This document shows positions 1-64,000 of a stretch of DNA of 64,000 nucleotides, piece after piece. Made by a program: the position numbers and the translations under genes. Below the pieces are notes generated by a model. The model ran no database searches, was not told the DNA's origin, and was given only the letters and a program-made list of their open reading frames with translations. Source of the stretch: an uncultured Lachnospiraceae bacterium (GTDB lineage Bacteria; Bacillota; Clostridia; Lachnospirales; Lachnospiraceae); NCBI GenBank assembly GCA_948473115.1, contig CAOKWI010000009.1, positions 22,200 through 86,199 of the forward strand. Reading direction: 5' to 3'. Within the stretch, counting starts at the first letter, position 1, and every line of letters starts with the position of its first letter.

Positions 1-2
1 TG

Positions 3-275
3 AATTTTCGTACACCGATCCTGATGAAGGTTTTCTTCATGGGTGAACGAAGCAGGGAGGAGAACATACGCTATTTTGAGGGATTGAAATCTTATTGCGA
101 AATATTTCTGGAAAGTCTTGCAGCTGTGCCGGAACATATAGAAACCTACAGTTCTTATCTGGACGACAGGGATAAATCCCTGTATTGGAAAATGACGGTG
201 GAATACGGATGCAGGGAAATGCAGATGTATATAGATTGGGCACAGGACTGTATTGATCAGCTGAAGATTTCTTAA
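3..275 (+). CDS. PadR-family regulator, C-terminal fragment (5' end outside window)
   Basis: Frame is open upstream of the listed ATG to the window edge (NFRTPILMKVFFMGERSREENIRYFEGLK...); ends YWKMTVEYGCREMQMYIDWAQDCIDQLK, like the PadR C-terminal helical domain. Confidence 0.6.
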   Translation, partial: NFRTPILMKVFFMGERSREENIRYFEGLKSYCEIFLESLAAVPEHIETYSSYLDDRDKSLYWKMTVEYGCREMQMYIDWAQDCIDQLKIS

Positions 276-297
276 CAGAGAGGTGGATGTTAATAAG

Positions 298-2034
298 ATG
301 AAAATTCTGGTCATAAACGGAAGTCCCAAGGGGGACAAGAGCAATACATACAAATTGACAAAAGCTTTTCTGGCAGGAATACAGGAAGGCGCAGAAGAAA
401 AATCAAATGCAAAAGGAGTCCCCGAGGCAAAAATGGTATTGGAGGGAAAAGCCGGGCAGAGACCAAAGGAAGCGCTGGAAATAGAAGAGATCCAGGTTAC
501 CCGGCTTGACATACATCCCTGTCTGGGCTGTTTTTCCTGTTGGGATAAAACCCCCGGAAGCTGCTGTATGCAGGATGATATGGGGGAGGTGATCCGGAAG
601 CTGCTGTGGGCGGATGTGACCATATGGAGTTTTCCGCTGTACTATTATACCGTGCCTGGCGGACTGAAAAATCTGATTGACCGGCAGCTTCCCATGGTGC
701 TGCCTTTTATGGTGGAAAATAAAGACGGCACAGGCAGTGGAAGCCATCCGGCCAGGTATGATATGTCCGGAAAGAAAACAGTGCTTATTTCCACATGCGG
801 GTTTTATGCGGCGGAAGGGAATTACGATGGTATATACAGCCTGTTTGACCATATTTGTGGCAAAAACCAATACACCTCCATTTTTTGCGGGCAGGGGGAA
901 CTGTTCAGGGTGCCGGAATTATCCCGCAGAACCGATCAATATCTGGAGTATGTCCGGAGAGCGGGGAAAGAGTACCTTATGGGCGGCATTCGGCCGGAGA
1001 CGGAGGCAGAGTTGAACCGGCTGCTGTATCCCAGGGAAACATTTGAAGCCATGGCAGATGCAAGCTGGGGTATCAGCAGGGAAAATGGGGAAAAAGAGTC
1101 AGATGCGCTGGTATTTACCAGACAAATGGCGGCTCTTTACAGGCCGGAAAGTTATCCCGGCCGGGAACTGGTGCTGGAAATGCAGTATACGGATTTAGGG
1201 GAATGCTATCAGATCGTCCTGGGGAAGGAGGGCAGCCGGGTGATAACGGATGGCTTTATGGCTGCCACCACCAGGATCGAGACACCGATTACGGTATGGC
1301 GTTCCATTGCGGCAGGGGAGATCCGGGGGGATGAAGCACTGATGAAACAACTCTACAGAGTAAAGGGTGACTTTGACCTGATGCTGAAATGGGACACCTT
1401 TTTCGGAGGCCCGGGCAGCAGTGCGGAAGGGAATTCAAATGCAGCGGGCGGTGGAGACAGGCCGGGAACCGGGGGAGGGATCCACATCCCCCGAAAAGCC
1501 ACCGATATGAAGATTCTGCTGTTTCCCTGGATGGCGTTCTGGATATTTCCGGCCATCCATAATAAAACCGGATGTTTGGTCAGCATTGCTGTCTGCGCAC
1601 TGGTGCCGCTGTTTTTCTACCAGAATAAAAAGACGTTTTATGATGTGTTAAGCGGTGTGCTGGTCAGTGGATTTTCCATGGCAGTGCTGCTTGGTTTGTC
1701 TGACCGGATTGTTCTGCCATTGTCTTATCTGACCTTCGGAATTATGTGGACAGTCACCTGTCTGGGGAAAATCCCCCTCACGGCACATTATTCCATGAAT
1801 GATTATAATGGGGAAGATGCCTTGAAAAATCCGCTTTTTATGAAAACAAACCGAATCCTTACCCTGGCGTGGGGAATCTTATACCTTTTGACGCCGGTCT
1901 GGACCTATCTCTTAATGGGAACCGGTCTGAAACCATACACAGGTGCGATCAATTCCATAATGCCTATTTTCATGGGAATTTTTACTGTATGGTTTCAGAA
2001 ATGGTATCCGAGGAAGGTGGCAGGAGGAAACTGA
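298..2034 (+). CDS. NADPH-dependent FMN reductase/flavodoxin-fold protein fused to C-terminal membrane segment
   Basis: MKILVINGSPKGDKSNTYKLTKAF plus CxxCxxC-like HPCLGCFSCWDKTPGSC; hydrophobic C-terminal helices. Confidence 0.8.
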   Translation: MKILVINGSPKGDKSNTYKLTKAFLAGIQEGAEEKSNAKGVPEAKMVLEGKAGQRPKEALEIEEIQVTRLDIHPCLGCFSCWDKTPGSCCMQDDMGEVIRKLLWADVTIWSFPLYYYTVPGGLKNLIDRQLPMVLPFMVENKDGTGSGSHPARYDMSGKKTVLISTCGFYAAEGNYDGIYSLFDHICGKNQYTSIFCGQGELFRVPELSRRTDQYLEYVRRAGKEYLMGGIRPETEAELNRLLYPRETFEAMADASWGISRENGEKESDALVFTRQMAALYRPESYPGRELVLEMQYTDLGECYQIVLGKEGSRVITDGFMAATTRIETPITVWRSIAAGEIRGDEALMKQLYRVKGDFDLMLKWDTFFGGPGSSAEGNSNAAGGGDRPGTGGGIHIPRKATDMKILLFPWMAFWIFPAIHNKTGCLVSIAVCALVPLFFYQNKKTFYDVLSGVLVSGFSMAVLLGLSDRIVLPLSYLTFGIMWTVTCLGKIPLTAHYSMNDYNGEDALKNPLFMKTNRILTLAWGILYLLTPVWTYLLMGTGLKPYTGAINSIMPIFMGIFTVWFQKWYPRKVAGGN

Positions 2035-2068
2035 CCTCCTGTCCGAAGGAGAATAAGGGGCAGGAGGT
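2034..2068 (+). terminator. Possible hairpin terminator after the FMN reductase gene
   Basis: ACCTCCTG ... CAGGAGGT inverted repeat at the stop codon; short T tract. Confidence 0.35.
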
Positions 2069-2112
2069 TTGGCTGAACGGAAATCGGGAAGATACGGAAA
2101 CATTTCCCACAA

Positions 2113-5439
<3,327 letters not shown>

Positions 5440-5557
5440 CTGCTTTATTTTTCCTTCCTATCATATTTTATAATTTGCACTATCTTATCATTGATCATAC
5501 CTTACCATTTATTAAGAATATTATATTTGCTGTATGGTAAATAAGCAATCTTTTACT

Positions 5558-5674
5558 GAAAATTTCCCACCTGTAAGGTTGGACGCTCCAAGGAGCATCC
5601 AACGCCCCGCCTGCATTGCCATAAATGGCATGCAGGCAGGTCATTGGATTGCAACCGTACAGGTGAAAAATTTC
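5558..5674. repeat. Nested palindromic element with terminal inverted repeats
   Basis: Outer arms GAAAATTTCCCACCTGTAAGGTT (5558-5580) / CAACCGTACAGGTGAAAAATTTC (5652-5674) enclose hairpin 5578-5603 and hairpin 5609-5637. Confidence 0.75.
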
Positions 5675-5705
5675 TTGACCTTGCCCCTGGGACATAGTTT
5701 ACTGT
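5675..5705 (+). promoter_or_regulatory. MerR-type promoter with long spacer
   Basis: TTGACC-19 nt-TACTGT with imperfect central dyad TTGCCCCTGGGACA, directly upstream of a MerR gene. Confidence 0.55.
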
Positions 5706-5740
5706 TGGATGGAGCAGATTATTTGCAGAGGAGGCTGTCT

Positions 5741-6211
5741 ATGGAAAAGGGACTTATGACGATAGGGGAAATAGCAGAATTTTATGGTGTGTCCAGAAAG
5801 GCCATGCGCTTATATGAAAAGAAGGGTATCATTAAGCCGGTAAAGGTGGATCCTGCCAATGGATATCGCTACTACTCGGCTGCACAGGTAGAGCAGTTGA
5901 ACGTGCTGCTGGAATTAAAGGCGTTGGGGTTTTCCCTTGACGAGATTAAAACGGTGATTGACGGAAGTACGGCAAAAGGGGCTTTGCTTGCAATGCTTCA
6001 AAAGAAGCGTCAGGCATGGCAGAAAGCGATGGACATGGCAAAATTTAAGGGTGAGTGTCTGGATCATATCATTCAGAATGTGCAATGCTCCCGGCCTGCG
6101 GAAAAAATAGCCCAGATGACAGAAGACGAAAGGGCATGGCTGCTGGTGAAAATGGTATGTGTGGAGGAGGCCGGGGTGCGGCAGAGCCTGAGTGAGGCGT
6201 TGTGGCTGTGA
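5741..6211 (+). CDS. MerR family transcriptional regulator
   Basis: MTIGEIAEFYGVSRKAMRLYEKKGIIKPVKVDPANGYRYYSAAQVEQL. Confidence 0.9.
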   Translation: MEKGLMTIGEIAEFYGVSRKAMRLYEKKGIIKPVKVDPANGYRYYSAAQVEQLNVLLELKALGFSLDEIKTVIDGSTAKGALLAMLQKKRQAWQKAMDMAKFKGECLDHIIQNVQCSRPAEKIAQMTEDERAWLLVKMVCVEEAGVRQSLSEALWL

Positions 6212-6250
6212 TGTCGGGAAGGCAAAGTGATTAGGAGGAGGCCATGGCAG

Positions 6251-8188
6251 ATGACTTTGAGGAAAAAGGACTATAAGGCTTACGATACCCTGTGGCTGGC
6301 GCTGGAAGCGTCACCGTTGTGTATGCTTTTGTACGGGATGCTGCCAATTGTACAATCTATTATGCAGACGGCGGTGACAGCCATCGCCACGGCCGGCTTT
6401 GTAGATACAGCCACAGCAATTCTCGCATCCGGGCGCCCATATCAGGATATTTATCCGGCATTGGCGGTGATTCTGGTTACATTGGGATTTGTGAATACCC
6501 TGGGAGCCGTTGCCAGGCTGATGGCCTCCAGGGTCAGCGTTGCTCTCCAGCGCAGCCTGAAACCTGTCATTGTAAAGATACATGCATCATTTGACTACAG
6601 GCATATTGAGGATGAAAAAAGCTGGCAGCTGATCTCACGGGTAGCCAGGGATCCGGTGAAAGCGATCACGGACGGTGTTGCAGCATTTATTCAGTTTGCC
6701 CAGATCCTTGTGTCCATAGCTTCGGTGTTTGTCTTGATCGCATCGCAGGTATGGTGGGCGGCGCTGACGATTCTTGTTTTTTCAGTTCCTATGTTTGTGC
6801 TGTCCATGCGGGCAGGAAAGAAAAATTACCAGGCGGAACGGGATGCGGAAAAGTTCAGCAGGCGCACGGAGTATCTTGGCGAAGTGTTGACCGGGCGCGA
6901 GAACGTGGAGGAACGCACCTTGTTTGGGTATCAGGATGCGGTGGGGCATGTGTGGCAGGAACAGTATGAGGCGGGAAGAAAATTGCAGGTTAAGGTGACG
7001 GCTAAAAACTTCCTGATTTCAAAGGGTTCCAGTATGCTCCTGGCACTGATCTCCCTGCTGGTGGCGCTGACCCTGATCGGTCCTGTGGTAAACGCTCAGC
7101 TGTCGGCAGGTATGTTCATGGGGATTGTCAGCGCCGTGTTTGGAATGATCCAGAAGCTTGGTTTCCAGATGTCACGTTCCCTTGAGAATATTTCCCGTGC
7201 CGGGGAATATATGCGGGATCTGAGTGGGTTTGTCAGGCTGGGTGAAGCGGAGGATGCATTGACGAAACCGGATGCGGAACCCATATCAATCGATTCCCTG
7301 GAATTTCGCAATGTCCGTTTCCATTATCCGGGCAGTGAGAAATACATACTGGATGGATTGTCATTTAAACTGGAAGCAGGACGCCATTATGCCTTTGTGG
7401 GGAAAAACGGCGCGGGCAAGACCACTATCACGAAGCTGCTGACCGGATTGTATACGGAATATGAGGGGCAGATCCTGATCAATGGAAAAGAACTCTGCGA
7501 GTACCCGGTCAGCGCGGTGAAAGCAATGTTCTCGGTGGTATACCAGGATTTTGCAAAATATTGCATAGAAATGAAAGAGAACATAGCCTTGGGGAATGTA
7601 TATTTGACAGGCGGGGAAGGAGAGGAGGTTCGCGAGGCAGTTGGTCTGGCAGGGAAGGAGACGGCCAGTCTGGCAGGGAAGGAGCCAACCAGTCTGGCAA
7701 GGGAGGAGACGGCCAGTCTGATGGAAGAGGGGACAGCCGGTCTGGCAGGAGGAAAGACAGCTCATTTGACAGAGGAACAGGCCGCCCACCTGGCAGGGCT
7801 GGATGAAGTGGTCAGCGGGTTGGGACAGGGAATCCATACCCCTTTGGGAAAAATCTTAAAAGACGGTCAGGACATTTCCGGCGGCCAGTGGCAGCGAGTC
7901 GCCATTGCCCGGTCGCTGGTCAGCCGTGCCCCCGTGAGAATATTGGACGAGCCTACATCCGCCCTTGATCCTATCAGCGAGAGCAATCTCTACCGCGATT
8001 TTGAAAAGCTGATGGAGGGGAAAACCACTGTGTTTGTCAGTCACCGCCTGGGCTCCACGAAGCTGGCGGATGAGATTTTGGTCATCGACGGGGGGAGGAT
8101 CGCGGAACGGGGAACCCATGAAGCGCTGATGGCGGGGAAAGGGCAATATGCGGAAATGTTCGAGGCGCAGCGGGAGTGGTATCAGTGA
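6251..8188 (+). CDS. ABC transporter ATP-binding protein/permease
   Basis: TM domain, Walker A GKNGAGKTT, signature SGGQWQRVAIARSL, RILDEPTSALDP; carries a 7x8-aa repeat insertion. Confidence 0.92.
   Translation: MTLRKKDYKAYDTLWLALEASPLCMLLYGMLPIVQSIMQTAVTAIATAGFVDTATAILASGRPYQDIYPALAVILVTLGFVNTLGAVARLMASRVSVALQRSLKPVIVKIHASFDYRHIEDEKSWQLISRVARDPVKAITDGVAAFIQFAQILVSIASVFVLIASQVWWAALTILVFSVPMFVLSMRAGKKNYQAERDAEKFSRRTEYLGEVLTGRENVEERTLFGYQDAVGHVWQEQYEAGRKLQVKVTAKNFLISKGSSMLLALISLLVALTLIGPVVNAQLSAGMFMGIVSAVFGMIQKLGFQMSRSLENISRAGEYMRDLSGFVRLGEAEDALTKPDAEPISIDSLEFRNVRFHYPGSEKYILDGLSFKLEAGRHYAFVGKNGAGKTTITKLLTGLYTEYEGQILINGKELCEYPVSAVKAMFSVVYQDFAKYCIEMKENIALGNVYLTGGEGEEVREAVGLAGKETASLAGKEPTSLAREETASLMEEGTAGLAGGKTAHLTEEQAAHLAGLDEVVSGLGQGIHTPLGKILKDGQDISGGQWQRVAIARSLVSRAPVRILDEPTSALDPISESNLYRDFEKLMEGKTTVFVSHRLGSTKLADEILVIDGGRIAERGTHEALMAGKGQYAEMFEAQREWYQ
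7643..7810 (+). repeat. In-frame 24-bp tandem repeat (7 units) in the ABC ATPase
   Basis: GLAGKETA/SLAGKEPT/SLAREETA/SLMEEGTA/GLAGGKTA/HLTEEQAA/HLAGLDEV. Confidence 0.85.
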
Positions 8189-8226
8189 AGAATGCAAAGT
8201 GCAGCATGACAAGGGAGCATGGAACA

Positions 8227-10011
8227 ATGACGAATACAAAAAAGACGAAATATAATCTGCTACAGGTACTAGTAAAGATTCTTCCCATACAGATCAGGTC
8301 GGCTCCCTGGAATTGTCTGCTGGAAAATTGCCTGGGGGTGATGCACGGCCTGTTGTTTGCATTGTCGGTCACGGTTACACAGTATTTATTTGATGCGGTT
8401 TCCGATGGGGCTTCCGGGAAAGCAGGATACCGGGAATGTGTCATTCGGTTGCTGGTCCTTGCCGCCGTGACCTTTGGGCAGCAGATTGTCAACGGTGTCC
8501 AGAACTTCCATGGAATCGGCGTGCTGCTGCCGAAATCCGCAGGGAGGCTTACGGAACTCATTCATAAAAAGGTCAGCCGCATGGATCCGGTCAGATTCGA
8601 AGATACGGATTTCCTGGACGATCTGAATAAGGCCAAAGAGGGTGTCAGAGCCATCACCATGTTCTGTATGCTGGTTTTTGCCTGCGTGAGCTTTTATGGG
8701 GTATACTTTATTGCAGTGGGCATCTATCTTTTCCGGCTGGATCCCATGCTGATCCTGACATTGCTTCTGGCTTTTATCCCTGCCATGCTGGCACAGGTTG
8801 TCCATATCAGGATTTTTGCAGACCTGGAGGATGACAGCGCGCCCCTGCGCCGTGAGTGTGATCATTACCAGAAAGCCATATGTGACCGTGAGTATTTCAA
8901 GGAAACCCGTATCCTGGGCGCATTTCATTTCTTTTACCAGCGGTTTGAAAATGCCATGGAACTCTTGACCGGTAAGATATGGAAGGCGGAGCGCAAGGCT
9001 GCGCTGATTCAGCTTGCGCTGGATTTCACTACATTTGCAGGTATGGGACTTTCAGCTTATATGCTGTTTACCGCCACCATGGGGGGCAGGATTACGGTGG
9101 GCATGTTTGCTGCGGTGTTTGCGGCGCTGACGCAGATCTTTGCCATTATGCAGGAAGTGGTGAAGCAGCATATGGGCAATATGAACAGGGATGTGGGAAA
9201 GGTGGTGAACTTCCTTCGGCTCCTTGCCATGCCGGAAAGGGCAGGAGAGGAAGGGAAGCCCGACTTTACAAAGGGCATTGTGGCGGAAAATATCAGCTTC
9301 TGTTATCCGGGCAGGGAGACTCTTTCCATCAAAAACGTGTCCCTGCAGATTGCCGGGGGCGAGACCATTGCCATCGTGGGGGAAAACGGCGCGGGAAAAA
9401 GCACGCTTGTGCGCCTGCTGACAGGGATTTACCGTCCCGGGTCAGGGCGCGTGCTGGCAGGCGGACTGGACACGGCAAGGTATTCGCCAGTTTCTGTGTT
9501 TCAGGAGACTTCAGGTGTGTTCCAGAAATACCAGCGGTACAAAATGACATTAAAGGAAAATGTGGCTATAAGTGACAGTATGTCCGAAGCGGATCCGGGG
9601 CGTGCCAGGGCGGCGCTGGAGGAAAGCGGGTTTGAGAAGGACGGGATCGGATTGGAGGATATGCTTTCACCGGAATACGGCGGCGTGGATATTTCCGGCG
9701 GACAATGGCAGAGGGTAGCCATTGCGAGGGGCTTATACAGGAAGAACGGCTTTATTGTCCTGGACGAACCCACCGCCGCCATTGATCCCGTGGAAGAGAC
9801 GAAGATTTATAAGCAGTTTGCCCGGCTGGCGGAAGGAAAGTGTGCGCTGGTGGTGACTCACCGCATTGGCTCTGCCCGGCTGGCAGACCGCATTATTGTC
9901 ATGGATTCCGGGGAGATCGTGGATATGGGAACCCATGAGGAACTAATTGCCCGCCCGGGACAGTACGCCAGGATGTGGGAAGCCCAGGCACAGTGGTATG
10001 AGCGGGGGTGA
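8227..10011 (+). CDS. ABC transporter ATP-binding protein/permease
   Basis: Walker A GENGAGKST, SGGQWQRVAIARGL, VLDEPTAAIDP; tandem with the previous ABC gene. Confidence 0.92.
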   Translation: MTNTKKTKYNLLQVLVKILPIQIRSAPWNCLLENCLGVMHGLLFALSVTVTQYLFDAVSDGASGKAGYRECVIRLLVLAAVTFGQQIVNGVQNFHGIGVLLPKSAGRLTELIHKKVSRMDPVRFEDTDFLDDLNKAKEGVRAITMFCMLVFACVSFYGVYFIAVGIYLFRLDPMLILTLLLAFIPAMLAQVVHIRIFADLEDDSAPLRRECDHYQKAICDREYFKETRILGAFHFFYQRFENAMELLTGKIWKAERKAALIQLALDFTTFAGMGLSAYMLFTATMGGRITVGMFAAVFAALTQIFAIMQEVVKQHMGNMNRDVGKVVNFLRLLAMPERAGEEGKPDFTKGIVAENISFCYPGRETLSIKNVSLQIAGGETIAIVGENGAGKSTLVRLLTGIYRPGSGRVLAGGLDTARYSPVSVFQETSGVFQKYQRYKMTLKENVAISDSMSEADPGRARAALEESGFEKDGIGLEDMLSPEYGGVDISGGQWQRVAIARGLYRKNGFIVLDEPTAAIDPVEETKIYKQFARLAEGKCALVVTHRIGSARLADRIIVMDSGEIVDMGTHEELIARPGQYARMWEAQAQWYERG

Positions 10012-10024
10012 CATGGCATTTCTT

Positions 10025-10055
10025 GTAACAGTTCAGCCTTCGGCCAAACTGTTAC
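10025..10055. terminator. Hairpin terminator/palindrome
   Basis: GTAACAGTTCAGCC-TTCG-GGCCAAACTGTTAC-type stem followed by T-rich ATTTCTTTCCTTT. Confidence 0.6.
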
Positions 10056-10124
10056 CATTTCTTTCCTTTGACATATACTACATGACGCCAGAATTTACCG
10101 CACTGCACTAATTGAACAAATTTA

Positions 10125-10214
10125 TCAATAAGTAAATCATCAATTAGTAAAACATAAAAAAGTAAAATATAAATAAGTAAAACATAAATAAGTAAATTAT
10201 AATTGACTAAAACA
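10125..10214. repeat. Six contiguous 15-bp AT-rich direct repeats
   Basis: tcaataagtaaatca/tcaattagtaaaaca/taaaaaagtaaaata/taaataagtaaaaca/taaataagtaaatta/taattgactaaaaca. Confidence 0.8.
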
Positions 10215-10314
10215 AAACGATATGGTACTGTATACTATATAGATGGGCGGAATGGTTGTGCACCTGTTTTTGTGGGAAATTGGCTGCAAAATCAGGTGCA
10301 GGGGAGTTTCCGCC

Positions 10315-11733
10315 ATGGATGGAGGCAGGATTATGTTTATTGGCAGGGAACGTGAATTGGCATCTCTTGAAAAATTGTATACGTCCGGTAAATTTGAGTT
10401 TGCGGTCATCTATGGCCGCCGCCGTGTGGGAAAGACCGCACTGATCAGCCAGTTCATCAACGGTAAAAAGGCAATTTATTTTATGGGCGTGGAGAGCAAT
10501 GCCAGGCAGAACCTGGAGAATTTCAGTAAAAATATTATGGAATTTGGAATCGGCATACAGGCAGGGACAATTTTTACTTCCTTTCAGACTGCATTGGAAT
10601 ATGTTTTCAAAATGGCGGAAAATGAGAGACTGATCCTGGCGATTGACGAGTATCCATATGTGGCCCGCTCCTCCAAGAGCCTTGCTTCGACGTTACAGCT
10701 TTTGATCGATACGTACAAGGATCGTTCTAAATTGATGCTTATCCTTTGTGGATCCTCCATGTCATATATGGAGGATCATGTATTGGCATATAAGGCGCCG
10801 CTTTATGGCAGGCGGACGGCACAGATGAAAATATTGCCCTTTGACTTTGCGGATACCTGTCGATATTTCAAACACTTTTCCAGGGAAGACATGGCTGTGG
10901 TCTATGGTATGGTAGGAGGGACGCCGCAGTATTTGTTGCAGATGGATGATAGACTGAGCGTTGAGGACAATATTAAAAATACATTTCTTAATCCGGCGTC
11001 CTCGCTGTTCGAAGAGCCGGAGAACCTGATGAAGCAGGAGGTACGGGAACCTGCGCTTTACAATGCCATTATTACTGCCATTGCAGCCGGCGCTTCCCGT
11101 ATGGCGGAAATATCGACAAAGGTTGGTGAGGATACCAGTGTCTGTGCCACCTATTTAAAGAACCTGATGACATTGGGACTGGTCCGGAAGGAAACGCCTT
11201 ATGGCGAAAAGGCATCCCGAAAGTCCATTTACGCTGTTGATGATAATATGTTCCGGTTCTGGTATCGGTTTGTGCCGGAGAATCAGTCGGTTATTGGACG
11301 TGGAGCTGCCGAATTGGCTTTTAAACGAATTGAACCATACCTTTCGGATTATATGGGAAAAGTGTTTGAGGAAATATGCAGGCAGTATTTCTGGAAGCTG
11401 CTATTAAGCGGTGAATCGCCTGTGGAGTTCAAGGAACTGGGGCGCTGGTGGGGGACTGACCCGTCTACCCACAGCCAGGCGGAGATCGACATTATGGGCG
11501 AACAGGACAAGGATACCGCATTGTTTGGCGAATGCAAATGGACAAATGATAAGGTGGATGCGGGTGTCTTGGAAACATTGATAAAGCGAAGCAGCATTTT
11601 CCGTTACAGGGAAGTACATTTTTATTTATTTGCAAAAAGCGGTTTTACGAAAGGCTGTGTGGACACCGCCGGTAAGATGGGAAATGTGTCATTGGTGCAT
11701 TATGAAAATCTTTTCAGGAAAATGACGGAGTGA
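10315..11733 (+). CDS. ATP-binding protein (AAA, archaeal-ATPase/DUF234 type)
   Basis: MFIGRERELASLEKLY, Walker A GRRRVGKTAL, LILAIDEYPYV, nuclease-like C-terminus (AEIDIMGEQDKDTALFGECKW). Confidence 0.85.
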   Translation: MDGGRIMFIGRERELASLEKLYTSGKFEFAVIYGRRRVGKTALISQFINGKKAIYFMGVESNARQNLENFSKNIMEFGIGIQAGTIFTSFQTALEYVFKMAENERLILAIDEYPYVARSSKSLASTLQLLIDTYKDRSKLMLILCGSSMSYMEDHVLAYKAPLYGRRTAQMKILPFDFADTCRYFKHFSREDMAVVYGMVGGTPQYLLQMDDRLSVEDNIKNTFLNPASSLFEEPENLMKQEVREPALYNAIITAIAAGASRMAEISTKVGEDTSVCATYLKNLMTLGLVRKETPYGEKASRKSIYAVDDNMFRFWYRFVPENQSVIGRGAAELAFKRIEPYLSDYMGKVFEEICRQYFWKLLLSGESPVEFKELGRWWGTDPSTHSQAEIDIMGEQDKDTALFGECKWTNDKVDAGVLETLIKRSSIFRYREVHFYLFAKSGFTKGCVDTAGKMGNVSLVHYENLFRKMTE

Positions 11734-11923
11734 GAGAGGAAGTTTCCTGGGTTGGTTGAATATGCGGTGTGACTTGGAATGCGGGATGAAGTAATGAAAT
11801 ACTTGGAGGAGACATGCGTAAAGTATAGTGGACGTCTGCCGGAATACAATATCAGTGCATCTGGAGTTATGGTGCTGTGTAAGGCGTGTGACAAGTATTT
11901 GGAATTGGTTTTTGGTCATAAGA

Positions 11924-11954
11924 ATAATTCGCTCATTTCAAATGAGCGAATTAT
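11924..11954. repeat. Perfect inverted repeat with 15-bp arms
   Basis: ATAATTCGCTCATTT-C-AAATGAGCGAATTAT. Confidence 0.7.
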
Positions 11955-11969
11955 GAGTGGAAAAGTAAT

Positions 11970-12007
11970 TTAAAATAGTTTCAACTGCACCGTTGGAATT
12001 ATTTTAA
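11970..12007. terminator. Palindrome between convergent genes, possible bidirectional terminator
   Basis: TTAAAATAGTTTCAAC-TGCACC-GTTGGAATTATTTTAA; overlaps the AraC stop codon. Confidence 0.45.
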
Positions 12008-12493
12008 TATTGTTTGCCAAATCAGGTCATCTGTGATATGGGGCACTCCCGTAAACCGACGTTTATATCCGGTGAGCACCATTTCCGGTTTCTCCTCCAC
12101 TCTGTATTCCATTCTGTATCCTCCTTCTAATGACAGTTTCAGAGACAGTCTTGAAAAGGAGTTTAACTTTGCGCCTTCCCTGCGCGCCTGGGATGGCGTG
12201 ATTCCATGGAAACGGGTAAATGCCCTGGTAAAGCTGTCGGGATTGTCATAGCCGTATTTCAAAGCCACATCTATGACTTTCGCATCGCTTCCGGCCAGTT
12301 CACTGCCTGCCAGGGTCAGCCTGCGGCTGCGGATATACTCTCCCAGGGTGTATCCGCACAGAAGTCCGAATACCCGCTGGAAATGATATCCGGTGGAATA
12401 ACTCTGTCTGGCGATTTCATCATAATCCAATTCTTCCGCAATATGCGCTTCCACATAATCGATGGCCCGCTGTATTCCCATTACCCAGTCCAT
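11999..12493 (-). CDS. AraC family transcriptional regulator, short C-terminus
   Basis: IDYVEAHIAEELDYDEIARQSYSTGYHFQRVFGLLCGYTLGEYIRSRRL...PDSFTRAFTRFHGITPSQAR; effector domain appears truncated. Confidence 0.85.
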   Translation of the reverse strand: MDWVMGIQRAIDYVEAHIAEELDYDEIARQSYSTGYHFQRVFGLLCGYTLGEYIRSRRLTLAGSELAGSDAKVIDVALKYGYDNPDSFTRAFTRFHGITPSQARREGAKLNSFSRLSLKLSLEGGYRMEYRVEEKPEMVLTGYKRRFTGVPHITDDLIWQTILK

Positions 12494-12615
12494 GGCGTAT
12501 CTCCTTGTCTGATGCGTTACAGTCCAACCGCAACGCCCCTGTCTGCAAACAGGATAGCAGTTTTCAGGATGTGTTTCCCGACATTTTGTGGGGAGACGTG
12601 TGGGTTCAGGGAATC

Positions 12616-13068
12616 CTACTCCACATGCAGCCGGTAAACCCTGGAAAGTTCGCCGTGCATATCGCCCATGGTCTGATAAAATTCACAGCCGTATTTCTCA
12701 TACAGTCCGGTGTGGTTTGTGGAGATATAGATATCATGTACCCCTTCGGCTCTGGCAAGCCTTTCGACTTCCAAAAATAATTTCCCCATGTGGCGGTGCC
12801 CCCTGTATTCCGGAAAAGTATATACAAACCCGATCCAGGGGGTCAGGTCGGTGGGCTGGATATCATCTTTTTCCGCGTAAGTACAGAAGGAAACCAGTTC
12901 ATTCCCTTTGATGAGCAGCAGTACCTTAGAGTTTTCGCCCAGGGTACTTTTGAAAGTGTTCCCGCTTAGCAGCTGGTATAGGAATTGTCCGGCGCCCCAG
13001 TCGCTTTTCCTGATCTGATCCAGCCAATATTCCTGTCGGTCACAGCTGAAATATTCTATTACCTGCAT
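12616..13068 (-). CDS. GNAT family N-acetyltransferase
   Basis: LTPWIGFVYTFPEYRGHRHMGKLFLEVERLARAEGVHDIYISTNHTGLYEKYGCEF. Confidence 0.88.
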   Translation of the reverse strand: MQVIEYFSCDRQEYWLDQIRKSDWGAGQFLYQLLSGNTFKSTLGENSKVLLLIKGNELVSFCTYAEKDDIQPTDLTPWIGFVYTFPEYRGHRHMGKLFLEVERLARAEGVHDIYISTNHTGLYEKYGCEFYQTMGDMHGELSRVYRLHVE

Positions 13069-13525
13069 TGGTCGTTCCTCCTTGTTTTTGGTTGCAAGCC
13101 CGGAGCAGTCCATCGCGAGTAGAATCCGTGTTGTCCGGCCAGTCCCAGTTTGATTGTTCCATTCGTTTTAGTACTGCCGGTTTGAATACTTTTTGTAGGC
13201 GGAAGTTTTCTACATACTTTCTTGCAATCACAATTTCAATATATCTGTGGGAATGTCTGGGAATGCCTATGACGAAAATGTTTTCGTGCCTCATTCCGCC
13301 ATAAACTAAATTGATAAATACCTTTGCGCCTGGACGGAATTGTTTTGTCCCGTACTTTAACTCGTGGTTTTCCCCGTGTTCATGTTCTCCAACGATATTG
13401 CCGACAAGGCACCAACGCCATTCCTGTTCGGCGGAAATTTCTTCACTCACTTGCTCCATGCCCTTGCCCGCCCATTCAAATTGATCAGGAACTGTGCACA
13501 GTTCCTTGGTATCATTATAAGCCAT
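13040..13525 (-). CDS. Hypothetical protein
   Basis: Intact 161-aa ORF (EWRWCLVGNIVGEHEHGENHELKYGTKQFRPGAKVFINLVYGG...); possibly like proteins of toxin/immunity loci. Confidence 0.55.
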   Translation of the reverse strand: MAYNDTKELCTVPDQFEWAGKGMEQVSEEISAEQEWRWCLVGNIVGEHEHGENHELKYGTKQFRPGAKVFINLVYGGMRHENIFVIGIPRHSHRYIEIVIARKYVENFRLQKVFKPAVLKRMEQSNWDWPDNTDSTRDGLLRACNQKQGGTTNAGNRIFQL

Positions 13526-13665
13526 TTACAGTAGGAATACAATTTTGACTTTAACCGTTTTTTCTACAGAATCTGCGTTGAAAAAAGTACTGTTTCATGA
13601 TACTATTTTAAAAATACAGACTAAAAACAGGGATTATTTGATCATGTCAAATCGGAGGGCGAATC

Positions 13666-14922
13666 ATGGATCAGATATTTGTAACAGAGTTGACAATACA
13701 AAAGGTCAGGCACTTAGAGAATATTACCATCCCCTTGTCGAAGGAGCATATAAAGCATCTGATTCTGACAGGAAAAAACGGAAGCGGTAAAACAAGTGTC
13801 GTGGAAGCGATGGCGGAATATTTACAAAATGCTTTTACAAATGAGTTTTTTGAAGCAAATAAAAAAAACTTGAGTAATGCAATAGAAAATAAAAATAATG
13901 CTGTCAAAAATGGAGCTGATGAAGCAGAAATTCTAAAATGGAATCATGATGTCTATGCTCTTGAAAATATAGTAATGCGAAATAGAAAAGGCTTAGATTT
14001 ATATCTTAATCATGATATGAGCAGTATTGTGTGGTTAAAAGAAAAGTATCACTATATTCTGGCTTATTATAGCGCAGATAGGGTATTTCAAACAATGCAG
14101 CCTCAGCATGTGGAAAAAGTGGAATTGAGAGATGATTACAAGCTGGAGGAATTTCCCCGAAATGAGTTTGTAAAATATCTATTAGACCTGAAAATGACAG
14201 AGGCATTAGCAAGAAATAATAACAAAACGGAAAAAGCGGACGAAATAGCAAAATGGTTCGAGAAGCTGGAAGAACTTCTGAAAAAAGTGTTTGAGGATGA
14301 ATCGGTGAAGATATTATTTGATGAGGATACGTTCCGGTTTCAGATCTCACAGCAGGGAAAAGAACTTTTTGATTTTAATACACTGTCCAGGGGGTATCAG
14401 GCAGTGTTGGATATCGTTCTGGACATTATTATGCGGATGGTGAGTCAGACAAAGCGTTCATTTGACTTTTTGCTTCCGGGGATTGTGTTGATAGATGAAA
14501 TAGACGCGCATCTCCACCTGGAACTACAGAAAAATATTATGCCTTTATTGACTACAATTTTTCCTAATATACAGTTTATTGTGACTTCGCACTCGCCTTT
14601 TGTTTTGAACAGTCTGGAGAATACGGTGATTTATGATCTGGAAAATAATGTATTAGTAGAAAGTGGATTGAATAATGTACCTTATGACGGTATTGTAGAA
14701 GGGTATTTCAGGGCAGACAAAATGTCTGATGCATTGAAGGAAAAGTTTGAGCGATATAAAAACCTTGTCAGCAAAGAAAAGCTTACAGATGATGAGATGG
14801 GTGAAATTGCAGAATTAGAATTGTATTTAGATGAAATACCAGACTATCTCGCATGGGATATTACAACCGAGTATCAAAGGATGAAACTGGAATTTATGAA
14901 TCGGGAGGACATAGATGGTTAA
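13666..14922 (+). CDS. AAA ATPase, Septu PtuA-like
   Basis: LTGKNGSGKTSVVEAMAEYL; LPGIVLIDEIDAHLHLELQKNIMPLLTTIFPNIQFIVTSHSPFVLNS; overlaps downstream HNH gene (ATGGTTAA). Confidence 0.85.
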   Translation: MDQIFVTELTIQKVRHLENITIPLSKEHIKHLILTGKNGSGKTSVVEAMAEYLQNAFTNEFFEANKKNLSNAIENKNNAVKNGADEAEILKWNHDVYALENIVMRNRKGLDLYLNHDMSSIVWLKEKYHYILAYYSADRVFQTMQPQHVEKVELRDDYKLEEFPRNEFVKYLLDLKMTEALARNNNKTEKADEIAKWFEKLEELLKKVFEDESVKILFDEDTFRFQISQQGKELFDFNTLSRGYQAVLDIVLDIIMRMVSQTKRSFDFLLPGIVLIDEIDAHLHLELQKNIMPLLTTIFPNIQFIVTSHSPFVLNSLENTVIYDLENNVLVESGLNNVPYDGIVEGYFRADKMSDALKEKFERYKNLVSKEKLTDDEMGEIAELELYLDEIPDYLAWDITTEYQRMKLEFMNREDIDG

Positions 14923-15583
14923 AATAGAACGCTCTTTCCCAGCGCCTGAATCATTGGCAGAAGAAGCACGGAAGGTAAATGGAAGATATGATAAACAAGA
15001 TGTGATAGAGCAGCTAAAAGAAGACTTTCATAATAAATGTTATATATGTGAGTTGAAGGATTTACAGGATCCGAACGTAGAGCATCTATTTCCGCATAAA
15101 AACGGGAAATATCCAGAGAGGAAGTTTGATTGGGAAAATCTTTTCTGGTCATGTGGGCACTGTAATGGAATAAAGAATAACAGCAAGTACGATGAGGGGA
15201 TATTAGACTGTTGTAAGAGTGATCCCGAAAAAAGTATTTGTTTTCGGCTAAGAAATAGTGATGTAGTAATAGCTGTGTCTGATCCGGAGGATGATATACT
15301 TAGAAGGACAGCTTCTTTGATAACGGAAACGTTTTCACTGAAAAATACGGGTATGAGAATATATACCAGCGATGAAAGGGTAAAACAGCTTCAAAAGGAG
15401 ATGAATCTGCTGTATAAGCAGCTTGAAAAGATTCATAATGGTTCTGGTTCAAAAGTAACCATGAGAATGATCCGAAGCATGTTAAGACGGGAATCTGCGT
15501 TTGCTGCATTTAAAAGATGCTATGTGCGTGATCATGCCATGGAATATCCGGAACTACAGCAATATGTATCATTAGATGCATAA
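14915..15583 (+). CDS. HNH endonuclease, Septu PtuB-like
   Basis: CYICELKDLQDPNVEHLFPHKNGKYPERKFDWENLFWSCGHCNGIKNN. Confidence 0.85.
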   Translation: MVKIERSFPAPESLAEEARKVNGRYDKQDVIEQLKEDFHNKCYICELKDLQDPNVEHLFPHKNGKYPERKFDWENLFWSCGHCNGIKNNSKYDEGILDCCKSDPEKSICFRLRNSDVVIAVSDPEDDILRRTASLITETFSLKNTGMRIYTSDERVKQLQKEMNLLYKQLEKIHNGSGSKVTMRMIRSMLRRESAFAAFKRCYVRDHAMEYPELQQYVSLDA

Positions 15584-15592
15584 TGTACTGGA

Positions 15593-15618
15593 GGGAAACG
15601 CCTTTATCAGCGTTTCCC
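15593..15618. repeat. GGGAAACGC palindrome, copy 1
   Basis: GGGAAACGC-CTTTATCA-GCGTTTCCC; same arms recur near 38.3 and 39.35 kb. Confidence 0.75.
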
Positions 15619-15679
15619 TAACTCAATGCCTGCTTTTCCAGGAATATTCTTTGTCCACCCTCCTGTTGGACGCTTATTT

Positions 15680-16573
15680 CTATTTTTCGATAAATCGATG
15701 GAATACTTCCCCGATATCTCCATCTATGCATATGGATCTGTCTTTAACTTCCCTCGGACATCCCGCATTCCCATAATTGATGCAGGCATACACCGCCTTC
15801 GGGTTCTCAGCCGTCATCCGCCAGAAGGGGTATTTGATGATCCCGGGGGTGTTATTTCCAACGCCCAATTCCAGAAATAAGATTTTCTGTCCCTTATGGA
15901 GACGTATAAAAGCCTGATACCTGTCTGCGGCTTTATGCCAGCCGCTGTCTTCAACAAAAGTACTGTCCGCCCGCAGGTTCATTGACATGGGCGCGCCGCA
16001 TACGGGACAATGCGGGATTAACTCGGATGGGATACGCATATTTTCCTGTTCGGCGACCATTTTTCTGATCACGGTTTCATTGTCGTAAGTTTTGTCATGG
16101 CAGGGCTTCGAGCATTGCCATAAGCCATAATCGCCCTGTGTGTAAAATAACCTTTGTTTATCGAAACCTGCTTTCTGGAAACAGTGGTCTACATTGGTGG
16201 TCAGCACAAAATAGTCCTTATCCTGTACCAGCCTGAATAAATCGTCGTAAACACTTTTCGGAGCATTTTGATATCGGTTAATAAAAATGTAACGGCTCCA
16301 GTACGCCCAGTATTCCTCCAATGTCTCAAATGGATAGAAGCCGGCTGAATACATATCCCGAAAGCCATATTTTTCTATAAAATCCGGAAAATTATCTGTA
16401 AAGCGTTTTCCGGAATAAATGAATCCGGCAGAAGCAGACAGGCCTGCCCCTGCCCCGATCACAATAGTGTCGGCGCTTTCCATTTCCCGTTTCAATTTCT
16501 CGACGGATCGCCCTGTCTCTGTATCATGGCAATTACTGCCGGCTGATTTCGCAGCTGCTGTCTTTGTGTACAT
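15680..16573 (-). CDS. Sir2 family NAD-dependent protein (SirTM-like)
   Basis: IVIGAGAGLSASAGFIYSGKRFTDNFPDFIEKYGFRDMYSAGFYPFETLEEYWAYWSR; TTNVDHCFQKAGF; CPVCGAPM. Confidence 0.82.
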   Translation of the reverse strand: MYTKTAAAKSAGSNCHDTETGRSVEKLKREMESADTIVIGAGAGLSASAGFIYSGKRFTDNFPDFIEKYGFRDMYSAGFYPFETLEEYWAYWSRYIFINRYQNAPKSVYDDLFRLVQDKDYFVLTTNVDHCFQKAGFDKQRLFYTQGDYGLWQCSKPCHDKTYDNETVIRKMVAEQENMRIPSELIPHCPVCGAPMSMNLRADSTFVEDSGWHKAADRYQAFIRLHKGQKILFLELGVGNNTPGIIKYPFWRMTAENPKAVYACINYGNAGCPREVKDRSICIDGDIGEVFHRFIEK

Positions 16574-16671
16574 TGAAAACTACCTCCATGGGGCATATTT
16601 TCTGTTAGAAGTCCCCCTGCCTGCATAGGGCAGAGGGAATCAATATTTGACTGAGGGTCTTTGGGACCGGC

Positions 16672-17301
16672 TTATTCTGCCACGACAGAAACTCTCTGCT
16701 GGATATGGTTTCCGTTGAATGCTTCATCGACCATGGCAATCGCATAGTCGGCATAGCTGATTACGCTTTCTCCCCTGGAGTTCAGAATCAGTTCCTCGCC
16801 GCCTAAGATGTATTTTCCGGTTCTTGCCCCGTCTGCCTGGAAATCTCCGGCAGGGCTGACATAGGTCCATTTGACATCGGTTCTGGTGCGGAGCTCATCA
16901 AGCGCCTTCCCCATGTGAGAGGCAAGGGGCTTGAAAATATCCGGGAAGTCTGCCCCGTCCATGACCTGTACGGTATGCTCCGGATTCACATACAGAGTGC
17001 CTGCGCCGCCAACGACAAGAAGCCTTGTTTCCCTGCCGCTTACAAGGTCGCAGAGATGTTTCAGGGAGGTGCCATGCTGCGGCAGGGTCTCCGGCGTCCA
17101 CGCTCCGAAAGCGTCGATCACGACATCAAAGCCCTCCAGATCGGCAGTGTTCAGATCAAACAGGTCCTTCTGAATGACGTTTGCTGCCGCCGACCGGTTC
17201 TCACCGTGCACGACAGCGGTAACGTCTGCCCCTCTTGCAATAGCTTCCTCAACAATCAGTTTTCCCTCTTTGCCATTTGCACAAATAACTGCAATTTTCA
17301 T
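16672..17301 (-). CDS. NAD(P)-dependent oxidoreductase (NAD(P)H-binding, SDR/NmrA-like)
   Basis: MKIAVICANGKEGKLIVEEAIARGADVTAVVHGENR. Confidence 0.88.
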   Translation of the reverse strand: MKIAVICANGKEGKLIVEEAIARGADVTAVVHGENRSAAANVIQKDLFDLNTADLEGFDVVIDAFGAWTPETLPQHGTSLKHLCDLVSGRETRLLVVGGAGTLYVNPEHTVQVMDGADFPDIFKPLASHMGKALDELRTRTDVKWTYVSPAGDFQADGARTGKYILGGEELILNSRGESVISYADYAIAMVDEAFNGNHIQQRVSVVAE

Positions 17302-17453
17302 TATTTGTCCTCCTAAATTTGGTTTTCTTTTTGCGGCTTGTTTTTTCCCGCCTGTAAGATTATACTATAGCCGTAAAGAAGAAACGTAAAGTAAGCACTT
17401 TATTGTGCCATAGTAACCAAAAGGAAACTAATGTGAAGAAATGGGGGCTTTTT

Positions 17454-17774
17454 ATGGAAAAAAATTTACCAGCCTGCCCGGTGGAAACTACATTAATGCT
17501 GATCAGTGACCGCTGGAAAGTACTGATTATCCGTGACTTACTAGAAGGGACGAAGCGGTTCGGGGAATTAAAAAAATCCATCGGAAGTGTATCGCAAAAG
17601 GTGTTGACGGCGAATCTGCGTTCCATGGAGGAGAGCGGGCTGCTCACCCGGAAAGTATATCCGGAAGTACCGCCACGTGTAGAATACACCTTGACAGAAA
17701 CAGGATATAGCCTGAAACCGATTCTGGACGCGATGGTGGCGTGGGGGACGGAATACAAACAGAAACAAGGATGA
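17454..17774 (+). CDS. HxlR family transcriptional regulator
   Basis: CPVETTLMLISDRWKVLIIRDLLEGTKRFGELKKSIGSVSQKVLTANLRSMEESGLLTRKVYPEVPPRVEYTLTETG. Confidence 0.92.
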   Translation: MEKNLPACPVETTLMLISDRWKVLIIRDLLEGTKRFGELKKSIGSVSQKVLTANLRSMEESGLLTRKVYPEVPPRVEYTLTETGYSLKPILDAMVAWGTEYKQKQG

Positions 17775-17834
17775 TATTCCTGCCGGGTATAAGCTGCTGC
17801 GACGGCTGTAAGCCGAAACGGGAGGGAGGGTTTT

Positions 17835-18356
17835 ATGGGAACGGGAATTATGGTGTGCGGCTTGAATGGCGCCGGGAAGAGCACGTTGGGGAGAGCCCTC
17901 GCGGAGAAACTGCATTTTCATTTTATTGATAATGAAGATCTGTATTTTCCCAAGACAGATCCCAATAATATTTTTGCTGATCCACGCACCCGTAAGGAGG
18001 TGGAAGAACTTCTTTTTCATGAAATTAATGTTCATGAAAATTTCGTGTTTGCCTCTGTAAAGGGCGATTATGGGGAAATGATCTATCCTTGTTTTCGGTA
18101 TGCCGTATTGGTGGAGGTTCCGAAAAATATTCGGATGGAGCGGGTCAGGAATCGTTCTTTTCAAAGGTTTGGTGACAGAATGCTGTCCGGCGGGGATCTG
18201 TATGAACAGGAGGAACGTTTTTTCGCAATGGTTGAATCCAGGGCGGAGAATATGATTGAGGAGTGGGTAAGGGCGCTAAGCTGTCCAGTGATCAGGGTAG
18301 ATGGAACAAGGCCCATTGAAGACAATGTGAAGCTTATCACAGGGCAGATGCGGTAA
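17835..18356 (+). CDS. AAA/P-loop kinase-like protein
   Basis: GTGIMVCGLNGAGKSTLGRALAEKLHFHFIDNEDLYF. Confidence 0.75.
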   Translation: MGTGIMVCGLNGAGKSTLGRALAEKLHFHFIDNEDLYFPKTDPNNIFADPRTRKEVEELLFHEINVHENFVFASVKGDYGEMIYPCFRYAVLVEVPKNIRMERVRNRSFQRFGDRMLSGGDLYEQEERFFAMVESRAENMIEEWVRALSCPVIRVDGTRPIEDNVKLITGQMR

Positions 18357-18387
18357 AACAGGTTGATAAGTTGAGACCGGATATTTT

Positions 18388-18438
18388 ATCGAATATCAAT
18401 AAAAATATATTGACATTCGATTTCCTGCGTGTTATATT
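18388..18438 (+). promoter_or_regulatory. Near-consensus promoter overlapping a palindromic operator
   Basis: ATCGAATATCAATA (18388-18401) / TATTGACATTCGAT (18408-18421); TTGACA 18410-18415, 17 nt, TATATT 18433-18438. Confidence 0.65.
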
Positions 18439-18518
18439 GTCGGTACGAAGTCATAGGTAAAGTTTGGAAGTAAACTTCCATGCAATATTTGTACCGGAAA
18501 GCTGGAAAGGAAAGAAGA

Positions 18519-19826
18519 ATGATCAAATTTTTTAAGAGATTCCCTCTGATATCATCCATAATACTGTCGGCTGTCATCGGAATAGGTCTAACGCTTATAC
18601 AGGGGATGGATTCCATTGTAAAGGAGATGACGAGATACGGTTGGCAGAACGGGCTCGAGGAACTGGTCAGGAACATTAATGTGGGAGTGTTCATAGGCGG
18701 AGCATTCACGGTACTTCCGTTTACCTTTACGGCAACAGAGATTTTCCTGCTGGTAAAGGGGTGGAAGAACCAGGGGATTCATAAGAAGGGGATCCGCTTT
18801 GACCTGGTGGGCATTGTGCTTGGGATGTTTTACTGCCTTATCTATCTGAGTATTTTTGATGATGTTGTATTTGACAGCGATTGGACCGATCAGCTGGTAA
18901 ATTCTCAGACGCATACACCGATCAATGTCCAGTCTGTGGTTACGGTGGCGGTGATTGCGCTGGCGGCTGTGACCGGGTATATGGCGGTGAATCTGATCCC
19001 CCTTAAAAAAGTGCCTCCATTGGCGCTGGTATTGGGTATGGCGGCCATGTATCTTGGCGTCATTGAGTGTGTGATCTGTGGGATACAGGTTTTTCGGGGG
19101 CGGACCTATGATTTCTATCTGCTGCTGTATCCTTTTAACTGTGCGCTGCTGACAGCCAGGACTGTGGGACATAAGATGTGGGAATGGGACAGGATGATGG
19201 AGGAGGATGAGACCCGGAGAGAACAATATTCCGAAGGGAAAGGATTCATTCAAGGGTGTAACCGTTTTCTGGTAAGCTCCCGGCGCTGGCCGCTGGCAGC
19301 ATTCCTGTTGATGTGGCCCCTGCTGGGGGTTATGACCGGAATATTGCTTTTGTTTGGCCAGAGGCCGGATGCGGTGATCAGGGCGTTTACGGAGACAAGC
19401 GACTGGAATCTGTCCCAGAGAGTCGCGCCCCAAAATGTGCTCTATGACGAGCATTATCTCTGTACCGTGGCAGCAGGAGGCCATGAAAAAATTGTGAAAC
19501 CCCAGAGGCTGGGGGTGCGGCATGGGCATCAGGTCATTGTGAACAGGCAGCTCTGTGTGGCCAACGCCTTTGAACAGATCCTGGAAGAATGCACACCCCG
19601 CTTCCACAGAGCCCTGCGCGGCTTTTATGACACCTGCGGGTTTCCGGTGGCAAGGCTGATCCATTCCCAATATGCCGCCGATCTGATCTACTTGCTGATG
19701 AAGCCTCTGGAGTGGATCTTTCTGGCAGTGTTGTATCTGGCGGAGACAAATCCGGAAAACAGGATAGCCATTCAGTATACAGGAAAGAGTCTGGAGGATT
19801 TCCGGCAGGGAACTGTGTATCATTGA
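18519..19826 (+). CDS. Multi-pass membrane protein (DUF6688-like)
   Basis: Several hydrophobic segments followed by a soluble C-terminus (FGQRPDAVIRAFTETSDWNLSQRVAPQN...). Confidence 0.6.
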   Translation: MIKFFKRFPLISSIILSAVIGIGLTLIQGMDSIVKEMTRYGWQNGLEELVRNINVGVFIGGAFTVLPFTFTATEIFLLVKGWKNQGIHKKGIRFDLVGIVLGMFYCLIYLSIFDDVVFDSDWTDQLVNSQTHTPINVQSVVTVAVIALAAVTGYMAVNLIPLKKVPPLALVLGMAAMYLGVIECVICGIQVFRGRTYDFYLLLYPFNCALLTARTVGHKMWEWDRMMEEDETRREQYSEGKGFIQGCNRFLVSSRRWPLAAFLLMWPLLGVMTGILLLFGQRPDAVIRAFTETSDWNLSQRVAPQNVLYDEHYLCTVAAGGHEKIVKPQRLGVRHGHQVIVNRQLCVANAFEQILEECTPRFHRALRGFYDTCGFPVARLIHSQYAADLIYLLMKPLEWIFLAVLYLAETNPENRIAIQYTGKSLEDFRQGTVYH

Positions 19827-19853
19827 TTCCCGCAGGCGAGCATTGCTTGCTAT

Positions 19854-19916
19854 ACTGCATAACGCTGAACGTTGCCTAATGTAATCATGCGATTGAACCA
19901 GTCAGCGTTATGCAGT
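19854..19916. repeat. Perfect 15-bp inverted repeat with 33-nt loop
   Basis: ACTGCATAACGCTGA (19854-19868) / TCAGCGTTATGCAGT (19902-19916). Confidence 0.8.
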
Positions 19917-19956
19917 CTGGTTTCGCGGCAAGTGAAATCTTTAGCAGTATAAATAA

Positions 19957-20028
19957 ACATTGTTTATTGGACACATGTTGCCCATTGAGCAAACATTGCC
20001 CGTTGGGCAGACATTGTCTGTTGGACAA
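19957..20028. repeat. Four 18-bp direct repeats, each a dyad
   Basis: ACATTGTTTATTGGACAC/ATGTTGCCCATTGAGCAA/ACATTGCCCGTTGGGCAG/ACATTGTCTGTTGGACAA upstream of DUF2975. Confidence 0.8.
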
Positions 20029-20068
20029 TGGGGAAAACAGCCAGCCAGCAAGGAGGGATTTTGAGGAA

Positions 20069-20536
20069 ATGAAGCAAATGGAAACAGGCGTAAAGCAGGC
20101 TTGGATAAAGGGAACAAAATATCTCCTGGACTTTATGTTCTGCGGGGGGATCCTGGTGACGGTCTCCCTGCCCTGGAGCATTAAATGGGCGGGAAGCCAG
20201 CTGCCATATCTCATCCAACATTATGAGGAGTCGGTCATCATCTATTTTGTCCTTGGGATTGCGGCGGAGAAGCTGCTCTGGGAACTGCGAAAGATTTTTA
20301 GGACAGTGCTGGCGGGCAATTGCTTTGTCCGGGAGAATGTGACCAGCCTGCAGAAAATGGCAAATTGGAGTTTCTTTATCGCACTGATGTCAGTGGTCAG
20401 AAGTATTGTGTATATGACAATTGCCATGTGTGTGATCGTCTTTGTGTTCATGGTGGCCGGACTGTTCAGCAAGGTCTTAAGCTTTGTGTTTGACCAGGCG
20501 GTGGCGTACAAGGAAGAAACGGATTGGACAATATAG
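20069..20536 (+). CDS. DUF2975 domain-containing membrane protein
   Basis: Membrane helices; paired with downstream YozG-like XRE HTH gene; RBS AGGAGG at 20051 favours start at 20069. Confidence 0.75.
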   Translation: MKQMETGVKQAWIKGTKYLLDFMFCGGILVTVSLPWSIKWAGSQLPYLIQHYEESVIIYFVLGIAAEKLLWELRKIFRTVLAGNCFVRENVTSLQKMANWSFFIALMSVVRSIVYMTIAMCVIVFVFMVAGLFSKVLSFVFDQAVAYKEETDWTI

Positions 20537-20592
20537 GGGGGACTTAAAATGTTGACTGATATGTGTGCCAAGGCATATAAAGGGGTATTGTT

Positions 20593-20835
20593 ATGGGAAT
20601 CATTGTGAATCTGGATGTGATGATGGCGAAGCGCAAGAAAGGGCTGACAGAACTTGCGAATGAGGTGGATCTTACCCTTGCCAATCTCTCCATCCTGAAA
20701 AATAATAAGGCAAAAGCAATCCGTTTTACCACACTGGAGGCCGTATGTAAGGCTCTGAACTGTCAGCCCGGAGATATTCTGGAGTATGTGGAGGACGAGG
20801 AAGAACCAGAAGGGCAAGGAGAAGGTGGGGAATGA
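20593..20835 (+). CDS. XRE family HTH regulator (YozG-like)
   Basis: MAKRKKGLTELANEVDLTLANLSILKNNKAKAIRFTTLEAVCKALNCQPGDILEY. Confidence 0.9.
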   Translation: MGIIVNLDVMMAKRKKGLTELANEVDLTLANLSILKNNKAKAIRFTTLEAVCKALNCQPGDILEYVEDEEEPEGQGEGGE

Positions 20836-20839
20836 CAGT

Positions 20840-21184
20840 ATGGGAAAGCGTTTCAGATGGATCATGGTTCTATGCTGTCTGGCGTTGCTGTCTGCCTGCG
20901 GGGAACAACAGGAATTGGCGGATATGAAATCTCTCATTATCGATGATAAAAGGGCAATGATATGGGAAGAAAGGGTATATATTCCGTTTTGTGTGGTATC
21001 CAAAAGTGACTGTGGCGCATTGATCGGCTATGTGGATGGAGATACAGATGACAGGATCAGTGAATTTAAGGGGTTTCTGCCGGAAGAATGGGTGGTAGGC
21101 TGGATGCCCATGGATGGCGGTGCAATACTGATGAAAGAGGAAAATGTGGTTGACATTCCGGACGGGTTGGTTCAGGAATATTAG
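20840..21184 (+). CDS. Small lipoprotein
   Basis: MGKRFRWIMVLCCLALLSACGEQ signal/lipobox. Confidence 0.65.
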   Translation: MGKRFRWIMVLCCLALLSACGEQQELADMKSLIIDDKRAMIWEERVYIPFCVVSKSDCGALIGYVDGDTDDRISEFKGFLPEEWVVGWMPMDGGAILMKEENVVDIPDGLVQEY

Positions 21185-21259
21185 TGCGAAGAGAATTTGG
21201 GATTCCGTAAAGCAGAGTCACGGAAAATAGTGTGAATACAAAAAGAAAAGAAGAGGAGA

Positions 21260-23206
21260 ATGACGATGAGTGATGTAAACAATAATCAGGGAACCTGGGC
21301 GGAACCGTCACAACCTTCCGCAGGCAATGGATATTCAGGTGCGCAGCAATCCTCGGCAGATATGACGGATAACACGGCTGGTACCCCGGCATCTGGAACT
21401 GGTACCCTGGCATCAGGCACTGGTACCCTGGCATCAGGCACTGGTACCCCGGCATCTGGCGCTGGTACCCTGGCATCGGCCACTGATACTTCGGCTCCAG
21501 CAGCCGGAGTATTTACCGGGCAGCCGGCTTCCGCTTTTGTGAACGGCACGGCTGCGCCCCAGCCCACACCGCCTGCTTTCGGGGCGGCGCCGGCGCCTTA
21601 CCCGGTGGTGCAGAACAGGCCCCGTCACGTGGATACGGAGGAGACAAAGCGTCTAAAAGAGAACTATCACTTTTTTGGAATGGCTTCCTTTCTCTATGCA
21701 GTGTTTTATGCCTTTTGCATGTTCCACAACGGATCGGGGGTGACGTACCCTTTTTTCGTGGCAGGCAGTCTCTTACTTTTGTGCTTATCTTTAGCAAAGT
21801 TAGGGATTACCTTAAAAAGCGGAAGCGTTTTTTATATGGTGAGCATGATGCTGCTTGGCATTTCCACCTTTCTCACTGACGATGGGCGTATTATCGCCTA
21901 TAACAAGCTGGGGATATTCCTGCTGATTATGAGCCTCCTGCTAAAGCAGTTTTTTGACACCTCCCAATGGAAGCTTGGGAAATATCTGGGAAGTATCATA
22001 CAGGCTGTTTTCATGAGTATCGGTGAACTGCCGCGGCCTGTGCAGGACGGAGCCGCTTATCAGAAGAACAGGAGCGGAAAAAGAAGCAGGACTACGGGGT
22101 ATATTTTAATCGGCCTTGCCATCTCCGTCCCGCTGCTGCTGGTGGTACTGGCCCTGCTTGCCAGCGCGGATGCGTATTTCCTGGAGATGGTGAAGAAGGT
22201 ATTCGGAAGCATCAATCTCCCTAACATGATGAACATTGCATTCCGGATCGCGTTTATGTTCTTTTTTTCCTATATGCTGACCTCATATCTCTGCAAGAGG
22301 CAGATCAAAGAGGAGGTGAAGGATCACCGCACCGGCGAACCGGTGATTGCAATTACCGTGACGGCCATGCTGACTTTTGTGTATCTGATCTTCTCTGTGG
22401 TGCAGATCGCGGGGCTGTTTCTGGGACAGTTAAAGCTGCCTGAGGGGTACACTTACGCAAAATATGCGAGACAGGGCTTTGCCCAGCTTCTGGTGGTGAG
22501 CATTCTGAACCTGATCATTGTGCTGGTATGTGTGAGCTTTTTCCGTAGAAGCAAAGTCTTAAGGGTGATTCTGACAATGATGTCACTTTGCACCTTTGTC
22601 ATGATAGCATCCAGTGCCATGAGAATGTTCATTTACATCCGCTTTTATTATCTGACCTTCCTGAGAATCCTGGTGCTGTGGGCCCTTGCGCTGTTGACGG
22701 TGCTTTTCCTGGGGATCCTGATCAGCATCTATGCGGAAAGGTTTCCGCTGTTCCGCTACAGTATGGCGGTGGTGACGGTGCTTTATCTGGGGCTTTCCTT
22801 TGCCCATCCCGACTATATCATTGCCCGGGTGAACATTGCGAACACGAATGAGGAAAGCAGGCAGTGGTGGGTGGATGAAAGCGTGGCGCCTTACCATGAC
22901 TTCACATATCTCAGCAGACTCAGCGCAGATGCGGCGCCGGCGCTGGTCCCCTATATGGAGGGTCTTGGATATGATTTCGCGGCGTTTGACAGTGAAAGCG
23001 CGCTGGCCTATGCGAAGGAGCAGCGTAAGGACAGCGAACCGCGTTATCTGCGCAGGCATGAGATCGGGGATTTCGGATACTGGTGGATGGAGAACCTGCA
23101 GGACCGCACGGAAAACTTTGGGATCAGGACCTTTAACCTGTCCCGGTATCATGCGATGCGGCTGATGGAGACAGGAACCGGAGGACTGTCTACGAATACA
23201 AAATGA
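21260..23206 (+). CDS. DUF4173/DUF4153-like membrane protein with N-terminal repeat
   Basis: Many TM helices; C-terminal VNIANTNEESRQWWVDESVAPYHDFTYLSRLSADAAPALVPY. Confidence 0.75.
   Translation: MTMSDVNNNQGTWAEPSQPSAGNGYSGAQQSSADMTDNTAGTPASGTGTLASGTGTLASGTGTPASGAGTLASATDTSAPAAGVFTGQPASAFVNGTAAPQPTPPAFGAAPAPYPVVQNRPRHVDTEETKRLKENYHFFGMASFLYAVFYAFCMFHNGSGVTYPFFVAGSLLLLCLSLAKLGITLKSGSVFYMVSMMLLGISTFLTDDGRIIAYNKLGIFLLIMSLLLKQFFDTSQWKLGKYLGSIIQAVFMSIGELPRPVQDGAAYQKNRSGKRSRTTGYILIGLAISVPLLLVVLALLASADAYFLEMVKKVFGSINLPNMMNIAFRIAFMFFFSYMLTSYLCKRQIKEEVKDHRTGEPVIAITVTAMLTFVYLIFSVVQIAGLFLGQLKLPEGYTYAKYARQGFAQLLVVSILNLIIVLVCVSFFRRSKVLRVILTMMSLCTFVMIASSAMRMFIYIRFYYLTFLRILVLWALALLTVLFLGILISIYAERFPLFRYSMAVVTVLYLGLSFAHPDYIIARVNIANTNEESRQWWVDESVAPYHDFTYLSRLSADAAPALVPYMEGLGYDFAAFDSESALAYAKEQRKDSEPRYLRRHEIGDFGYWWMENLQDRTENFGIRTFNLSRYHAMRLMETGTGGLSTNTK
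21380..21505 (+). repeat. In-frame 21-bp tandem repeat (about 6 units)
   Basis: GGTACCCYGGCATCWGGNRCT encoding GTLASGT/GTPASGA. Confidence 0.85.
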
Positions 23207-23300
23207 GACTCACTGTTACTGGAGTACTTGTGATGATGGTCAATGGACTGAGAAATGTATCTAATATTTGGCTTTAGTTTTGGATGGGAGGTGTGAGATT

Positions 23301-23705
23301 ATGAATTTCACTGTCTACGTAGGAATTGGAATTTTGCTTGTTTTAACGATAATCGGATTCCTTATTTTGCTAAGACACAATTCCTTTAAATCTGAAAATA
23401 GTAAAGGAATATATATTGTGACAGGGGCGCTGCAAGCGGTTCATATCATATTGTATTTGACAGGATTATTGGAGAAAATCGCTCAAATTAATGTGTATAT
23501 TGCATTTGGAATTTGTGCTGTTGTTTCCATTGCATGTATTTTGATGTCTGGTTGGATGTTGCTGTCTTTTTCAAAGTATAAGCATGGAATAAAGTATCTG
23601 CTTATGTTTATTGCTATACTTCAAGTGATTAGTACGATTATTATATTTTTGTTGCCCGAAGCAGGTATTTCACCATTAATCCAATTTTCATTAAATATAT
23701 CATAA
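23301..23705 (+). CDS. Hypothetical membrane protein
   Basis: MNFTVYVGIGILLVLTIIGFLILL... four hydrophobic segments. Confidence 0.6.
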   Translation: MNFTVYVGIGILLVLTIIGFLILLRHNSFKSENSKGIYIVTGALQAVHIILYLTGLLEKIAQINVYIAFGICAVVSIACILMSGWMLLSFSKYKHGIKYLLMFIAILQVISTIIIFLLPEAGISPLIQFSLNIS

Positions 23706-23741
23706 GTACTTATTGAACAAACAGGTGGAATTTATTTTGCG

Positions 23742-25112
23742 TCATCTGCACAAGTTATTTTCGGACAGTTCTCCGGGCAGTCTCTTGGAAACCACAAGCC
23801 AGCTGACCGCCAGTATCACATCTGCGCCCAGCCAGGCGGCAATCTCGGCGTAGAAGATGCCTGTCTCTCCCACAGCCAGGGGCAGCAGGAGCGCAGTGCC
23901 CGTCCGCATGATAAATTCCGCAATGCCGGATGCCATGGGGAGCAGAGTGTTGCCAAGTCCCTGAATGCAGGAGCGGATCACATGAAGGATATAGAGAACG
24001 GGAAGGCAGACACTCATGACGGCAAGATAGAAATAGGCGATCTGCAGGGTCTGTGCAGTCTCCTCCGGCGTACCGGAGATAAACCAGCCTAAAATAGTCC
24101 TGCCGAACAGCAGCATGACTGCGGCGATCACAAGCGATGTTGCAATGGCGATCACAAGGGCAGAGCGTGTCCCCTGACGGATGCGCCTGCTCTTTCCTGC
24201 GCCCAGATTCTGTCCTACATAAGTAATCATGGCGTAGCCGTAGGAAGTGGCGGCAATCTCTAAGATACCGTAAAGCTTGTTGGTGGCGGTAAAGCCTGCG
24301 ATGAAAAGCACGCCGAAGCCGTTTACCACGAACTGCACGATCATACCGCCTATTGCAATGATACAGTTTTGGAATGCCATGGGAAAGCCCAAAGCCATCA
24401 GCCTTCCGCCCAGCTTTGCCTCCATTCGGAAATCGGAAGCCGACATTTGGAGGATCTCAATCCTGCGGATGTGAGTAAGACAGAACAATCCCGACACAAG
24501 CTGGGCGATCAGTGTTGCAGCCGCAGCACCGGCGATCCCCCAGTGAAGGACCAGCACGAACAGCAGATCCAGAGCGATATTGGTAAAGGAAGCCACCACC
24601 ATGGCCCGCAGGGGAGTCTGGCCGTCGCCCAGGGAGCGGAGAACGCTGGCAAAAAAATTGTATGCCATGACGATGGGCAGTCCCAGAAACATGATCCGCA
24701 GATACAGCAGTGCGTTGCCCATGATGTCGTCGGGAGTCTGCAGCAGTGTCAGCACAGGACGGGCGGTCAGTTGTCCTGCCATGACCAGCACCAGGGAGGA
24801 GACCAGGGCGAGAATGCAGGAATTGCCAATGACCTTTCGCAGGCTGTCATGTTTCCCGGCGCCGAATTCCTGCGCCATCCGGATGGCAAAGCCCTGTGCA
24901 AAGCCCTGTACGATGCCCAGCATCATCCAGTTCATCCAATCCGAAGCGCCCAGTGCCGCGAGTGCGCCCACCCCCAGATATTTCCCCACCACCATGGTGT
25001 CTACCACCGTATACAACTGCTGAAAGACGTTGCCTGCCATCAGGGGCAGCGCAAAGGTCAGGATCAGTTTTCCGGGATTTCCCTCTGTCATGGTCTTAAT
25101 ACGTTTGTTCAT
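23742..25112 (-). CDS. MATE family efflux transporter
   Basis: MTEGNPGKLILTFALPLMAGNVFQQLYTVVDTMVVGKYLGVGALAALGASDWMNWM. Confidence 0.95.
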   Translation of the reverse strand: MNKRIKTMTEGNPGKLILTFALPLMAGNVFQQLYTVVDTMVVGKYLGVGALAALGASDWMNWMMLGIVQGFAQGFAIRMAQEFGAGKHDSLRKVIGNSCILALVSSLVLVMAGQLTARPVLTLLQTPDDIMGNALLYLRIMFLGLPIVMAYNFFASVLRSLGDGQTPLRAMVVASFTNIALDLLFVLVLHWGIAGAAAATLIAQLVSGLFCLTHIRRIEILQMSASDFRMEAKLGGRLMALGFPMAFQNCIIAIGGMIVQFVVNGFGVLFIAGFTATNKLYGILEIAATSYGYAMITYVGQNLGAGKSRRIRQGTRSALVIAIATSLVIAAVMLLFGRTILGWFISGTPEETAQTLQIAYFYLAVMSVCLPVLYILHVIRSCIQGLGNTLLPMASGIAEFIMRTGTALLLPLAVGETGIFYAEIAAWLGADVILAVSWLVVSKRLPGELSENNLCR

Positions 25113-25342
25113 GTGTCTCTCCGATATTCTTATCATACATTATTAGTAAATATATCATTATCAGTGTACCTATTATAGCATAAAAACCCCTGCTGCAATT
25201 TTTTTGTTTGAATAAATCAAAACCAGTGTCAAAATTATATTTTGTATGTTATGATTATTTATATTTCCTGTTGGACGGGGAATGGTGTTATAATAGCTGC
25301 AGGAAAAAGTAAGCGGCGGCATGACCGGCGCGGAGGAATAAA

Positions 25343-27223
25343 ATGAGATCTTTTGAAGAATTGGAGCAGTTTTTCGGAAAATGTGAACAGGCGTATTTTG
25401 TAACCACACTGCCTTTTTCGGAGGACGCTGTTCTGGTGTATGGAAATAGCGCTGCCGCTGCCCTGACGGGTATCAATATGAAGGAAATAGCGGGACACAG
25501 GGTAAAGGATCTGGGCGGGCATTGGAAGGATAAAAGGCATATGTACAGTTCCGTCTTTGACGGCGATCTCTGTCTTACCGTGATCGTAGACATGGCGGAG
25601 GCAGAGATAAGGGCGGAGGAAACTCATGAGGAATACCGCAGGAATATGGAGAAAGCGCTTGAGGCAGCCAATGAGGCCAACCAGGCGAAGACCAAGTTCC
25701 TGTCGGAAATGTCCCATGACATCCGCACGCCCATGAACGCCATTGTGGGCATGACGGATATCGCCCTGAAATATGTGGAGGACAGCAGGCGGACGGAGGA
25801 CTGCCTAAAGAAGATCAAGATCGCCTCCGGCCATCTGATGGGACTGATCAATGAGGTGCTGGACATGTCCAGGATTGAAAGCGGTAAGCTCACTCTAAAC
25901 CTGGATGATTTTCGGCTGACAGACCTGATTCACTCTATCATGATCGTTATGAAGCCCCAGGCCGAGAAAAAGAAGATCCTTTTTCAGCTGGAACTGGGTG
26001 AAATCCTGTACGAAAACCTGCAGGGCGATGCCATGCGCATTCAGCAGATCTATATCAATCTTTTGTCCAATGCGGTCAAGTATACGCAGGAGGGCGGAAA
26101 TGTGCGCATGAAGCTGCACCAGGAGCAGGGAGAAAACGGAATGGTACGCCTCATGGCCGAAGTGGAGGACAACGGTATCGGCATGACGCCGGAGTTTGTG
26201 GAGCGCATTTTTGATCCGTTTGAGCGGGAGAGGAACACCACCTTCAGCAAGATTGAGGGAACCGGCCTGGGAATGAGCATTACCAAAAAGCTTGTGGAAA
26301 TGATGCAGGGTGAAATCCGTGTGGAGAGCAGTAAGGGGAAAGGCAGCAAGTTCAGTGTGTGCCTGCAGGTGGAGCTTTCGGATAAGGGCGCTGCCTTTGA
26401 AAAAAATGCCCTGGCCGGGCGGCGCGTGCTGGTATTGCAGGGAGTGGAGGAAGAATTGAAGCGGCTCCCCGGAATGCTGAGACACCTTGGTATGGAAGTG
26501 GACGAGGCTTCCCGCGGTATGGAGGCGGTGGATCTGATCAATGATGCCGACATTGAGGGAGCGGACTATTTTGCCATGCTTACCGGCGGCAGGCTTGCCG
26601 ACATGGAGATTTCCCTTTTTCTGCCGGAGGTCCGTGCGAGAAAGGGGAAAGATTTTCCCATACTGCTTTTGTCGGAGAACGACTGGTCGGAAGAGGAGTA
26701 TTTGCTGAAGCAGGCCGGAGTGACCTCCTTTGTCCCGCTGCCTTTGTCCGAAGGCCGTCTGTCCCAGGTACTGTACGCCTGCACCGAGGAAGGCAGGAGC
26801 AGTCAGGCCCGGGCGGAAAGCAGGCTCGAGAGGAGTTACCAGAGCAGCCGTATTCTTCTGGTGGAGGACAATGAACTGAACATGGAGATCGCACTGGAAA
26901 TCCTGGGAAGCACAGGAGTGCAGATCGATACGGCATACAATGGCAGGGAAGCGGTGGAGGCTTTCCGCGGGAAACCGGAATTTTACTATAAGCTGATTTT
27001 TATGGATATTCAGATGCCTGTCATGGATGGACTGGAGGCTACAAGGCAGATCCGCGCCATGGAGAGGGCCGATGCGTCTGCGGTGACCATCGTTTCCATG
27101 ACCGCGAATGCTTTCGCGGAGGACAGACAGCGGTCTATTGAGGCGGGAATGAATGCCCATATTACAAAACCTCTTGACGTGGAGCAGCTGCTGGAGTGCC
27201 TTGATCGGTGGTGTGGGAGGTAA
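25343..27223 (+). CDS. Hybrid sensor histidine kinase/response regulator
   Basis: KTKFLSEMSHDIRTPMNAIVGMTDIA; HATPase EDNGIGM/GTGLGMSI; C-terminal REC LLVEDNELN..LIFMDIQMPVMDG. Confidence 0.93.
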   Translation: MRSFEELEQFFGKCEQAYFVTTLPFSEDAVLVYGNSAAAALTGINMKEIAGHRVKDLGGHWKDKRHMYSSVFDGDLCLTVIVDMAEAEIRAEETHEEYRRNMEKALEAANEANQAKTKFLSEMSHDIRTPMNAIVGMTDIALKYVEDSRRTEDCLKKIKIASGHLMGLINEVLDMSRIESGKLTLNLDDFRLTDLIHSIMIVMKPQAEKKKILFQLELGEILYENLQGDAMRIQQIYINLLSNAVKYTQEGGNVRMKLHQEQGENGMVRLMAEVEDNGIGMTPEFVERIFDPFERERNTTFSKIEGTGLGMSITKKLVEMMQGEIRVESSKGKGSKFSVCLQVELSDKGAAFEKNALAGRRVLVLQGVEEELKRLPGMLRHLGMEVDEASRGMEAVDLINDADIEGADYFAMLTGGRLADMEISLFLPEVRARKGKDFPILLLSENDWSEEEYLLKQAGVTSFVPLPLSEGRLSQVLYACTEEGRSSQARAESRLERSYQSSRILLVEDNELNMEIALEILGSTGVQIDTAYNGREAVEAFRGKPEFYYKLIFMDIQMPVMDGLEATRQIRAMERADASAVTIVSMTANAFAEDRQRSIEAGMNAHITKPLDVEQLLECLDRWCGR

Positions 27224-27225
27224 GC

Positions 27226-29232
27226 ATGCAGCAATATCAGGAAGAATACATTGCAAATACCAGAAATCTCATAGAACTGATGCGGCATAAAAGAACTGCC
27301 GGGATGCCGCCGGAAGAGAAGGACTGCCGGAATGGGCAGCAGGGAAACCAGACAGGGCGGCAGGGAAACCGGGCGGAGCAGCAGGAAAGCCAGACAGGAT
27401 TGCAGGGCAACCGGGCGGGGCAGCAGGAAAGCCAGACAGGGCGGCAGGGAAACCGGGCGGAGCAGCAGGAAAGCCAGACAGGATTGCAGGGCAACCAGAC
27501 GGGGCAGCAGGGAAATCCGACAGAACTGCAAAAGAGCCGGGCGGTGAGGGAGATTCGGGAAAGAAACACCAGGATCCTGCGGGAAAACCTGATTCCGACC
27601 CTGGATGATATCCTTACCGTCAGCCGGGAGGACATAGACTCCCTGGTGGAGTTCGCGGACACATTAATGCGGCTCGGGCTGGATGCCGGCGTGCGCTATT
27701 ATATCTGTAAGGCTCTGGTATCCTATGCGAGAGTGAAGGAAGAGAGAAACCTTCTGATCAAGGAGCTCTATATGACCGGGATGGCGCTTTTCGGGCTCAA
27801 GAATATCTCGGGGGACAAAAATGACGGGCAGTTCTGCTGGAAAATGCAGATGGTATTCGGCGAGGCGGCAGGTTATATTCGAATCTATGACAAAATTGAG
27901 GATGCGGAGACAAGGGGCTATATCCACCGCTCCATGGGAAATCTGGCCCTGGGGCTCTCAGGGCGTGACGGTAAGACGGCGGAGCGGAAAATGGAAGTGA
28001 TCAGACGCTCCCTGCAGGTGCTGACGGATCCCGTTTATCAGCGGAAGACCCCGGAGCTGCCATGGGAGACCTATATTTATAAACAGCATCAGGAGCGGAC
28101 TACGCTGATGGAGTATCTGCGGAGCGGAGAGGTTACGGCCAGGATCGTCGGCGAGGTCATGGAGTCCGCCCAGTATGTCTATGACAGGCAGATGGAAAAT
28201 GCAAGGGAAAAGGGAATGCCGCTGGAGGCGCGGTGGCTTCATAACTATTATGCGGCATCCTATTACTGTGGAGTATATACTCTGCCGGAGCTGCTGCACA
28301 GGCTGGAAGGGGTATACGCATCGGTGTCCTTCGCGGACTACAGCGCCAACGGGATGTACGGCAATATTTACCTTCCGCAGTTTTACTCTGTCTATGTGTC
28401 CAAGGACCCGGAAATGCTGGAGAGGAAGAGGCCGGTTGTGCTGATGATGTACCGCCGGGTGGCGGAGTATTTGAAGCATGTGCCGCTGGGGGAGGACAGG
28501 GATAAGCTGTTCTTTTATGTGAGGGGCAGTCTGGCGGCCTATATAGAATATCCGGGGGATAACTGTTTTCTGGATTACGTGAAGGAGGTAACCGCCGGCA
28601 GGCGGCCGGAAGCCTATGCACATTCCTGCCGGGTGGCGGAAATGGCTTTGTGCATCCTGGAAGAGATGATGGCGGAAATGCCCGGGCAGCTTCTGGGGAT
28701 CAGGGGCATCCGGGATGTTCGGGAGCTTGAGGAGCGCAGGGAGGAGCTCAAGAGCTTCCTGCATGACTGCTGCGTCCTGCGCAATGTGGGAAAGCTGGAG
28801 ATGCTGGAGCTTTATGAAGTTTCGGGCCGGAGCTGGTTCGCGGAGGAGGAAGAGCTGCATCGCACCCATCCGCTCCTTGGAAGAAACATACTGTCCCGAT
28901 GCGATTCCACAAAGGATCTGGCGCCGGTGGTTCTGGGACATCACAGATGGTATGACGGGCAGGGCGGCTTTCCGGAGGAGTATCACCGGGAGGAAGAGCA
29001 GGATGCGGTGCTGACGGACATTGTGAGTGTCGCGGATTTCATGGGAAACGGTTTCGGCCGGGAGGGGGACGGACAGGCGGAGGAAAACGGTCTGGAGGAA
29101 ACCAATTCGGAGGAAATCGGTTTGGATGAGTTGCTGCGGCACCTGCAATCATTCAGCGGCACCAGGTTTTCGCCGTATGTGGTGGAAGCAGCGGAAAGGT
29201 GTTTTTTCAAGGCAGCGTGCCCGGAAGGGTGA
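27226..29232 (+). CDS. HD-GYP-like protein with degenerate HD motif
   Basis: AHSCRVAEMAL...CCVLRNVGKLEMLELYEVSGRSWFAEEEELHRTHPLLGRNIL...GHHRWYDGQGGFPEEY. Confidence 0.7.
   Translation: MQQYQEEYIANTRNLIELMRHKRTAGMPPEEKDCRNGQQGNQTGRQGNRAEQQESQTGLQGNRAGQQESQTGRQGNRAEQQESQTGLQGNQTGQQGNPTELQKSRAVREIRERNTRILRENLIPTLDDILTVSREDIDSLVEFADTLMRLGLDAGVRYYICKALVSYARVKEERNLLIKELYMTGMALFGLKNISGDKNDGQFCWKMQMVFGEAAGYIRIYDKIEDAETRGYIHRSMGNLALGLSGRDGKTAERKMEVIRRSLQVLTDPVYQRKTPELPWETYIYKQHQERTTLMEYLRSGEVTARIVGEVMESAQYVYDRQMENAREKGMPLEARWLHNYYAASYYCGVYTLPELLHRLEGVYASVSFADYSANGMYGNIYLPQFYSVYVSKDPEMLERKRPVVLMMYRRVAEYLKHVPLGEDRDKLFFYVRGSLAAYIEYPGDNCFLDYVKEVTAGRRPEAYAHSCRVAEMALCILEEMMAEMPGQLLGIRGIRDVRELEERREELKSFLHDCCVLRNVGKLEMLELYEVSGRSWFAEEEELHRTHPLLGRNILSRCDSTKDLAPVVLGHHRWYDGQGGFPEEYHREEEQDAVLTDIVSVADFMGNGFGREGDGQAEENGLEETNSEEIGLDELLRHLQSFSGTRFSPYVVEAAERCFFKAACPEG
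27331..27530 (+). repeat. In-frame minisatellite (84-bp higher-order unit) in HD-GYP-like gene
   Basis: 84-bp period from 27355 and 27439; 8-aa subunits QGNRAEQQESQTGLQ. Confidence 0.85.
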
Positions 29233-29344
29233 GCGAAGGAGGCAGAAGGCGTTTTTTGAAGCAGCGTGTCTGGAAGGGTGAGCGGAAGCGGTGGAAAGGC
29301 GCCTTTTTGAAGAAGCGTGTCCGGAAGGGCGAATGGAAGTGCCA
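29194..29344 (+). repeat. About 50-bp tandem repeat (3 units) over the HD-GYP-like stop codon
   Basis: gaaaggtg(t)6caaggcagcgtgcccggaagggtgag.. repeated at 29194, 29245 and 29294. Confidence 0.8.
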
Positions 29345-29393
29345 GAAAATGTTTCAGCGGGATATTGGGACACCGGATGGAGGAATGATAGAA

Positions 29394-29837
29394 ATGACAG
29401 AAGTCAGGTTTTACGAAAATGCAGAGGATGCATTGCTGGAATTTGCTGTGATCATATCCAAAACAGAAAATCAATATGTCTTTTGCAAACACAGGGACAG
29501 GGAGACCTGGGAAGTCCCCGGAGGCCACAGGGAACCCGGGGAAACCATCATGGAAACGGCAAGGCGGGAACTGTATGAGGAAACGGGAGCCCTGGAATTT
29601 GACATAGAGCCTGTCTGCGTATATTCCGTTGTCAGACCGGATCAGGCTGATGATCGGGAATCCTTCGGGATGCTGTTTTATGCGGATATCAAACGCTTTG
29701 AGGCGGAACTGCACAGTGAGATAGAGAAAATTGTGATAACGGACGAACTGCCGGAGCGGTGGACCTATCCCGATATCCAGCCTTATCTGATGAAAGAGGC
29801 AGAGAGACGTGGCTATTTATCAGCGGGTCGCCGGTAA
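29394..29837 (+). CDS. NUDIX hydrolase
   Basis: Nudix box GGHREPGETIMETARRELYEETGA. Confidence 0.92.
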   Translation: MTEVRFYENAEDALLEFAVIISKTENQYVFCKHRDRETWEVPGGHREPGETIMETARRELYEETGALEFDIEPVCVYSVVRPDQADDRESFGMLFYADIKRFEAELHSEIEKIVITDELPERWTYPDIQPYLMKEAERRGYLSAGRR

Positions 29838-29964
29838 AATAAGGAAATATGGAACTCAAATGGTTGACAGAGAACTACTTCGAAAAAAGATAATGCCTCG
29901 GAAAACCCAAAATCTGATTTCAGAGGTTGAGGGAATCATAATTTTATAATTTGAAGAGCAATAC

Positions 29965-30306
29965 ATGCTTGATAAAAATATACTGCAAAATATAGGATAT
30001 TTTAATTCTACTAAACCTCCAGATTCAATGATATGGTATTTGTCGAAAGAAGGGGAGATTGTTGATTGGATCATTGATGTCATGGATATCGAGATTGCTT
30101 CTTTTTATTATTTGTTGGTTAGTGATAGTTTGGCTAAAATACAAGTTAAGGATTGTAAAAAGGCGGTTAGAGATTTATGGAACAAAATAAATCCACGTTC
30201 CAAAGGGTTTATTTTAATGAGCGAAGATAAGAGAACGATGTATGAAATTGGAACTGATTCTCGTGACGAAAGCCATATTCTATATGATATATATTGTTTG
30301 GGTTAA
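29965..30306 (+). CDS. Hypothetical protein, AT-rich island
   Basis: 113-aa ORF; no recognisable motif. Confidence 0.5.
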   Translation: MLDKNILQNIGYFNSTKPPDSMIWYLSKEGEIVDWIIDVMDIEIASFYYLLVSDSLAKIQVKDCKKAVRDLWNKINPRSKGFILMSEDKRTMYEIGTDSRDESHILYDIYCLG

Positions 30307-30468
30307 TATGAAAATGAGAGAAGATTAACTCCAGAAAGATACTCGAATAAGTTGACTGATGAAAATAAAATTGTTAATATTACATCGTACACAACATAAT
30401 GTTTGCGGGTACGCAAGGAAATTAAAGAATGAATGGTATTCTTTAGCATATATAATAATAGTTTGTAT

Positions 30469-31617
30469 ATGCTGAAGGTGGTGAAAGAGGTGCAGAAAGT
30501 GAAGGTCAGATGGATAGAATTTGAAAACTTAAGAACGGGCTTAAAAATTGAGAGAGTGAATTTTTTTGATGATATTACTCTTTTGGTTGGACTGTCCGGA
30601 GTTGGAAAAACACAAATTCTAAATGCAATTGAATATTCATTGAAATTGGCTGTAAACAAAAACATTAGATTACAACCATATTTCGTGACATTGGGATTCG
30701 AAACGCAAGGTAAAACTTATGAATGGTCATATAAAATTGAAGAATCACAAGCAGAAATTGTGATAGAGGTAAAGGATGCAAATTATATATTTACTTATGA
30801 AAAATTATCAGAAAATGGAACTGTTTTATTATATAGGGACAATAATAATATTAGTGTGACAGGATATGAAAAAGTTCCAACACCCAAAAAAGATGAGAGC
30901 CTTTTGTTGCAATATTCACAAGATGCATCGATTAAAAGTATTATTATTGAATTGTCCAAGTTATACCCTATAGAAATTGATATGGATGTTAGAGGGGCAA
31001 TTGATAAAGAGAGTTTTAATATGTTTAAAGCAAAGGTAAATGAGAGTTTCAAAAAAAATAAAGAAGGTAATAGTTTTGAGCAATTCAGTCATTTGCCGGT
31101 TCCATTAAAGATTTATATTGCCAAAAAATATTTTCCAGATATTTATGCAAAAATTTTCGATTCAATTAAGGAACTATTTATGGAGATAAATGACATTGAT
31201 ATTACAGAGGATCCACGTAGGGAATTATCGATGGTTTCTGTTGAAGTTTACGGTAAAACCTTAATGCAGCACGAAATATCCAATGGTATGTTAAAAACAA
31301 TATATTATATTGTCGAGTTAATAACAATGTCTGATAATTCATTAGTTTTGATAGATGAATTCGAGAACGGATTAGGTGTTAACTGTATTGATATTTTAGC
31401 AGAATTATTATTAAATGAAAGAACGGATTTACAATTCATAATCACTAGCCATCACCCTAAAATTATTAATCAAGTGTCAAATTCTAAATGGAGAATTATT
31501 GAAAGAGATATTAATGTGGTGAAAAATAGTGACGCAGAGGAGTATGGGATATCTCATAGCCAGCATGACGCATATTTCAATTTGATTAATAGATGGGAAT
31601 ACGAAGGTAAAATATAA
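30469..31617 (+). CDS. AAA ATPase (OLD/ABC-like), putative defence component
   Basis: LLVGLSGVGKTQILNAIEYSLK; SLVLIDEFENGLGVNCIDILAELLLNERTDLQFIITSHHPKIINQ. Confidence 0.82.
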   Translation: MLKVVKEVQKVKVRWIEFENLRTGLKIERVNFFDDITLLVGLSGVGKTQILNAIEYSLKLAVNKNIRLQPYFVTLGFETQGKTYEWSYKIEESQAEIVIEVKDANYIFTYEKLSENGTVLLYRDNNNISVTGYEKVPTPKKDESLLLQYSQDASIKSIIIELSKLYPIEIDMDVRGAIDKESFNMFKAKVNESFKKNKEGNSFEQFSHLPVPLKIYIAKKYFPDIYAKIFDSIKELFMEINDIDITEDPRRELSMVSVEVYGKTLMQHEISNGMLKTIYYIVELITMSDNSLVLIDEFENGLGVNCIDILAELLLNERTDLQFIITSHHPKIINQVSNSKWRIIERDINVVKNSDAEEYGISHSQHDAYFNLINRWEYEGKI

Positions 31618-32477
31618 TGAATTACTATTTTTTGCTAGAAGATGAAAAATCATTTATTAAAGTGCTACCTAAATGGCTCGAGTACATGGGATTTTATAAC
31701 AAGAGAGTTGCTGACATTGCGGAGATTACAGAAGATTGTTATGTAATGCAGAGCGGACAAGGTGTAACACAATTAATAACTAGTACATCGTTGCATTAAT
31801 TCCTGAGTAATCAGCACTCGCTGTTCACGTCATCACTGCGTTGTCGTCAGTCAACGATGCCACCGCATCGCCTCCTTCCTCCGCCTTGCGCTGACGCAAA
31901 CATCAAGCACTGATTTACTTCAGGATTAACGCAACGATGTACTAGAGCTTTATTTCAAACAATTGATACCATTTTTCAAAATGCTGGGAAGGTGGATCAA
32001 CTGATTGTTATATTGGATTCTGAGCAATATAATGTGGAATATAGAAAAAATGAAGTAAAACAGAAAATTGAGGATTATGTGGAAAGCCAAAGCATTAAAT
32101 TAAATTTTACATACAAAATATTTGTGTGTAACCATTGCTTTGAAACTTGGCTGCTGGGAAACAGTAGTCTGTTTCCAGGTGATAATATAGGAAAAAATGA
32201 TTCTTTTTGGATATATTATAACCATTACAATGTTAAAGAAAGTGATCCGGAAGATATGTTACCTCCAATAGATGTCCATGAAACAATTGCGTCATATCAT
32301 TTCCACTACCTTCATGAATTATGTAGATATAATAGAATAAAGTATACAAAAAAGAAACCAGAGATAATGTCACAAAAATCATATTTTGATGAAATAGTTA
32401 AGCGTATTAATAGTACTCCACATTTAGAGTCATTTTGCGAGTTTTATAATTATTTCATGTGTTTAGAGACCGTTTAG
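31617..32477 (+). pseudogene. TOPRIM/DUF4276-like effector gene split by a 162-bp insertion
   Basis: N-part MNYYFLLEDEKSFIKVL...GQGVTQLIT and C-part RALFQTIDTIFQNAGKVDQLIVILDSEQ...HCFETWLLGN rejoin in frame when the element is removed. Confidence 0.75.
31780..31945. mobile_element. MITE-like element copy A, CTAG/TA flanks
   Basis: CTAGTACATCGTTGC ... GCAACGATGTACTAG; about 55-bp imperfect terminal arms; 54-bp core shared with copy B. Confidence 0.85.
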
Positions 32478-32480
32478 ATT

Positions 32481-32720
32481 TTAGGTGTCAAAAATAAGGG
32501 CATAGAAACCCCTAAACCAAATATGTATTATCGTCTTAATGGCTTTCACCCTGTGTTTCTGCCCTTTCAAATCATTCTGCTTTTCATACAGATTATTGCG
32601 TTCCTTACAGAGTTCTTTCATGCTCTCCGACTGCGCCCGCGCGCTCTCCTGGCAATTCGGCGCTCTCTTCTTATAGTCCTCGGTCAGACTGAAGATTGTA
32701 TTATTGTTTTCATTTGTCAA
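32481..32720 (-). CDS. Small hypothetical protein
   Basis: 79-aa coiled-coil-like ORF; no motif recognised. Confidence 0.3.
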   Translation of the reverse strand: MTNENNNTIFSLTEDYKKRAPNCQESARAQSESMKELCKERNNLYEKQNDLKGQKHRVKAIKTIIHIWFRGFYALIFDT

Positions 32721-32815
32721 TTACGGCAATCCTATTTTCATTTTTGATATTTAGGGGATTTTGGGAAATAAGTATTGCATCCTGTAGGCGGGGTGGGTAC
32801 AATATATAAAATGGT

Positions 32816-32878
32816 GTAACAGTTCAATCAGGAGGGGCTTGCATTCCTCCCTGTGAATGGCGTGGGCTGAACTGTTGC
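32816..32878. repeat. Composite inverted repeat
   Basis: GTAACAGTTCA ... TGAACTGTTGC enclosing GGAGG-GGCTTGCATT-CCTCC; outer arm matches the 10025 palindrome. Confidence 0.6.
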
Positions 32879-32936
32879 AAAATGGTTATGAGAGAAGCAG
32901 TGGAAAAAACAGTCATTCCGGAATGGAGGATTTAAG

Positions 32937-34649
32937 GTGGCTGATCAAACGGAGCAGACGGAACAAAAGGAACAGGAACAGTGCATGGGTGCGGGCGGTA
33001 TGATGGGGTGTCTGAAAGCGGACACGGAGATGGTTTATCATGATATCACCTACGGAGAGGAAGCGCCCGGATGGGTGGACGGCGTATATTATCCCAGGAC
33101 TGCCCGGAAGGAGCCGGGGAAAAGCTTCCTGGAGGAGCGGGACGGCATTCTTAGGATCCACAGCCGCGTGTGGCAGGAGATCGAGGAAACCGGTTTCGGC
33201 ATTTATTTTTATGAGGAAACGACACAAATGTCAGGAAAGCTTTCCGGCAGTAATTATCTGATAAAAGCGGTTCTGGTAAATCCCACGGAGGAGCCCTATG
33301 CCTGTCACATCCGGGTAAACGGGATTGTGAAGGCGGAAGCGGTCACGGTAGCGCCGGGGGAGGAGAGGGAGGCGTCAGTCACGCTCTGCCTTACCGATGA
33401 CCATTTTACCCTGACCTTTGTCACGGCAGCATTGCCGGAGATTCAGGATCGGGTGCTGGAGGGGGATGTCTACATCAGTTCCCTTGAAATCGTGGGGCAG
33501 CCGCCCCTGGAGAAGCGGCAGATTCCCAGAATCTTTCTGGTATCCGATTCCACGGTACAGAGCTATGAGAAGCGCTTTTATCCCCAGACGGGCTGGGGAC
33601 AGGTGCTTTGCCAGTTTTTTAAGGGTTACGGGCAGTACCGGGAGTATCCGGCGGAGCACAGCACTTATTCCCTGGCCAGGACTTATGAGCTTCCCCGGGC
33701 GGTGATTGAAAACCGTTCCATCGGCGGCAGGAGCGCAAGGTCTTTCTATGATGAGGGAAAGCTGGATCAGGTGCTGGAGATATTATGTCCCGGCGATTAT
33801 ATGTTTGTGCAGTTTGCCCACAATGACGCCACGGCCATCCGGCCGAACCGGTACATACCTGCGGAGGAATTTCCTTTTTTCCTGCAGCGCTATATTGACG
33901 CGTGCAGGCGCAGAGGGGCGCAGTGTGTCCTGGTGACGCCTGTGACCATGCGGGTCCTGGAGGAGGACGGCAGCAATAAGCTGTGTTTTGCCGAGTATCG
34001 GGAACAGGTGTTAAAGCTGGGTGAGGAGCAGAAGATTCCCGTGCTGGATCTCGGTAAGCGGAGTAATGACTATGTCAATCAGATCGGCTCTGAGGCCAGC
34101 AAGGGTCTGTATATGTGGCTGGAGGAGGGGGAATACCCTGAGGGCGCTTATGCTGCGGGAGTTTCCGACAAGGCCCATCTCCAGGAATATGGCGCCAGGG
34201 TCTATGCGGATATGGTGGCGCAGCTGATACAGGAGTATGACCGGGACGGACAGCTGGACGAATTGAAAGAGTTGGTTCAGCCAAAGCCCATAGAGGATAT
34301 AGAGAAGCCTGAAAAGCGGACTGACGGCGCCGGCAGGGCGAGAGTGTACGCGGAGGATGCGGTGACCGGCTTTGTGGCCCAGGAAATCTCCGTGGAGAAC
34401 GGCAGGGGCAGCTTTCTGCTCAACTGGAGCCTTGTGGAAAACGCGGTCATGTATCACATCTATGGCAAGAAGAAAGAGGAGCTTACCTTTGAGGTGGTGC
34501 GGACCGTGACGAAAGAAGAAAAAGAGTCCCTGGCTGTGTTCCCCTTTACCGCGGAGGCGGGCAATTTCTGGCAGTATTATGTGACGGCTGTCTTTGCCAA
34601 CGGCAGCGAGGGACACGCAAGCAGGATGATTGAGGTTGATTTGACATGA
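32937..34649 (+). CDS. SGNH/GDSL esterase (rhamnogalacturonan acetylesterase-like, CE12-type)
   Basis: IFLVSDSTVQSYEKRFYPQTGWGQVL...NRSIGGRSARSF...VQFAHNDA...VSDKAHLQEYGA; GTG start. Confidence 0.82.
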   Translation: MADQTEQTEQKEQEQCMGAGGMMGCLKADTEMVYHDITYGEEAPGWVDGVYYPRTARKEPGKSFLEERDGILRIHSRVWQEIEETGFGIYFYEETTQMSGKLSGSNYLIKAVLVNPTEEPYACHIRVNGIVKAEAVTVAPGEEREASVTLCLTDDHFTLTFVTAALPEIQDRVLEGDVYISSLEIVGQPPLEKRQIPRIFLVSDSTVQSYEKRFYPQTGWGQVLCQFFKGYGQYREYPAEHSTYSLARTYELPRAVIENRSIGGRSARSFYDEGKLDQVLEILCPGDYMFVQFAHNDATAIRPNRYIPAEEFPFFLQRYIDACRRRGAQCVLVTPVTMRVLEEDGSNKLCFAEYREQVLKLGEEQKIPVLDLGKRSNDYVNQIGSEASKGLYMWLEEGEYPEGAYAAGVSDKAHLQEYGARVYADMVAQLIQEYDRDGQLDELKELVQPKPIEDIEKPEKRTDGAGRARVYAEDAVTGFVAQEISVENGRGSFLLNWSLVENAVMYHIYGKKKEELTFEVVRTVTKEEKESLAVFPFTAEAGNFWQYYVTAVFANGSEGHASRMIEVDLT

Positions 34650-36412
34650 AAAAATTTTCTCTTACCCCATATTTATGGAAATATAAATGGAATTATATCG
34701 CAGGAATCATTATCCTGCTGCTGGTAGACCTTGCCAGCCTTTATATCCCGCAGTACACGGGGGAGATCATAGACGGCCTGACGGAGGGAGCCTTCGGCAT
34801 GAAGGGAGTGATCCCCATACTGGTTAAGATCTTTGCGGCAGGCATTGTCATGACGCTGGGACGTTTTGGCTGGAGATATTTTCTCCAGGGCGCGGCGCGG
34901 GGAATAGAGTATCATCTCCGCAACGATATGTTCGGGCATCTGGAAACCCTGTCGGCCAGATATTTTAACAGCCACAAGACGGGAGACCTGATGGCTCATT
35001 TTACCAATGACCTGCAGGCCATCCGGCAGGCGGTGGGTATGGCGGTGGTGACTACCTTTGACGCGGTGGTCATGACGGTCATGGTGCTGGTGAAAATGAT
35101 CGTGTATGTGGATTTCCGGCTGACGCTGCTGGCATTTATTCCCCTGATCCTGGTGGCAATCGGCTGCTATTTTTACGGCATTGAAGTAAAAAAGCGGCAG
35201 CTGCGGCGGCAGGATGCCTTCTCCGAGCTGTCGGACAAAGCCCAGGAGAGCCTGGCAGGCGTCCGGGTATTGAAGGCGTTTGTCCAGGAGGAAGCGGATT
35301 TTAAAGCCTTTGAGGCGGCAAGCCTTAACAACATGGAGAAGAATCTGGCGGTGGTAAAGCTTCGCACCATCTTCGGACCGCTGCTGGATGCCATCACCGG
35401 CGTCAGCCTTCTGCTGACCCTGGTTTTCGGCGGGAAAATGGTGCTGAACGGACAAGTCAGCATCGGCCAGTTCGTGGCCTTCAACACTTATATCGGCATG
35501 CTGGTGTGGCCCATGATTGCCTGCGGAGACTGTATCAACTCGTTCACCCAGGCGGCAGCGGCGTTCAAGCGTATCGCATGCATTTTCGCGGAAAAGCCGG
35601 ACATTGTGGACAAATATCCCGAGTGGACGGAAACAGACCACATCAAAGGGGATATTCAGCTGAATGACCTGACTTTTACATATCCTGACGGGGAATTTCC
35701 GGTGCTGAAAAATATCAATCTGCATATCAGGGCGGGGGAGATGCTGGCGATCCTGGGCAGGACAGGCAGCGGGAAATCCTCCCTGGCGGACCTGCTTATG
35801 CGTGTCTATGACTGCGGGGAGGGGATGCTGCTGATCGACGGGAAGCCCATCGACGAGATTCCCCTGGCCATGCTCCACCGTGACGTGGCTTATGTGCCAC
35901 AGGATAATTTCCTGTTCTCCGACACGCTGGAGGAAAATATTGCATTCGGGCTGGAGGAGAGGATTGTGGAGCATCCGGAGCTGCGGAAGCGGATTCATCA
36001 GGCAGCAAGGCTTGCCTGTATCCACGACAATATCATGGAGTTTCCGGAAAATTATGGAACTGTGGTGGGAGAGAGGGGCGTCACCCTGTCCGGCGGGCAG
36101 AAGCAGCGCAGCTCCATTGCCAGGGCACTGCTGATGAACGCACCCATCCTGATCCTGGATGATTCCCTCTCGGCGGTGGATACGGACACGGAGGAACAAA
36201 TTCTGGAAAATCTGGTGCAGCTGCGCCAGGGCATGACCACGATCCTCATTGCGCACCGTGTATCCACCTTACAGAAAGCGGATCATATCGCCGTGCTGAC
36301 GGAGGGCGAGATGACGGAGTACGGCACCCACGAGGAGCTGCTGGAGCTGGGTGGCTTCTATGCCCATATCTATGAGAAGCAGCAGCTGGAGCAGGAATTG
36401 AAGGAACTATAA
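34646..36412 (+). CDS. ABC transporter ATP-binding protein/permease
   Basis: LGRTGSGKSSLADLL, LSGGQKQRSSIARALL, LILDDSLSAVD. Confidence 0.95.
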   Translation: MKKFSLTPYLWKYKWNYIAGIIILLLVDLASLYIPQYTGEIIDGLTEGAFGMKGVIPILVKIFAAGIVMTLGRFGWRYFLQGAARGIEYHLRNDMFGHLETLSARYFNSHKTGDLMAHFTNDLQAIRQAVGMAVVTTFDAVVMTVMVLVKMIVYVDFRLTLLAFIPLILVAIGCYFYGIEVKKRQLRRQDAFSELSDKAQESLAGVRVLKAFVQEEADFKAFEAASLNNMEKNLAVVKLRTIFGPLLDAITGVSLLLTLVFGGKMVLNGQVSIGQFVAFNTYIGMLVWPMIACGDCINSFTQAAAAFKRIACIFAEKPDIVDKYPEWTETDHIKGDIQLNDLTFTYPDGEFPVLKNINLHIRAGEMLAILGRTGSGKSSLADLLMRVYDCGEGMLLIDGKPIDEIPLAMLHRDVAYVPQDNFLFSDTLEENIAFGLEERIVEHPELRKRIHQAARLACIHDNIMEFPENYGTVVGERGVTLSGGQKQRSSIARALLMNAPILILDDSLSAVDTDTEEQILENLVQLRQGMTTILIAHRVSTLQKADHIAVLTEGEMTEYGTHEELLELGGFYAHIYEKQQLEQELKEL

Positions 36413-36436
36413 AGGCGGAAAGGAGCGTATTGTAAT

Positions 36437-38212
36437 ATGAGTGTTTTGACGGAAGACAATCTGGAATCTAATTATAAGGGAAACGCGCTGCTTCATCTGC
36501 TTTCCTATATGAAGCCCTACGCGGGCTGGATGCTTTTAAGCCTTGTGCTGGTGCTTGCCCTGACGGGAATCGACCTGTACCGGCCCACCCTGATCGGAAA
36601 TGCGGTGGATACCTTTGAGGCCAACGGCAATTACGACGTTATCATGGAAACGGCAATCAAATACGGGATTGTGCTGGCGTTAAGCTTTGTCTTTAACATC
36701 TCCCAGACATGGATCCTGCAGAAGACGGGACAGAGCATCATTCATACGGTCCGCAAGGAGCTGTATGCCCATATCCAGAGTCTCAGCAGCCGCTACTTTG
36801 ACCTGACTCCCGTGGGCAAGCTGGTGACCAGGGTGACGAATGATGTGGAGGCGTTGAATGAAATGTACTCCGGTATCCTGGTCAGGCTGTTCCGAAACAT
36901 TATCAAGATCATCGGTCTGGCGGCGGTGATGCTGCTGATGGACTGGAGGCTGGCGCTGATTTCCTTCGTGCTGCTCCCCGTTGTGGCAGTGCTTACCGTG
37001 GTATTCCGGAAGATCGCCAGGGAGACCTATCGGCTGTCCAGGACAAGGCTGACGGATATCAATACGTTTCTGTCGGAAAATATTTCCGGTATGCGCATTA
37101 TCCAGATCTTTGGAAGGGAACAGCGCAAATTTGAGGAATTTGACGATAAGAATCAAAAGCTGTTCAAGGCTTACTACCGGGAGATGCTGGTGTTTGCGTT
37201 CTTCCGCCCGCTGATCTATATCCTGAGCGTCATCTCACTGATGATCGTGCTGGGCGTGGGCAGCAGGGATGTGCTGGGGCAGGTGATCTCCATCGGTACG
37301 CTGTACATCTTCGCCCAGTATATTCAGTCCTTCTTCGAACCGATCCAGGAGCTGGCGGAGCAGTTTTCCACACTGCAGTCCTGTATCGCTTCCGCGGAGA
37401 AGATTTTTACCATCATGAATGAGGAGCCCACGGTGAAGGAAGATGACAACCCTGTCATATTGCCGGGGATTAAAGGGAAGATCGAGTTCTCCCATGTGTG
37501 GTTTGCCTACGACAACGAAAATTATGTGCTGCGGGATGTGTCCTTTGTCATAGAGCCGGGACAGAGCGTGGCCTTTGTGGGCGCTACGGGGGCGGGAAAA
37601 TCCTCTATCCTGAATCTGATCGGCAGATACTATGATATCCAGAAGGGAAATATCTATATTGACGGCGTGGATATCCGGAGACTGAGCAAGAAACAGCTGC
37701 GCAGCGCCATCGGGCAGATGCAGCAGGATGTGTTTATCTTTGAGGGAAATATTGAGAGCAACATCCGGCTCTATGATGAGGACATTACACCGGATCAGAT
37801 CAAGGAGGCGGCGGAATATGTCAATGCGTCCCATTTTATAGAGAGACTGCCGGGGAAATATCAGGAGACGGTCTCCGAGAGGGGCGCGACCTTCTCGGCC
37901 GGGGAGAGGCAGCTGCTATCCTTTGCCAGGACGCTTGCCCATAAGCCCCAGATCCTGGTGATGGATGAGGCCACTGCCAATATTGATACGGAGACAGAGC
38001 TTCTGATTCAGGAAGCGCTTGAGAAGCTGATGAAGGGCAGGACGACCATTATGGTGGCACACCGTCTGTCCACCATCCAGCATGCGGACTGCATTATGGT
38101 CATGCATAAGGGTAAGATCAGGGAGCAGGGGACACATCAGGAGCTCCTGGCCCAGAATGGCATTTATAAGAAATTATATGAATTACAGATCCAGCATGAG
38201 GTTTCCGCCTGA
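36437..38212 (+). CDS. ABC transporter ATP-binding protein/permease
   Basis: VGATGAGKSSILNLIGR, FSAGERQLLSFARTLAHKPQILVMDEATANID. Confidence 0.95.
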   Translation: MSVLTEDNLESNYKGNALLHLLSYMKPYAGWMLLSLVLVLALTGIDLYRPTLIGNAVDTFEANGNYDVIMETAIKYGIVLALSFVFNISQTWILQKTGQSIIHTVRKELYAHIQSLSSRYFDLTPVGKLVTRVTNDVEALNEMYSGILVRLFRNIIKIIGLAAVMLLMDWRLALISFVLLPVVAVLTVVFRKIARETYRLSRTRLTDINTFLSENISGMRIIQIFGREQRKFEEFDDKNQKLFKAYYREMLVFAFFRPLIYILSVISLMIVLGVGSRDVLGQVISIGTLYIFAQYIQSFFEPIQELAEQFSTLQSCIASAEKIFTIMNEEPTVKEDDNPVILPGIKGKIEFSHVWFAYDNENYVLRDVSFVIEPGQSVAFVGATGAGKSSILNLIGRYYDIQKGNIYIDGVDIRRLSKKQLRSAIGQMQQDVFIFEGNIESNIRLYDEDITPDQIKEAAEYVNASHFIERLPGKYQETVSERGATFSAGERQLLSFARTLAHKPQILVMDEATANIDTETELLIQEALEKLMKGRTTIMVAHRLSTIQHADCIMVMHKGKIREQGTHQELLAQNGIYKKLYELQIQHEVSA

Positions 38213-38297
38213 AAAAAGGCTGTGCTGCCACAGGACTGGAATGATGGCATGACAGATTGGGTATAATGGAAGATAAGCCCATGGAAAAACCTTTTTT

Positions 38298-38325
38298 AGG
38301 GAAACGCTGATGAAAGCGTTTCCCT
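38298..38325. repeat. GGGAAACGC palindrome, copy 2
   Basis: AGGGAAACGCT-GATGAA-AGCGTTTCCCT abutting the MITE-like copy B. Confidence 0.75.
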
Positions 38326-38487
38326 AGTACATCGAATAATAAGTAACCAGCCATATGACTTGCCTGAATTTCCATCTGCTGCGTTGTCGTCAGTCAACGA
38401 TGCCACCGCATCGCCTCCTTCCTCCGCCTTGCATATGAAAATTCATTCTGCGTCATATAGCTAGAAACTTATTTTTCGATGTACTAG
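38324..38487. mobile_element. MITE-like element copy B, CTAG/TA flanks
   Basis: CTAGTACATCGAATAATAAGT ... ACTTATTTTTCGATGTACTAG; shares the 54-bp core with copy A. Confidence 0.85.
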
Positions 38488-38542
38488 ATTGATAAATTGA
38501 CAGGAAGGACACGGCAATGCCGTGCAGAAAGGAATGAAAGCT

Positions 38543-39262
38543 ATGAGAAAGAAATGGATAGTGTATTTATGTGCAGGGGTTATGGTGATGAGCCTGGCGG
38601 CCTGCGGAAACGGCGATAAGACCGGGGAGAGCCAGAACGGTACATCGGGGAGCCAGACGGAGAGCGATGCACTGGCGGGAAACCAGACAGGAAGCGGAGC
38701 GGGTGATCAGGCATCCGGAGGAGCAGGAGACCAGCCCGGGAGCAGCTCCGGGGCGGGAAATGCGGAGCAGAGCAGTTCCGCGGCGGGAAACGGCCACAAT
38801 TACGAGGAGGGCTGGACCGAGGAGATGGAAGGGATCAAGGCTGCCATCCTGGAGCAGGCGGGAGACAATTACTTCCCCGATATGGCCCTGCTGCCCGATA
38901 TGCTGGAGGCACAGTTCGGGATTACCGCGGATATGTATGACGATTACTTCGCGGAGATGCCGATGATCAGCGCAAATGTAGATACCTTATTGATAATCAA
39001 GGCAAAGGATGGTAAGGTGGAGGATGTGGAAGCTGCCCTGGAGGCTTATCGTGATGTCCAGATCAACGGGGCGATGCAATATCCCAAGAATATCGGTGTT
39101 GTGCAGGGATCCCGGATTGAGACCATCGGAAATTATGTCTGCTTTTCCCAGCTGGGCGGCGACACCACGGATCTGATGGAAAGCGACGACGAGGCGGTGA
39201 TCGTTCATTGCCAGGAGCTGAATGACCTTGTGATCGGGATCATCCGTCAGAAGGTAGAGTGA
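38543..39262 (+). CDS. DUF4358 domain-containing lipoprotein
   Basis: MRKKWIVYLCAGVMVMSLAACG; LIIKAKDGKVEDVEAALEAYRDVQ. Confidence 0.85.
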   Translation: MRKKWIVYLCAGVMVMSLAACGNGDKTGESQNGTSGSQTESDALAGNQTGSGAGDQASGGAGDQPGSSSGAGNAEQSSSAAGNGHNYEEGWTEEMEGIKAAILEQAGDNYFPDMALLPDMLEAQFGITADMYDDYFAEMPMISANVDTLLIIKAKDGKVEDVEAALEAYRDVQINGAMQYPKNIGVVQGSRIETIGNYVCFSQLGGDTTDLMESDDEAVIVHCQELNDLVIGIIRQKVE

Positions 39263-39287
39263 ACGGACTTGAACTGCAGCGGAGCGT

Positions 39288-39347
39288 AGACCAACGCAGC
39301 GATGGCGTGAACAGCGAGTGCTGATGACTCAGGAATGAATGTAGTAC
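39288..39347. repeat. One-armed remnant of the MITE-like element (inverted relative to copy A)
   Basis: Reverse complement TAGTACTACATTCATTCCTGAGTCATCAGCACTCGCTGTTCACGCCATCGCTGCGTTGG matches copy A left arm. Confidence 0.7.
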
Positions 39348-39349
39348 TA

Positions 39350-39375
39350 AGGAAACGCTTTCATAGCGTTTCCCT
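39350..39375. repeat. GGGAAACGC palindrome, copy 3
   Basis: AGGAAACGCT-TTCAT-AGCGTTTCCCT. Confidence 0.75.
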
Positions 39376-39424
39376 AAGAATTTGTGGATGGGAATGCCGT
39401 CTGCGCGGCGGAATGAGAGGAAAA

Positions 39425-40837
39425 ATGGTTTTCAGCAGTGTTTTGTTTTTGTTCCGGTTTCTACCCTTTTTCTTTATCGTGTATTTTTTGATTCCCGGAA
39501 GAGGAAAGAATGTGATCCTCTTCCTGGGGAGTCTGCTTTTTTATGCCTGGGGGGAACCGGTTTACATATTGCTGATGCTGTTTTCCACGCTGGTAGACTA
39601 TGTGAACGGGCGTCTGATCGGGAAGTTTCAGGGCAGGAGCCTGGCGAAGGTTTTCCTTGTGCTCTCCGTTGTGATCAATCTGTTTATTCTCTGCTTTTTC
39701 AAATATGCGGACTTTCTGATACAGACGGTGAACGGCCTGACAGGCGCAGGGCTGCCGCATCTGAATCTTCCGCTGCCCATTGGGATTTCCTTTTATACCT
39801 TCCAGACCATGTCCTATACCATCGACGTATATCGCGGTAAAGCGAAGATGCAGAGGAATATCCTGGACTTCGGGGTGTATGTCACAATGTTTCCCCAGCT
39901 GATTGCGGGTCCTATTGTAAAGTACAGCGATGTGGAGCGCGAGCTGCATGGCAGGAGGGTTACTATCATCGGGATCAGCCACGGGACAAAGCGATTTGTC
40001 ACCGGCCTGGCGAAGAAAGCGCTTCTGGCCAACATGATCGGCGAGCTCTGGGCGGATATTTCGGCCATGGAATTTTCGGGTATGAGTGTGCTCACCTCAT
40101 GGATAGGGGTGCTTGCCTTTGCGTTCCAGATCTATTTCGACTTTTCGGGATACTCCGATATGGCCATTGGCCTGGGGGAGATCATGGGATTCCATTTCCC
40201 GGAAAATTTCAATTATCCTTACATTGCATCGTCGGTGACTGATTTCTGGCGCAGGTGGCATATCTCGCTGGGGAGCTGGTTCAGGGAATATGTATACATC
40301 CCCCTTGGGGGCAACCGAAAGGGACTGTCCAGACAGCTTTTGAACATTCTGGCGGTCTGGATGCTTACCGGCATCTGGCATGGCGCAGGCTGGAATTTCC
40401 TTTTGTGGGGACTCTGGTTCGCGTTCCTTTTGATGATGGAAAAATTATTTCTGGGTAAGGTGCTGTCACGGCTGCCCGGGGCGATCGGAATGCTCTATAA
40501 TGCGCTGGCGGTACTGCTGGGGTGGGTTCTGTTTGCGCTGGACACTCCCGCCGGGATCGGCGGATATCTGGCGGCAATGTTTGGGTTTGGAGGGAAGCTG
40601 GCAGACAGCCAGGGACTCTATCTGTTGGGCGAATACTTTGTCCTGCTTGTGATCGCCGCGGTGGCGGCAACCCCGCTGCCGGGACTGCTGACAAAAGGAC
40701 TGGAGAGGGCGGAGACGGGATGGGGAATCGCATTGTACCGTCTGGGGGAAAAGGTGATTCCGGCGCTTCTGCTGCTGCTTTCCATCGCCGTTATCGTGGA
40801 CGGTTCATTTAATCCTTTTCTATATTTTAGATTTTAG
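39425..40837 (+). CDS. MBOAT family O-acyltransferase (AlgI-like)
   Basis: IGISFYTFQTMSYTIDVYRGK; FPQLIAGPIVKYSDVE; DFWRRWHISLGSWFREYVYIPLGGNRKG; GIWHGAGWNFLLWG. Confidence 0.95.
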   Translation: MVFSSVLFLFRFLPFFFIVYFLIPGRGKNVILFLGSLLFYAWGEPVYILLMLFSTLVDYVNGRLIGKFQGRSLAKVFLVLSVVINLFILCFFKYADFLIQTVNGLTGAGLPHLNLPLPIGISFYTFQTMSYTIDVYRGKAKMQRNILDFGVYVTMFPQLIAGPIVKYSDVERELHGRRVTIIGISHGTKRFVTGLAKKALLANMIGELWADISAMEFSGMSVLTSWIGVLAFAFQIYFDFSGYSDMAIGLGEIMGFHFPENFNYPYIASSVTDFWRRWHISLGSWFREYVYIPLGGNRKGLSRQLLNILAVWMLTGIWHGAGWNFLLWGLWFAFLLMMEKLFLGKVLSRLPGAIGMLYNALAVLLGWVLFALDTPAGIGGYLAAMFGFGGKLADSQGLYLLGEYFVLLVIAAVAATPLPGLLTKGLERAETGWGIALYRLGEKVIPALLLLLSIAVIVDGSFNPFLYFRF

Positions 40838-40848
40838 GAAGTGTCGCT

Positions 40849-41967
40849 ATGGGAGAGAAGAAAAATGCGTTTTTTACAACCGCGGTGATAGCTGCCATCA
40901 TATTGATCTTTACCGCAGCCGACCTGTGCCGTGGCGACAGGCTTTATTCGGAGACGGAAAACAGGCTGCTTGCGGCCAGGCCCAAGGCGTCCGGGGAGAC
41001 TGTCTTTTCCGGGAAGTTTGCGGAAGACTATGAGGCTTATGTGACGGATCAGTTTGTCAGCAGGGACAAGTGGATCGGGATCAAGACCCGGATGGATATC
41101 CTGCTGCAGAAAAAGGAGATCAACGGAGTCTATCTGGCAGAGGACGGATATTTGATTGAGCAGCACCTTCCGGAGGATTATTCCGAGATCCTGGCAGCCA
41201 AGAAAACGGCACTGCTGCTGGAGCTGGTCAGGGAGTGGGATGCCGCCGTCATGCTGGTGCCTACCGCGGATAATATCCTGACGGACAAGATGCCTGCAAA
41301 CGCGCCCTGTTATGATCAGGCGGCGCTGCTGGAACAAATAGCGGCACAGGTGGGGGACAGGAATTATGTGGATGTCTACGGAAGCCTGAAAGCCCATGCA
41401 CAGGAGGATATCTACTATCGCAGCGATCATCACTGGACCAGCCTGGGGGCATATTACGGATATCTGGCATGGGCGGAAAACAGGGGAGAGACTCCCTATG
41501 CTTACCGCACCAATGCCATGACTGTTGTCTCCGAGGATTTCCTGGGAACGCTGCATTCCAAAACGAACCTTGACAGGGCAGGGGATACCATCCGGTATTT
41601 TGAGGGAACGGAGAAACGTCCCGTGACGGTGACTTATGATTTTAACAGGGTCACGGATACTTTTTATGAGAGATCCTATCTGGATACGAAAAATCAGTAT
41701 GGCTTTTTCCTGGATGACAATCATGCTTTTATTCAGATCGACACCAGCTATCGGAACGGGAAGACCCTTTTTGTCATTAAGGATTCCTACGCGAACAGCA
41801 TGGTTCCGCTGCTGACGCCGCACTATGAGAGGATTTATGTGGTGGATCTGAGATATTATAACGGAAGACTTTCGACGCTGATGAAGCAGATGAAACCCGA
41901 AGGGGGGATGGATGTGCTGGTGCTCTACAACTGCATCCACTTTTTGGAGGAGTTCGAATATATGTGA
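40849..41967 (+). CDS. DHHW family protein (AlgX/J-like partner)
   Basis: YRSDHHWTSLGAYYGYLAWAE; downstream of MBOAT. Confidence 0.9.
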   Translation: MGEKKNAFFTTAVIAAIILIFTAADLCRGDRLYSETENRLLAARPKASGETVFSGKFAEDYEAYVTDQFVSRDKWIGIKTRMDILLQKKEINGVYLAEDGYLIEQHLPEDYSEILAAKKTALLLELVREWDAAVMLVPTADNILTDKMPANAPCYDQAALLEQIAAQVGDRNYVDVYGSLKAHAQEDIYYRSDHHWTSLGAYYGYLAWAENRGETPYAYRTNAMTVVSEDFLGTLHSKTNLDRAGDTIRYFEGTEKRPVTVTYDFNRVTDTFYERSYLDTKNQYGFFLDDNHAFIQIDTSYRNGKTLFVIKDSYANSMVPLLTPHYERIYVVDLRYYNGRLSTLMKQMKPEGGMDVLVLYNCIHFLEEFEYM

Positions 41968-41998
41968 TGATCAGAAGATGAAGTAGGGAGGTGTAAGC

Positions 41999-42658
41999 TT
42001 GAAAGCGGTAGTATTTGATATGGACGGGGTTCTGTTTGACACGGAACGGATATGTATGGAGAGCTGGGTCGCTGTGGCAGAGGAGGACGGCCTGCCGGAC
42101 ATGGAGAAGATCTTTCCCCTGTGTATCGGCGGCAATGCCAATGACAGCAGGCGGATTGTGCTGGATGCATATGGACAGGACTTCGACTATGAAACCTTTC
42201 GGAAGAAAGCGTCTGATAGATTCTGGGAGAATATTGGGGAAAACGGCCTGCCCATGATGGCGGGGGTGCGGGAGATCCTGGAATGGCTGAAGGAGGAGCA
42301 ATGGATCGTGGGTCTTGCCTCCTCCACCAAAAGGTCTTCTGTCCTTGACCACCTGGAGCGGGCGGGGATCAGAGATTATTTCCAGGCCGTCGTGACGGGA
42401 GATATGGTGGAACATTCCAAGCCTCTTCCGGATATCTATCTGATCACATGCAGGCACCTGGGCATAGAGCCCTGTGAGGCATATGCCATTGAGGACTCTC
42501 CCAACGGGATCCGTTCCGCCTACGCCGCGGGGATGTGTCCCCTTATGGTGCCGGACATGCTGCAGCCTGATGAGGAGATAAGGCATCTGAGTTACCGGAT
42601 CTTTCAGGATCTGCCGGGGGTTCTGGAATTTCTGAAATGGGGTGACAGCCTCGTCTGA
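41999..42658 (+). CDS. HAD family hydrolase (beta-phosphoglucomutase-like)
   Basis: KAVVFDMDGVLFDTERICMESW; LASSTKRSSVLDHL; AIEDSPNGIRSAYAAGM; TTG start. Confidence 0.92.
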   Translation: MKAVVFDMDGVLFDTERICMESWVAVAEEDGLPDMEKIFPLCIGGNANDSRRIVLDAYGQDFDYETFRKKASDRFWENIGENGLPMMAGVREILEWLKEEQWIVGLASSTKRSSVLDHLERAGIRDYFQAVVTGDMVEHSKPLPDIYLITCRHLGIEPCEAYAIEDSPNGIRSAYAAGMCPLMVPDMLQPDEEIRHLSYRIFQDLPGVLEFLKWGDSLV

Positions 42659-42660
42659 GC

Positions 42661-42881
42661 GCAGGAAAATGCAGGCGCGGGTGGATGCACGCCTCTGCCT
42701 GAATGCAGGAAAACGCAGGCGCGGGTGGATGTACGCCTCTGCTTGAATGCAGGAAAACGCAGGCGCGGGTGGATGTACACCTCTGCCTGAATGCAGGAAA
42801 ACGCAGGCGTGCAATGGATATAGGTCCTTGCCTGAGCGCAGGAAAATGCAGGCGTGCGGTGACGTATGCCGGAAAGCGGGA
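42661..42881. repeat. Intergenic 44-bp minisatellite, 5 units
   Basis: gcaggaaaaYgcaggcgcgggtggatgYacgcctctgcctgaat starts at 42661, 42705, 42749, 42793 and about 42838. Confidence 0.85.
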
Positions 42882-42889
42882 AGTGCCGG

Positions 42890-43744
42890 ATGGCGAATTT
42901 AGGGATACCACGAAATACGATTGAAATTTTACAGAGATACCATTTTAATTTCCAGAAAAAATACGGGCAGAATTTTCTCGTCGATGTCAATGTTCTGGAC
43001 AGGATCATTGCCGCCGCGGAAATCACAAGGGAAGACTGCGTGCTGGAGATCGGTCCGGGTATCGGCACCATGACACAATATCTGGCGGAGAGCGCAAGGG
43101 AAGTGGTGGCGGTGGAAATTGACAGGAATCTGATCCCCATTCTGGAAGATACGCTGTCCGGCTATGACAATGTGACGGTCATAAACGAAGATATCCTGAA
43201 ACTGGATATCCGGAAGATTGTGGAGGAAAGGAACGGCGGAGAACCTGTCAAGGTGGTCGCCAATCTGCCCTATTACATAACCACGCCGATTATCATGGGA
43301 CTGTTTGAAAGCAAGGTGCCCCTAAAGAGTATCACTATTATGGTGCAGAAGGAAGTGGCGGACAGAATGCAGGTGGGGCCGGGCACCAAGGATTACGGCG
43401 CCCTGTCCCTGGCGGTGCAGTATTACGCGAAGCCGGAGATCGTGGCAAATGTGCCGCCCAACTGTTTCATTCCCCGCCCCAATGTGGGCAGTGCAGTGAT
43501 ACGGCTCACCAGGTATGATACACCAACCGTCAGAGTGCAGGATGAAAGAAAAATGTTTTCCCTGATCAGGGCTTCCTTTAACCAGAGGAGAAAGACCTTG
43601 GTCAACGGACTGTGCAATGCGGCTGAGCTGCGTCTGTCTAAGGAACGGGTGACAGGGGTGCTGGAGGAGATGGGACTGCCGCCGGCCATACGGGGAGAGG
43701 CGCTGACCCTGGAGCAGTTCGCGAGGCTGAGCGATCTGCTGTAG
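42890..43744 (+). CDS. rsmA: 16S rRNA (adenine(1518)-N(6)/adenine(1519)-N(6))-dimethyltransferase
   Basis: FQKKYGQNFLVDVNVLDRIIAAAEITREDCVLEIGPGIGTMTQYL; VVANLPYYITTPIIM. Confidence 0.96.
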   Translation: MANLGIPRNTIEILQRYHFNFQKKYGQNFLVDVNVLDRIIAAAEITREDCVLEIGPGIGTMTQYLAESAREVVAVEIDRNLIPILEDTLSGYDNVTVINEDILKLDIRKIVEERNGGEPVKVVANLPYYITTPIIMGLFESKVPLKSITIMVQKEVADRMQVGPGTKDYGALSLAVQYYAKPEIVANVPPNCFIPRPNVGSAVIRLTRYDTPTVRVQDERKMFSLIRASFNQRRKTLVNGLCNAAELRLSKERVTGVLEEMGLPPAIRGEALTLEQFARLSDLL

Positions 43745-43935
43745 GAAAAACAGATCGCAATTTTACTGTAAATCAGCCATGCTGAAAACAAGCGTGCCCT
43801 CTTTGACACAGGAAACGGTTCTTCCGGGGCGGAGCCGGAGCGCTTTTATCACGGATTTGTACTGGGGCGCCCGGCGGATTTGGGGAATGCTTAGCTTTTC
43901 ATTCGAGATAAAATTGAAAAAATGATAATTTATTA

Positions 43936-45069
43936 TCAGAATATCATCGCAGCGGTGGACTGGCGGATCTCCAAGGATGGAGTGATGACCTTGCGGTAAA
44001 TATTCATATCATGCTGCTCCAGACGCCGGCGCAGGAGATTGCCGGCCTCTCTGCCCATGCTGTATTCGGATTGATTGATGTGGGTGAAAAAATCCGGATT
44101 GATGGCAGTGGTCATGGGGGTGTCAAAGGAAATCAGCGATACAGTCCCCGGAACATCTATTTTGCAGGAAGCGCATAGATGATATAAATATGCACAGGTA
44201 TCGGATTCCGCAGCCACAAAAGCTGTGATTCTGTTTTCATGGATCAGCTTGATAAGCTTCTCCTGATAATGGCTGAATTTTTTTGTGATATCAAAGCTCT
44301 CGACGATTTGTATGGAATTTTCCGGCATATTCAACCTTTCGGCAGCAGACAGAAGTCCTTCAAATCTGTGCTTGACAGAAAAGGTATTTCGATTGGAGGT
44401 AGTGACAAGGGCAATGCGCTGATGCCCAAGCTCATTCAGGTGCTTGACGCAAAGCTCGCCGGCCATCTGGTTGTCGGCAATAACATAGCTGGTATTGAGA
44501 CGTGGCAGGTAGCGGTCCAGCAGCACCAGGGGATATTTCTGCAGGCTCATGAATAACAGCTCGTTGCTGAAATAAGGCTGGTTTTGGGGAAACAGGACAA
44601 TCCCGGAAATGTTTGTTTCCAGACAGCGCTTTAATAAATAATTTTCAATCTGCGGATTCTGGCTCTGAAAAAAATGACAGATATATTCATTTTCCGGAAA
44701 TGCTGATAAAACGCCATTCATCATGGACAGTGAAAAGCTGTCTGTGAGGGTAGGAATGATACAAGCTATTTCCGGCAGGAGATTAAGGCTCTGGCCGTTT
44801 TCTGCCAGCAGGGTCAGATCACTCGGCAGGGGAGGTGTCTTCCGCGGCTGTGCGACAAAGCTTCCCCTGTTGGGAAATCGATCCACCACCCCTTCGTTTT
44901 TCAATTCGCTCAGGGCTCTGGAGACGGTGATACGGCTCACCTGGTATTGTTCCATGAATTGATGTTCTGTCGGAAGCTTGTCCCCGGGGGACAGGAGATT
45001 TGTTTTGATCTGGTGAAGGATGTCTTCTTTGATCTTTTGGTACATGGGTTGGTTCATGATTTTCGCCAT
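43936..45069 (-). CDS. GntR-type HTH with LacI-type sugar-binding domain (AraR-like)
   Basis: QPMYQKIKEDILHQIKTNLLSPGDKLPTEHQFMEQYQVSRITVSRALSELKNEGVVDRFPNRGSFV; LacI-like CVKHLNELGHQRIALVT. Confidence 0.9.
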   Translation of the reverse strand: MAKIMNQPMYQKIKEDILHQIKTNLLSPGDKLPTEHQFMEQYQVSRITVSRALSELKNEGVVDRFPNRGSFVAQPRKTPPLPSDLTLLAENGQSLNLLPEIACIIPTLTDSFSLSMMNGVLSAFPENEYICHFFQSQNPQIENYLLKRCLETNISGIVLFPQNQPYFSNELLFMSLQKYPLVLLDRYLPRLNTSYVIADNQMAGELCVKHLNELGHQRIALVTTSNRNTFSVKHRFEGLLSAAERLNMPENSIQIVESFDITKKFSHYQEKLIKLIHENRITAFVAAESDTCAYLYHLCASCKIDVPGTVSLISFDTPMTTAINPDFFTHINQSEYSMGREAGNLLRRRLEQHDMNIYRKVITPSLEIRQSTAAMIF

Positions 45070-45300
45070 AGCGCAATCCCTCCGTATGTATGCATATCAT
45101 AAATATACCGCACTGCCTTTGCACATGTCAAGATTGACAATTTGACATATTTGTTATAAGACATATGCAGTAAACAAGAGGCCAAAATATGTGGAATATG
45201 ACTAAAGTTACAATATAGGGGCAAAAAACATTGCAGTCTGTACAAAAACATGCTAGATTGATTGCAATGAATATGATGAAAAGCAAGCTGAAATGCAATA

Positions 45301-45310
45301 TGACATGTCA
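45301..45310. promoter_or_regulatory. Candidate operator in the divergent regulator/GH38 intergenic region
   Basis: Perfect TGACATGTCA palindrome; half-sites TTGACA/ACATGTCAA recur at 45122-45150. Confidence 0.4.
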
Positions 45311-45550
45311 AATAATGCATATGAGGCCCTGATCAGTTTAAACTGTCAATTCTGATTTGTATTTGTCTATGCTCCTTTTGTGGTCTCGGTGAAGACGGCG
45401 TTTTATCTGCGGGCAGTGTACATGGCATATAATTCTTTGAAAGTGGCAGTTATATTCGCGCAGATTCACACGAAAAAACTTGTCAAAGGCATTTCTGGAC
45501 AGCGGGCTTGTCTTATCAATGGAAATATCATTGGACTTGGAGGAGAGAAG

Positions 45551-48500
45551 ATGAAATTGATGCATTCGGAATGGAGGGACAGGATTAATCATTGGATACG
45601 CACCCTGAAAGATGATTTTTATGTACCTTTGGGGGAGATTTCCTGGGAGGCCTTTACTACTATGGAATATTTAACGCCGCAAGAGGCGCAAGAGGGGATT
45701 TTCGCCCCGGTAAGTCCCGGATATACCTGGGGCAGAATATGGGAATATTGCTGGTTTCGCAGCAGTATTACGCTGCCCGCGGAAGCGGAAGGGCAGCGTA
45801 TTGTGATGGATTTGAAGCCTGATGGGGAGTCGGCGCTGTATGTCAACGGGAAGGCATTTGGCACCTATCGCGCATCCTGGGTGGACGAGCCCCATCATTT
45901 TATGGAGGATAATGTGCTCAGCTTCTGTGCGGAGAAGGGGGAGCATTTCGATCTTCTGATGGAGACTTATGCAGGGCACTTTTTCCCGGAAGCTCCCAGT
46001 GGAGGGTGTGCAACCGGCCCTGTGCTGCCGGGCGCATATATGGACAACGCGGTGGAAGGGGCAAGGCGGGTTCTTGGGAAATGCACGTATGGAATCTGGA
46101 ATGAGGATGCGTATCAGCTCTATATGGACGTGGATACTTTAAGCAGGCTTTTGGCTACTTTGGATGAAGTCTCTCTCCGGGCTGCAAAAATTGCAAAGGC
46201 GCTGGAACAGTTCACGTTGATCGTGGATTTTGAACAGTCCAGGGAGGGGCGGATCGTTTCGTATAAAAAAGCGAGAGAAGCGCTTCGCCCTGTTATGGAG
46301 GCAAAAAACGGTTCAAGCGCTCCGATATTCTATGCCATAGGCAATGCGCATCTTGATCTGGCATGGCTTTGGCCCATGGCGGAGACCTGCCGCAAGACTG
46401 AGAGAACTTTTGCGGCTCAGCTGCGGTTGATGGAAGAATACCCGGAGTATAAGTTTATTCAGAGTCAGCCGGCTTCTTATGAAATGTGTAAAAAGTATTA
46501 TCCGGAACTGTTTGCTAGGATCAAGGAGGCCGTAAAAAGCGGTCAGTGGATTGCGGACGGCGCTATGTGGGTGGAGCCGGATACCAATATGGCGGGAGGG
46601 GAAGCCCTGATTCGTCAGCTGGTGCATGGAAAACGATATTATCAGGAAGAGTTTGATGTGGACAGCCGTGTGCTCTGGCTGCCGGACACATTTGGATACA
46701 CGGCGGCCCTGCCGCAGATTTTGAGAGGCTGCGGTGTGGATTATCTGGTCACGCAGAAGATTTTCTGGTCCTACAATGAGGGGGAGCAGTTTCCGTATCA
46801 TTATTTCACATGGCAGGGAATGGACGGTTCACAGGTTGTTTCCTTTCTTCCCACCAGCTACACTTACCGCACGGATCCGCTGGAGGCGAACCGGATCTGG
46901 AAAAACCGGACGCAGATGCAGGATCTGGACGCGTTTCTGATGCCTTATGGGTATGGTGACGGCGGCGGGGGGCCGGCGAGAGATTTCGTGGAATATGCCA
47001 GACGCCAGGAAGATCTGGAAGGCAGTGTCAAAGTAAAAATGGCAGGCCCCATGGAATTTTTCAGGGATATGGAGGAAAAGGGCGGTCCTGTCAACACTTA
47101 CGTGGGAGAGCTGTATTTCAGCGCTCACAGGGGAACATACACTTCCCAGGCGGCGGTGAAGAAAAATAACCGGCGCTGCGAGCTTGCCATGCGGGAAATG
47201 GAGCTGTGGAGTTCTCTGGCACTGGACTGCGGACTGGACTATAAACAGGAGAAGGCGGATGCGCTGTGGAAGCAGCTATTGCTGCATCAGTTCCATGATA
47301 TTCTTCCCGGATCCTGCATCGGGCGTGTGTATGAGGAGGCAGGAAAGACATACCGTAAGATTTTGGACGGAGCCGGGGAACTGCAGCAGCAGGCGCTCGC
47401 GGCACTGACGGAGCAGGTAGAAGAGACGGGCGTGACGGTGTGGAATTCACTGAGCTTTCCCAGAAAGGCATTGGTGGAACTGCCTGAAACATTTGCAAAG
47501 GGCGCGAAAACGGTGGAAGGAAAGCCTGTGCCGGTCCGGCAGTCGGAAGGTCTCGTGAAAGCGCTGGTCACCATCCCACCCTGTGGTGCGGTTTCACTGA
47601 TTCCTGCAGAAGAAGCATTTTTGGAAGAGGACCTGGGAAAAGCGGCGGTCTCCGTAAAACCATGTGAGGATGGTTATGTATTGGAAAATGAACATGTCAG
47701 GGTGATAGTGAACCGCAGGGGCGAGATCATCTCCTTTGTGCTGAAGGAATCTGGCAGGGAATTTGCATCGGAGCCCATGAACAGGTTTCATCTGTATAAG
47801 GATGTGCCCCGTATGTTTGACGCGTGGGATATTGATTCCAATTACACGGAGCAGGAGATCGAAGCGCTCGTCGAAGCTTCGGTCGAGAGGATCGCAGAAG
47901 GTCTGGAGGGTGTGTTGAAGGTAAAAGGCAGGATCAGCGAATCCGGTTTCGTACAATACATCCGTCTGGCGGCAGACAGCAGGCGGCTTGAATTTGAGAC
48001 GGAGGTTGACTGGAAGGAACTGCACCGGCTGCTGAAAGTGGCATTCCCTGTGGAGGTATATTCTGAGAATGCGTTTAACGAGATTCAGTTTGGCTACGTG
48101 GAGCGTCCCACACATCGGTCCAGACCGTATGATAAAGACAGGTTTGAGGTATGCAACCATCGATACAGTGCGCTTTGTGACGGCGCCCACGGGGCAGCGG
48201 TGCTAAACGACTGCAAATATGGCATTAGCATGAACGGAAACGCACTGGCGCTGACGCTCCTTCGGGCATCCGCCACACCGGAGATGCGTGCGGATAATGG
48301 GATGCACACCTTTACGTATGCGTTTACCGCATGGGAAGGCAGCTTTGCGGACTGCGATGCGGTCAGACAGGGTTATGAGCTGAATGTGAAGCCGCCGGTT
48401 ACGACAGGGAGCAGAAAATGCTTCAGTGCGGTGGAGATAGCGAGAGAGAATGTGATTCTGGACACCATGAAACCTGCGGAGGATGGAAGCGGTGATATCA

Positions 48501-48685
48501 TCCTGCGTCTGTACGAATCCAAGAAGGCGGCGGTGGAGACGGAGGTATCTCTGCAATTTGGGGCAGGCAGGGCATACCTGTGCGATATGCTCGAAAATAT
48601 CACGGAAGAGTTAAGCGTCACAAATGGAAATATCGTCTTGCGGTTCCGTGCATTCGAGATTAAGACGATCCGGATAAAACGATGA
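45551..48685 (+). CDS. Alpha-mannosidase (GH38)
   Basis: IGNAHLDLAWLWPMAETCRKTERTF; DGAMWVEPDTNMAGGEALIRQL; RVLWLPDTFGYTAALPQIL. Confidence 0.95.
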   Translation: MKLMHSEWRDRINHWIRTLKDDFYVPLGEISWEAFTTMEYLTPQEAQEGIFAPVSPGYTWGRIWEYCWFRSSITLPAEAEGQRIVMDLKPDGESALYVNGKAFGTYRASWVDEPHHFMEDNVLSFCAEKGEHFDLLMETYAGHFFPEAPSGGCATGPVLPGAYMDNAVEGARRVLGKCTYGIWNEDAYQLYMDVDTLSRLLATLDEVSLRAAKIAKALEQFTLIVDFEQSREGRIVSYKKAREALRPVMEAKNGSSAPIFYAIGNAHLDLAWLWPMAETCRKTERTFAAQLRLMEEYPEYKFIQSQPASYEMCKKYYPELFARIKEAVKSGQWIADGAMWVEPDTNMAGGEALIRQLVHGKRYYQEEFDVDSRVLWLPDTFGYTAALPQILRGCGVDYLVTQKIFWSYNEGEQFPYHYFTWQGMDGSQVVSFLPTSYTYRTDPLEANRIWKNRTQMQDLDAFLMPYGYGDGGGGPARDFVEYARRQEDLEGSVKVKMAGPMEFFRDMEEKGGPVNTYVGELYFSAHRGTYTSQAAVKKNNRRCELAMREMELWSSLALDCGLDYKQEKADALWKQLLLHQFHDILPGSCIGRVYEEAGKTYRKILDGAGELQQQALAALTEQVEETGVTVWNSLSFPRKALVELPETFAKGAKTVEGKPVPVRQSEGLVKALVTIPPCGAVSLIPAEEAFLEEDLGKAAVSVKPCEDGYVLENEHVRVIVNRRGEIISFVLKESGREFASEPMNRFHLYKDVPRMFDAWDIDSNYTEQEIEALVEASVERIAEGLEGVLKVKGRISESGFVQYIRLAADSRRLEFETEVDWKELHRLLKVAFPVEVYSENAFNEIQFGYVERPTHRSRPYDKDRFEVCNHRYSALCDGAHGAAVLNDCKYGISMNGNALALTLLRASATPEMRADNGMHTFTYAFTAWEGSFADCDAVRQGYELNVKPPVTTGSRKCFSAVEIARENVILDTMKPAEDGSGDIILRLYESKKAAVETEVSLQFGAGRAYLCDMLENITEELSVTNGNIVLRFRAFEIKTIRIKR

Positions 48686-48725
48686 ACCGGAAACAGAATA
48701 AAAGAAAAGCAGGGAAGGGAAAGTT

Positions 48726-50762
48726 ATGGACAGAGAAACGATGGGAAGAAAAAAAAGAGTGGCTGTCAGACGTCTTCCGGCGGTGCCGCTCATTACCTGT
48801 GATCCTTATTTCAGCATATGGTCAGGAAGCGACAGGCTGTTTGAGACAGACACCATGCACTGGACAGGAAGGAGGAAAAGGATAACGGGGATTGCTGAGA
48901 TCGATGGAACAAGGTATCGCTTTATGGGTACGGGACAGGCTGTGCCCATGGAGCAGACGCAGATGGAAGTGACGGCCGTTTTTACCAGATACTATTTTGA
49001 GGCGGCAGGAGTGGAACTGACAGTCACCTTCTGGACGCCCTTGCTTCTGGACGATCTGGATGTGCTTTCAAGGCCATGCTCCTATCTGGACATGGAGGTT
49101 GGTTCACTGGACAGGGAAAGGCATCAGGTGGAGGTTCGCTGGGAATTTTCAGGGGAGCTGTGCTGCAACCGTGGACAGACGGAAAAAATCGGAGGAGGAA
49201 GTTACGAGCTGGATAAGATACAGACCGCATGGCTTGGGCTGCGGGAACAAAATCCCCTGGGGCATAGCGGTGACAGCATCACAATCGACTGGGGTTATCT
49301 TTATCTGGCTGTGGAGGAAAAGGCGGACAGAGAAGTCTTTTATTGTCAGGAGAGGCGCTGCCTTTGTGCGGTTTTCCATTTTTATACGGAGAAAGACAGG
49401 TATGCGGATGCGTCTCTGGTGGCTGCATATGACGATATCGCATCTGTCTGCTATTTCGGAAGAATGCTTCCCGGATACTGGGCACGGGACGGGAAAAGCA
49501 TTCATACTGCCATCGAGGAAGCAATCCGGGAGCGCAGCGCTTTAAAAACGCGGTGTGAGATCTTTGAACAGGAATTGGAGGAGGAGACCGGAAGGTTTGG
49601 AGAAGCGTACACGAAGATTTGCCACGCTGCCTATCGGCAGTCCATTGCGGCCCATAAGCTGATTGCGGATGAGAAGGGAAACGCTGTATTTATCTCCAAA
49701 GAGTGCCATTCCAACGGCTGTGCTGCCACTGTGGATGTGACCTATCCCTCCGCGCCGCTGTTTTTGGTATACAATCCGGAGCTGGTGCGGGCAATGCTGC
49801 GCCCGGTGCTGCACTTTGCCAAAATGCCGGCGTGGGGATATGACTTTGCGCCCCATGACGTAGGGCGTTATCCTTATGTGACGGGACAGGTCTACGGGCT
49901 GCAGGCTTATCGGCGCGCAGCGCAGGATTTAAACGGTGGAGAGGAAACGGGATTTGTTTATCCGATGTTATATCAAATGCCGCAGAGCGCGGGACTGTAT
50001 CAGCTTGAGAACCAGATGCCTGTGGAGGAAAGCGGCAATCTGCTCATTCTCGCGGCACAGCTGGCGAGGTGGGATCCCCAGGGGGAGAAGGACAGCCTAA
50101 AGGAGAATCTGCCGCTGTATGAGAAGTGGGTGAAATATCTCCTGCAATATGGCAGTGATCCTGGAGAACAGTTGTGTACGGACGATTTCGCGGGACATAT
50201 GGCACACAATGTAAATCTTTCCATAAAAGCAGTGATGGGCATAGAGGCATGTTCTATCCTGATGGAAGCGGCAGGAAGGAATGAGGAAGCTGCCTGTTAT
50301 CATGAAAAGGCGGCTGGGATGGCAAAAGAGGTGTACGGCAGGGCTTATGCTGCCGGTCATACAAAGCTGACCTTCGATGGAAGTGAGGAGGGCTGGAGTC
50401 TGAAATATAATGCCGTATGGGATTTGGTTTTCGGATCCGGTCTTTGGGAGCCGGAGTTTTATGCCAATGAGTCGGCATTCTACAGAAAGAAATGCAATCC
50501 TTATGGGGTACCGCTGGATTCCAGGGAAGATTACACGAAAAGCGACTGGATGATGTGGGCGGCGGCGATGGACGGCGAAGGACGGAATGTGGAAATGCTT
50601 GCCCAGCGTATCTTAAATTTCCTGGAAAACAGTCCCGACAGGGTTCCCTTTTCTGACTGGTATCAGACGATGAGCGGCAGGCAGCAGGGATTTCAAAATC
50701 GTACGGTGCAGGGAGGAATCTTTATGCCGCTATTCCTGGGCAGAAACGATACAAGAGATTGA
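48726..50762 (+). CDS. DUF4965/glutaminase-like glycan-locus enzyme
   Basis: VPLITCDPYFSIWSGSDRLFETDTMHWTGRRKRITG; CTDDFAGHMAHNVNLSIKAVMGI; SLKYNAVWDLVFG. Confidence 0.82.
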   Translation: MDRETMGRKKRVAVRRLPAVPLITCDPYFSIWSGSDRLFETDTMHWTGRRKRITGIAEIDGTRYRFMGTGQAVPMEQTQMEVTAVFTRYYFEAAGVELTVTFWTPLLLDDLDVLSRPCSYLDMEVGSLDRERHQVEVRWEFSGELCCNRGQTEKIGGGSYELDKIQTAWLGLREQNPLGHSGDSITIDWGYLYLAVEEKADREVFYCQERRCLCAVFHFYTEKDRYADASLVAAYDDIASVCYFGRMLPGYWARDGKSIHTAIEEAIRERSALKTRCEIFEQELEEETGRFGEAYTKICHAAYRQSIAAHKLIADEKGNAVFISKECHSNGCAATVDVTYPSAPLFLVYNPELVRAMLRPVLHFAKMPAWGYDFAPHDVGRYPYVTGQVYGLQAYRRAAQDLNGGEETGFVYPMLYQMPQSAGLYQLENQMPVEESGNLLILAAQLARWDPQGEKDSLKENLPLYEKWVKYLLQYGSDPGEQLCTDDFAGHMAHNVNLSIKAVMGIEACSILMEAAGRNEEAACYHEKAAGMAKEVYGRAYAAGHTKLTFDGSEEGWSLKYNAVWDLVFGSGLWEPEFYANESAFYRKKCNPYGVPLDSREDYTKSDWMMWAAAMDGEGRNVEMLAQRILNFLENSPDRVPFSDWYQTMSGRQQGFQNRTVQGGIFMPLFLGRNDTRD

Positions 50763-50807
50763 AAAGGGATCATGGGTTTGAGGGGGGTGAATATTGTACG
50801 GGTATCA

Positions 50808-50836
50808 TTGACAAAACGGGGAAGAGGGCATATAAT
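50808..50836 (+). promoter_or_regulatory. Perfect-consensus sigma-70-type promoter
   Basis: TTGACA (50808-50813), 17 nt, TATAAT (50831-50836). Confidence 0.85.
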
Positions 50837-50842
50837 TCCAAT

Positions 50843-50910
50843 AAAGGCACTATAGGAATCTATAGCGATAAGTCCTATGCGAGTAAAATCCATAGGACTT
50901 TTTTATTTTC
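50843..50910 (+). ncRNA. Attenuator-like leader or small RNA with intrinsic terminator
   Basis: Predicted start about 50843; terminator AAGTCCTATG-11 nt-CATAGGACTTTTTTATTTT; upstream TATAGGA can alternatively pair with TCCTATG. Confidence 0.55.
50870..50909 (+). terminator. Rho-independent terminator
   Basis: 10-bp stem AAGTCCTATG/CATAGGACTT followed by TTTTTATTTT. Confidence 0.8.
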
Positions 50911-50964
50911 CTGATTATTACAGGGAGGCATCTGCCCGCGCAAACCGGAAACACATGGAAGGGT

Positions 50965-51007
50965 CAAAAGGGTATGTGCGGTTTTGTCCTTCCCATATAC
51001 CCTTTTG
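50965..51007 (+). promoter_or_regulatory. Second structured segment in the leader of the solute-binding protein gene
   Basis: CAAAAGGGTAT (50965-50975) / ATACCCTTTTG (50997-51007), with a competing GGAAGG/CCTTCC pairing. Confidence 0.5.
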
Positions 51008-51089
51008 GCTCTTGTCATTTTAACAGACGGGCTCTATGCTCGAAGACGTAATATGTATTACAGAAAAGAAGAAAGGATGGAAGACAATA

Positions 51090-52763
51090 ATGAGGAAATG
51101 CAACAAAAAAAGGAAAATGACAGCAGGTATTCTGGCGGCAGTCATGGCTTTGACACTATGTGCCTGTGGCAGCGGAGGGGACAGCGGCTCCAGCAGCAGT
51201 GCCGCTACAGCTTCCGGGTCAGCAGAAGGAAGTGGAAGTCAGCAGGGAAGCCAGCAAGCGGACGCCCCTGCCGAAGGTGCAGCGGGGATTACATATCCAT
51301 TGGATGAAAAGGTTCATTTGACCATGGCAATGGTGGAGAATGCCGCAGTGACTGCAAACGCCACAGACCTTGCCCATACTCCTTTTGGCGAAGAGTGGCA
51401 GAGGGCTACGGGCGTGGAGCTGGAAATCATGCAGCTCGCGGATGTCGATGCGCTGAATCTGCTTTATGCCAGCGGGGAACTGCCGGATCTGATCTATTAC
51501 AGCGGCTATACGGGCGGAGAGCAGAAAGCCATCAAGGATCAGATTATTCAGCCGTTGAATGACTATATGGAATACGCGCCTGACCTGCAGGCAGTGATGG
51601 ACAGCAATGAACTCTACAAAAAGTCAAATATTACCATGGATGGAGATATTATTGGCTTTCCATTTATCAGGGGAGATGACTATCTGCGCACATCAGCAGG
51701 GCTGATCATCAGACAGGACTGGCTGGATGAGCTGAATATGGAAGTTCCGCAGACACCGGATGAATTGTATGAGGTACTGAAAGCCTTCAAAGAGCAGAAA
51801 GGGGCGACTGCGCCGTTTTCGGCAGCTAATTTCTGGCTGCGCGATGTAGGCATCGGACAAGGGGCAATCACATCTCCGTTTGGCCTGGTCAAAGGAGGCT
51901 TTTATCAGATCGATGGCAAGGTTCACTGGGGGTATGCTGAGAAGGAATACAAGGATCTGCTGGCCTTTCTTAACAAGCTTTACACAGAGGGACTTCTGGA
52001 TCCCAATTTCCAGTCTGTGGACGACAATACAGTAAGAGCAAACGTTATGAACGGGGATTCCGGTGTGACGTTTGGCGCGGTAGGCGGATATATCGGCAAC
52101 ATGATCCAGACGATGGAGGGAGATCCCACGTTTGATCTGACCGGCTTTGGCCCATTGGTGGCAAACCGCGGCGATCGCTCCATGAGCACACAGTATGATG
52201 CCGCGCTGAAGGGAATCTATGTAGTGGTCACTCCTCAGTGCAAAAACATCGAGGCGGCAGTAAAGTTCCTGAACTACGGATATACAGAGGAAGGGCATAA
52301 TCTGTTTAACTTCGGCATAGAAGGCGTGAGCTATACCATGGAAAACGGCGTTCCTACCTATACGGAGCTCATCATGCATAACCCGGAGGGATGGACAAAG
52401 CAGCTGGCATTGGCACAGTACACGATGGCATGGAACGACGGCCCCTTTGTACAGGATAAGCGGTACAGTGAGCAGTATGCGGATCTGCCTCAGCAGCAGG
52501 CAGCGCTGAAGAGCTGGACGACATCTGATGCCGCCATGTATGACATGCCGCCGGTGCGTGTGGCGGAAGAGAATGCAAGCGAGTATTCCAAGCTGACCGC
52601 TGATATCAATATTTTTATATCGGAAATGACGGTAAAATATATTACCGGCCTGGAGTCCCTCGACACATTTGAGACAAAATATCTTGGAACGTTACAGTCC
52701 ATGGGGGTGGATCGCGTAATTGAACTGCAGCAGGGAGCGCTGGATGATTTTAATGCGAGATAA
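51090..52763 (+). CDS. Extracellular solute-binding protein (sugar ABC transporter)
   Basis: Lipoprotein signal ILAAVMALTLCACGSGGDSGSSSS; GELPDLIYYSGYTGG. Confidence 0.92.
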   Translation: MRKCNKKRKMTAGILAAVMALTLCACGSGGDSGSSSSAATASGSAEGSGSQQGSQQADAPAEGAAGITYPLDEKVHLTMAMVENAAVTANATDLAHTPFGEEWQRATGVELEIMQLADVDALNLLYASGELPDLIYYSGYTGGEQKAIKDQIIQPLNDYMEYAPDLQAVMDSNELYKKSNITMDGDIIGFPFIRGDDYLRTSAGLIIRQDWLDELNMEVPQTPDELYEVLKAFKEQKGATAPFSAANFWLRDVGIGQGAITSPFGLVKGGFYQIDGKVHWGYAEKEYKDLLAFLNKLYTEGLLDPNFQSVDDNTVRANVMNGDSGVTFGAVGGYIGNMIQTMEGDPTFDLTGFGPLVANRGDRSMSTQYDAALKGIYVVVTPQCKNIEAAVKFLNYGYTEEGHNLFNFGIEGVSYTMENGVPTYTELIMHNPEGWTKQLALAQYTMAWNDGPFVQDKRYSEQYADLPQQQAALKSWTTSDAAMYDMPPVRVAEENASEYSKLTADINIFISEMTVKYITGLESLDTFETKYLGTLQSMGVDRVIELQQGALDDFNAR

Positions 52764-52874
52764 CCGCGGGATAACCTGAGCCTGTCATGACGAAAAGGAG
52801 GGGGGAAGTGGTCGCAATGATGACTTCTTCCTCCGGCTCATGGCAGAGGAAACGATAGAAAGGTTGGTGCAAGA

Positions 52875-53810
52875 ATGCGCAAAAAGAAAAGATTTGATCT
52901 GCGCGTGCTCGGCAAAGATTTGAAAAAATATTCGGACGCTTATGTGATGGCGCTGCCGGTAATACTATTTTATCTGGTGTTCTGCTACAAGCCCCTGTAC
53001 GGCATCCTGATTGCGTTTAAGGATTTTTCGCCTGCGGCGGGCATCTGGGGAAGCGACTGGGCTGCGAATCATGGGTTCCAGCATTTTATTGATTTCTTCC
53101 AGTCTTACTACTTTGGAAGAATATTAAAAAATACTTTAGTGATCAGTTTGACATCTATTCTGTTTGGGTTTCCTGCACCGATTATTCTGGCGCTTCTTTT
53201 GAATGAACTCAAGAATGAAAAGTTTAAGAGGATTACCCAGACGGTTTCTTATATGCCTCATTTTATTTCTATAGTCGTGGTGTGCAGTATGATTCAGATG
53301 TTTACTTCCAACAAGGGGTTCATCACATATCTGCTTTCGCTTGTGGGCGGCCCAGACTTTTCACTGCTTACGAAGCCGGAATATTTTGTGCCAATCTATG
53401 TGCTGTCCGGAATATGGCAGGAAATCGGCTGGGGGGCGATCATCTATCTGGCAGCTCTTTCCGGCATCGACCAGCAATTGTATGAAGCCGCGAAAATCGA
53501 TGGGGCCGGAAAATGGAAACAGATGCTGCATGTAACGCTTCCCGGAATTTCGGGGACGATTATCATTATGCTTCTTCTGCGGCTCGGAAGCGTGATGAAT
53601 GTGGGCTTCGAGAAAGTGATGCTTTTGTACAATGAAGGCATTTATGATACCGCAGATGTGATTTCGACTTTTGTGTACAGAAAGGGTCTTCTGGATTTCC
53701 AGTGGAGTTACAGTGCCGCGGTTGGCATATTTAATTCGGTAGTCAACTTTGGCGTCGTGATGATCTTTAACAAAATAAGCAAAAAGTATGGGGAGGTCAG
53801 TTTATGGTGA
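52875..53810 (+). CDS. Sugar ABC transporter permease (LplB-like)
   Basis: AALSGIDQQLYEAAKIDGAGKWKQMLHVTLPGISGTIIIMLLLRLG. Confidence 0.93.
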   Translation: MRKKKRFDLRVLGKDLKKYSDAYVMALPVILFYLVFCYKPLYGILIAFKDFSPAAGIWGSDWAANHGFQHFIDFFQSYYFGRILKNTLVISLTSILFGFPAPIILALLLNELKNEKFKRITQTVSYMPHFISIVVVCSMIQMFTSNKGFITYLLSLVGGPDFSLLTKPEYFVPIYVLSGIWQEIGWGAIIYLAALSGIDQQLYEAAKIDGAGKWKQMLHVTLPGISGTIIIMLLLRLGSVMNVGFEKVMLLYNEGIYDTADVISTFVYRKGLLDFQWSYSAAVGIFNSVVNFGVVMIFNKISKKYGEVSLW

Positions 53811-54688
53811 GAAAGAAAATAACAGCATATCAGATTTTTTCCATATTTAACATTGTTTTTATGCTGTTTATCATTTTGATAACGGCTTATCCGATTTATT
53901 ATATTGTACTGGCGTCTTTCAGCGATCCCGGAGGGCTGTCCCGGCATGTGGGGCTTTTATGGGCGCCGATTAAGCCGTACACGACGAGCGCATACGAAAC
54001 CGTATTTCGGAATCCATTGATTATCACGGGGTTTCGGAACACGGCGTTTGTGCTGACAGTAGGACTTTTGGTCAATCTGACGCTGACCATGCTGGGGGCT
54101 TTCTTCCTTACGATAAAGGGTCCCAGGCTGAAAAATGTAATCGCGATTATGATTATTTTTACCATGTATTTTTCGGGCGGACTGATTCCTTCGTATCTAA
54201 ATATCAAGTCACTGGGTCTGCTGGACAGTCTGTGGGCGTTGATTCTGCCGGGGGCGATCAGTACGACGAACCTGATCATCATGAAGAGCGCTTTTGCCGC
54301 GATCCCTGACAGTCTGATTGAGTCTGCCAGACTGGATGGCGCCAGCTACACGCAGATTCTCATAAGGGTCATGGTGCCCTTGAGCAAAGCTACGATTGCC
54401 GTGATGGTGCTGTACTATGGAGTAGGGCATTGGAATGAGTGGTTTAATGCGTCCATTTACTTAAGGAATGGCGAGAAATTTCCCCTGCAGCTTGTGGTGC
54501 GCAATATCTTAAAGCTGGCAGGCAACAGCGCCATGGGATCAGGCGCGGGCATGGATGAGATGGCACAGCTTGCAGAATTGATCAAATATGCCTTGATTGT
54601 AGTGACAACCACACCTATACTGGTGTTATATCCCTTTTTGCAGAAACATTTCGTGAAAGGCGTTATGGTAGGAGCGATTAAAGGATAA
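53804..54688 (+). CDS. Carbohydrate ABC transporter permease (LplC/YtcP-like)
   Basis: IPDSLIESARLDGASYTQILIRVMVPLSKATIAVMVLYYGVGHWNEWFNASIYL. Confidence 0.93.
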   Translation: MVRKKITAYQIFSIFNIVFMLFIILITAYPIYYIVLASFSDPGGLSRHVGLLWAPIKPYTTSAYETVFRNPLIITGFRNTAFVLTVGLLVNLTLTMLGAFFLTIKGPRLKNVIAIMIIFTMYFSGGLIPSYLNIKSLGLLDSLWALILPGAISTTNLIIMKSAFAAIPDSLIESARLDGASYTQILIRVMVPLSKATIAVMVLYYGVGHWNEWFNASIYLRNGEKFPLQLVVRNILKLAGNSAMGSGAGMDEMAQLAELIKYALIVVTTTPILVLYPFLQKHFVKGVMVGAIKG

Positions 54689-54723
54689 AAGAGCATGCGG
54701 GCCGTGTAGATGATGTATAGTGG

Positions 54724-56619
54724 ATGAAAGTGATGAAGAAGAGAAGCGTTGTAATAGGGTGGCTCTGTTCTTATATGATTGTTTTGCTGATTCCCTTTGT
54801 CACCATATTTTCAAATTATGCGTGGAATAAAAAGGTAATTAAGAATGAAATTCTGGAGGCAAACCAGCTGGTGCTGGAGAACCTTGGCAATGAGATTGAC
54901 AGATATCTGAACCGGGAGTTTTTGTTTCGTTCCTTTCTGCTCCAGGAACGGACCTTTCAGAAGGTGATCAGCAGCAGAAAAAAGGATCCTCAGTTTTACT
55001 ATGATGTCGCGGAGCTGGTCAATGTGATGAGCAGCTACTCTTCAGATATGTCTTGTGTGATTTATCTGAAGGAGCAGGACTACGTGATCAGCAGCAGGGG
55101 CGCTAACGACAGCGCCCCCCTGTACAATGGAAAGAAGGTGGCTTTCCCCGATATCATGACATATGACGCCTGGATGGAGGTGCTGTCAGGAGAGTATCAG
55201 AATGATTTCTTTCTGGGGGAGGGTCTGTATTACGGGAATACGAAAAGCTGTCTGGTCTATGCCGACAGTGTCAATGATTATTTGCAGTATGAACCTTTTA
55301 ATCTGTTTGTGTGCATTCCCGTTTCCTCGTTGGAGGAGCTGACAAGGTTACTGCCGGAGGGCTCTGTACTCCTGGTCGGGGTAGAGGGAAAGACTGTGCT
55401 GTCCCTGTCCAATCAGGGGATGGAGGAAGCGCGGATGGAACCGGAGCGAGGATGGGACGGCGGGGCAGCCGCAGAGACAGACCTTTATATGGAGATCTGT
55501 AAGTCGTCAAAAATCGGGAAAACACAGTATTGCCTGATGATTCCGAAAAATAAGTTCTGGGAGAAATTGAGGCAGGTTCGCAATATGTTCGGGATCAGCA
55601 TAGCTGTGACGCTTCTGGTGGGGGCTGTGTGCGTGTCAGTGCTGCTAAACAGAAATTTCCAGCCTTTGGCCAGGCTGGTGCGGGCTATGACGGGGGGAAG
55701 CGGGAAACGGCAAAATGAATTTAAGCTGATAGAGGACGCTTATTCCAGACTGATGGGGGAAACAAATGTGCTGCACAGGCACATTGCCATACAGGCAGAA
55801 CAGATGCGAAACAACGATCTGCTGGCTGTGATGAAGGGAAGACGTGTTGAAACTGTGGAAAATATCCGGCAGATAGACGGAAAGGATATGATACTGGCAG
55901 GCTTTAGGGTTCCCATGATGGATGAGAAACAGATCCTGCAGGATGAAGTGATGTTGTATGTGGCAGACAATATCTTTTCGGAATTGATGTCGGAATATGA
56001 ATTTTACAGAATAGAGGATGGACAGCTGTTGTTTTATCTGTTCCTGTGTGATGAAAAAGAACGGGAGCAACGGGAAAACATATACAAATTCGCCAGGCAT
56101 CTGTGTGACTTTTTGAAGGAGCGAGAGGTATCTCTGTGCGGTGTGCTCAGCAGCACTGTCAATGGGACGGAGCATCTGCGTTTTGCCTATCAGGAGGTGC
56201 TGGAGGGATTAGAGAGTGTGAAGATGTTCAGGAAGTGCGGCATAGTGGACATGGAGGAACAGCAGATCTCCGGCGGCAAAGGAATCGTCAGGAGTGTCTC
56301 CCAGTATGTGGAGGAGCATATTGCGGACAGCGAGTTAAACATTAACACCGTCGCAGAGGGAATCGGACGGAATCCGAAGTATATATCCAGAATATTCAAG
56401 GAAGAGACCGGTGAAGGAATTTTGGATTATGTAAACCGGCAGCGGATCAGAAAGGCGCAGGTGTTGATGCGGTCAGAGAATATGACGCTGGAACAGATTG
56501 GCGGCATGGTGGGATATGCCAGCTCCAAGACCTTTCGCCGGGCATTCCAGAAGGAGACCGGCATGATGCCTGGAGATTATCTGAAGGATAATAAGAAGGA
56601 GGAGGGATTGTCAAAATGA
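54724..56619 (+). CDS. Membrane-sensor AraC family regulator
   Basis: N-terminal TM and extracellular region; C-terminal AraC HTH INTVAEGIGRNPKYISRIFKEETGEGILDYVNRQRIRKAQVLMRSENMTLEQIGGMVGYASSKTFRRAFQKETG. Confidence 0.93.
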   Translation: MKVMKKRSVVIGWLCSYMIVLLIPFVTIFSNYAWNKKVIKNEILEANQLVLENLGNEIDRYLNREFLFRSFLLQERTFQKVISSRKKDPQFYYDVAELVNVMSSYSSDMSCVIYLKEQDYVISSRGANDSAPLYNGKKVAFPDIMTYDAWMEVLSGEYQNDFFLGEGLYYGNTKSCLVYADSVNDYLQYEPFNLFVCIPVSSLEELTRLLPEGSVLLVGVEGKTVLSLSNQGMEEARMEPERGWDGGAAAETDLYMEICKSSKIGKTQYCLMIPKNKFWEKLRQVRNMFGISIAVTLLVGAVCVSVLLNRNFQPLARLVRAMTGGSGKRQNEFKLIEDAYSRLMGETNVLHRHIAIQAEQMRNNDLLAVMKGRRVETVENIRQIDGKDMILAGFRVPMMDEKQILQDEVMLYVADNIFSELMSEYEFYRIEDGQLLFYLFLCDEKEREQRENIYKFARHLCDFLKEREVSLCGVLSSTVNGTEHLRFAYQEVLEGLESVKMFRKCGIVDMEEQQISGGKGIVRSVSQYVEEHIADSELNINTVAEGIGRNPKYISRIFKEETGEGILDYVNRQRIRKAQVLMRSENMTLEQIGGMVGYASSKTFRRAFQKETGMMPGDYLKDNKKEEGLSK

Positions 56620-57470
56620 AGTATGACAAAATAAGTGGATTTTCAGATGAAATCTCTGAAAATGTGGACACTCAGTTTCGCGTTCTCAAGAAACTGGGCA
56701 TTGGATATTTTGAGCCAAGGGGAATCAACGGGAAAAATATTGCGGAGCTTTCGGGGAAAGAGCTGGCGGATCTGCGGGAAAAAATGGGACTTTATGGGAT
56801 CAAGGTCTCTTCCATAGGATCTCCTGTCGGGAAGGTGCGTCTTACAGAGGATTTTGAAGAGCATTTCAGCCGATTCCAGCGGGTGGTTGAGACTGCCGGA
56901 TATCTGGAAGCGAAGTATATCAGAGTGTTCAGCTTTTATCATGATAACGGGGCAGAATGGAGCACGGATGAACGCGCGGAAATACTCCTCCGTCTTAAAC
57001 GGATGATCGATTATGCAGCAGGTCAGGGAGTAGTGCTGCTGCATGAGAACGAAAAGGATATCTATGGCGATACGGTGGAGCGGTGTGCGGATCTGATGGA
57101 GTCACTGGGGTGTGAGCATTTTCGTGCGGTGTTTGATCCCGCTAATTTTGTGCAGTGTGGCCAGGATACCATAGAAGCATACAGGAGGCTGAGGGAACAT
57201 ATTGCGTATGTCCATATAAAAGATGCTCTTATGGCGGACGGACGCGTCGTGCCTGCGGGAATGGGTGACGGAAATGTCAGTTATGTCCTGACGTCTCTGC
57301 TGGGAGGCGGATATACAGGTTTTCTCAGCCTGGAGCCTCATCTGGGGGACTTTGTGGGATTGAAGGATTTAGAGGCAAACAACAAGATGACGGAGCGCCC
57401 GCAAAGCGGGGAAGACACGTTTACCTGTGCCTACCGTGCACTGGAGGATATTCTGGATGGGATTCTGTAA
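56616..57470 (+). CDS. Sugar phosphate isomerase/epimerase (TIM barrel)
   Basis: VVLLHENEKDIYGDTVERCADLMESLGCEHFRAVFDPANFVQCGQD; YVHIKDAL; GFLSLEPHL. Confidence 0.92.
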   Translation: MKYDKISGFSDEISENVDTQFRVLKKLGIGYFEPRGINGKNIAELSGKELADLREKMGLYGIKVSSIGSPVGKVRLTEDFEEHFSRFQRVVETAGYLEAKYIRVFSFYHDNGAEWSTDERAEILLRLKRMIDYAAGQGVVLLHENEKDIYGDTVERCADLMESLGCEHFRAVFDPANFVQCGQDTIEAYRRLREHIAYVHIKDALMADGRVVPAGMGDGNVSYVLTSLLGGGYTGFLSLEPHLGDFVGLKDLEANNKMTERPQSGEDTFTCAYRALEDILDGIL

Positions 57471-57508
57471 AGGGATCATAAAGAGTAAGAGATAATGGAG
57501 GATTCATC

Positions 57509-58675
57509 ATGAACCAGGTCAGGTTGGGAATCATTGGGATTGGCAATATGGGAACAAGCCATTGTATGTGTATCAGCAACGGAGAGGTGCCGGATATGGT
57601 ATTGACTGCCGTGGCGGATCTGAAGGAGAGCAGGAGGGAATGGGCGCGGGCAAATCTGCGAGCGGATGTGAAAATCTGCAGCAATGCGGAAGAACTGCTG
57701 GACAGCGGGGCTGTGGATGCAGTTCTGATCGCCACACCCCATTACGAGCATCCCGGATTGGCCGTGGAGGCTTTTCGCCGAGGGATTCATGTCATGTGTG
57801 AGAAACCGGCCGGAGTGTATACCAAACAGGTGAGGGAGATGAATGCAGAGGCAAAAAAGCATTGCGATGTCGTCTTCGGTATGATGTTTAACCAGCGGAC
57901 GGATCCTGTCTATCGGAAAATGAAGGAACTGGTTGCGGGAGGCGCATATGGTCAGATAAAGCGCGTGAACTGGATTGTTACGGACTGGTATCGCTCACAG
58001 GCGTATTATGATTCCGGAGACTGGAGGGCCACATGGGAGGGAGAGGGCGGCGGTGTGCTGCTGAATCAGTGCCCGCATAATATGGATCTGCTCCAGTGGA
58101 TCTGTGGTATGCCTTCCAGAGTGTTGGCTTTCTGCCATGAGGGAAAATGGCATGACATTGAAGTGGAGGATGATGTGACTGCTTACCTGGAGTATCCTAA
58201 CGGAGCCACGGGAATATTTGTTACATCAACAGGGGATGCGCCGGGGACAAACCGCTTCGAGGTGGACCTGGAGAAGGCAAAGATCGTGTGCGAGGATGGA
58301 AAGCTTGCGGTGTATGAGATGGAAGTCAATGAGAGGGAATTTTGCTTTTCCACAAAAGAAGGGTTCCGCAAGCCGGACGGAAAGTGGATTCCAATGGAGA
58401 CCGGGCAGGATAATCCCCAGCATGCGGGAGTGCTGCGGGCCTTTGCGGGGGCTATCCTGAGAGGGGAACCGCTGGTGGCAGCAGGTGAAGAGGGCATCAG
58501 GGGATTGACATTATCCAATGCGATGCATCTGTCAAGCTGGCTGAAGAGACCGGTGGAGATTCCCTTTGATGAGGAACTGTTTTTAGAGGAGCTGAATCGG
58601 AAGAGAAGCTGTTCAAGGCGCAAGGAAAATGTCCGGGAGATGACCTTTAACACAGAGGGCAGCTACGGAAGCTGA
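57509..58675 (+). CDS. Gfo/Idh/MocA family oxidoreductase
   Basis: VRLGIIGIGNMGTSHC; VLIATPHYEHPGLAVEAFRRGIHVMCEKPAGVYTKQ. Confidence 0.95.
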   Translation: MNQVRLGIIGIGNMGTSHCMCISNGEVPDMVLTAVADLKESRREWARANLRADVKICSNAEELLDSGAVDAVLIATPHYEHPGLAVEAFRRGIHVMCEKPAGVYTKQVREMNAEAKKHCDVVFGMMFNQRTDPVYRKMKELVAGGAYGQIKRVNWIVTDWYRSQAYYDSGDWRATWEGEGGGVLLNQCPHNMDLLQWICGMPSRVLAFCHEGKWHDIEVEDDVTAYLEYPNGATGIFVTSTGDAPGTNRFEVDLEKAKIVCEDGKLAVYEMEVNEREFCFSTKEGFRKPDGKWIPMETGQDNPQHAGVLRAFAGAILRGEPLVAAGEEGIRGLTLSNAMHLSSWLKRPVEIPFDEELFLEELNRKRSCSRRKENVREMTFNTEGSYGS

Positions 58676-58736
58676 CAATGCTGTCAGCTGGAACTTCCGG
58701 GGATAAGGGAAAGGCTTTTGCGGGGAGGATGAGAGG

Positions 58737-59765
58737 ATGCGAAGCGCGATTGTGGGATGCGGCAGTATTGCGCAGGTACATGCGCAGGCCATTGGGCAGC
58801 TGCGCCAGGAGGGACTTGTGGCGGTGGCCGATATAGAGCGGGATAAGGCGGAGAGCATGGCAGCCCTTTACGGCGCAAAGGCATATTCGGACTGGGAGAA
58901 AATGCTGGAGAAGGAACGGATAGACGTGCTGCATATTTGTACCCCGCATTATCTCCATGCATCGATGGCTGTGTCGGCATTGGAACGGGGAGTGCATGTG
59001 TTTATGGAAAAGCCTCCTGTGATTCATCTGCAGCAGTGGGAGCAGCTGTCGGCAGCCGTGAGAAATCAGCAGAATGGCGCCAAGGTCGGGGTATGCTTTC
59101 AGAACCGCTATAACAGCAGCGTAAGGTATGTGAAAGAACGTATGGACAAAGGGGCTTGGGGCAGACTGCTGGGCGCACGGGGAATCGTGACCTGGAGGAG
59201 GGACGAGGAATATTATACCGCAGGCGGCTGGCGCGGGCAGATTGAGACGGAGGGCGGCGGCGCGCTGATCAATCAGGCCATTCATACGCTGGATTTGCTG
59301 CAGTATTTTGCAGGAGAGAAGGCGCTTGCTGTGGAGGCTGTCATGGATAGGCAGCATCTGCCGGAAAGCATCGGGGTGGAAGACCTGGCGGCTGTCTATA
59401 TATCCTATCCTCATGCCAGAGTCTGTCTGTACGCCTCAAACAGCTATGTGGCAGATGTCCCGCCGCTTCTGGAGCTGGAATGTGAGAAGGCGAGGATCAG
59501 AATCGAGGAAGAGTCAGTGACGGTTTACACTGCGGAGGGTGAACGGCAGGAGGTGGAGTTACAGGTTCAGGAATGCCTGGGAAAACGTTACTGGGGAGCC
59601 GGACACTTCAGCACAATCCGTGAATTTTATCGCTGCGCCGCGTCAGGAGAGCATTTTCCAATCGAACTTGAGGATGTGGAAGATACAGTGGATCTGCTTT
59701 TAAAAGCATACGCGTCGGCCGCTTTAAAGAGAATGGGCAATTGTGAAAATCTGTTCGTTAAATGA
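58737..59765 (+). CDS. Gfo/Idh/MocA family oxidoreductase
   Basis: RSAIVGCGSIAQVHAQAI; VLHICTPHYLHASMAVSALERGVHVFMEKPPV. Confidence 0.95.
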   Translation: MRSAIVGCGSIAQVHAQAIGQLRQEGLVAVADIERDKAESMAALYGAKAYSDWEKMLEKERIDVLHICTPHYLHASMAVSALERGVHVFMEKPPVIHLQQWEQLSAAVRNQQNGAKVGVCFQNRYNSSVRYVKERMDKGAWGRLLGARGIVTWRRDEEYYTAGGWRGQIETEGGGALINQAIHTLDLLQYFAGEKALAVEAVMDRQHLPESIGVEDLAAVYISYPHARVCLYASNSYVADVPPLLELECEKARIRIEEESVTVYTAEGERQEVELQVQECLGKRYWGAGHFSTIREFYRCAASGEHFPIELEDVEDTVDLLLKAYASAALKRMGNCENLFVK

Positions 59766-59823
59766 GGGTTTCGCAATCGCCTTTCATTGGAGGAGAAAAA
59801 GATAAGGAGCAAGGAGAAAAAGT

Positions 59824-61551
59824 ATGGACAGGGAGATTGGCATGAGGACGGAATACCCAAGGCCGCAGTTTGTCAGGACGGACTGGATGTCACTGAACGG
59901 GGCCTGGGATTTCGCTTTTGATGAGGAAGCGTATGAGGAAACGATCAATGTGCCGTTTGTGTATGAGGCGAAGCTTTCCGGAATTGAGAAGAGGGAGTTT
60001 CATGATCAGGTGTGGTATCGCCGGACATTTGAGATACCGGAACATTGGAAGGGCAAGAGGATCCTGCTTCATTTTGGGGCGGTGGACTATGCGTGTCAGG
60101 TTTTCGTAAATGGGAAAAATGTCATGCACCATGTAGGGGGGCAGAGCAGTTTTTCGGTGGATATCACAGAAGCTCTTGATGCCCATGTAAATGAGTTGAA
60201 ATTGTGTGTACGGGATTTTCACCGCGAATTGGACATTGTGAGGGGGAAACAGTTCTGGAAGGAGGAGTCAGAAAGCATTTTTTACACGGCATCGATGGGG
60301 ATATGGCAGAGTGTGTGGCTGGAGCCCGTGTCCGACAAATACATCAGGCAGGTGCATATCACGCCGCTGTTGGATGAAAAATCGGTGAAATTCTCATACG
60401 AAACAGAACAGGCGCGGGAGTGTGTGCTGGAAACGACAATTTCTTTCGACGGGATTGAAGCCGGGAACTTTTCTGTCAGTCTGAATCATGTCAAAGGGGA
60501 ATTTACGGTAAGGATCGACGAGGAAGCGCTTGGATGCTGGAATACGGTGGAGGACCTGGTGTGGTCTCCGGAATCCCCCAGACTTTTTGATGTGACGTTT
60601 ACCTTGAGGGGAGGCGGTATCACATGGGATTCTGTCCAGTCCTATTTTGGACTGCGAAAGGTCTCGGTAGAGAACGGGAGATTTCTGCTGAATAACCGTC
60701 CCTATTACCAGAAGCTTGTGCTTGATCAGGGATTCTGGCCGGAAGGACTGTTTACGGCGCCGTCGGACGAGGCACTGATAAAGGACATACAGCTTGCGAA
60801 AGATATGGGCTTCAACGGTGTGCGCAAGCATCAGAAAGTGGAGGACCCGAGATTTCTGTACCATGCGGACAGGATGGGACTGCTGGTATGGGGAGAAATG
60901 GCATCGGGATACTGTTATTCCAACAGGCTGATCAAGGATACCGTGAATGAGTGGATCTGTGAGATTGAAAGGGATTATAACCATCCGTGTATTGTGGTCT
61001 GGACTGCGTTAAATGAATCATGGGGAGTTCTGGAAACGGCACATAACAGGGAACAGCAGAACTTCTGCAAGGCGATGTACGCTTTGATAAAATCACTGGA
61101 CGGTACGAGGGCTGTGATTGACAACGACGGATGGGAGCATGTGGAAACGGATCTGCTTACCATTCATGACTATGAACCGGAGAGGGAAGCGCTTATGGAA
61201 CGGTACGGCAGTATGGAACGGATCCTGCGGGAACAGCCTGCGGGAAGAGGGCTGTACGCAGGAGAAGGCCGGTATCGGAATGAGCCTGTGCTGGTCACGG
61301 AGTTTGGCGGTATTTCCTTTCAGAAGGACGCAACGGAAGGGTGGGGATATTCGGCGGCAGTGTCAGAGGAAGACTTTGTGCGGCGCTATCGTGAAGTGGT
61401 TCAGCCCTTATTGAAGTCAGAATGGCTGCAGGGCTTTTGCTATACACAGCTTACAGATGTGGAACAGGAGATCAACGGTCTTTATACATATGATAGATGT
61501 CCCAAAATTGATCCGGAACAAATCCGCCGGATTAATGAAGGAGAGGGATGA
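59824..61551 (+). CDS. Glycoside hydrolase family 2 protein
   Basis: VPFVYEAKLSGIEKREFHDQVWYRRTFEIPEHWKGKRILLHFGAVDY; NHPCIVVWTALNESWG; VLVTEFGGISF. Confidence 0.94.
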   Translation: MDREIGMRTEYPRPQFVRTDWMSLNGAWDFAFDEEAYEETINVPFVYEAKLSGIEKREFHDQVWYRRTFEIPEHWKGKRILLHFGAVDYACQVFVNGKNVMHHVGGQSSFSVDITEALDAHVNELKLCVRDFHRELDIVRGKQFWKEESESIFYTASMGIWQSVWLEPVSDKYIRQVHITPLLDEKSVKFSYETEQARECVLETTISFDGIEAGNFSVSLNHVKGEFTVRIDEEALGCWNTVEDLVWSPESPRLFDVTFTLRGGGITWDSVQSYFGLRKVSVENGRFLLNNRPYYQKLVLDQGFWPEGLFTAPSDEALIKDIQLAKDMGFNGVRKHQKVEDPRFLYHADRMGLLVWGEMASGYCYSNRLIKDTVNEWICEIERDYNHPCIVVWTALNESWGVLETAHNREQQNFCKAMYALIKSLDGTRAVIDNDGWEHVETDLLTIHDYEPEREALMERYGSMERILREQPAGRGLYAGEGRYRNEPVLVTEFGGISFQKDATEGWGYSAAVSEEDFVRRYREVVQPLLKSEWLQGFCYTQLTDVEQEINGLYTYDRCPKIDPEQIRRINEGEG

Positions 61552-61577
61552 TGTCCAGAAAAAGAAGGGCGGACAGA

Positions 61578-62831
61578 ATGGAGAAAAAGTATAAGATTGA
61601 TACGGAAGAAAACAAAGCGTTCATGAAGGAACTGAGGGAGGAGCTCCTGGCCTTTGGACATAGATTCCCCTCCCCTGCAGGGAGCTCCTATTATCTGGGG
61701 GACGATGGAACCCCCTGGACGGAAATGGATCGGGAAACGTGGATCACCTGTCGTATGGCTCATGTGTACAGTATAGGGACCCTTCTGGGATATGGCGGAA
61801 GCGCCGGGCTGGCGGACGCCGCGCTGAGAGGGATCAGGGGGGAACTGCATGACAGGGAAAACGGCGGCTTTTATGTGGGGGTGACCCCGGAGGGCGTGAT
61901 CCTTCCCGGAAAGCAGTGCTATGCCCATGCTTTTGTGATCCTTGCGGCATCCTCCGCTCTGCTGGCAGGAAGGGAGGGGGCAGGAGAGCTGCTGGAGGAA
62001 GCCCTGGAATTGTTTGATCTGAGATTCTGGAATGACAGGGAGGGATTGTCCTGCGATACCTGGGATACCGGTTTCACGGTGTTGGACGCCTACCGCGGAC
62101 TGAATGCAAACATGCATACTGTGGAGGCTTTTCTGGCGGCTGCGGACGCCACGGGAAAGGGGAAATACCGGGAGAGGGCAGGGCGCGTGATCGGACAGGT
62201 GTTGAAATGGGCTTCCGAAAATCAGTGGAGGATACCGGAGCACTTTACGGAGGACTGGGAAATATGCCTGGACTATAACAGGGAGTGTCCCGCACATCGC
62301 TTCAAGCCCTATGGAGCCACACCGGGGCATGGCATCGAGTGGGCGAGGCTGTTCGTCCAGTGGGCGCTGGCATCTTTCCGGGAGGATACGGCAGGGGCGG
62401 AGAAGTATGTGGAAGCGGCCGAAATGCTTTATGGGCGGGCTGTGGAAGACGCATGGAATGTGGACGGCTCGCCCGGCATCGTATATACCACGGATTGGGA
62501 CGGCAAACCGGTAATCCGTGACAGGATGCACTGGACCCTTGCGGAGGCGATCAACACGGCGGCAGTGCTGTACCGTGTGACGGGAAAAGACAGATATGCT
62601 TCGGACTATGCTGAATTTATGAAATATCTGGATGAAAGGGTGCTGGATCGTGAGAATGGATCCTGGTTTCACCAGATGGATGCCAATCACCGTGTGATCG
62701 GCACCGTGTGGCCCGGAAAATCAGACATATACCATGCGCTGCAGGCCACGCTGATCCCCTATTATGACCCGAGGTTATCTGTCGCAGCGGCGGTGAAGAA
62801 CGGAGCGGTCTGCGGGGAACATATCGGCTGA
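61578..62831 (+). CDS. AGE family epimerase/isomerase
   Basis: MAHVYSIGTLLGYGGSAGLADAALRGIRGELHDRENGGFYVGVTPEG; KPYGATPGHGIEWARLFVQWA; QMDANHRVIGTVWPGKSDIYHALQATLIP. Confidence 0.9.
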   Translation: MEKKYKIDTEENKAFMKELREELLAFGHRFPSPAGSSYYLGDDGTPWTEMDRETWITCRMAHVYSIGTLLGYGGSAGLADAALRGIRGELHDRENGGFYVGVTPEGVILPGKQCYAHAFVILAASSALLAGREGAGELLEEALELFDLRFWNDREGLSCDTWDTGFTVLDAYRGLNANMHTVEAFLAAADATGKGKYRERAGRVIGQVLKWASENQWRIPEHFTEDWEICLDYNRECPAHRFKPYGATPGHGIEWARLFVQWALASFREDTAGAEKYVEAAEMLYGRAVEDAWNVDGSPGIVYTTDWDGKPVIRDRMHWTLAEAINTAAVLYRVTGKDRYASDYAEFMKYLDERVLDRENGSWFHQMDANHRVIGTVWPGKSDIYHALQATLIPYYDPRLSVAAAVKNGAVCGEHIG

Positions 62832-62975
62832 TCGAAGCCGGAGGCCACGCTGCGCTTCCGGAGGCGGGAATCTTTCTTTAGGGCGGGCTGTATTACACAG
62901 CCGCCTGGACAGCCGCATTTTTGGACGGCAGCAATATCCGATACGAAATGAAATATATATGGAATATGTTTAGAC

Positions 62976-63014
62976 AAAATACAAGATATAGATACTATAT
63001 CTTGTATTTTTAAT
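62976..63014. terminator. Bidirectional intrinsic terminator
   Basis: Perfect 15-bp stem AAAATACAAGATATA-GATAC-TATATCTTGTATTTT followed by TT. Confidence 0.8.
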
Positions 63015-63202
63015 GAAAAAATGGGCAATATATTTTGACATATACATACAGACTATGGTAAACTATATAGAATCAAAATAGTGGGGGATTATTGCGTTGT
63101 AGAGGAAAATGACTCTGGCGTCATGGCGGAAAGTCATGATATTGGGAAAGTATACTGATATTGCAATTATGATAACAGACTCAATGTAGGGAGCGAAGTA
63201 CC

Positions 63203-64000
63203 TTGGATAAGTATGAATATAAAGTAAGAGCGGATGAAATAAAGGATTTGATTGCCCAAGGAGAATATGTGCAGGCCGCAGAGATTGCGGATACCATTGA
63301 CTGGCGGCGGGTGAAGAGCGTGATGATGCTTTGCACCATCAGTGATCTGTATAAGATTAACAGACGTTACGAGGATGCCAGAAATATGCTTCTGCTGGCT
63401 TATGAGAGAAGACCCGGCGGAAGGACGATCTGCTATTCTCTCTGCGAACTGTCTATTAAGATGGAAGATTATGTGCCGGCTGTCAATTATTATAAGGAAT
63501 TTGTACAGGTGGCGCCCAAGGATCCGGGACGCTACATTTTGCAGTATAAGCTGTATGAGGCTCAGGATGTGAGCCTGGAGGAACGCATCGGGGTCCTGGA
63601 GGAACTGAAGAAGAGGGACTATCGCGAAAAGTGGGCTTACGAACTGGCATATCTGTACCACAGGGTAGGTCTTGGCACACGCTGTGTGGAGGAGTGTGAT
63701 GAGCTCATCCTCTGGTTTGGCGAAGGAAAATATGTCATAAAGGCAATGGAACTGAAAATGATCCATCAGCCCTTGACTCCTTCCCAGCAGGAGAAGTATG
63801 ACCATCGTTTTGACGGGGCTTCACAGGCCTATTATGAACCCCAGCGGGAAGCAGCCCGTCAGGAAGCATCTGAGGGGCAGTCAAGTGTGCTCCAGGGGCA
63901 GTCAAGTGTGCTCCAGGGGCAGCCGAGGATGCCCCAAGGGCAGCCTTATTATGAGGGAGAACAGGGAGCGCCCCAGGAGCCGTTCTATTATGAGGGACAG
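63203..64000 (+). CDS. TPR-containing protein, 3' end outside window (absent from ORF track)
   Basis: TTG start with AGGGAG RBS; 266 open codons LDKYEYKVRADEIKDLIAQGEYVQAAEIADTIDWRRVKSVMMLCTISDLYKINRRYEDARNMLLLAYERRPGGRT... Confidence 0.85.
   Translation, partial: MDKYEYKVRADEIKDLIAQGEYVQAAEIADTIDWRRVKSVMMLCTISDLYKINRRYEDARNMLLLAYERRPGGRTICYSLCELSIKMEDYVPAVNYYKEFVQVAPKDPGRYILQYKLYEAQDVSLEERIGVLEELKKRDYREKWAYELAYLYHRVGLGTRCVEECDELILWFGEGKYVIKAMELKMIHQPLTPSQQEKYDHRFDGASQAYYEPQREAARQEASEGQSSVLQGQSSVLQGQPRMPQGQPYYEGEQGAPQEPFYYEGQ
63876..63947 (+). repeat. In-frame 21-bp tandem repeat, about 3 units
   Basis: ggggcagtcaagtgtgctcca x2, then ggggcagccgaggatgcccca; encodes GQSSVLQ GQSSVLQ GQPRMPQ. 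Confidence 0.8.

Follow-up and report, generated by a model that had tools for sequence, protein, structure and literature searches.

The segment at positions 50843–50909 of the window (the whole stretch of DNA analysed, 64,000 nt from an uncultured Lachnospiraceae bacterium) is read here, with a probability of roughly 60%, as an orphan, promoter-driven copy of a small attenuator family whose canonical members would permit conditional read-through into drug-efflux genes. On present sequence comparisons, the family appears to be undescribed and has no Rfam entry. Its anatomy, conservation, covariation and gene contexts can be read directly from the aligned copies, as can a separate promoter consensus further downstream in the window. 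The element comprises two hairpins in the layout AGGCRC, covarying hairpin, NGATAAGTCCTATG, loop, CATAGGACTT and U-tract. The window copy and its promoter are composed of the following features:

50796–50807, plus strand: GTACGGGTATCA, directly 5' of the −35 hexamer, 9/12 against the MarR_long half-site (motif comparison, suggestive only)
50808–50836, plus strand: sigma-A promoter with perfect consensus, TTGACA-17-TATAAT, 12/12 (motif match)
50843–50909, plus strand: predicted transcript of the orphan attenuator element, ending in the U-tract (predicted start, alignment of copies)
50845–50848, plus strand: AGGC, conserved in 37/38 aligned copies and outside the search pattern (alignment)
50850–50865, plus strand: hairpin 1, CTATAG-GAAT-CTATAG, whose pairs covary in relatives (covariation)
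50867–50869, plus strand: GAT of the invariant linker leading into the terminator arm (GATAAGTCCTATG), its conservation partly fixed by the search pattern
50870–50900, plus strand: intrinsic terminator hairpin, AAGTCCTATG-N11-CATAGGACTT (folding, alignment, inverted repeat)
50899–50909, plus strand: terminator U-tract (sequence)

The exact-consensus promoter had already been reported in a preliminary description of this DNA, and it is the sole 12/12 site in the window. Perfect sigma-A sites with a spacer of 16–18 nt occur 38 times in the window's genome, compared with 3 occurrences of a reversed control pattern, and for this reason most of them are taken to be real. Thirty of the genome sites could be examined, and an intrinsic terminator lies within 130 nt downstream of this one alone; the background in random 130-mers of the window is 11 in 1000 (1.1%). 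The conserved motif AAGGCRC has its 5' end at the predicted start, A50843, and the terminator (50870–50900 with its U-tract) is reached within 70 nt of this start. As in intrinsic-terminator attenuators generally, the terminator of the element lies between a promoter or upstream gene and a downstream gene.

A second copy, 64 nt long and 91% identical (G000:C66:23421), is present in the same genome; it matches window positions 50845–50908, a span that begins near the predicted start, reaches the U-tract and leaves out the promoter. The two copies differ at few positions, all of them in the loops of the two hairpins or at the 5' and 3' edges; the stems and the linker are unchanged. An exact pattern built on the terminator half matched 51 stretches among 85,462 species genomes, five of which (L021, L024, L036, L037 and L055) have no hairpin 1 and were excluded. 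Clostridia yielded about 45 further copies altogether, some of them from the genus of the window. In one of the excluded stretches (L036:2144–2181, minus strand), the terminator stem GATAAGTCCTATG...CATAGGACTT stands close behind another gene, which suggests either chance or a truncated relative. In L051 (1400–1478, minus strand), a near duplication enlarges hairpin 1 (ATATAGATTACTGATATAGATTACTATAG).

The family is rare. A covariance-model search of about 780 genomes of the order and class yielded, besides the two copies of the window's genome, only L094 and L114 as real members, and the other matches examined resemble ordinary terminators. Within the genus, a model search matched 5 of 138 genomes at E up to 0.01; one of these matches (L010) is weak and not at a MarR-pump locus. 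None of the 66 genus genomes that are more than 90% complete was matched, and several copies sit on contigs of about 4 kb. The MarR-element-pump cassette is thus patchy, and may be mobile or strain-variable. Similar DNA was sought in phages and plasmids and none was found; two matches on viral contigs, which have no U-tract or hairpin 1, are due to chance, and a phage or plasmid origin was set aside.

In an alignment of 38 distinct copies, the two-hairpin structure has pairing in 99.3% of its cells, compared with 96.1% after shuffling, and pairing falls to 14–49% when the partners are slid by up to 3 columns. Covariation is present both in hairpin 1 and in the upper terminator stem. The second pair of hairpin 1 is U-A in 23 copies and C-G in 15, the third is A-U in 36 and G-C in 2, and there is no half-changed intermediate at these pairs in any of the 38 copies. 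None of 500 shuffles reached the covariation score. The U-A/C-G state changed at least seven times on a rapidly built tree of ABC proteins, many forks of which are weakly supported. AGGC and hairpin 1 lie outside the search pattern; GATAAGTCCTATG and AGGACTT lie inside it, so that their conservation, being fixed by the pattern, is overstated. For these two motifs the independent copies are those found by other means, namely the window, C66, L003 and L094. The mean pairwise identity of AGGC is 98%, against 47% at fourfold-degenerate sites of the ABC genes and 34–56% in the loops and flank; by this comparison AGGC is under purifying selection. The loops of the two hairpins differ between copies in sequence and length (mean pairwise identity 56% and 44%), the separation of the terminator arms ranging from 9 to 15 nt and the loop of hairpin 1 being variable as well. 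Judged from these patterns, the conserved unit is an RNA structure rather than a DNA site.

Every copy with both flanks readable has a MarR-family gene upstream and a drug-efflux gene downstream. The latter is mostly a DrrA-type ABC ATPase followed by an ABC-2 permease, or a MepA-like MATE transporter in L031, L040 and L043, and the U-tract usually abuts the ribosome-binding site of the pump gene almost directly. The ABC gene is truncated or fused to another ABC gene in L029, L061 and L062, where the first DrrA-like codons run into a different ABC protein or a stop; these breaks suggest recombination close to the Walker A motif, or else joins made in assembly. The MarR genes beside the element belong to two distantly related types, one with ACAGGTACCTGTA-like sites around its own promoter and the other with CTAACAGAGTTAGTAAT-like sites, and both have the same RNA element downstream. 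Two MarR types with different operators share one common RNA; therefore, the element is not a MarR operator. The MarR_long homologues at loci in which the element was not found retain the first kind of operator site. This was seen in L199 and L200 (58% and 49% identity), which keep AGGTACCTGT-like operators upstream; in L199, whose downstream side was read (L200 was read upstream), the RNA element is absent after the MarR gene. More broadly, the element was absent wherever the flank was read from ABC homologues of 60–66% identity and from MarR_long homologues of 45–58% identity.

The 70-nt RNA from 50843 folds at −20.7 kcal/mol (z = −4.0), a value equalled by none of 200 shuffles. Three segments noted in the preliminary description, TATAGGA, TCCTATG and CATAGGA, all lie where it had placed them. 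Hairpin 1 (50850–50855 paired with 50860–50865), which it had overlooked, forms first in the predicted nascent series of the window copy; TATAGGA:TCCTATG is then the minimum-energy fold at 3' ends 50881–50891, its inner pairs having a probability of about 0.9, and the terminator displaces it from 50896 on. The proposed pairing of the first two segments is thus predicted for the nascent RNA of the window copy, but as the conserved switch it is not supported: the GGA is peculiar to this copy, and the corresponding pairing between the first arm of hairpin 1 and the terminator arm (candidate B) is favoured in 15 of 38 copies and absent in several, for example L040 and L043. In another possible pairing (candidate A), A50845–G50847 would pair with C50874–U50876 and C50848 with G50867, hairpin 1 being enclosed and AUAAGU bulged. 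The AGG:CCU and C:G pairs of candidate A are possible in 37 of 38 copies, yet it is favoured in the absence of ligand in only 2 of 38 nascent folds. The AGG:CCU pairs never vary; since the ABC (60–66%) and MarR_long (45–58%) homologues showed no element wherever their flank was read, they supplied no divergent copies in which covariation of these pairs could appear. Neither candidate prevails in the nascent RNA of every relative. Compared with the antiterminators drawn, the terminator is much the more stable (mean −19 versus −1 kcal/mol), and switching would therefore need a ligand, a protein or kinetic control. Given the weakness of both candidates against the finished terminator, a ligand, a protein or timing would have to intervene before the 3' arm is synthesised.

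From these data we infer termination, conditional read-through, a signal and any job of the orphan RNA along the following lines. In the standard operon, the element would stand after an autorepressed MarR-family gene and before a drug-efflux gene, either a DrrA/DrrB-type ABC exporter or a MepA-like MATE. Polymerase that has passed the MarR gene would mostly halt at the intrinsic terminator of the element. A signal would alter the two-hairpin fold, probably by trapping the terminator's 5' arm (AAGTCCTATG) in an alternative structure around hairpin 1, and the altered fold would allow read-through into the pump gene. Conditional termination of pump transcription is the likely role of the element, and the obvious interpretation for a conserved, covarying RNA that ends in a terminator and stands between regulator and pump. 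In the window, the consensus promoter just before the motif would most likely give a terminated RNA about 60 nt long, and read-through towards the transporter operon that follows would be slight or regulated.

A switch-free, fixed terminator would explain part of the data. Under this alternative, which is improbable but the best placed of those considered, a constitutive intercistronic terminator with fixed read-through and no signal would damp the pump relative to MarR, and the window copy would be the relic of a deleted MarR-pump operon. Two observations speak for it: the terminator is highly stable in every copy, and the covariation supports no antiterminator. A plain terminator, however, needs no conserved AGGC, no linker and no covarying upstream hairpin, all of which are kept while loops and flanks drift. 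Regarding the relic, both the MarR gene and the pump gene are absent from the window copy. The operator half-site ATACAGGTACCA occupies in MarR_long promoters the place that GTACGGGTATCA occupies in the orphan promoter, and 0.11% of window 12-mers match that half-site as well (9/12). This likeness, which deletion of the intervening genes would leave, is a weak hint that the window unit derives from a MarR-pump operon that has lost its genes. Against mere relic status, both promoter hexamers are kept and the copy differs from its C66 paralogue in loops and edges only.

Only slightly less plausible is a trans-acting role, in which the orphan RNA of about 60 nt acts as a small RNA or decoy, either titrating the ligand or protein of C66's canonical attenuator or pairing with it. 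The strong promoter, the predicted start exactly at the motif, a terminated unit that contains no gene, and a stem sequence identical to that of the C66 copy are all consistent with such a role. Nevertheless, the orphan arrangement is known from one draft genome, and no second example was found in 44 further genomes with canonical copies.

The preliminary description had proposed a candidate attenuator, riboswitch or small RNA regulating the glycan transporter. In kind, this fits 50843–50909, which contains the promoter-proximal terminator of a conserved, covarying RNA; regulation of the glycan transporter is not supported. The DNA between the element and the transporter operon, and the genes concerned, are organised as follows:

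50982–51010, plus strand: TTTTGTCC-N13-TTTTGGCT, direct repeats of 21 bp, unique in the window, that probably serve as a DNA operator for an AraC-type activator
51012–51040, plus strand: the transporter operon's own promoter, TTGTCA-17-TATGCT (motif; counterpart in G026)
51090–52763, plus strand: solute-binding protein (SBP; SBP_bac_1), first gene of the transporter operon (domain match)
54724–56619, plus strand: AraC-family regulator with an HTH_18 domain, probable user of 50982–51010 (inferred from position)

A glycan-responsive attenuator of the SBP operon, as first proposed, would have in its favour that the element lies on the same strand, about 180 nt 5' of the SBP start codon, and that, in the window copy, the terminator has a competing nascent fold. 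The element was absent from all the upstream regions read of homologous SBP operons (at 71%, 59% and lower identity), which have their own promoter-proximal TTTTGTCC sites, and its other copies are tied to efflux genes. Conservation at orthologous loci, the absence of which had been named beforehand as refuting, is thus lacking for the SBP locus and present for the RNA itself. With SBP homologues devoid of the element and relatives placed before drug-efflux genes, the RNA probably does not sense the glycan, and regulation of the glycan transporter by it is very doubtful. Upstream of the transporter operon, at 45380–50762, the window contains a GH38 alpha-mannosidase gene and a GtaA-like (DUF4964/DUF5127) gene, and the neighbourhood is probably a mannose-glycan use cluster.

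A second RNA switch had also been suggested around GGAAGG/CCTTCC. The inverted repeats exist (50959–50978 / 50994–51013), but the region contains 21-bp direct repeats, overlooked at first, which end just before the SBP −35 hexamer and have comparable sites upstream of related SBP genes. The SBP gene of G026 (71% identical) is preceded by TTTTGTCC-N13-TTTTGTCT, again 21 bp, before TTGTAT-17-TATGCT; in L143 and in L145, a paralogue in the window's genome, the repeats are 20 bp apart, and L140, L141 and L142 have an inverted GGACAAAA/TTTTGTCC pair instead. In total, TTTTGTC(C/T)-like sites were found upstream of six related SBP operons, all without the RNA element, and other, more distant SBP loci examined showed no such repeats. 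Operators of AraC-family regulators consist of two direct repeats two helical turns apart that abut the −35 hexamer; likewise, the putative site at 50982–51010 abuts the −35 and an AraC-family gene lies downstream in the same cluster. It is therefore probably an AraC-type operator, and 50957–51013 is more likely a DNA operator with its own promoter than an RNA switch.

That the palindromes of the element itself are a transcription factor's DNA operator rather than RNA structure is the least credible reading, since, although both stems are inverted repeats beside regulator genes, the distance between the terminator arms and the loop of hairpin 1 vary, a U-tract follows, the stems covary, and the MarR operators lie elsewhere and differ between the two MarR types.

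The attenuator proposed here resembles several known systems. In ribonucleic antiterminators of the LicT/SacY type, the 3' side of a hairpin overlaps the 5' arm of a terminator, and the element could behave similarly; unlike them, it has no BglG-family regulator beside it and its sequence is dissimilar. The guanidine-IV riboswitch, with its Gd4v variant, comes closest in layout, being an ON-switch before efflux genes, including those of MATE type, with two hairpins of which the 3' one is an intrinsic terminator; its aptamer of about 88 nt has conserved loops joined by a pseudoknot or kissing interaction, and the Gd4v report mentions gut bacteria (PMC7736828, PMC9788692, PMC11611296). The present element shares the two hairpins, the 3' terminator and the downstream efflux genes. 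Its loops, in contrast, vary freely, and its conserved nucleotides belong to the 5' flank, linker and terminator arm. Membership in the guanidine-IV class was ruled out, as the loops are not conserved and there is no Rfam match. patAB of Streptococcus pneumoniae and vmlR of Bacillus subtilis are also reported to have an attenuator before the resistance or efflux gene, the opening or disruption of which raises expression (PMC4319486, PMC9226507). To that extent they are like the element, which differs in standing between regulator gene and pump in one operon and in having no common short upstream reading frame that was noticed by eye on the aligned copies. The Rfam comparison suggested for the leader was run: Rfam 15 gave no match in the window at the gathering cut-off, and nothing overlapped the element at E up to 5 in L001, L002, L003, L005, L009, L022, L040 and L094. 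A limited literature search found no description of it.

Since two MarR types and two kinds of pump share the element, the signal is probably general, such as a drug class or toxic metabolite, rather than pump-specific. More speculatively, the element could define a riboswitch class of its own, only about 60 nt long, with a pocket for a drug or toxic metabolite built from hairpin 1, the AGGC flank and the GATAAG linker. It would provide a second, RNA-level check on the MarR-controlled efflux operons of gut Clostridia, and the window copy would act in trans as a sponge or small RNA; this extension is considered unlikely. The orphan, whose predicted start falls exactly at the motif, delimits the minimal element and thereby offers a short test template. 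If the canonical element does switch, it would represent RNA-level control of multidrug efflux in gut bacteria, with a ligand that could easily be screened for.
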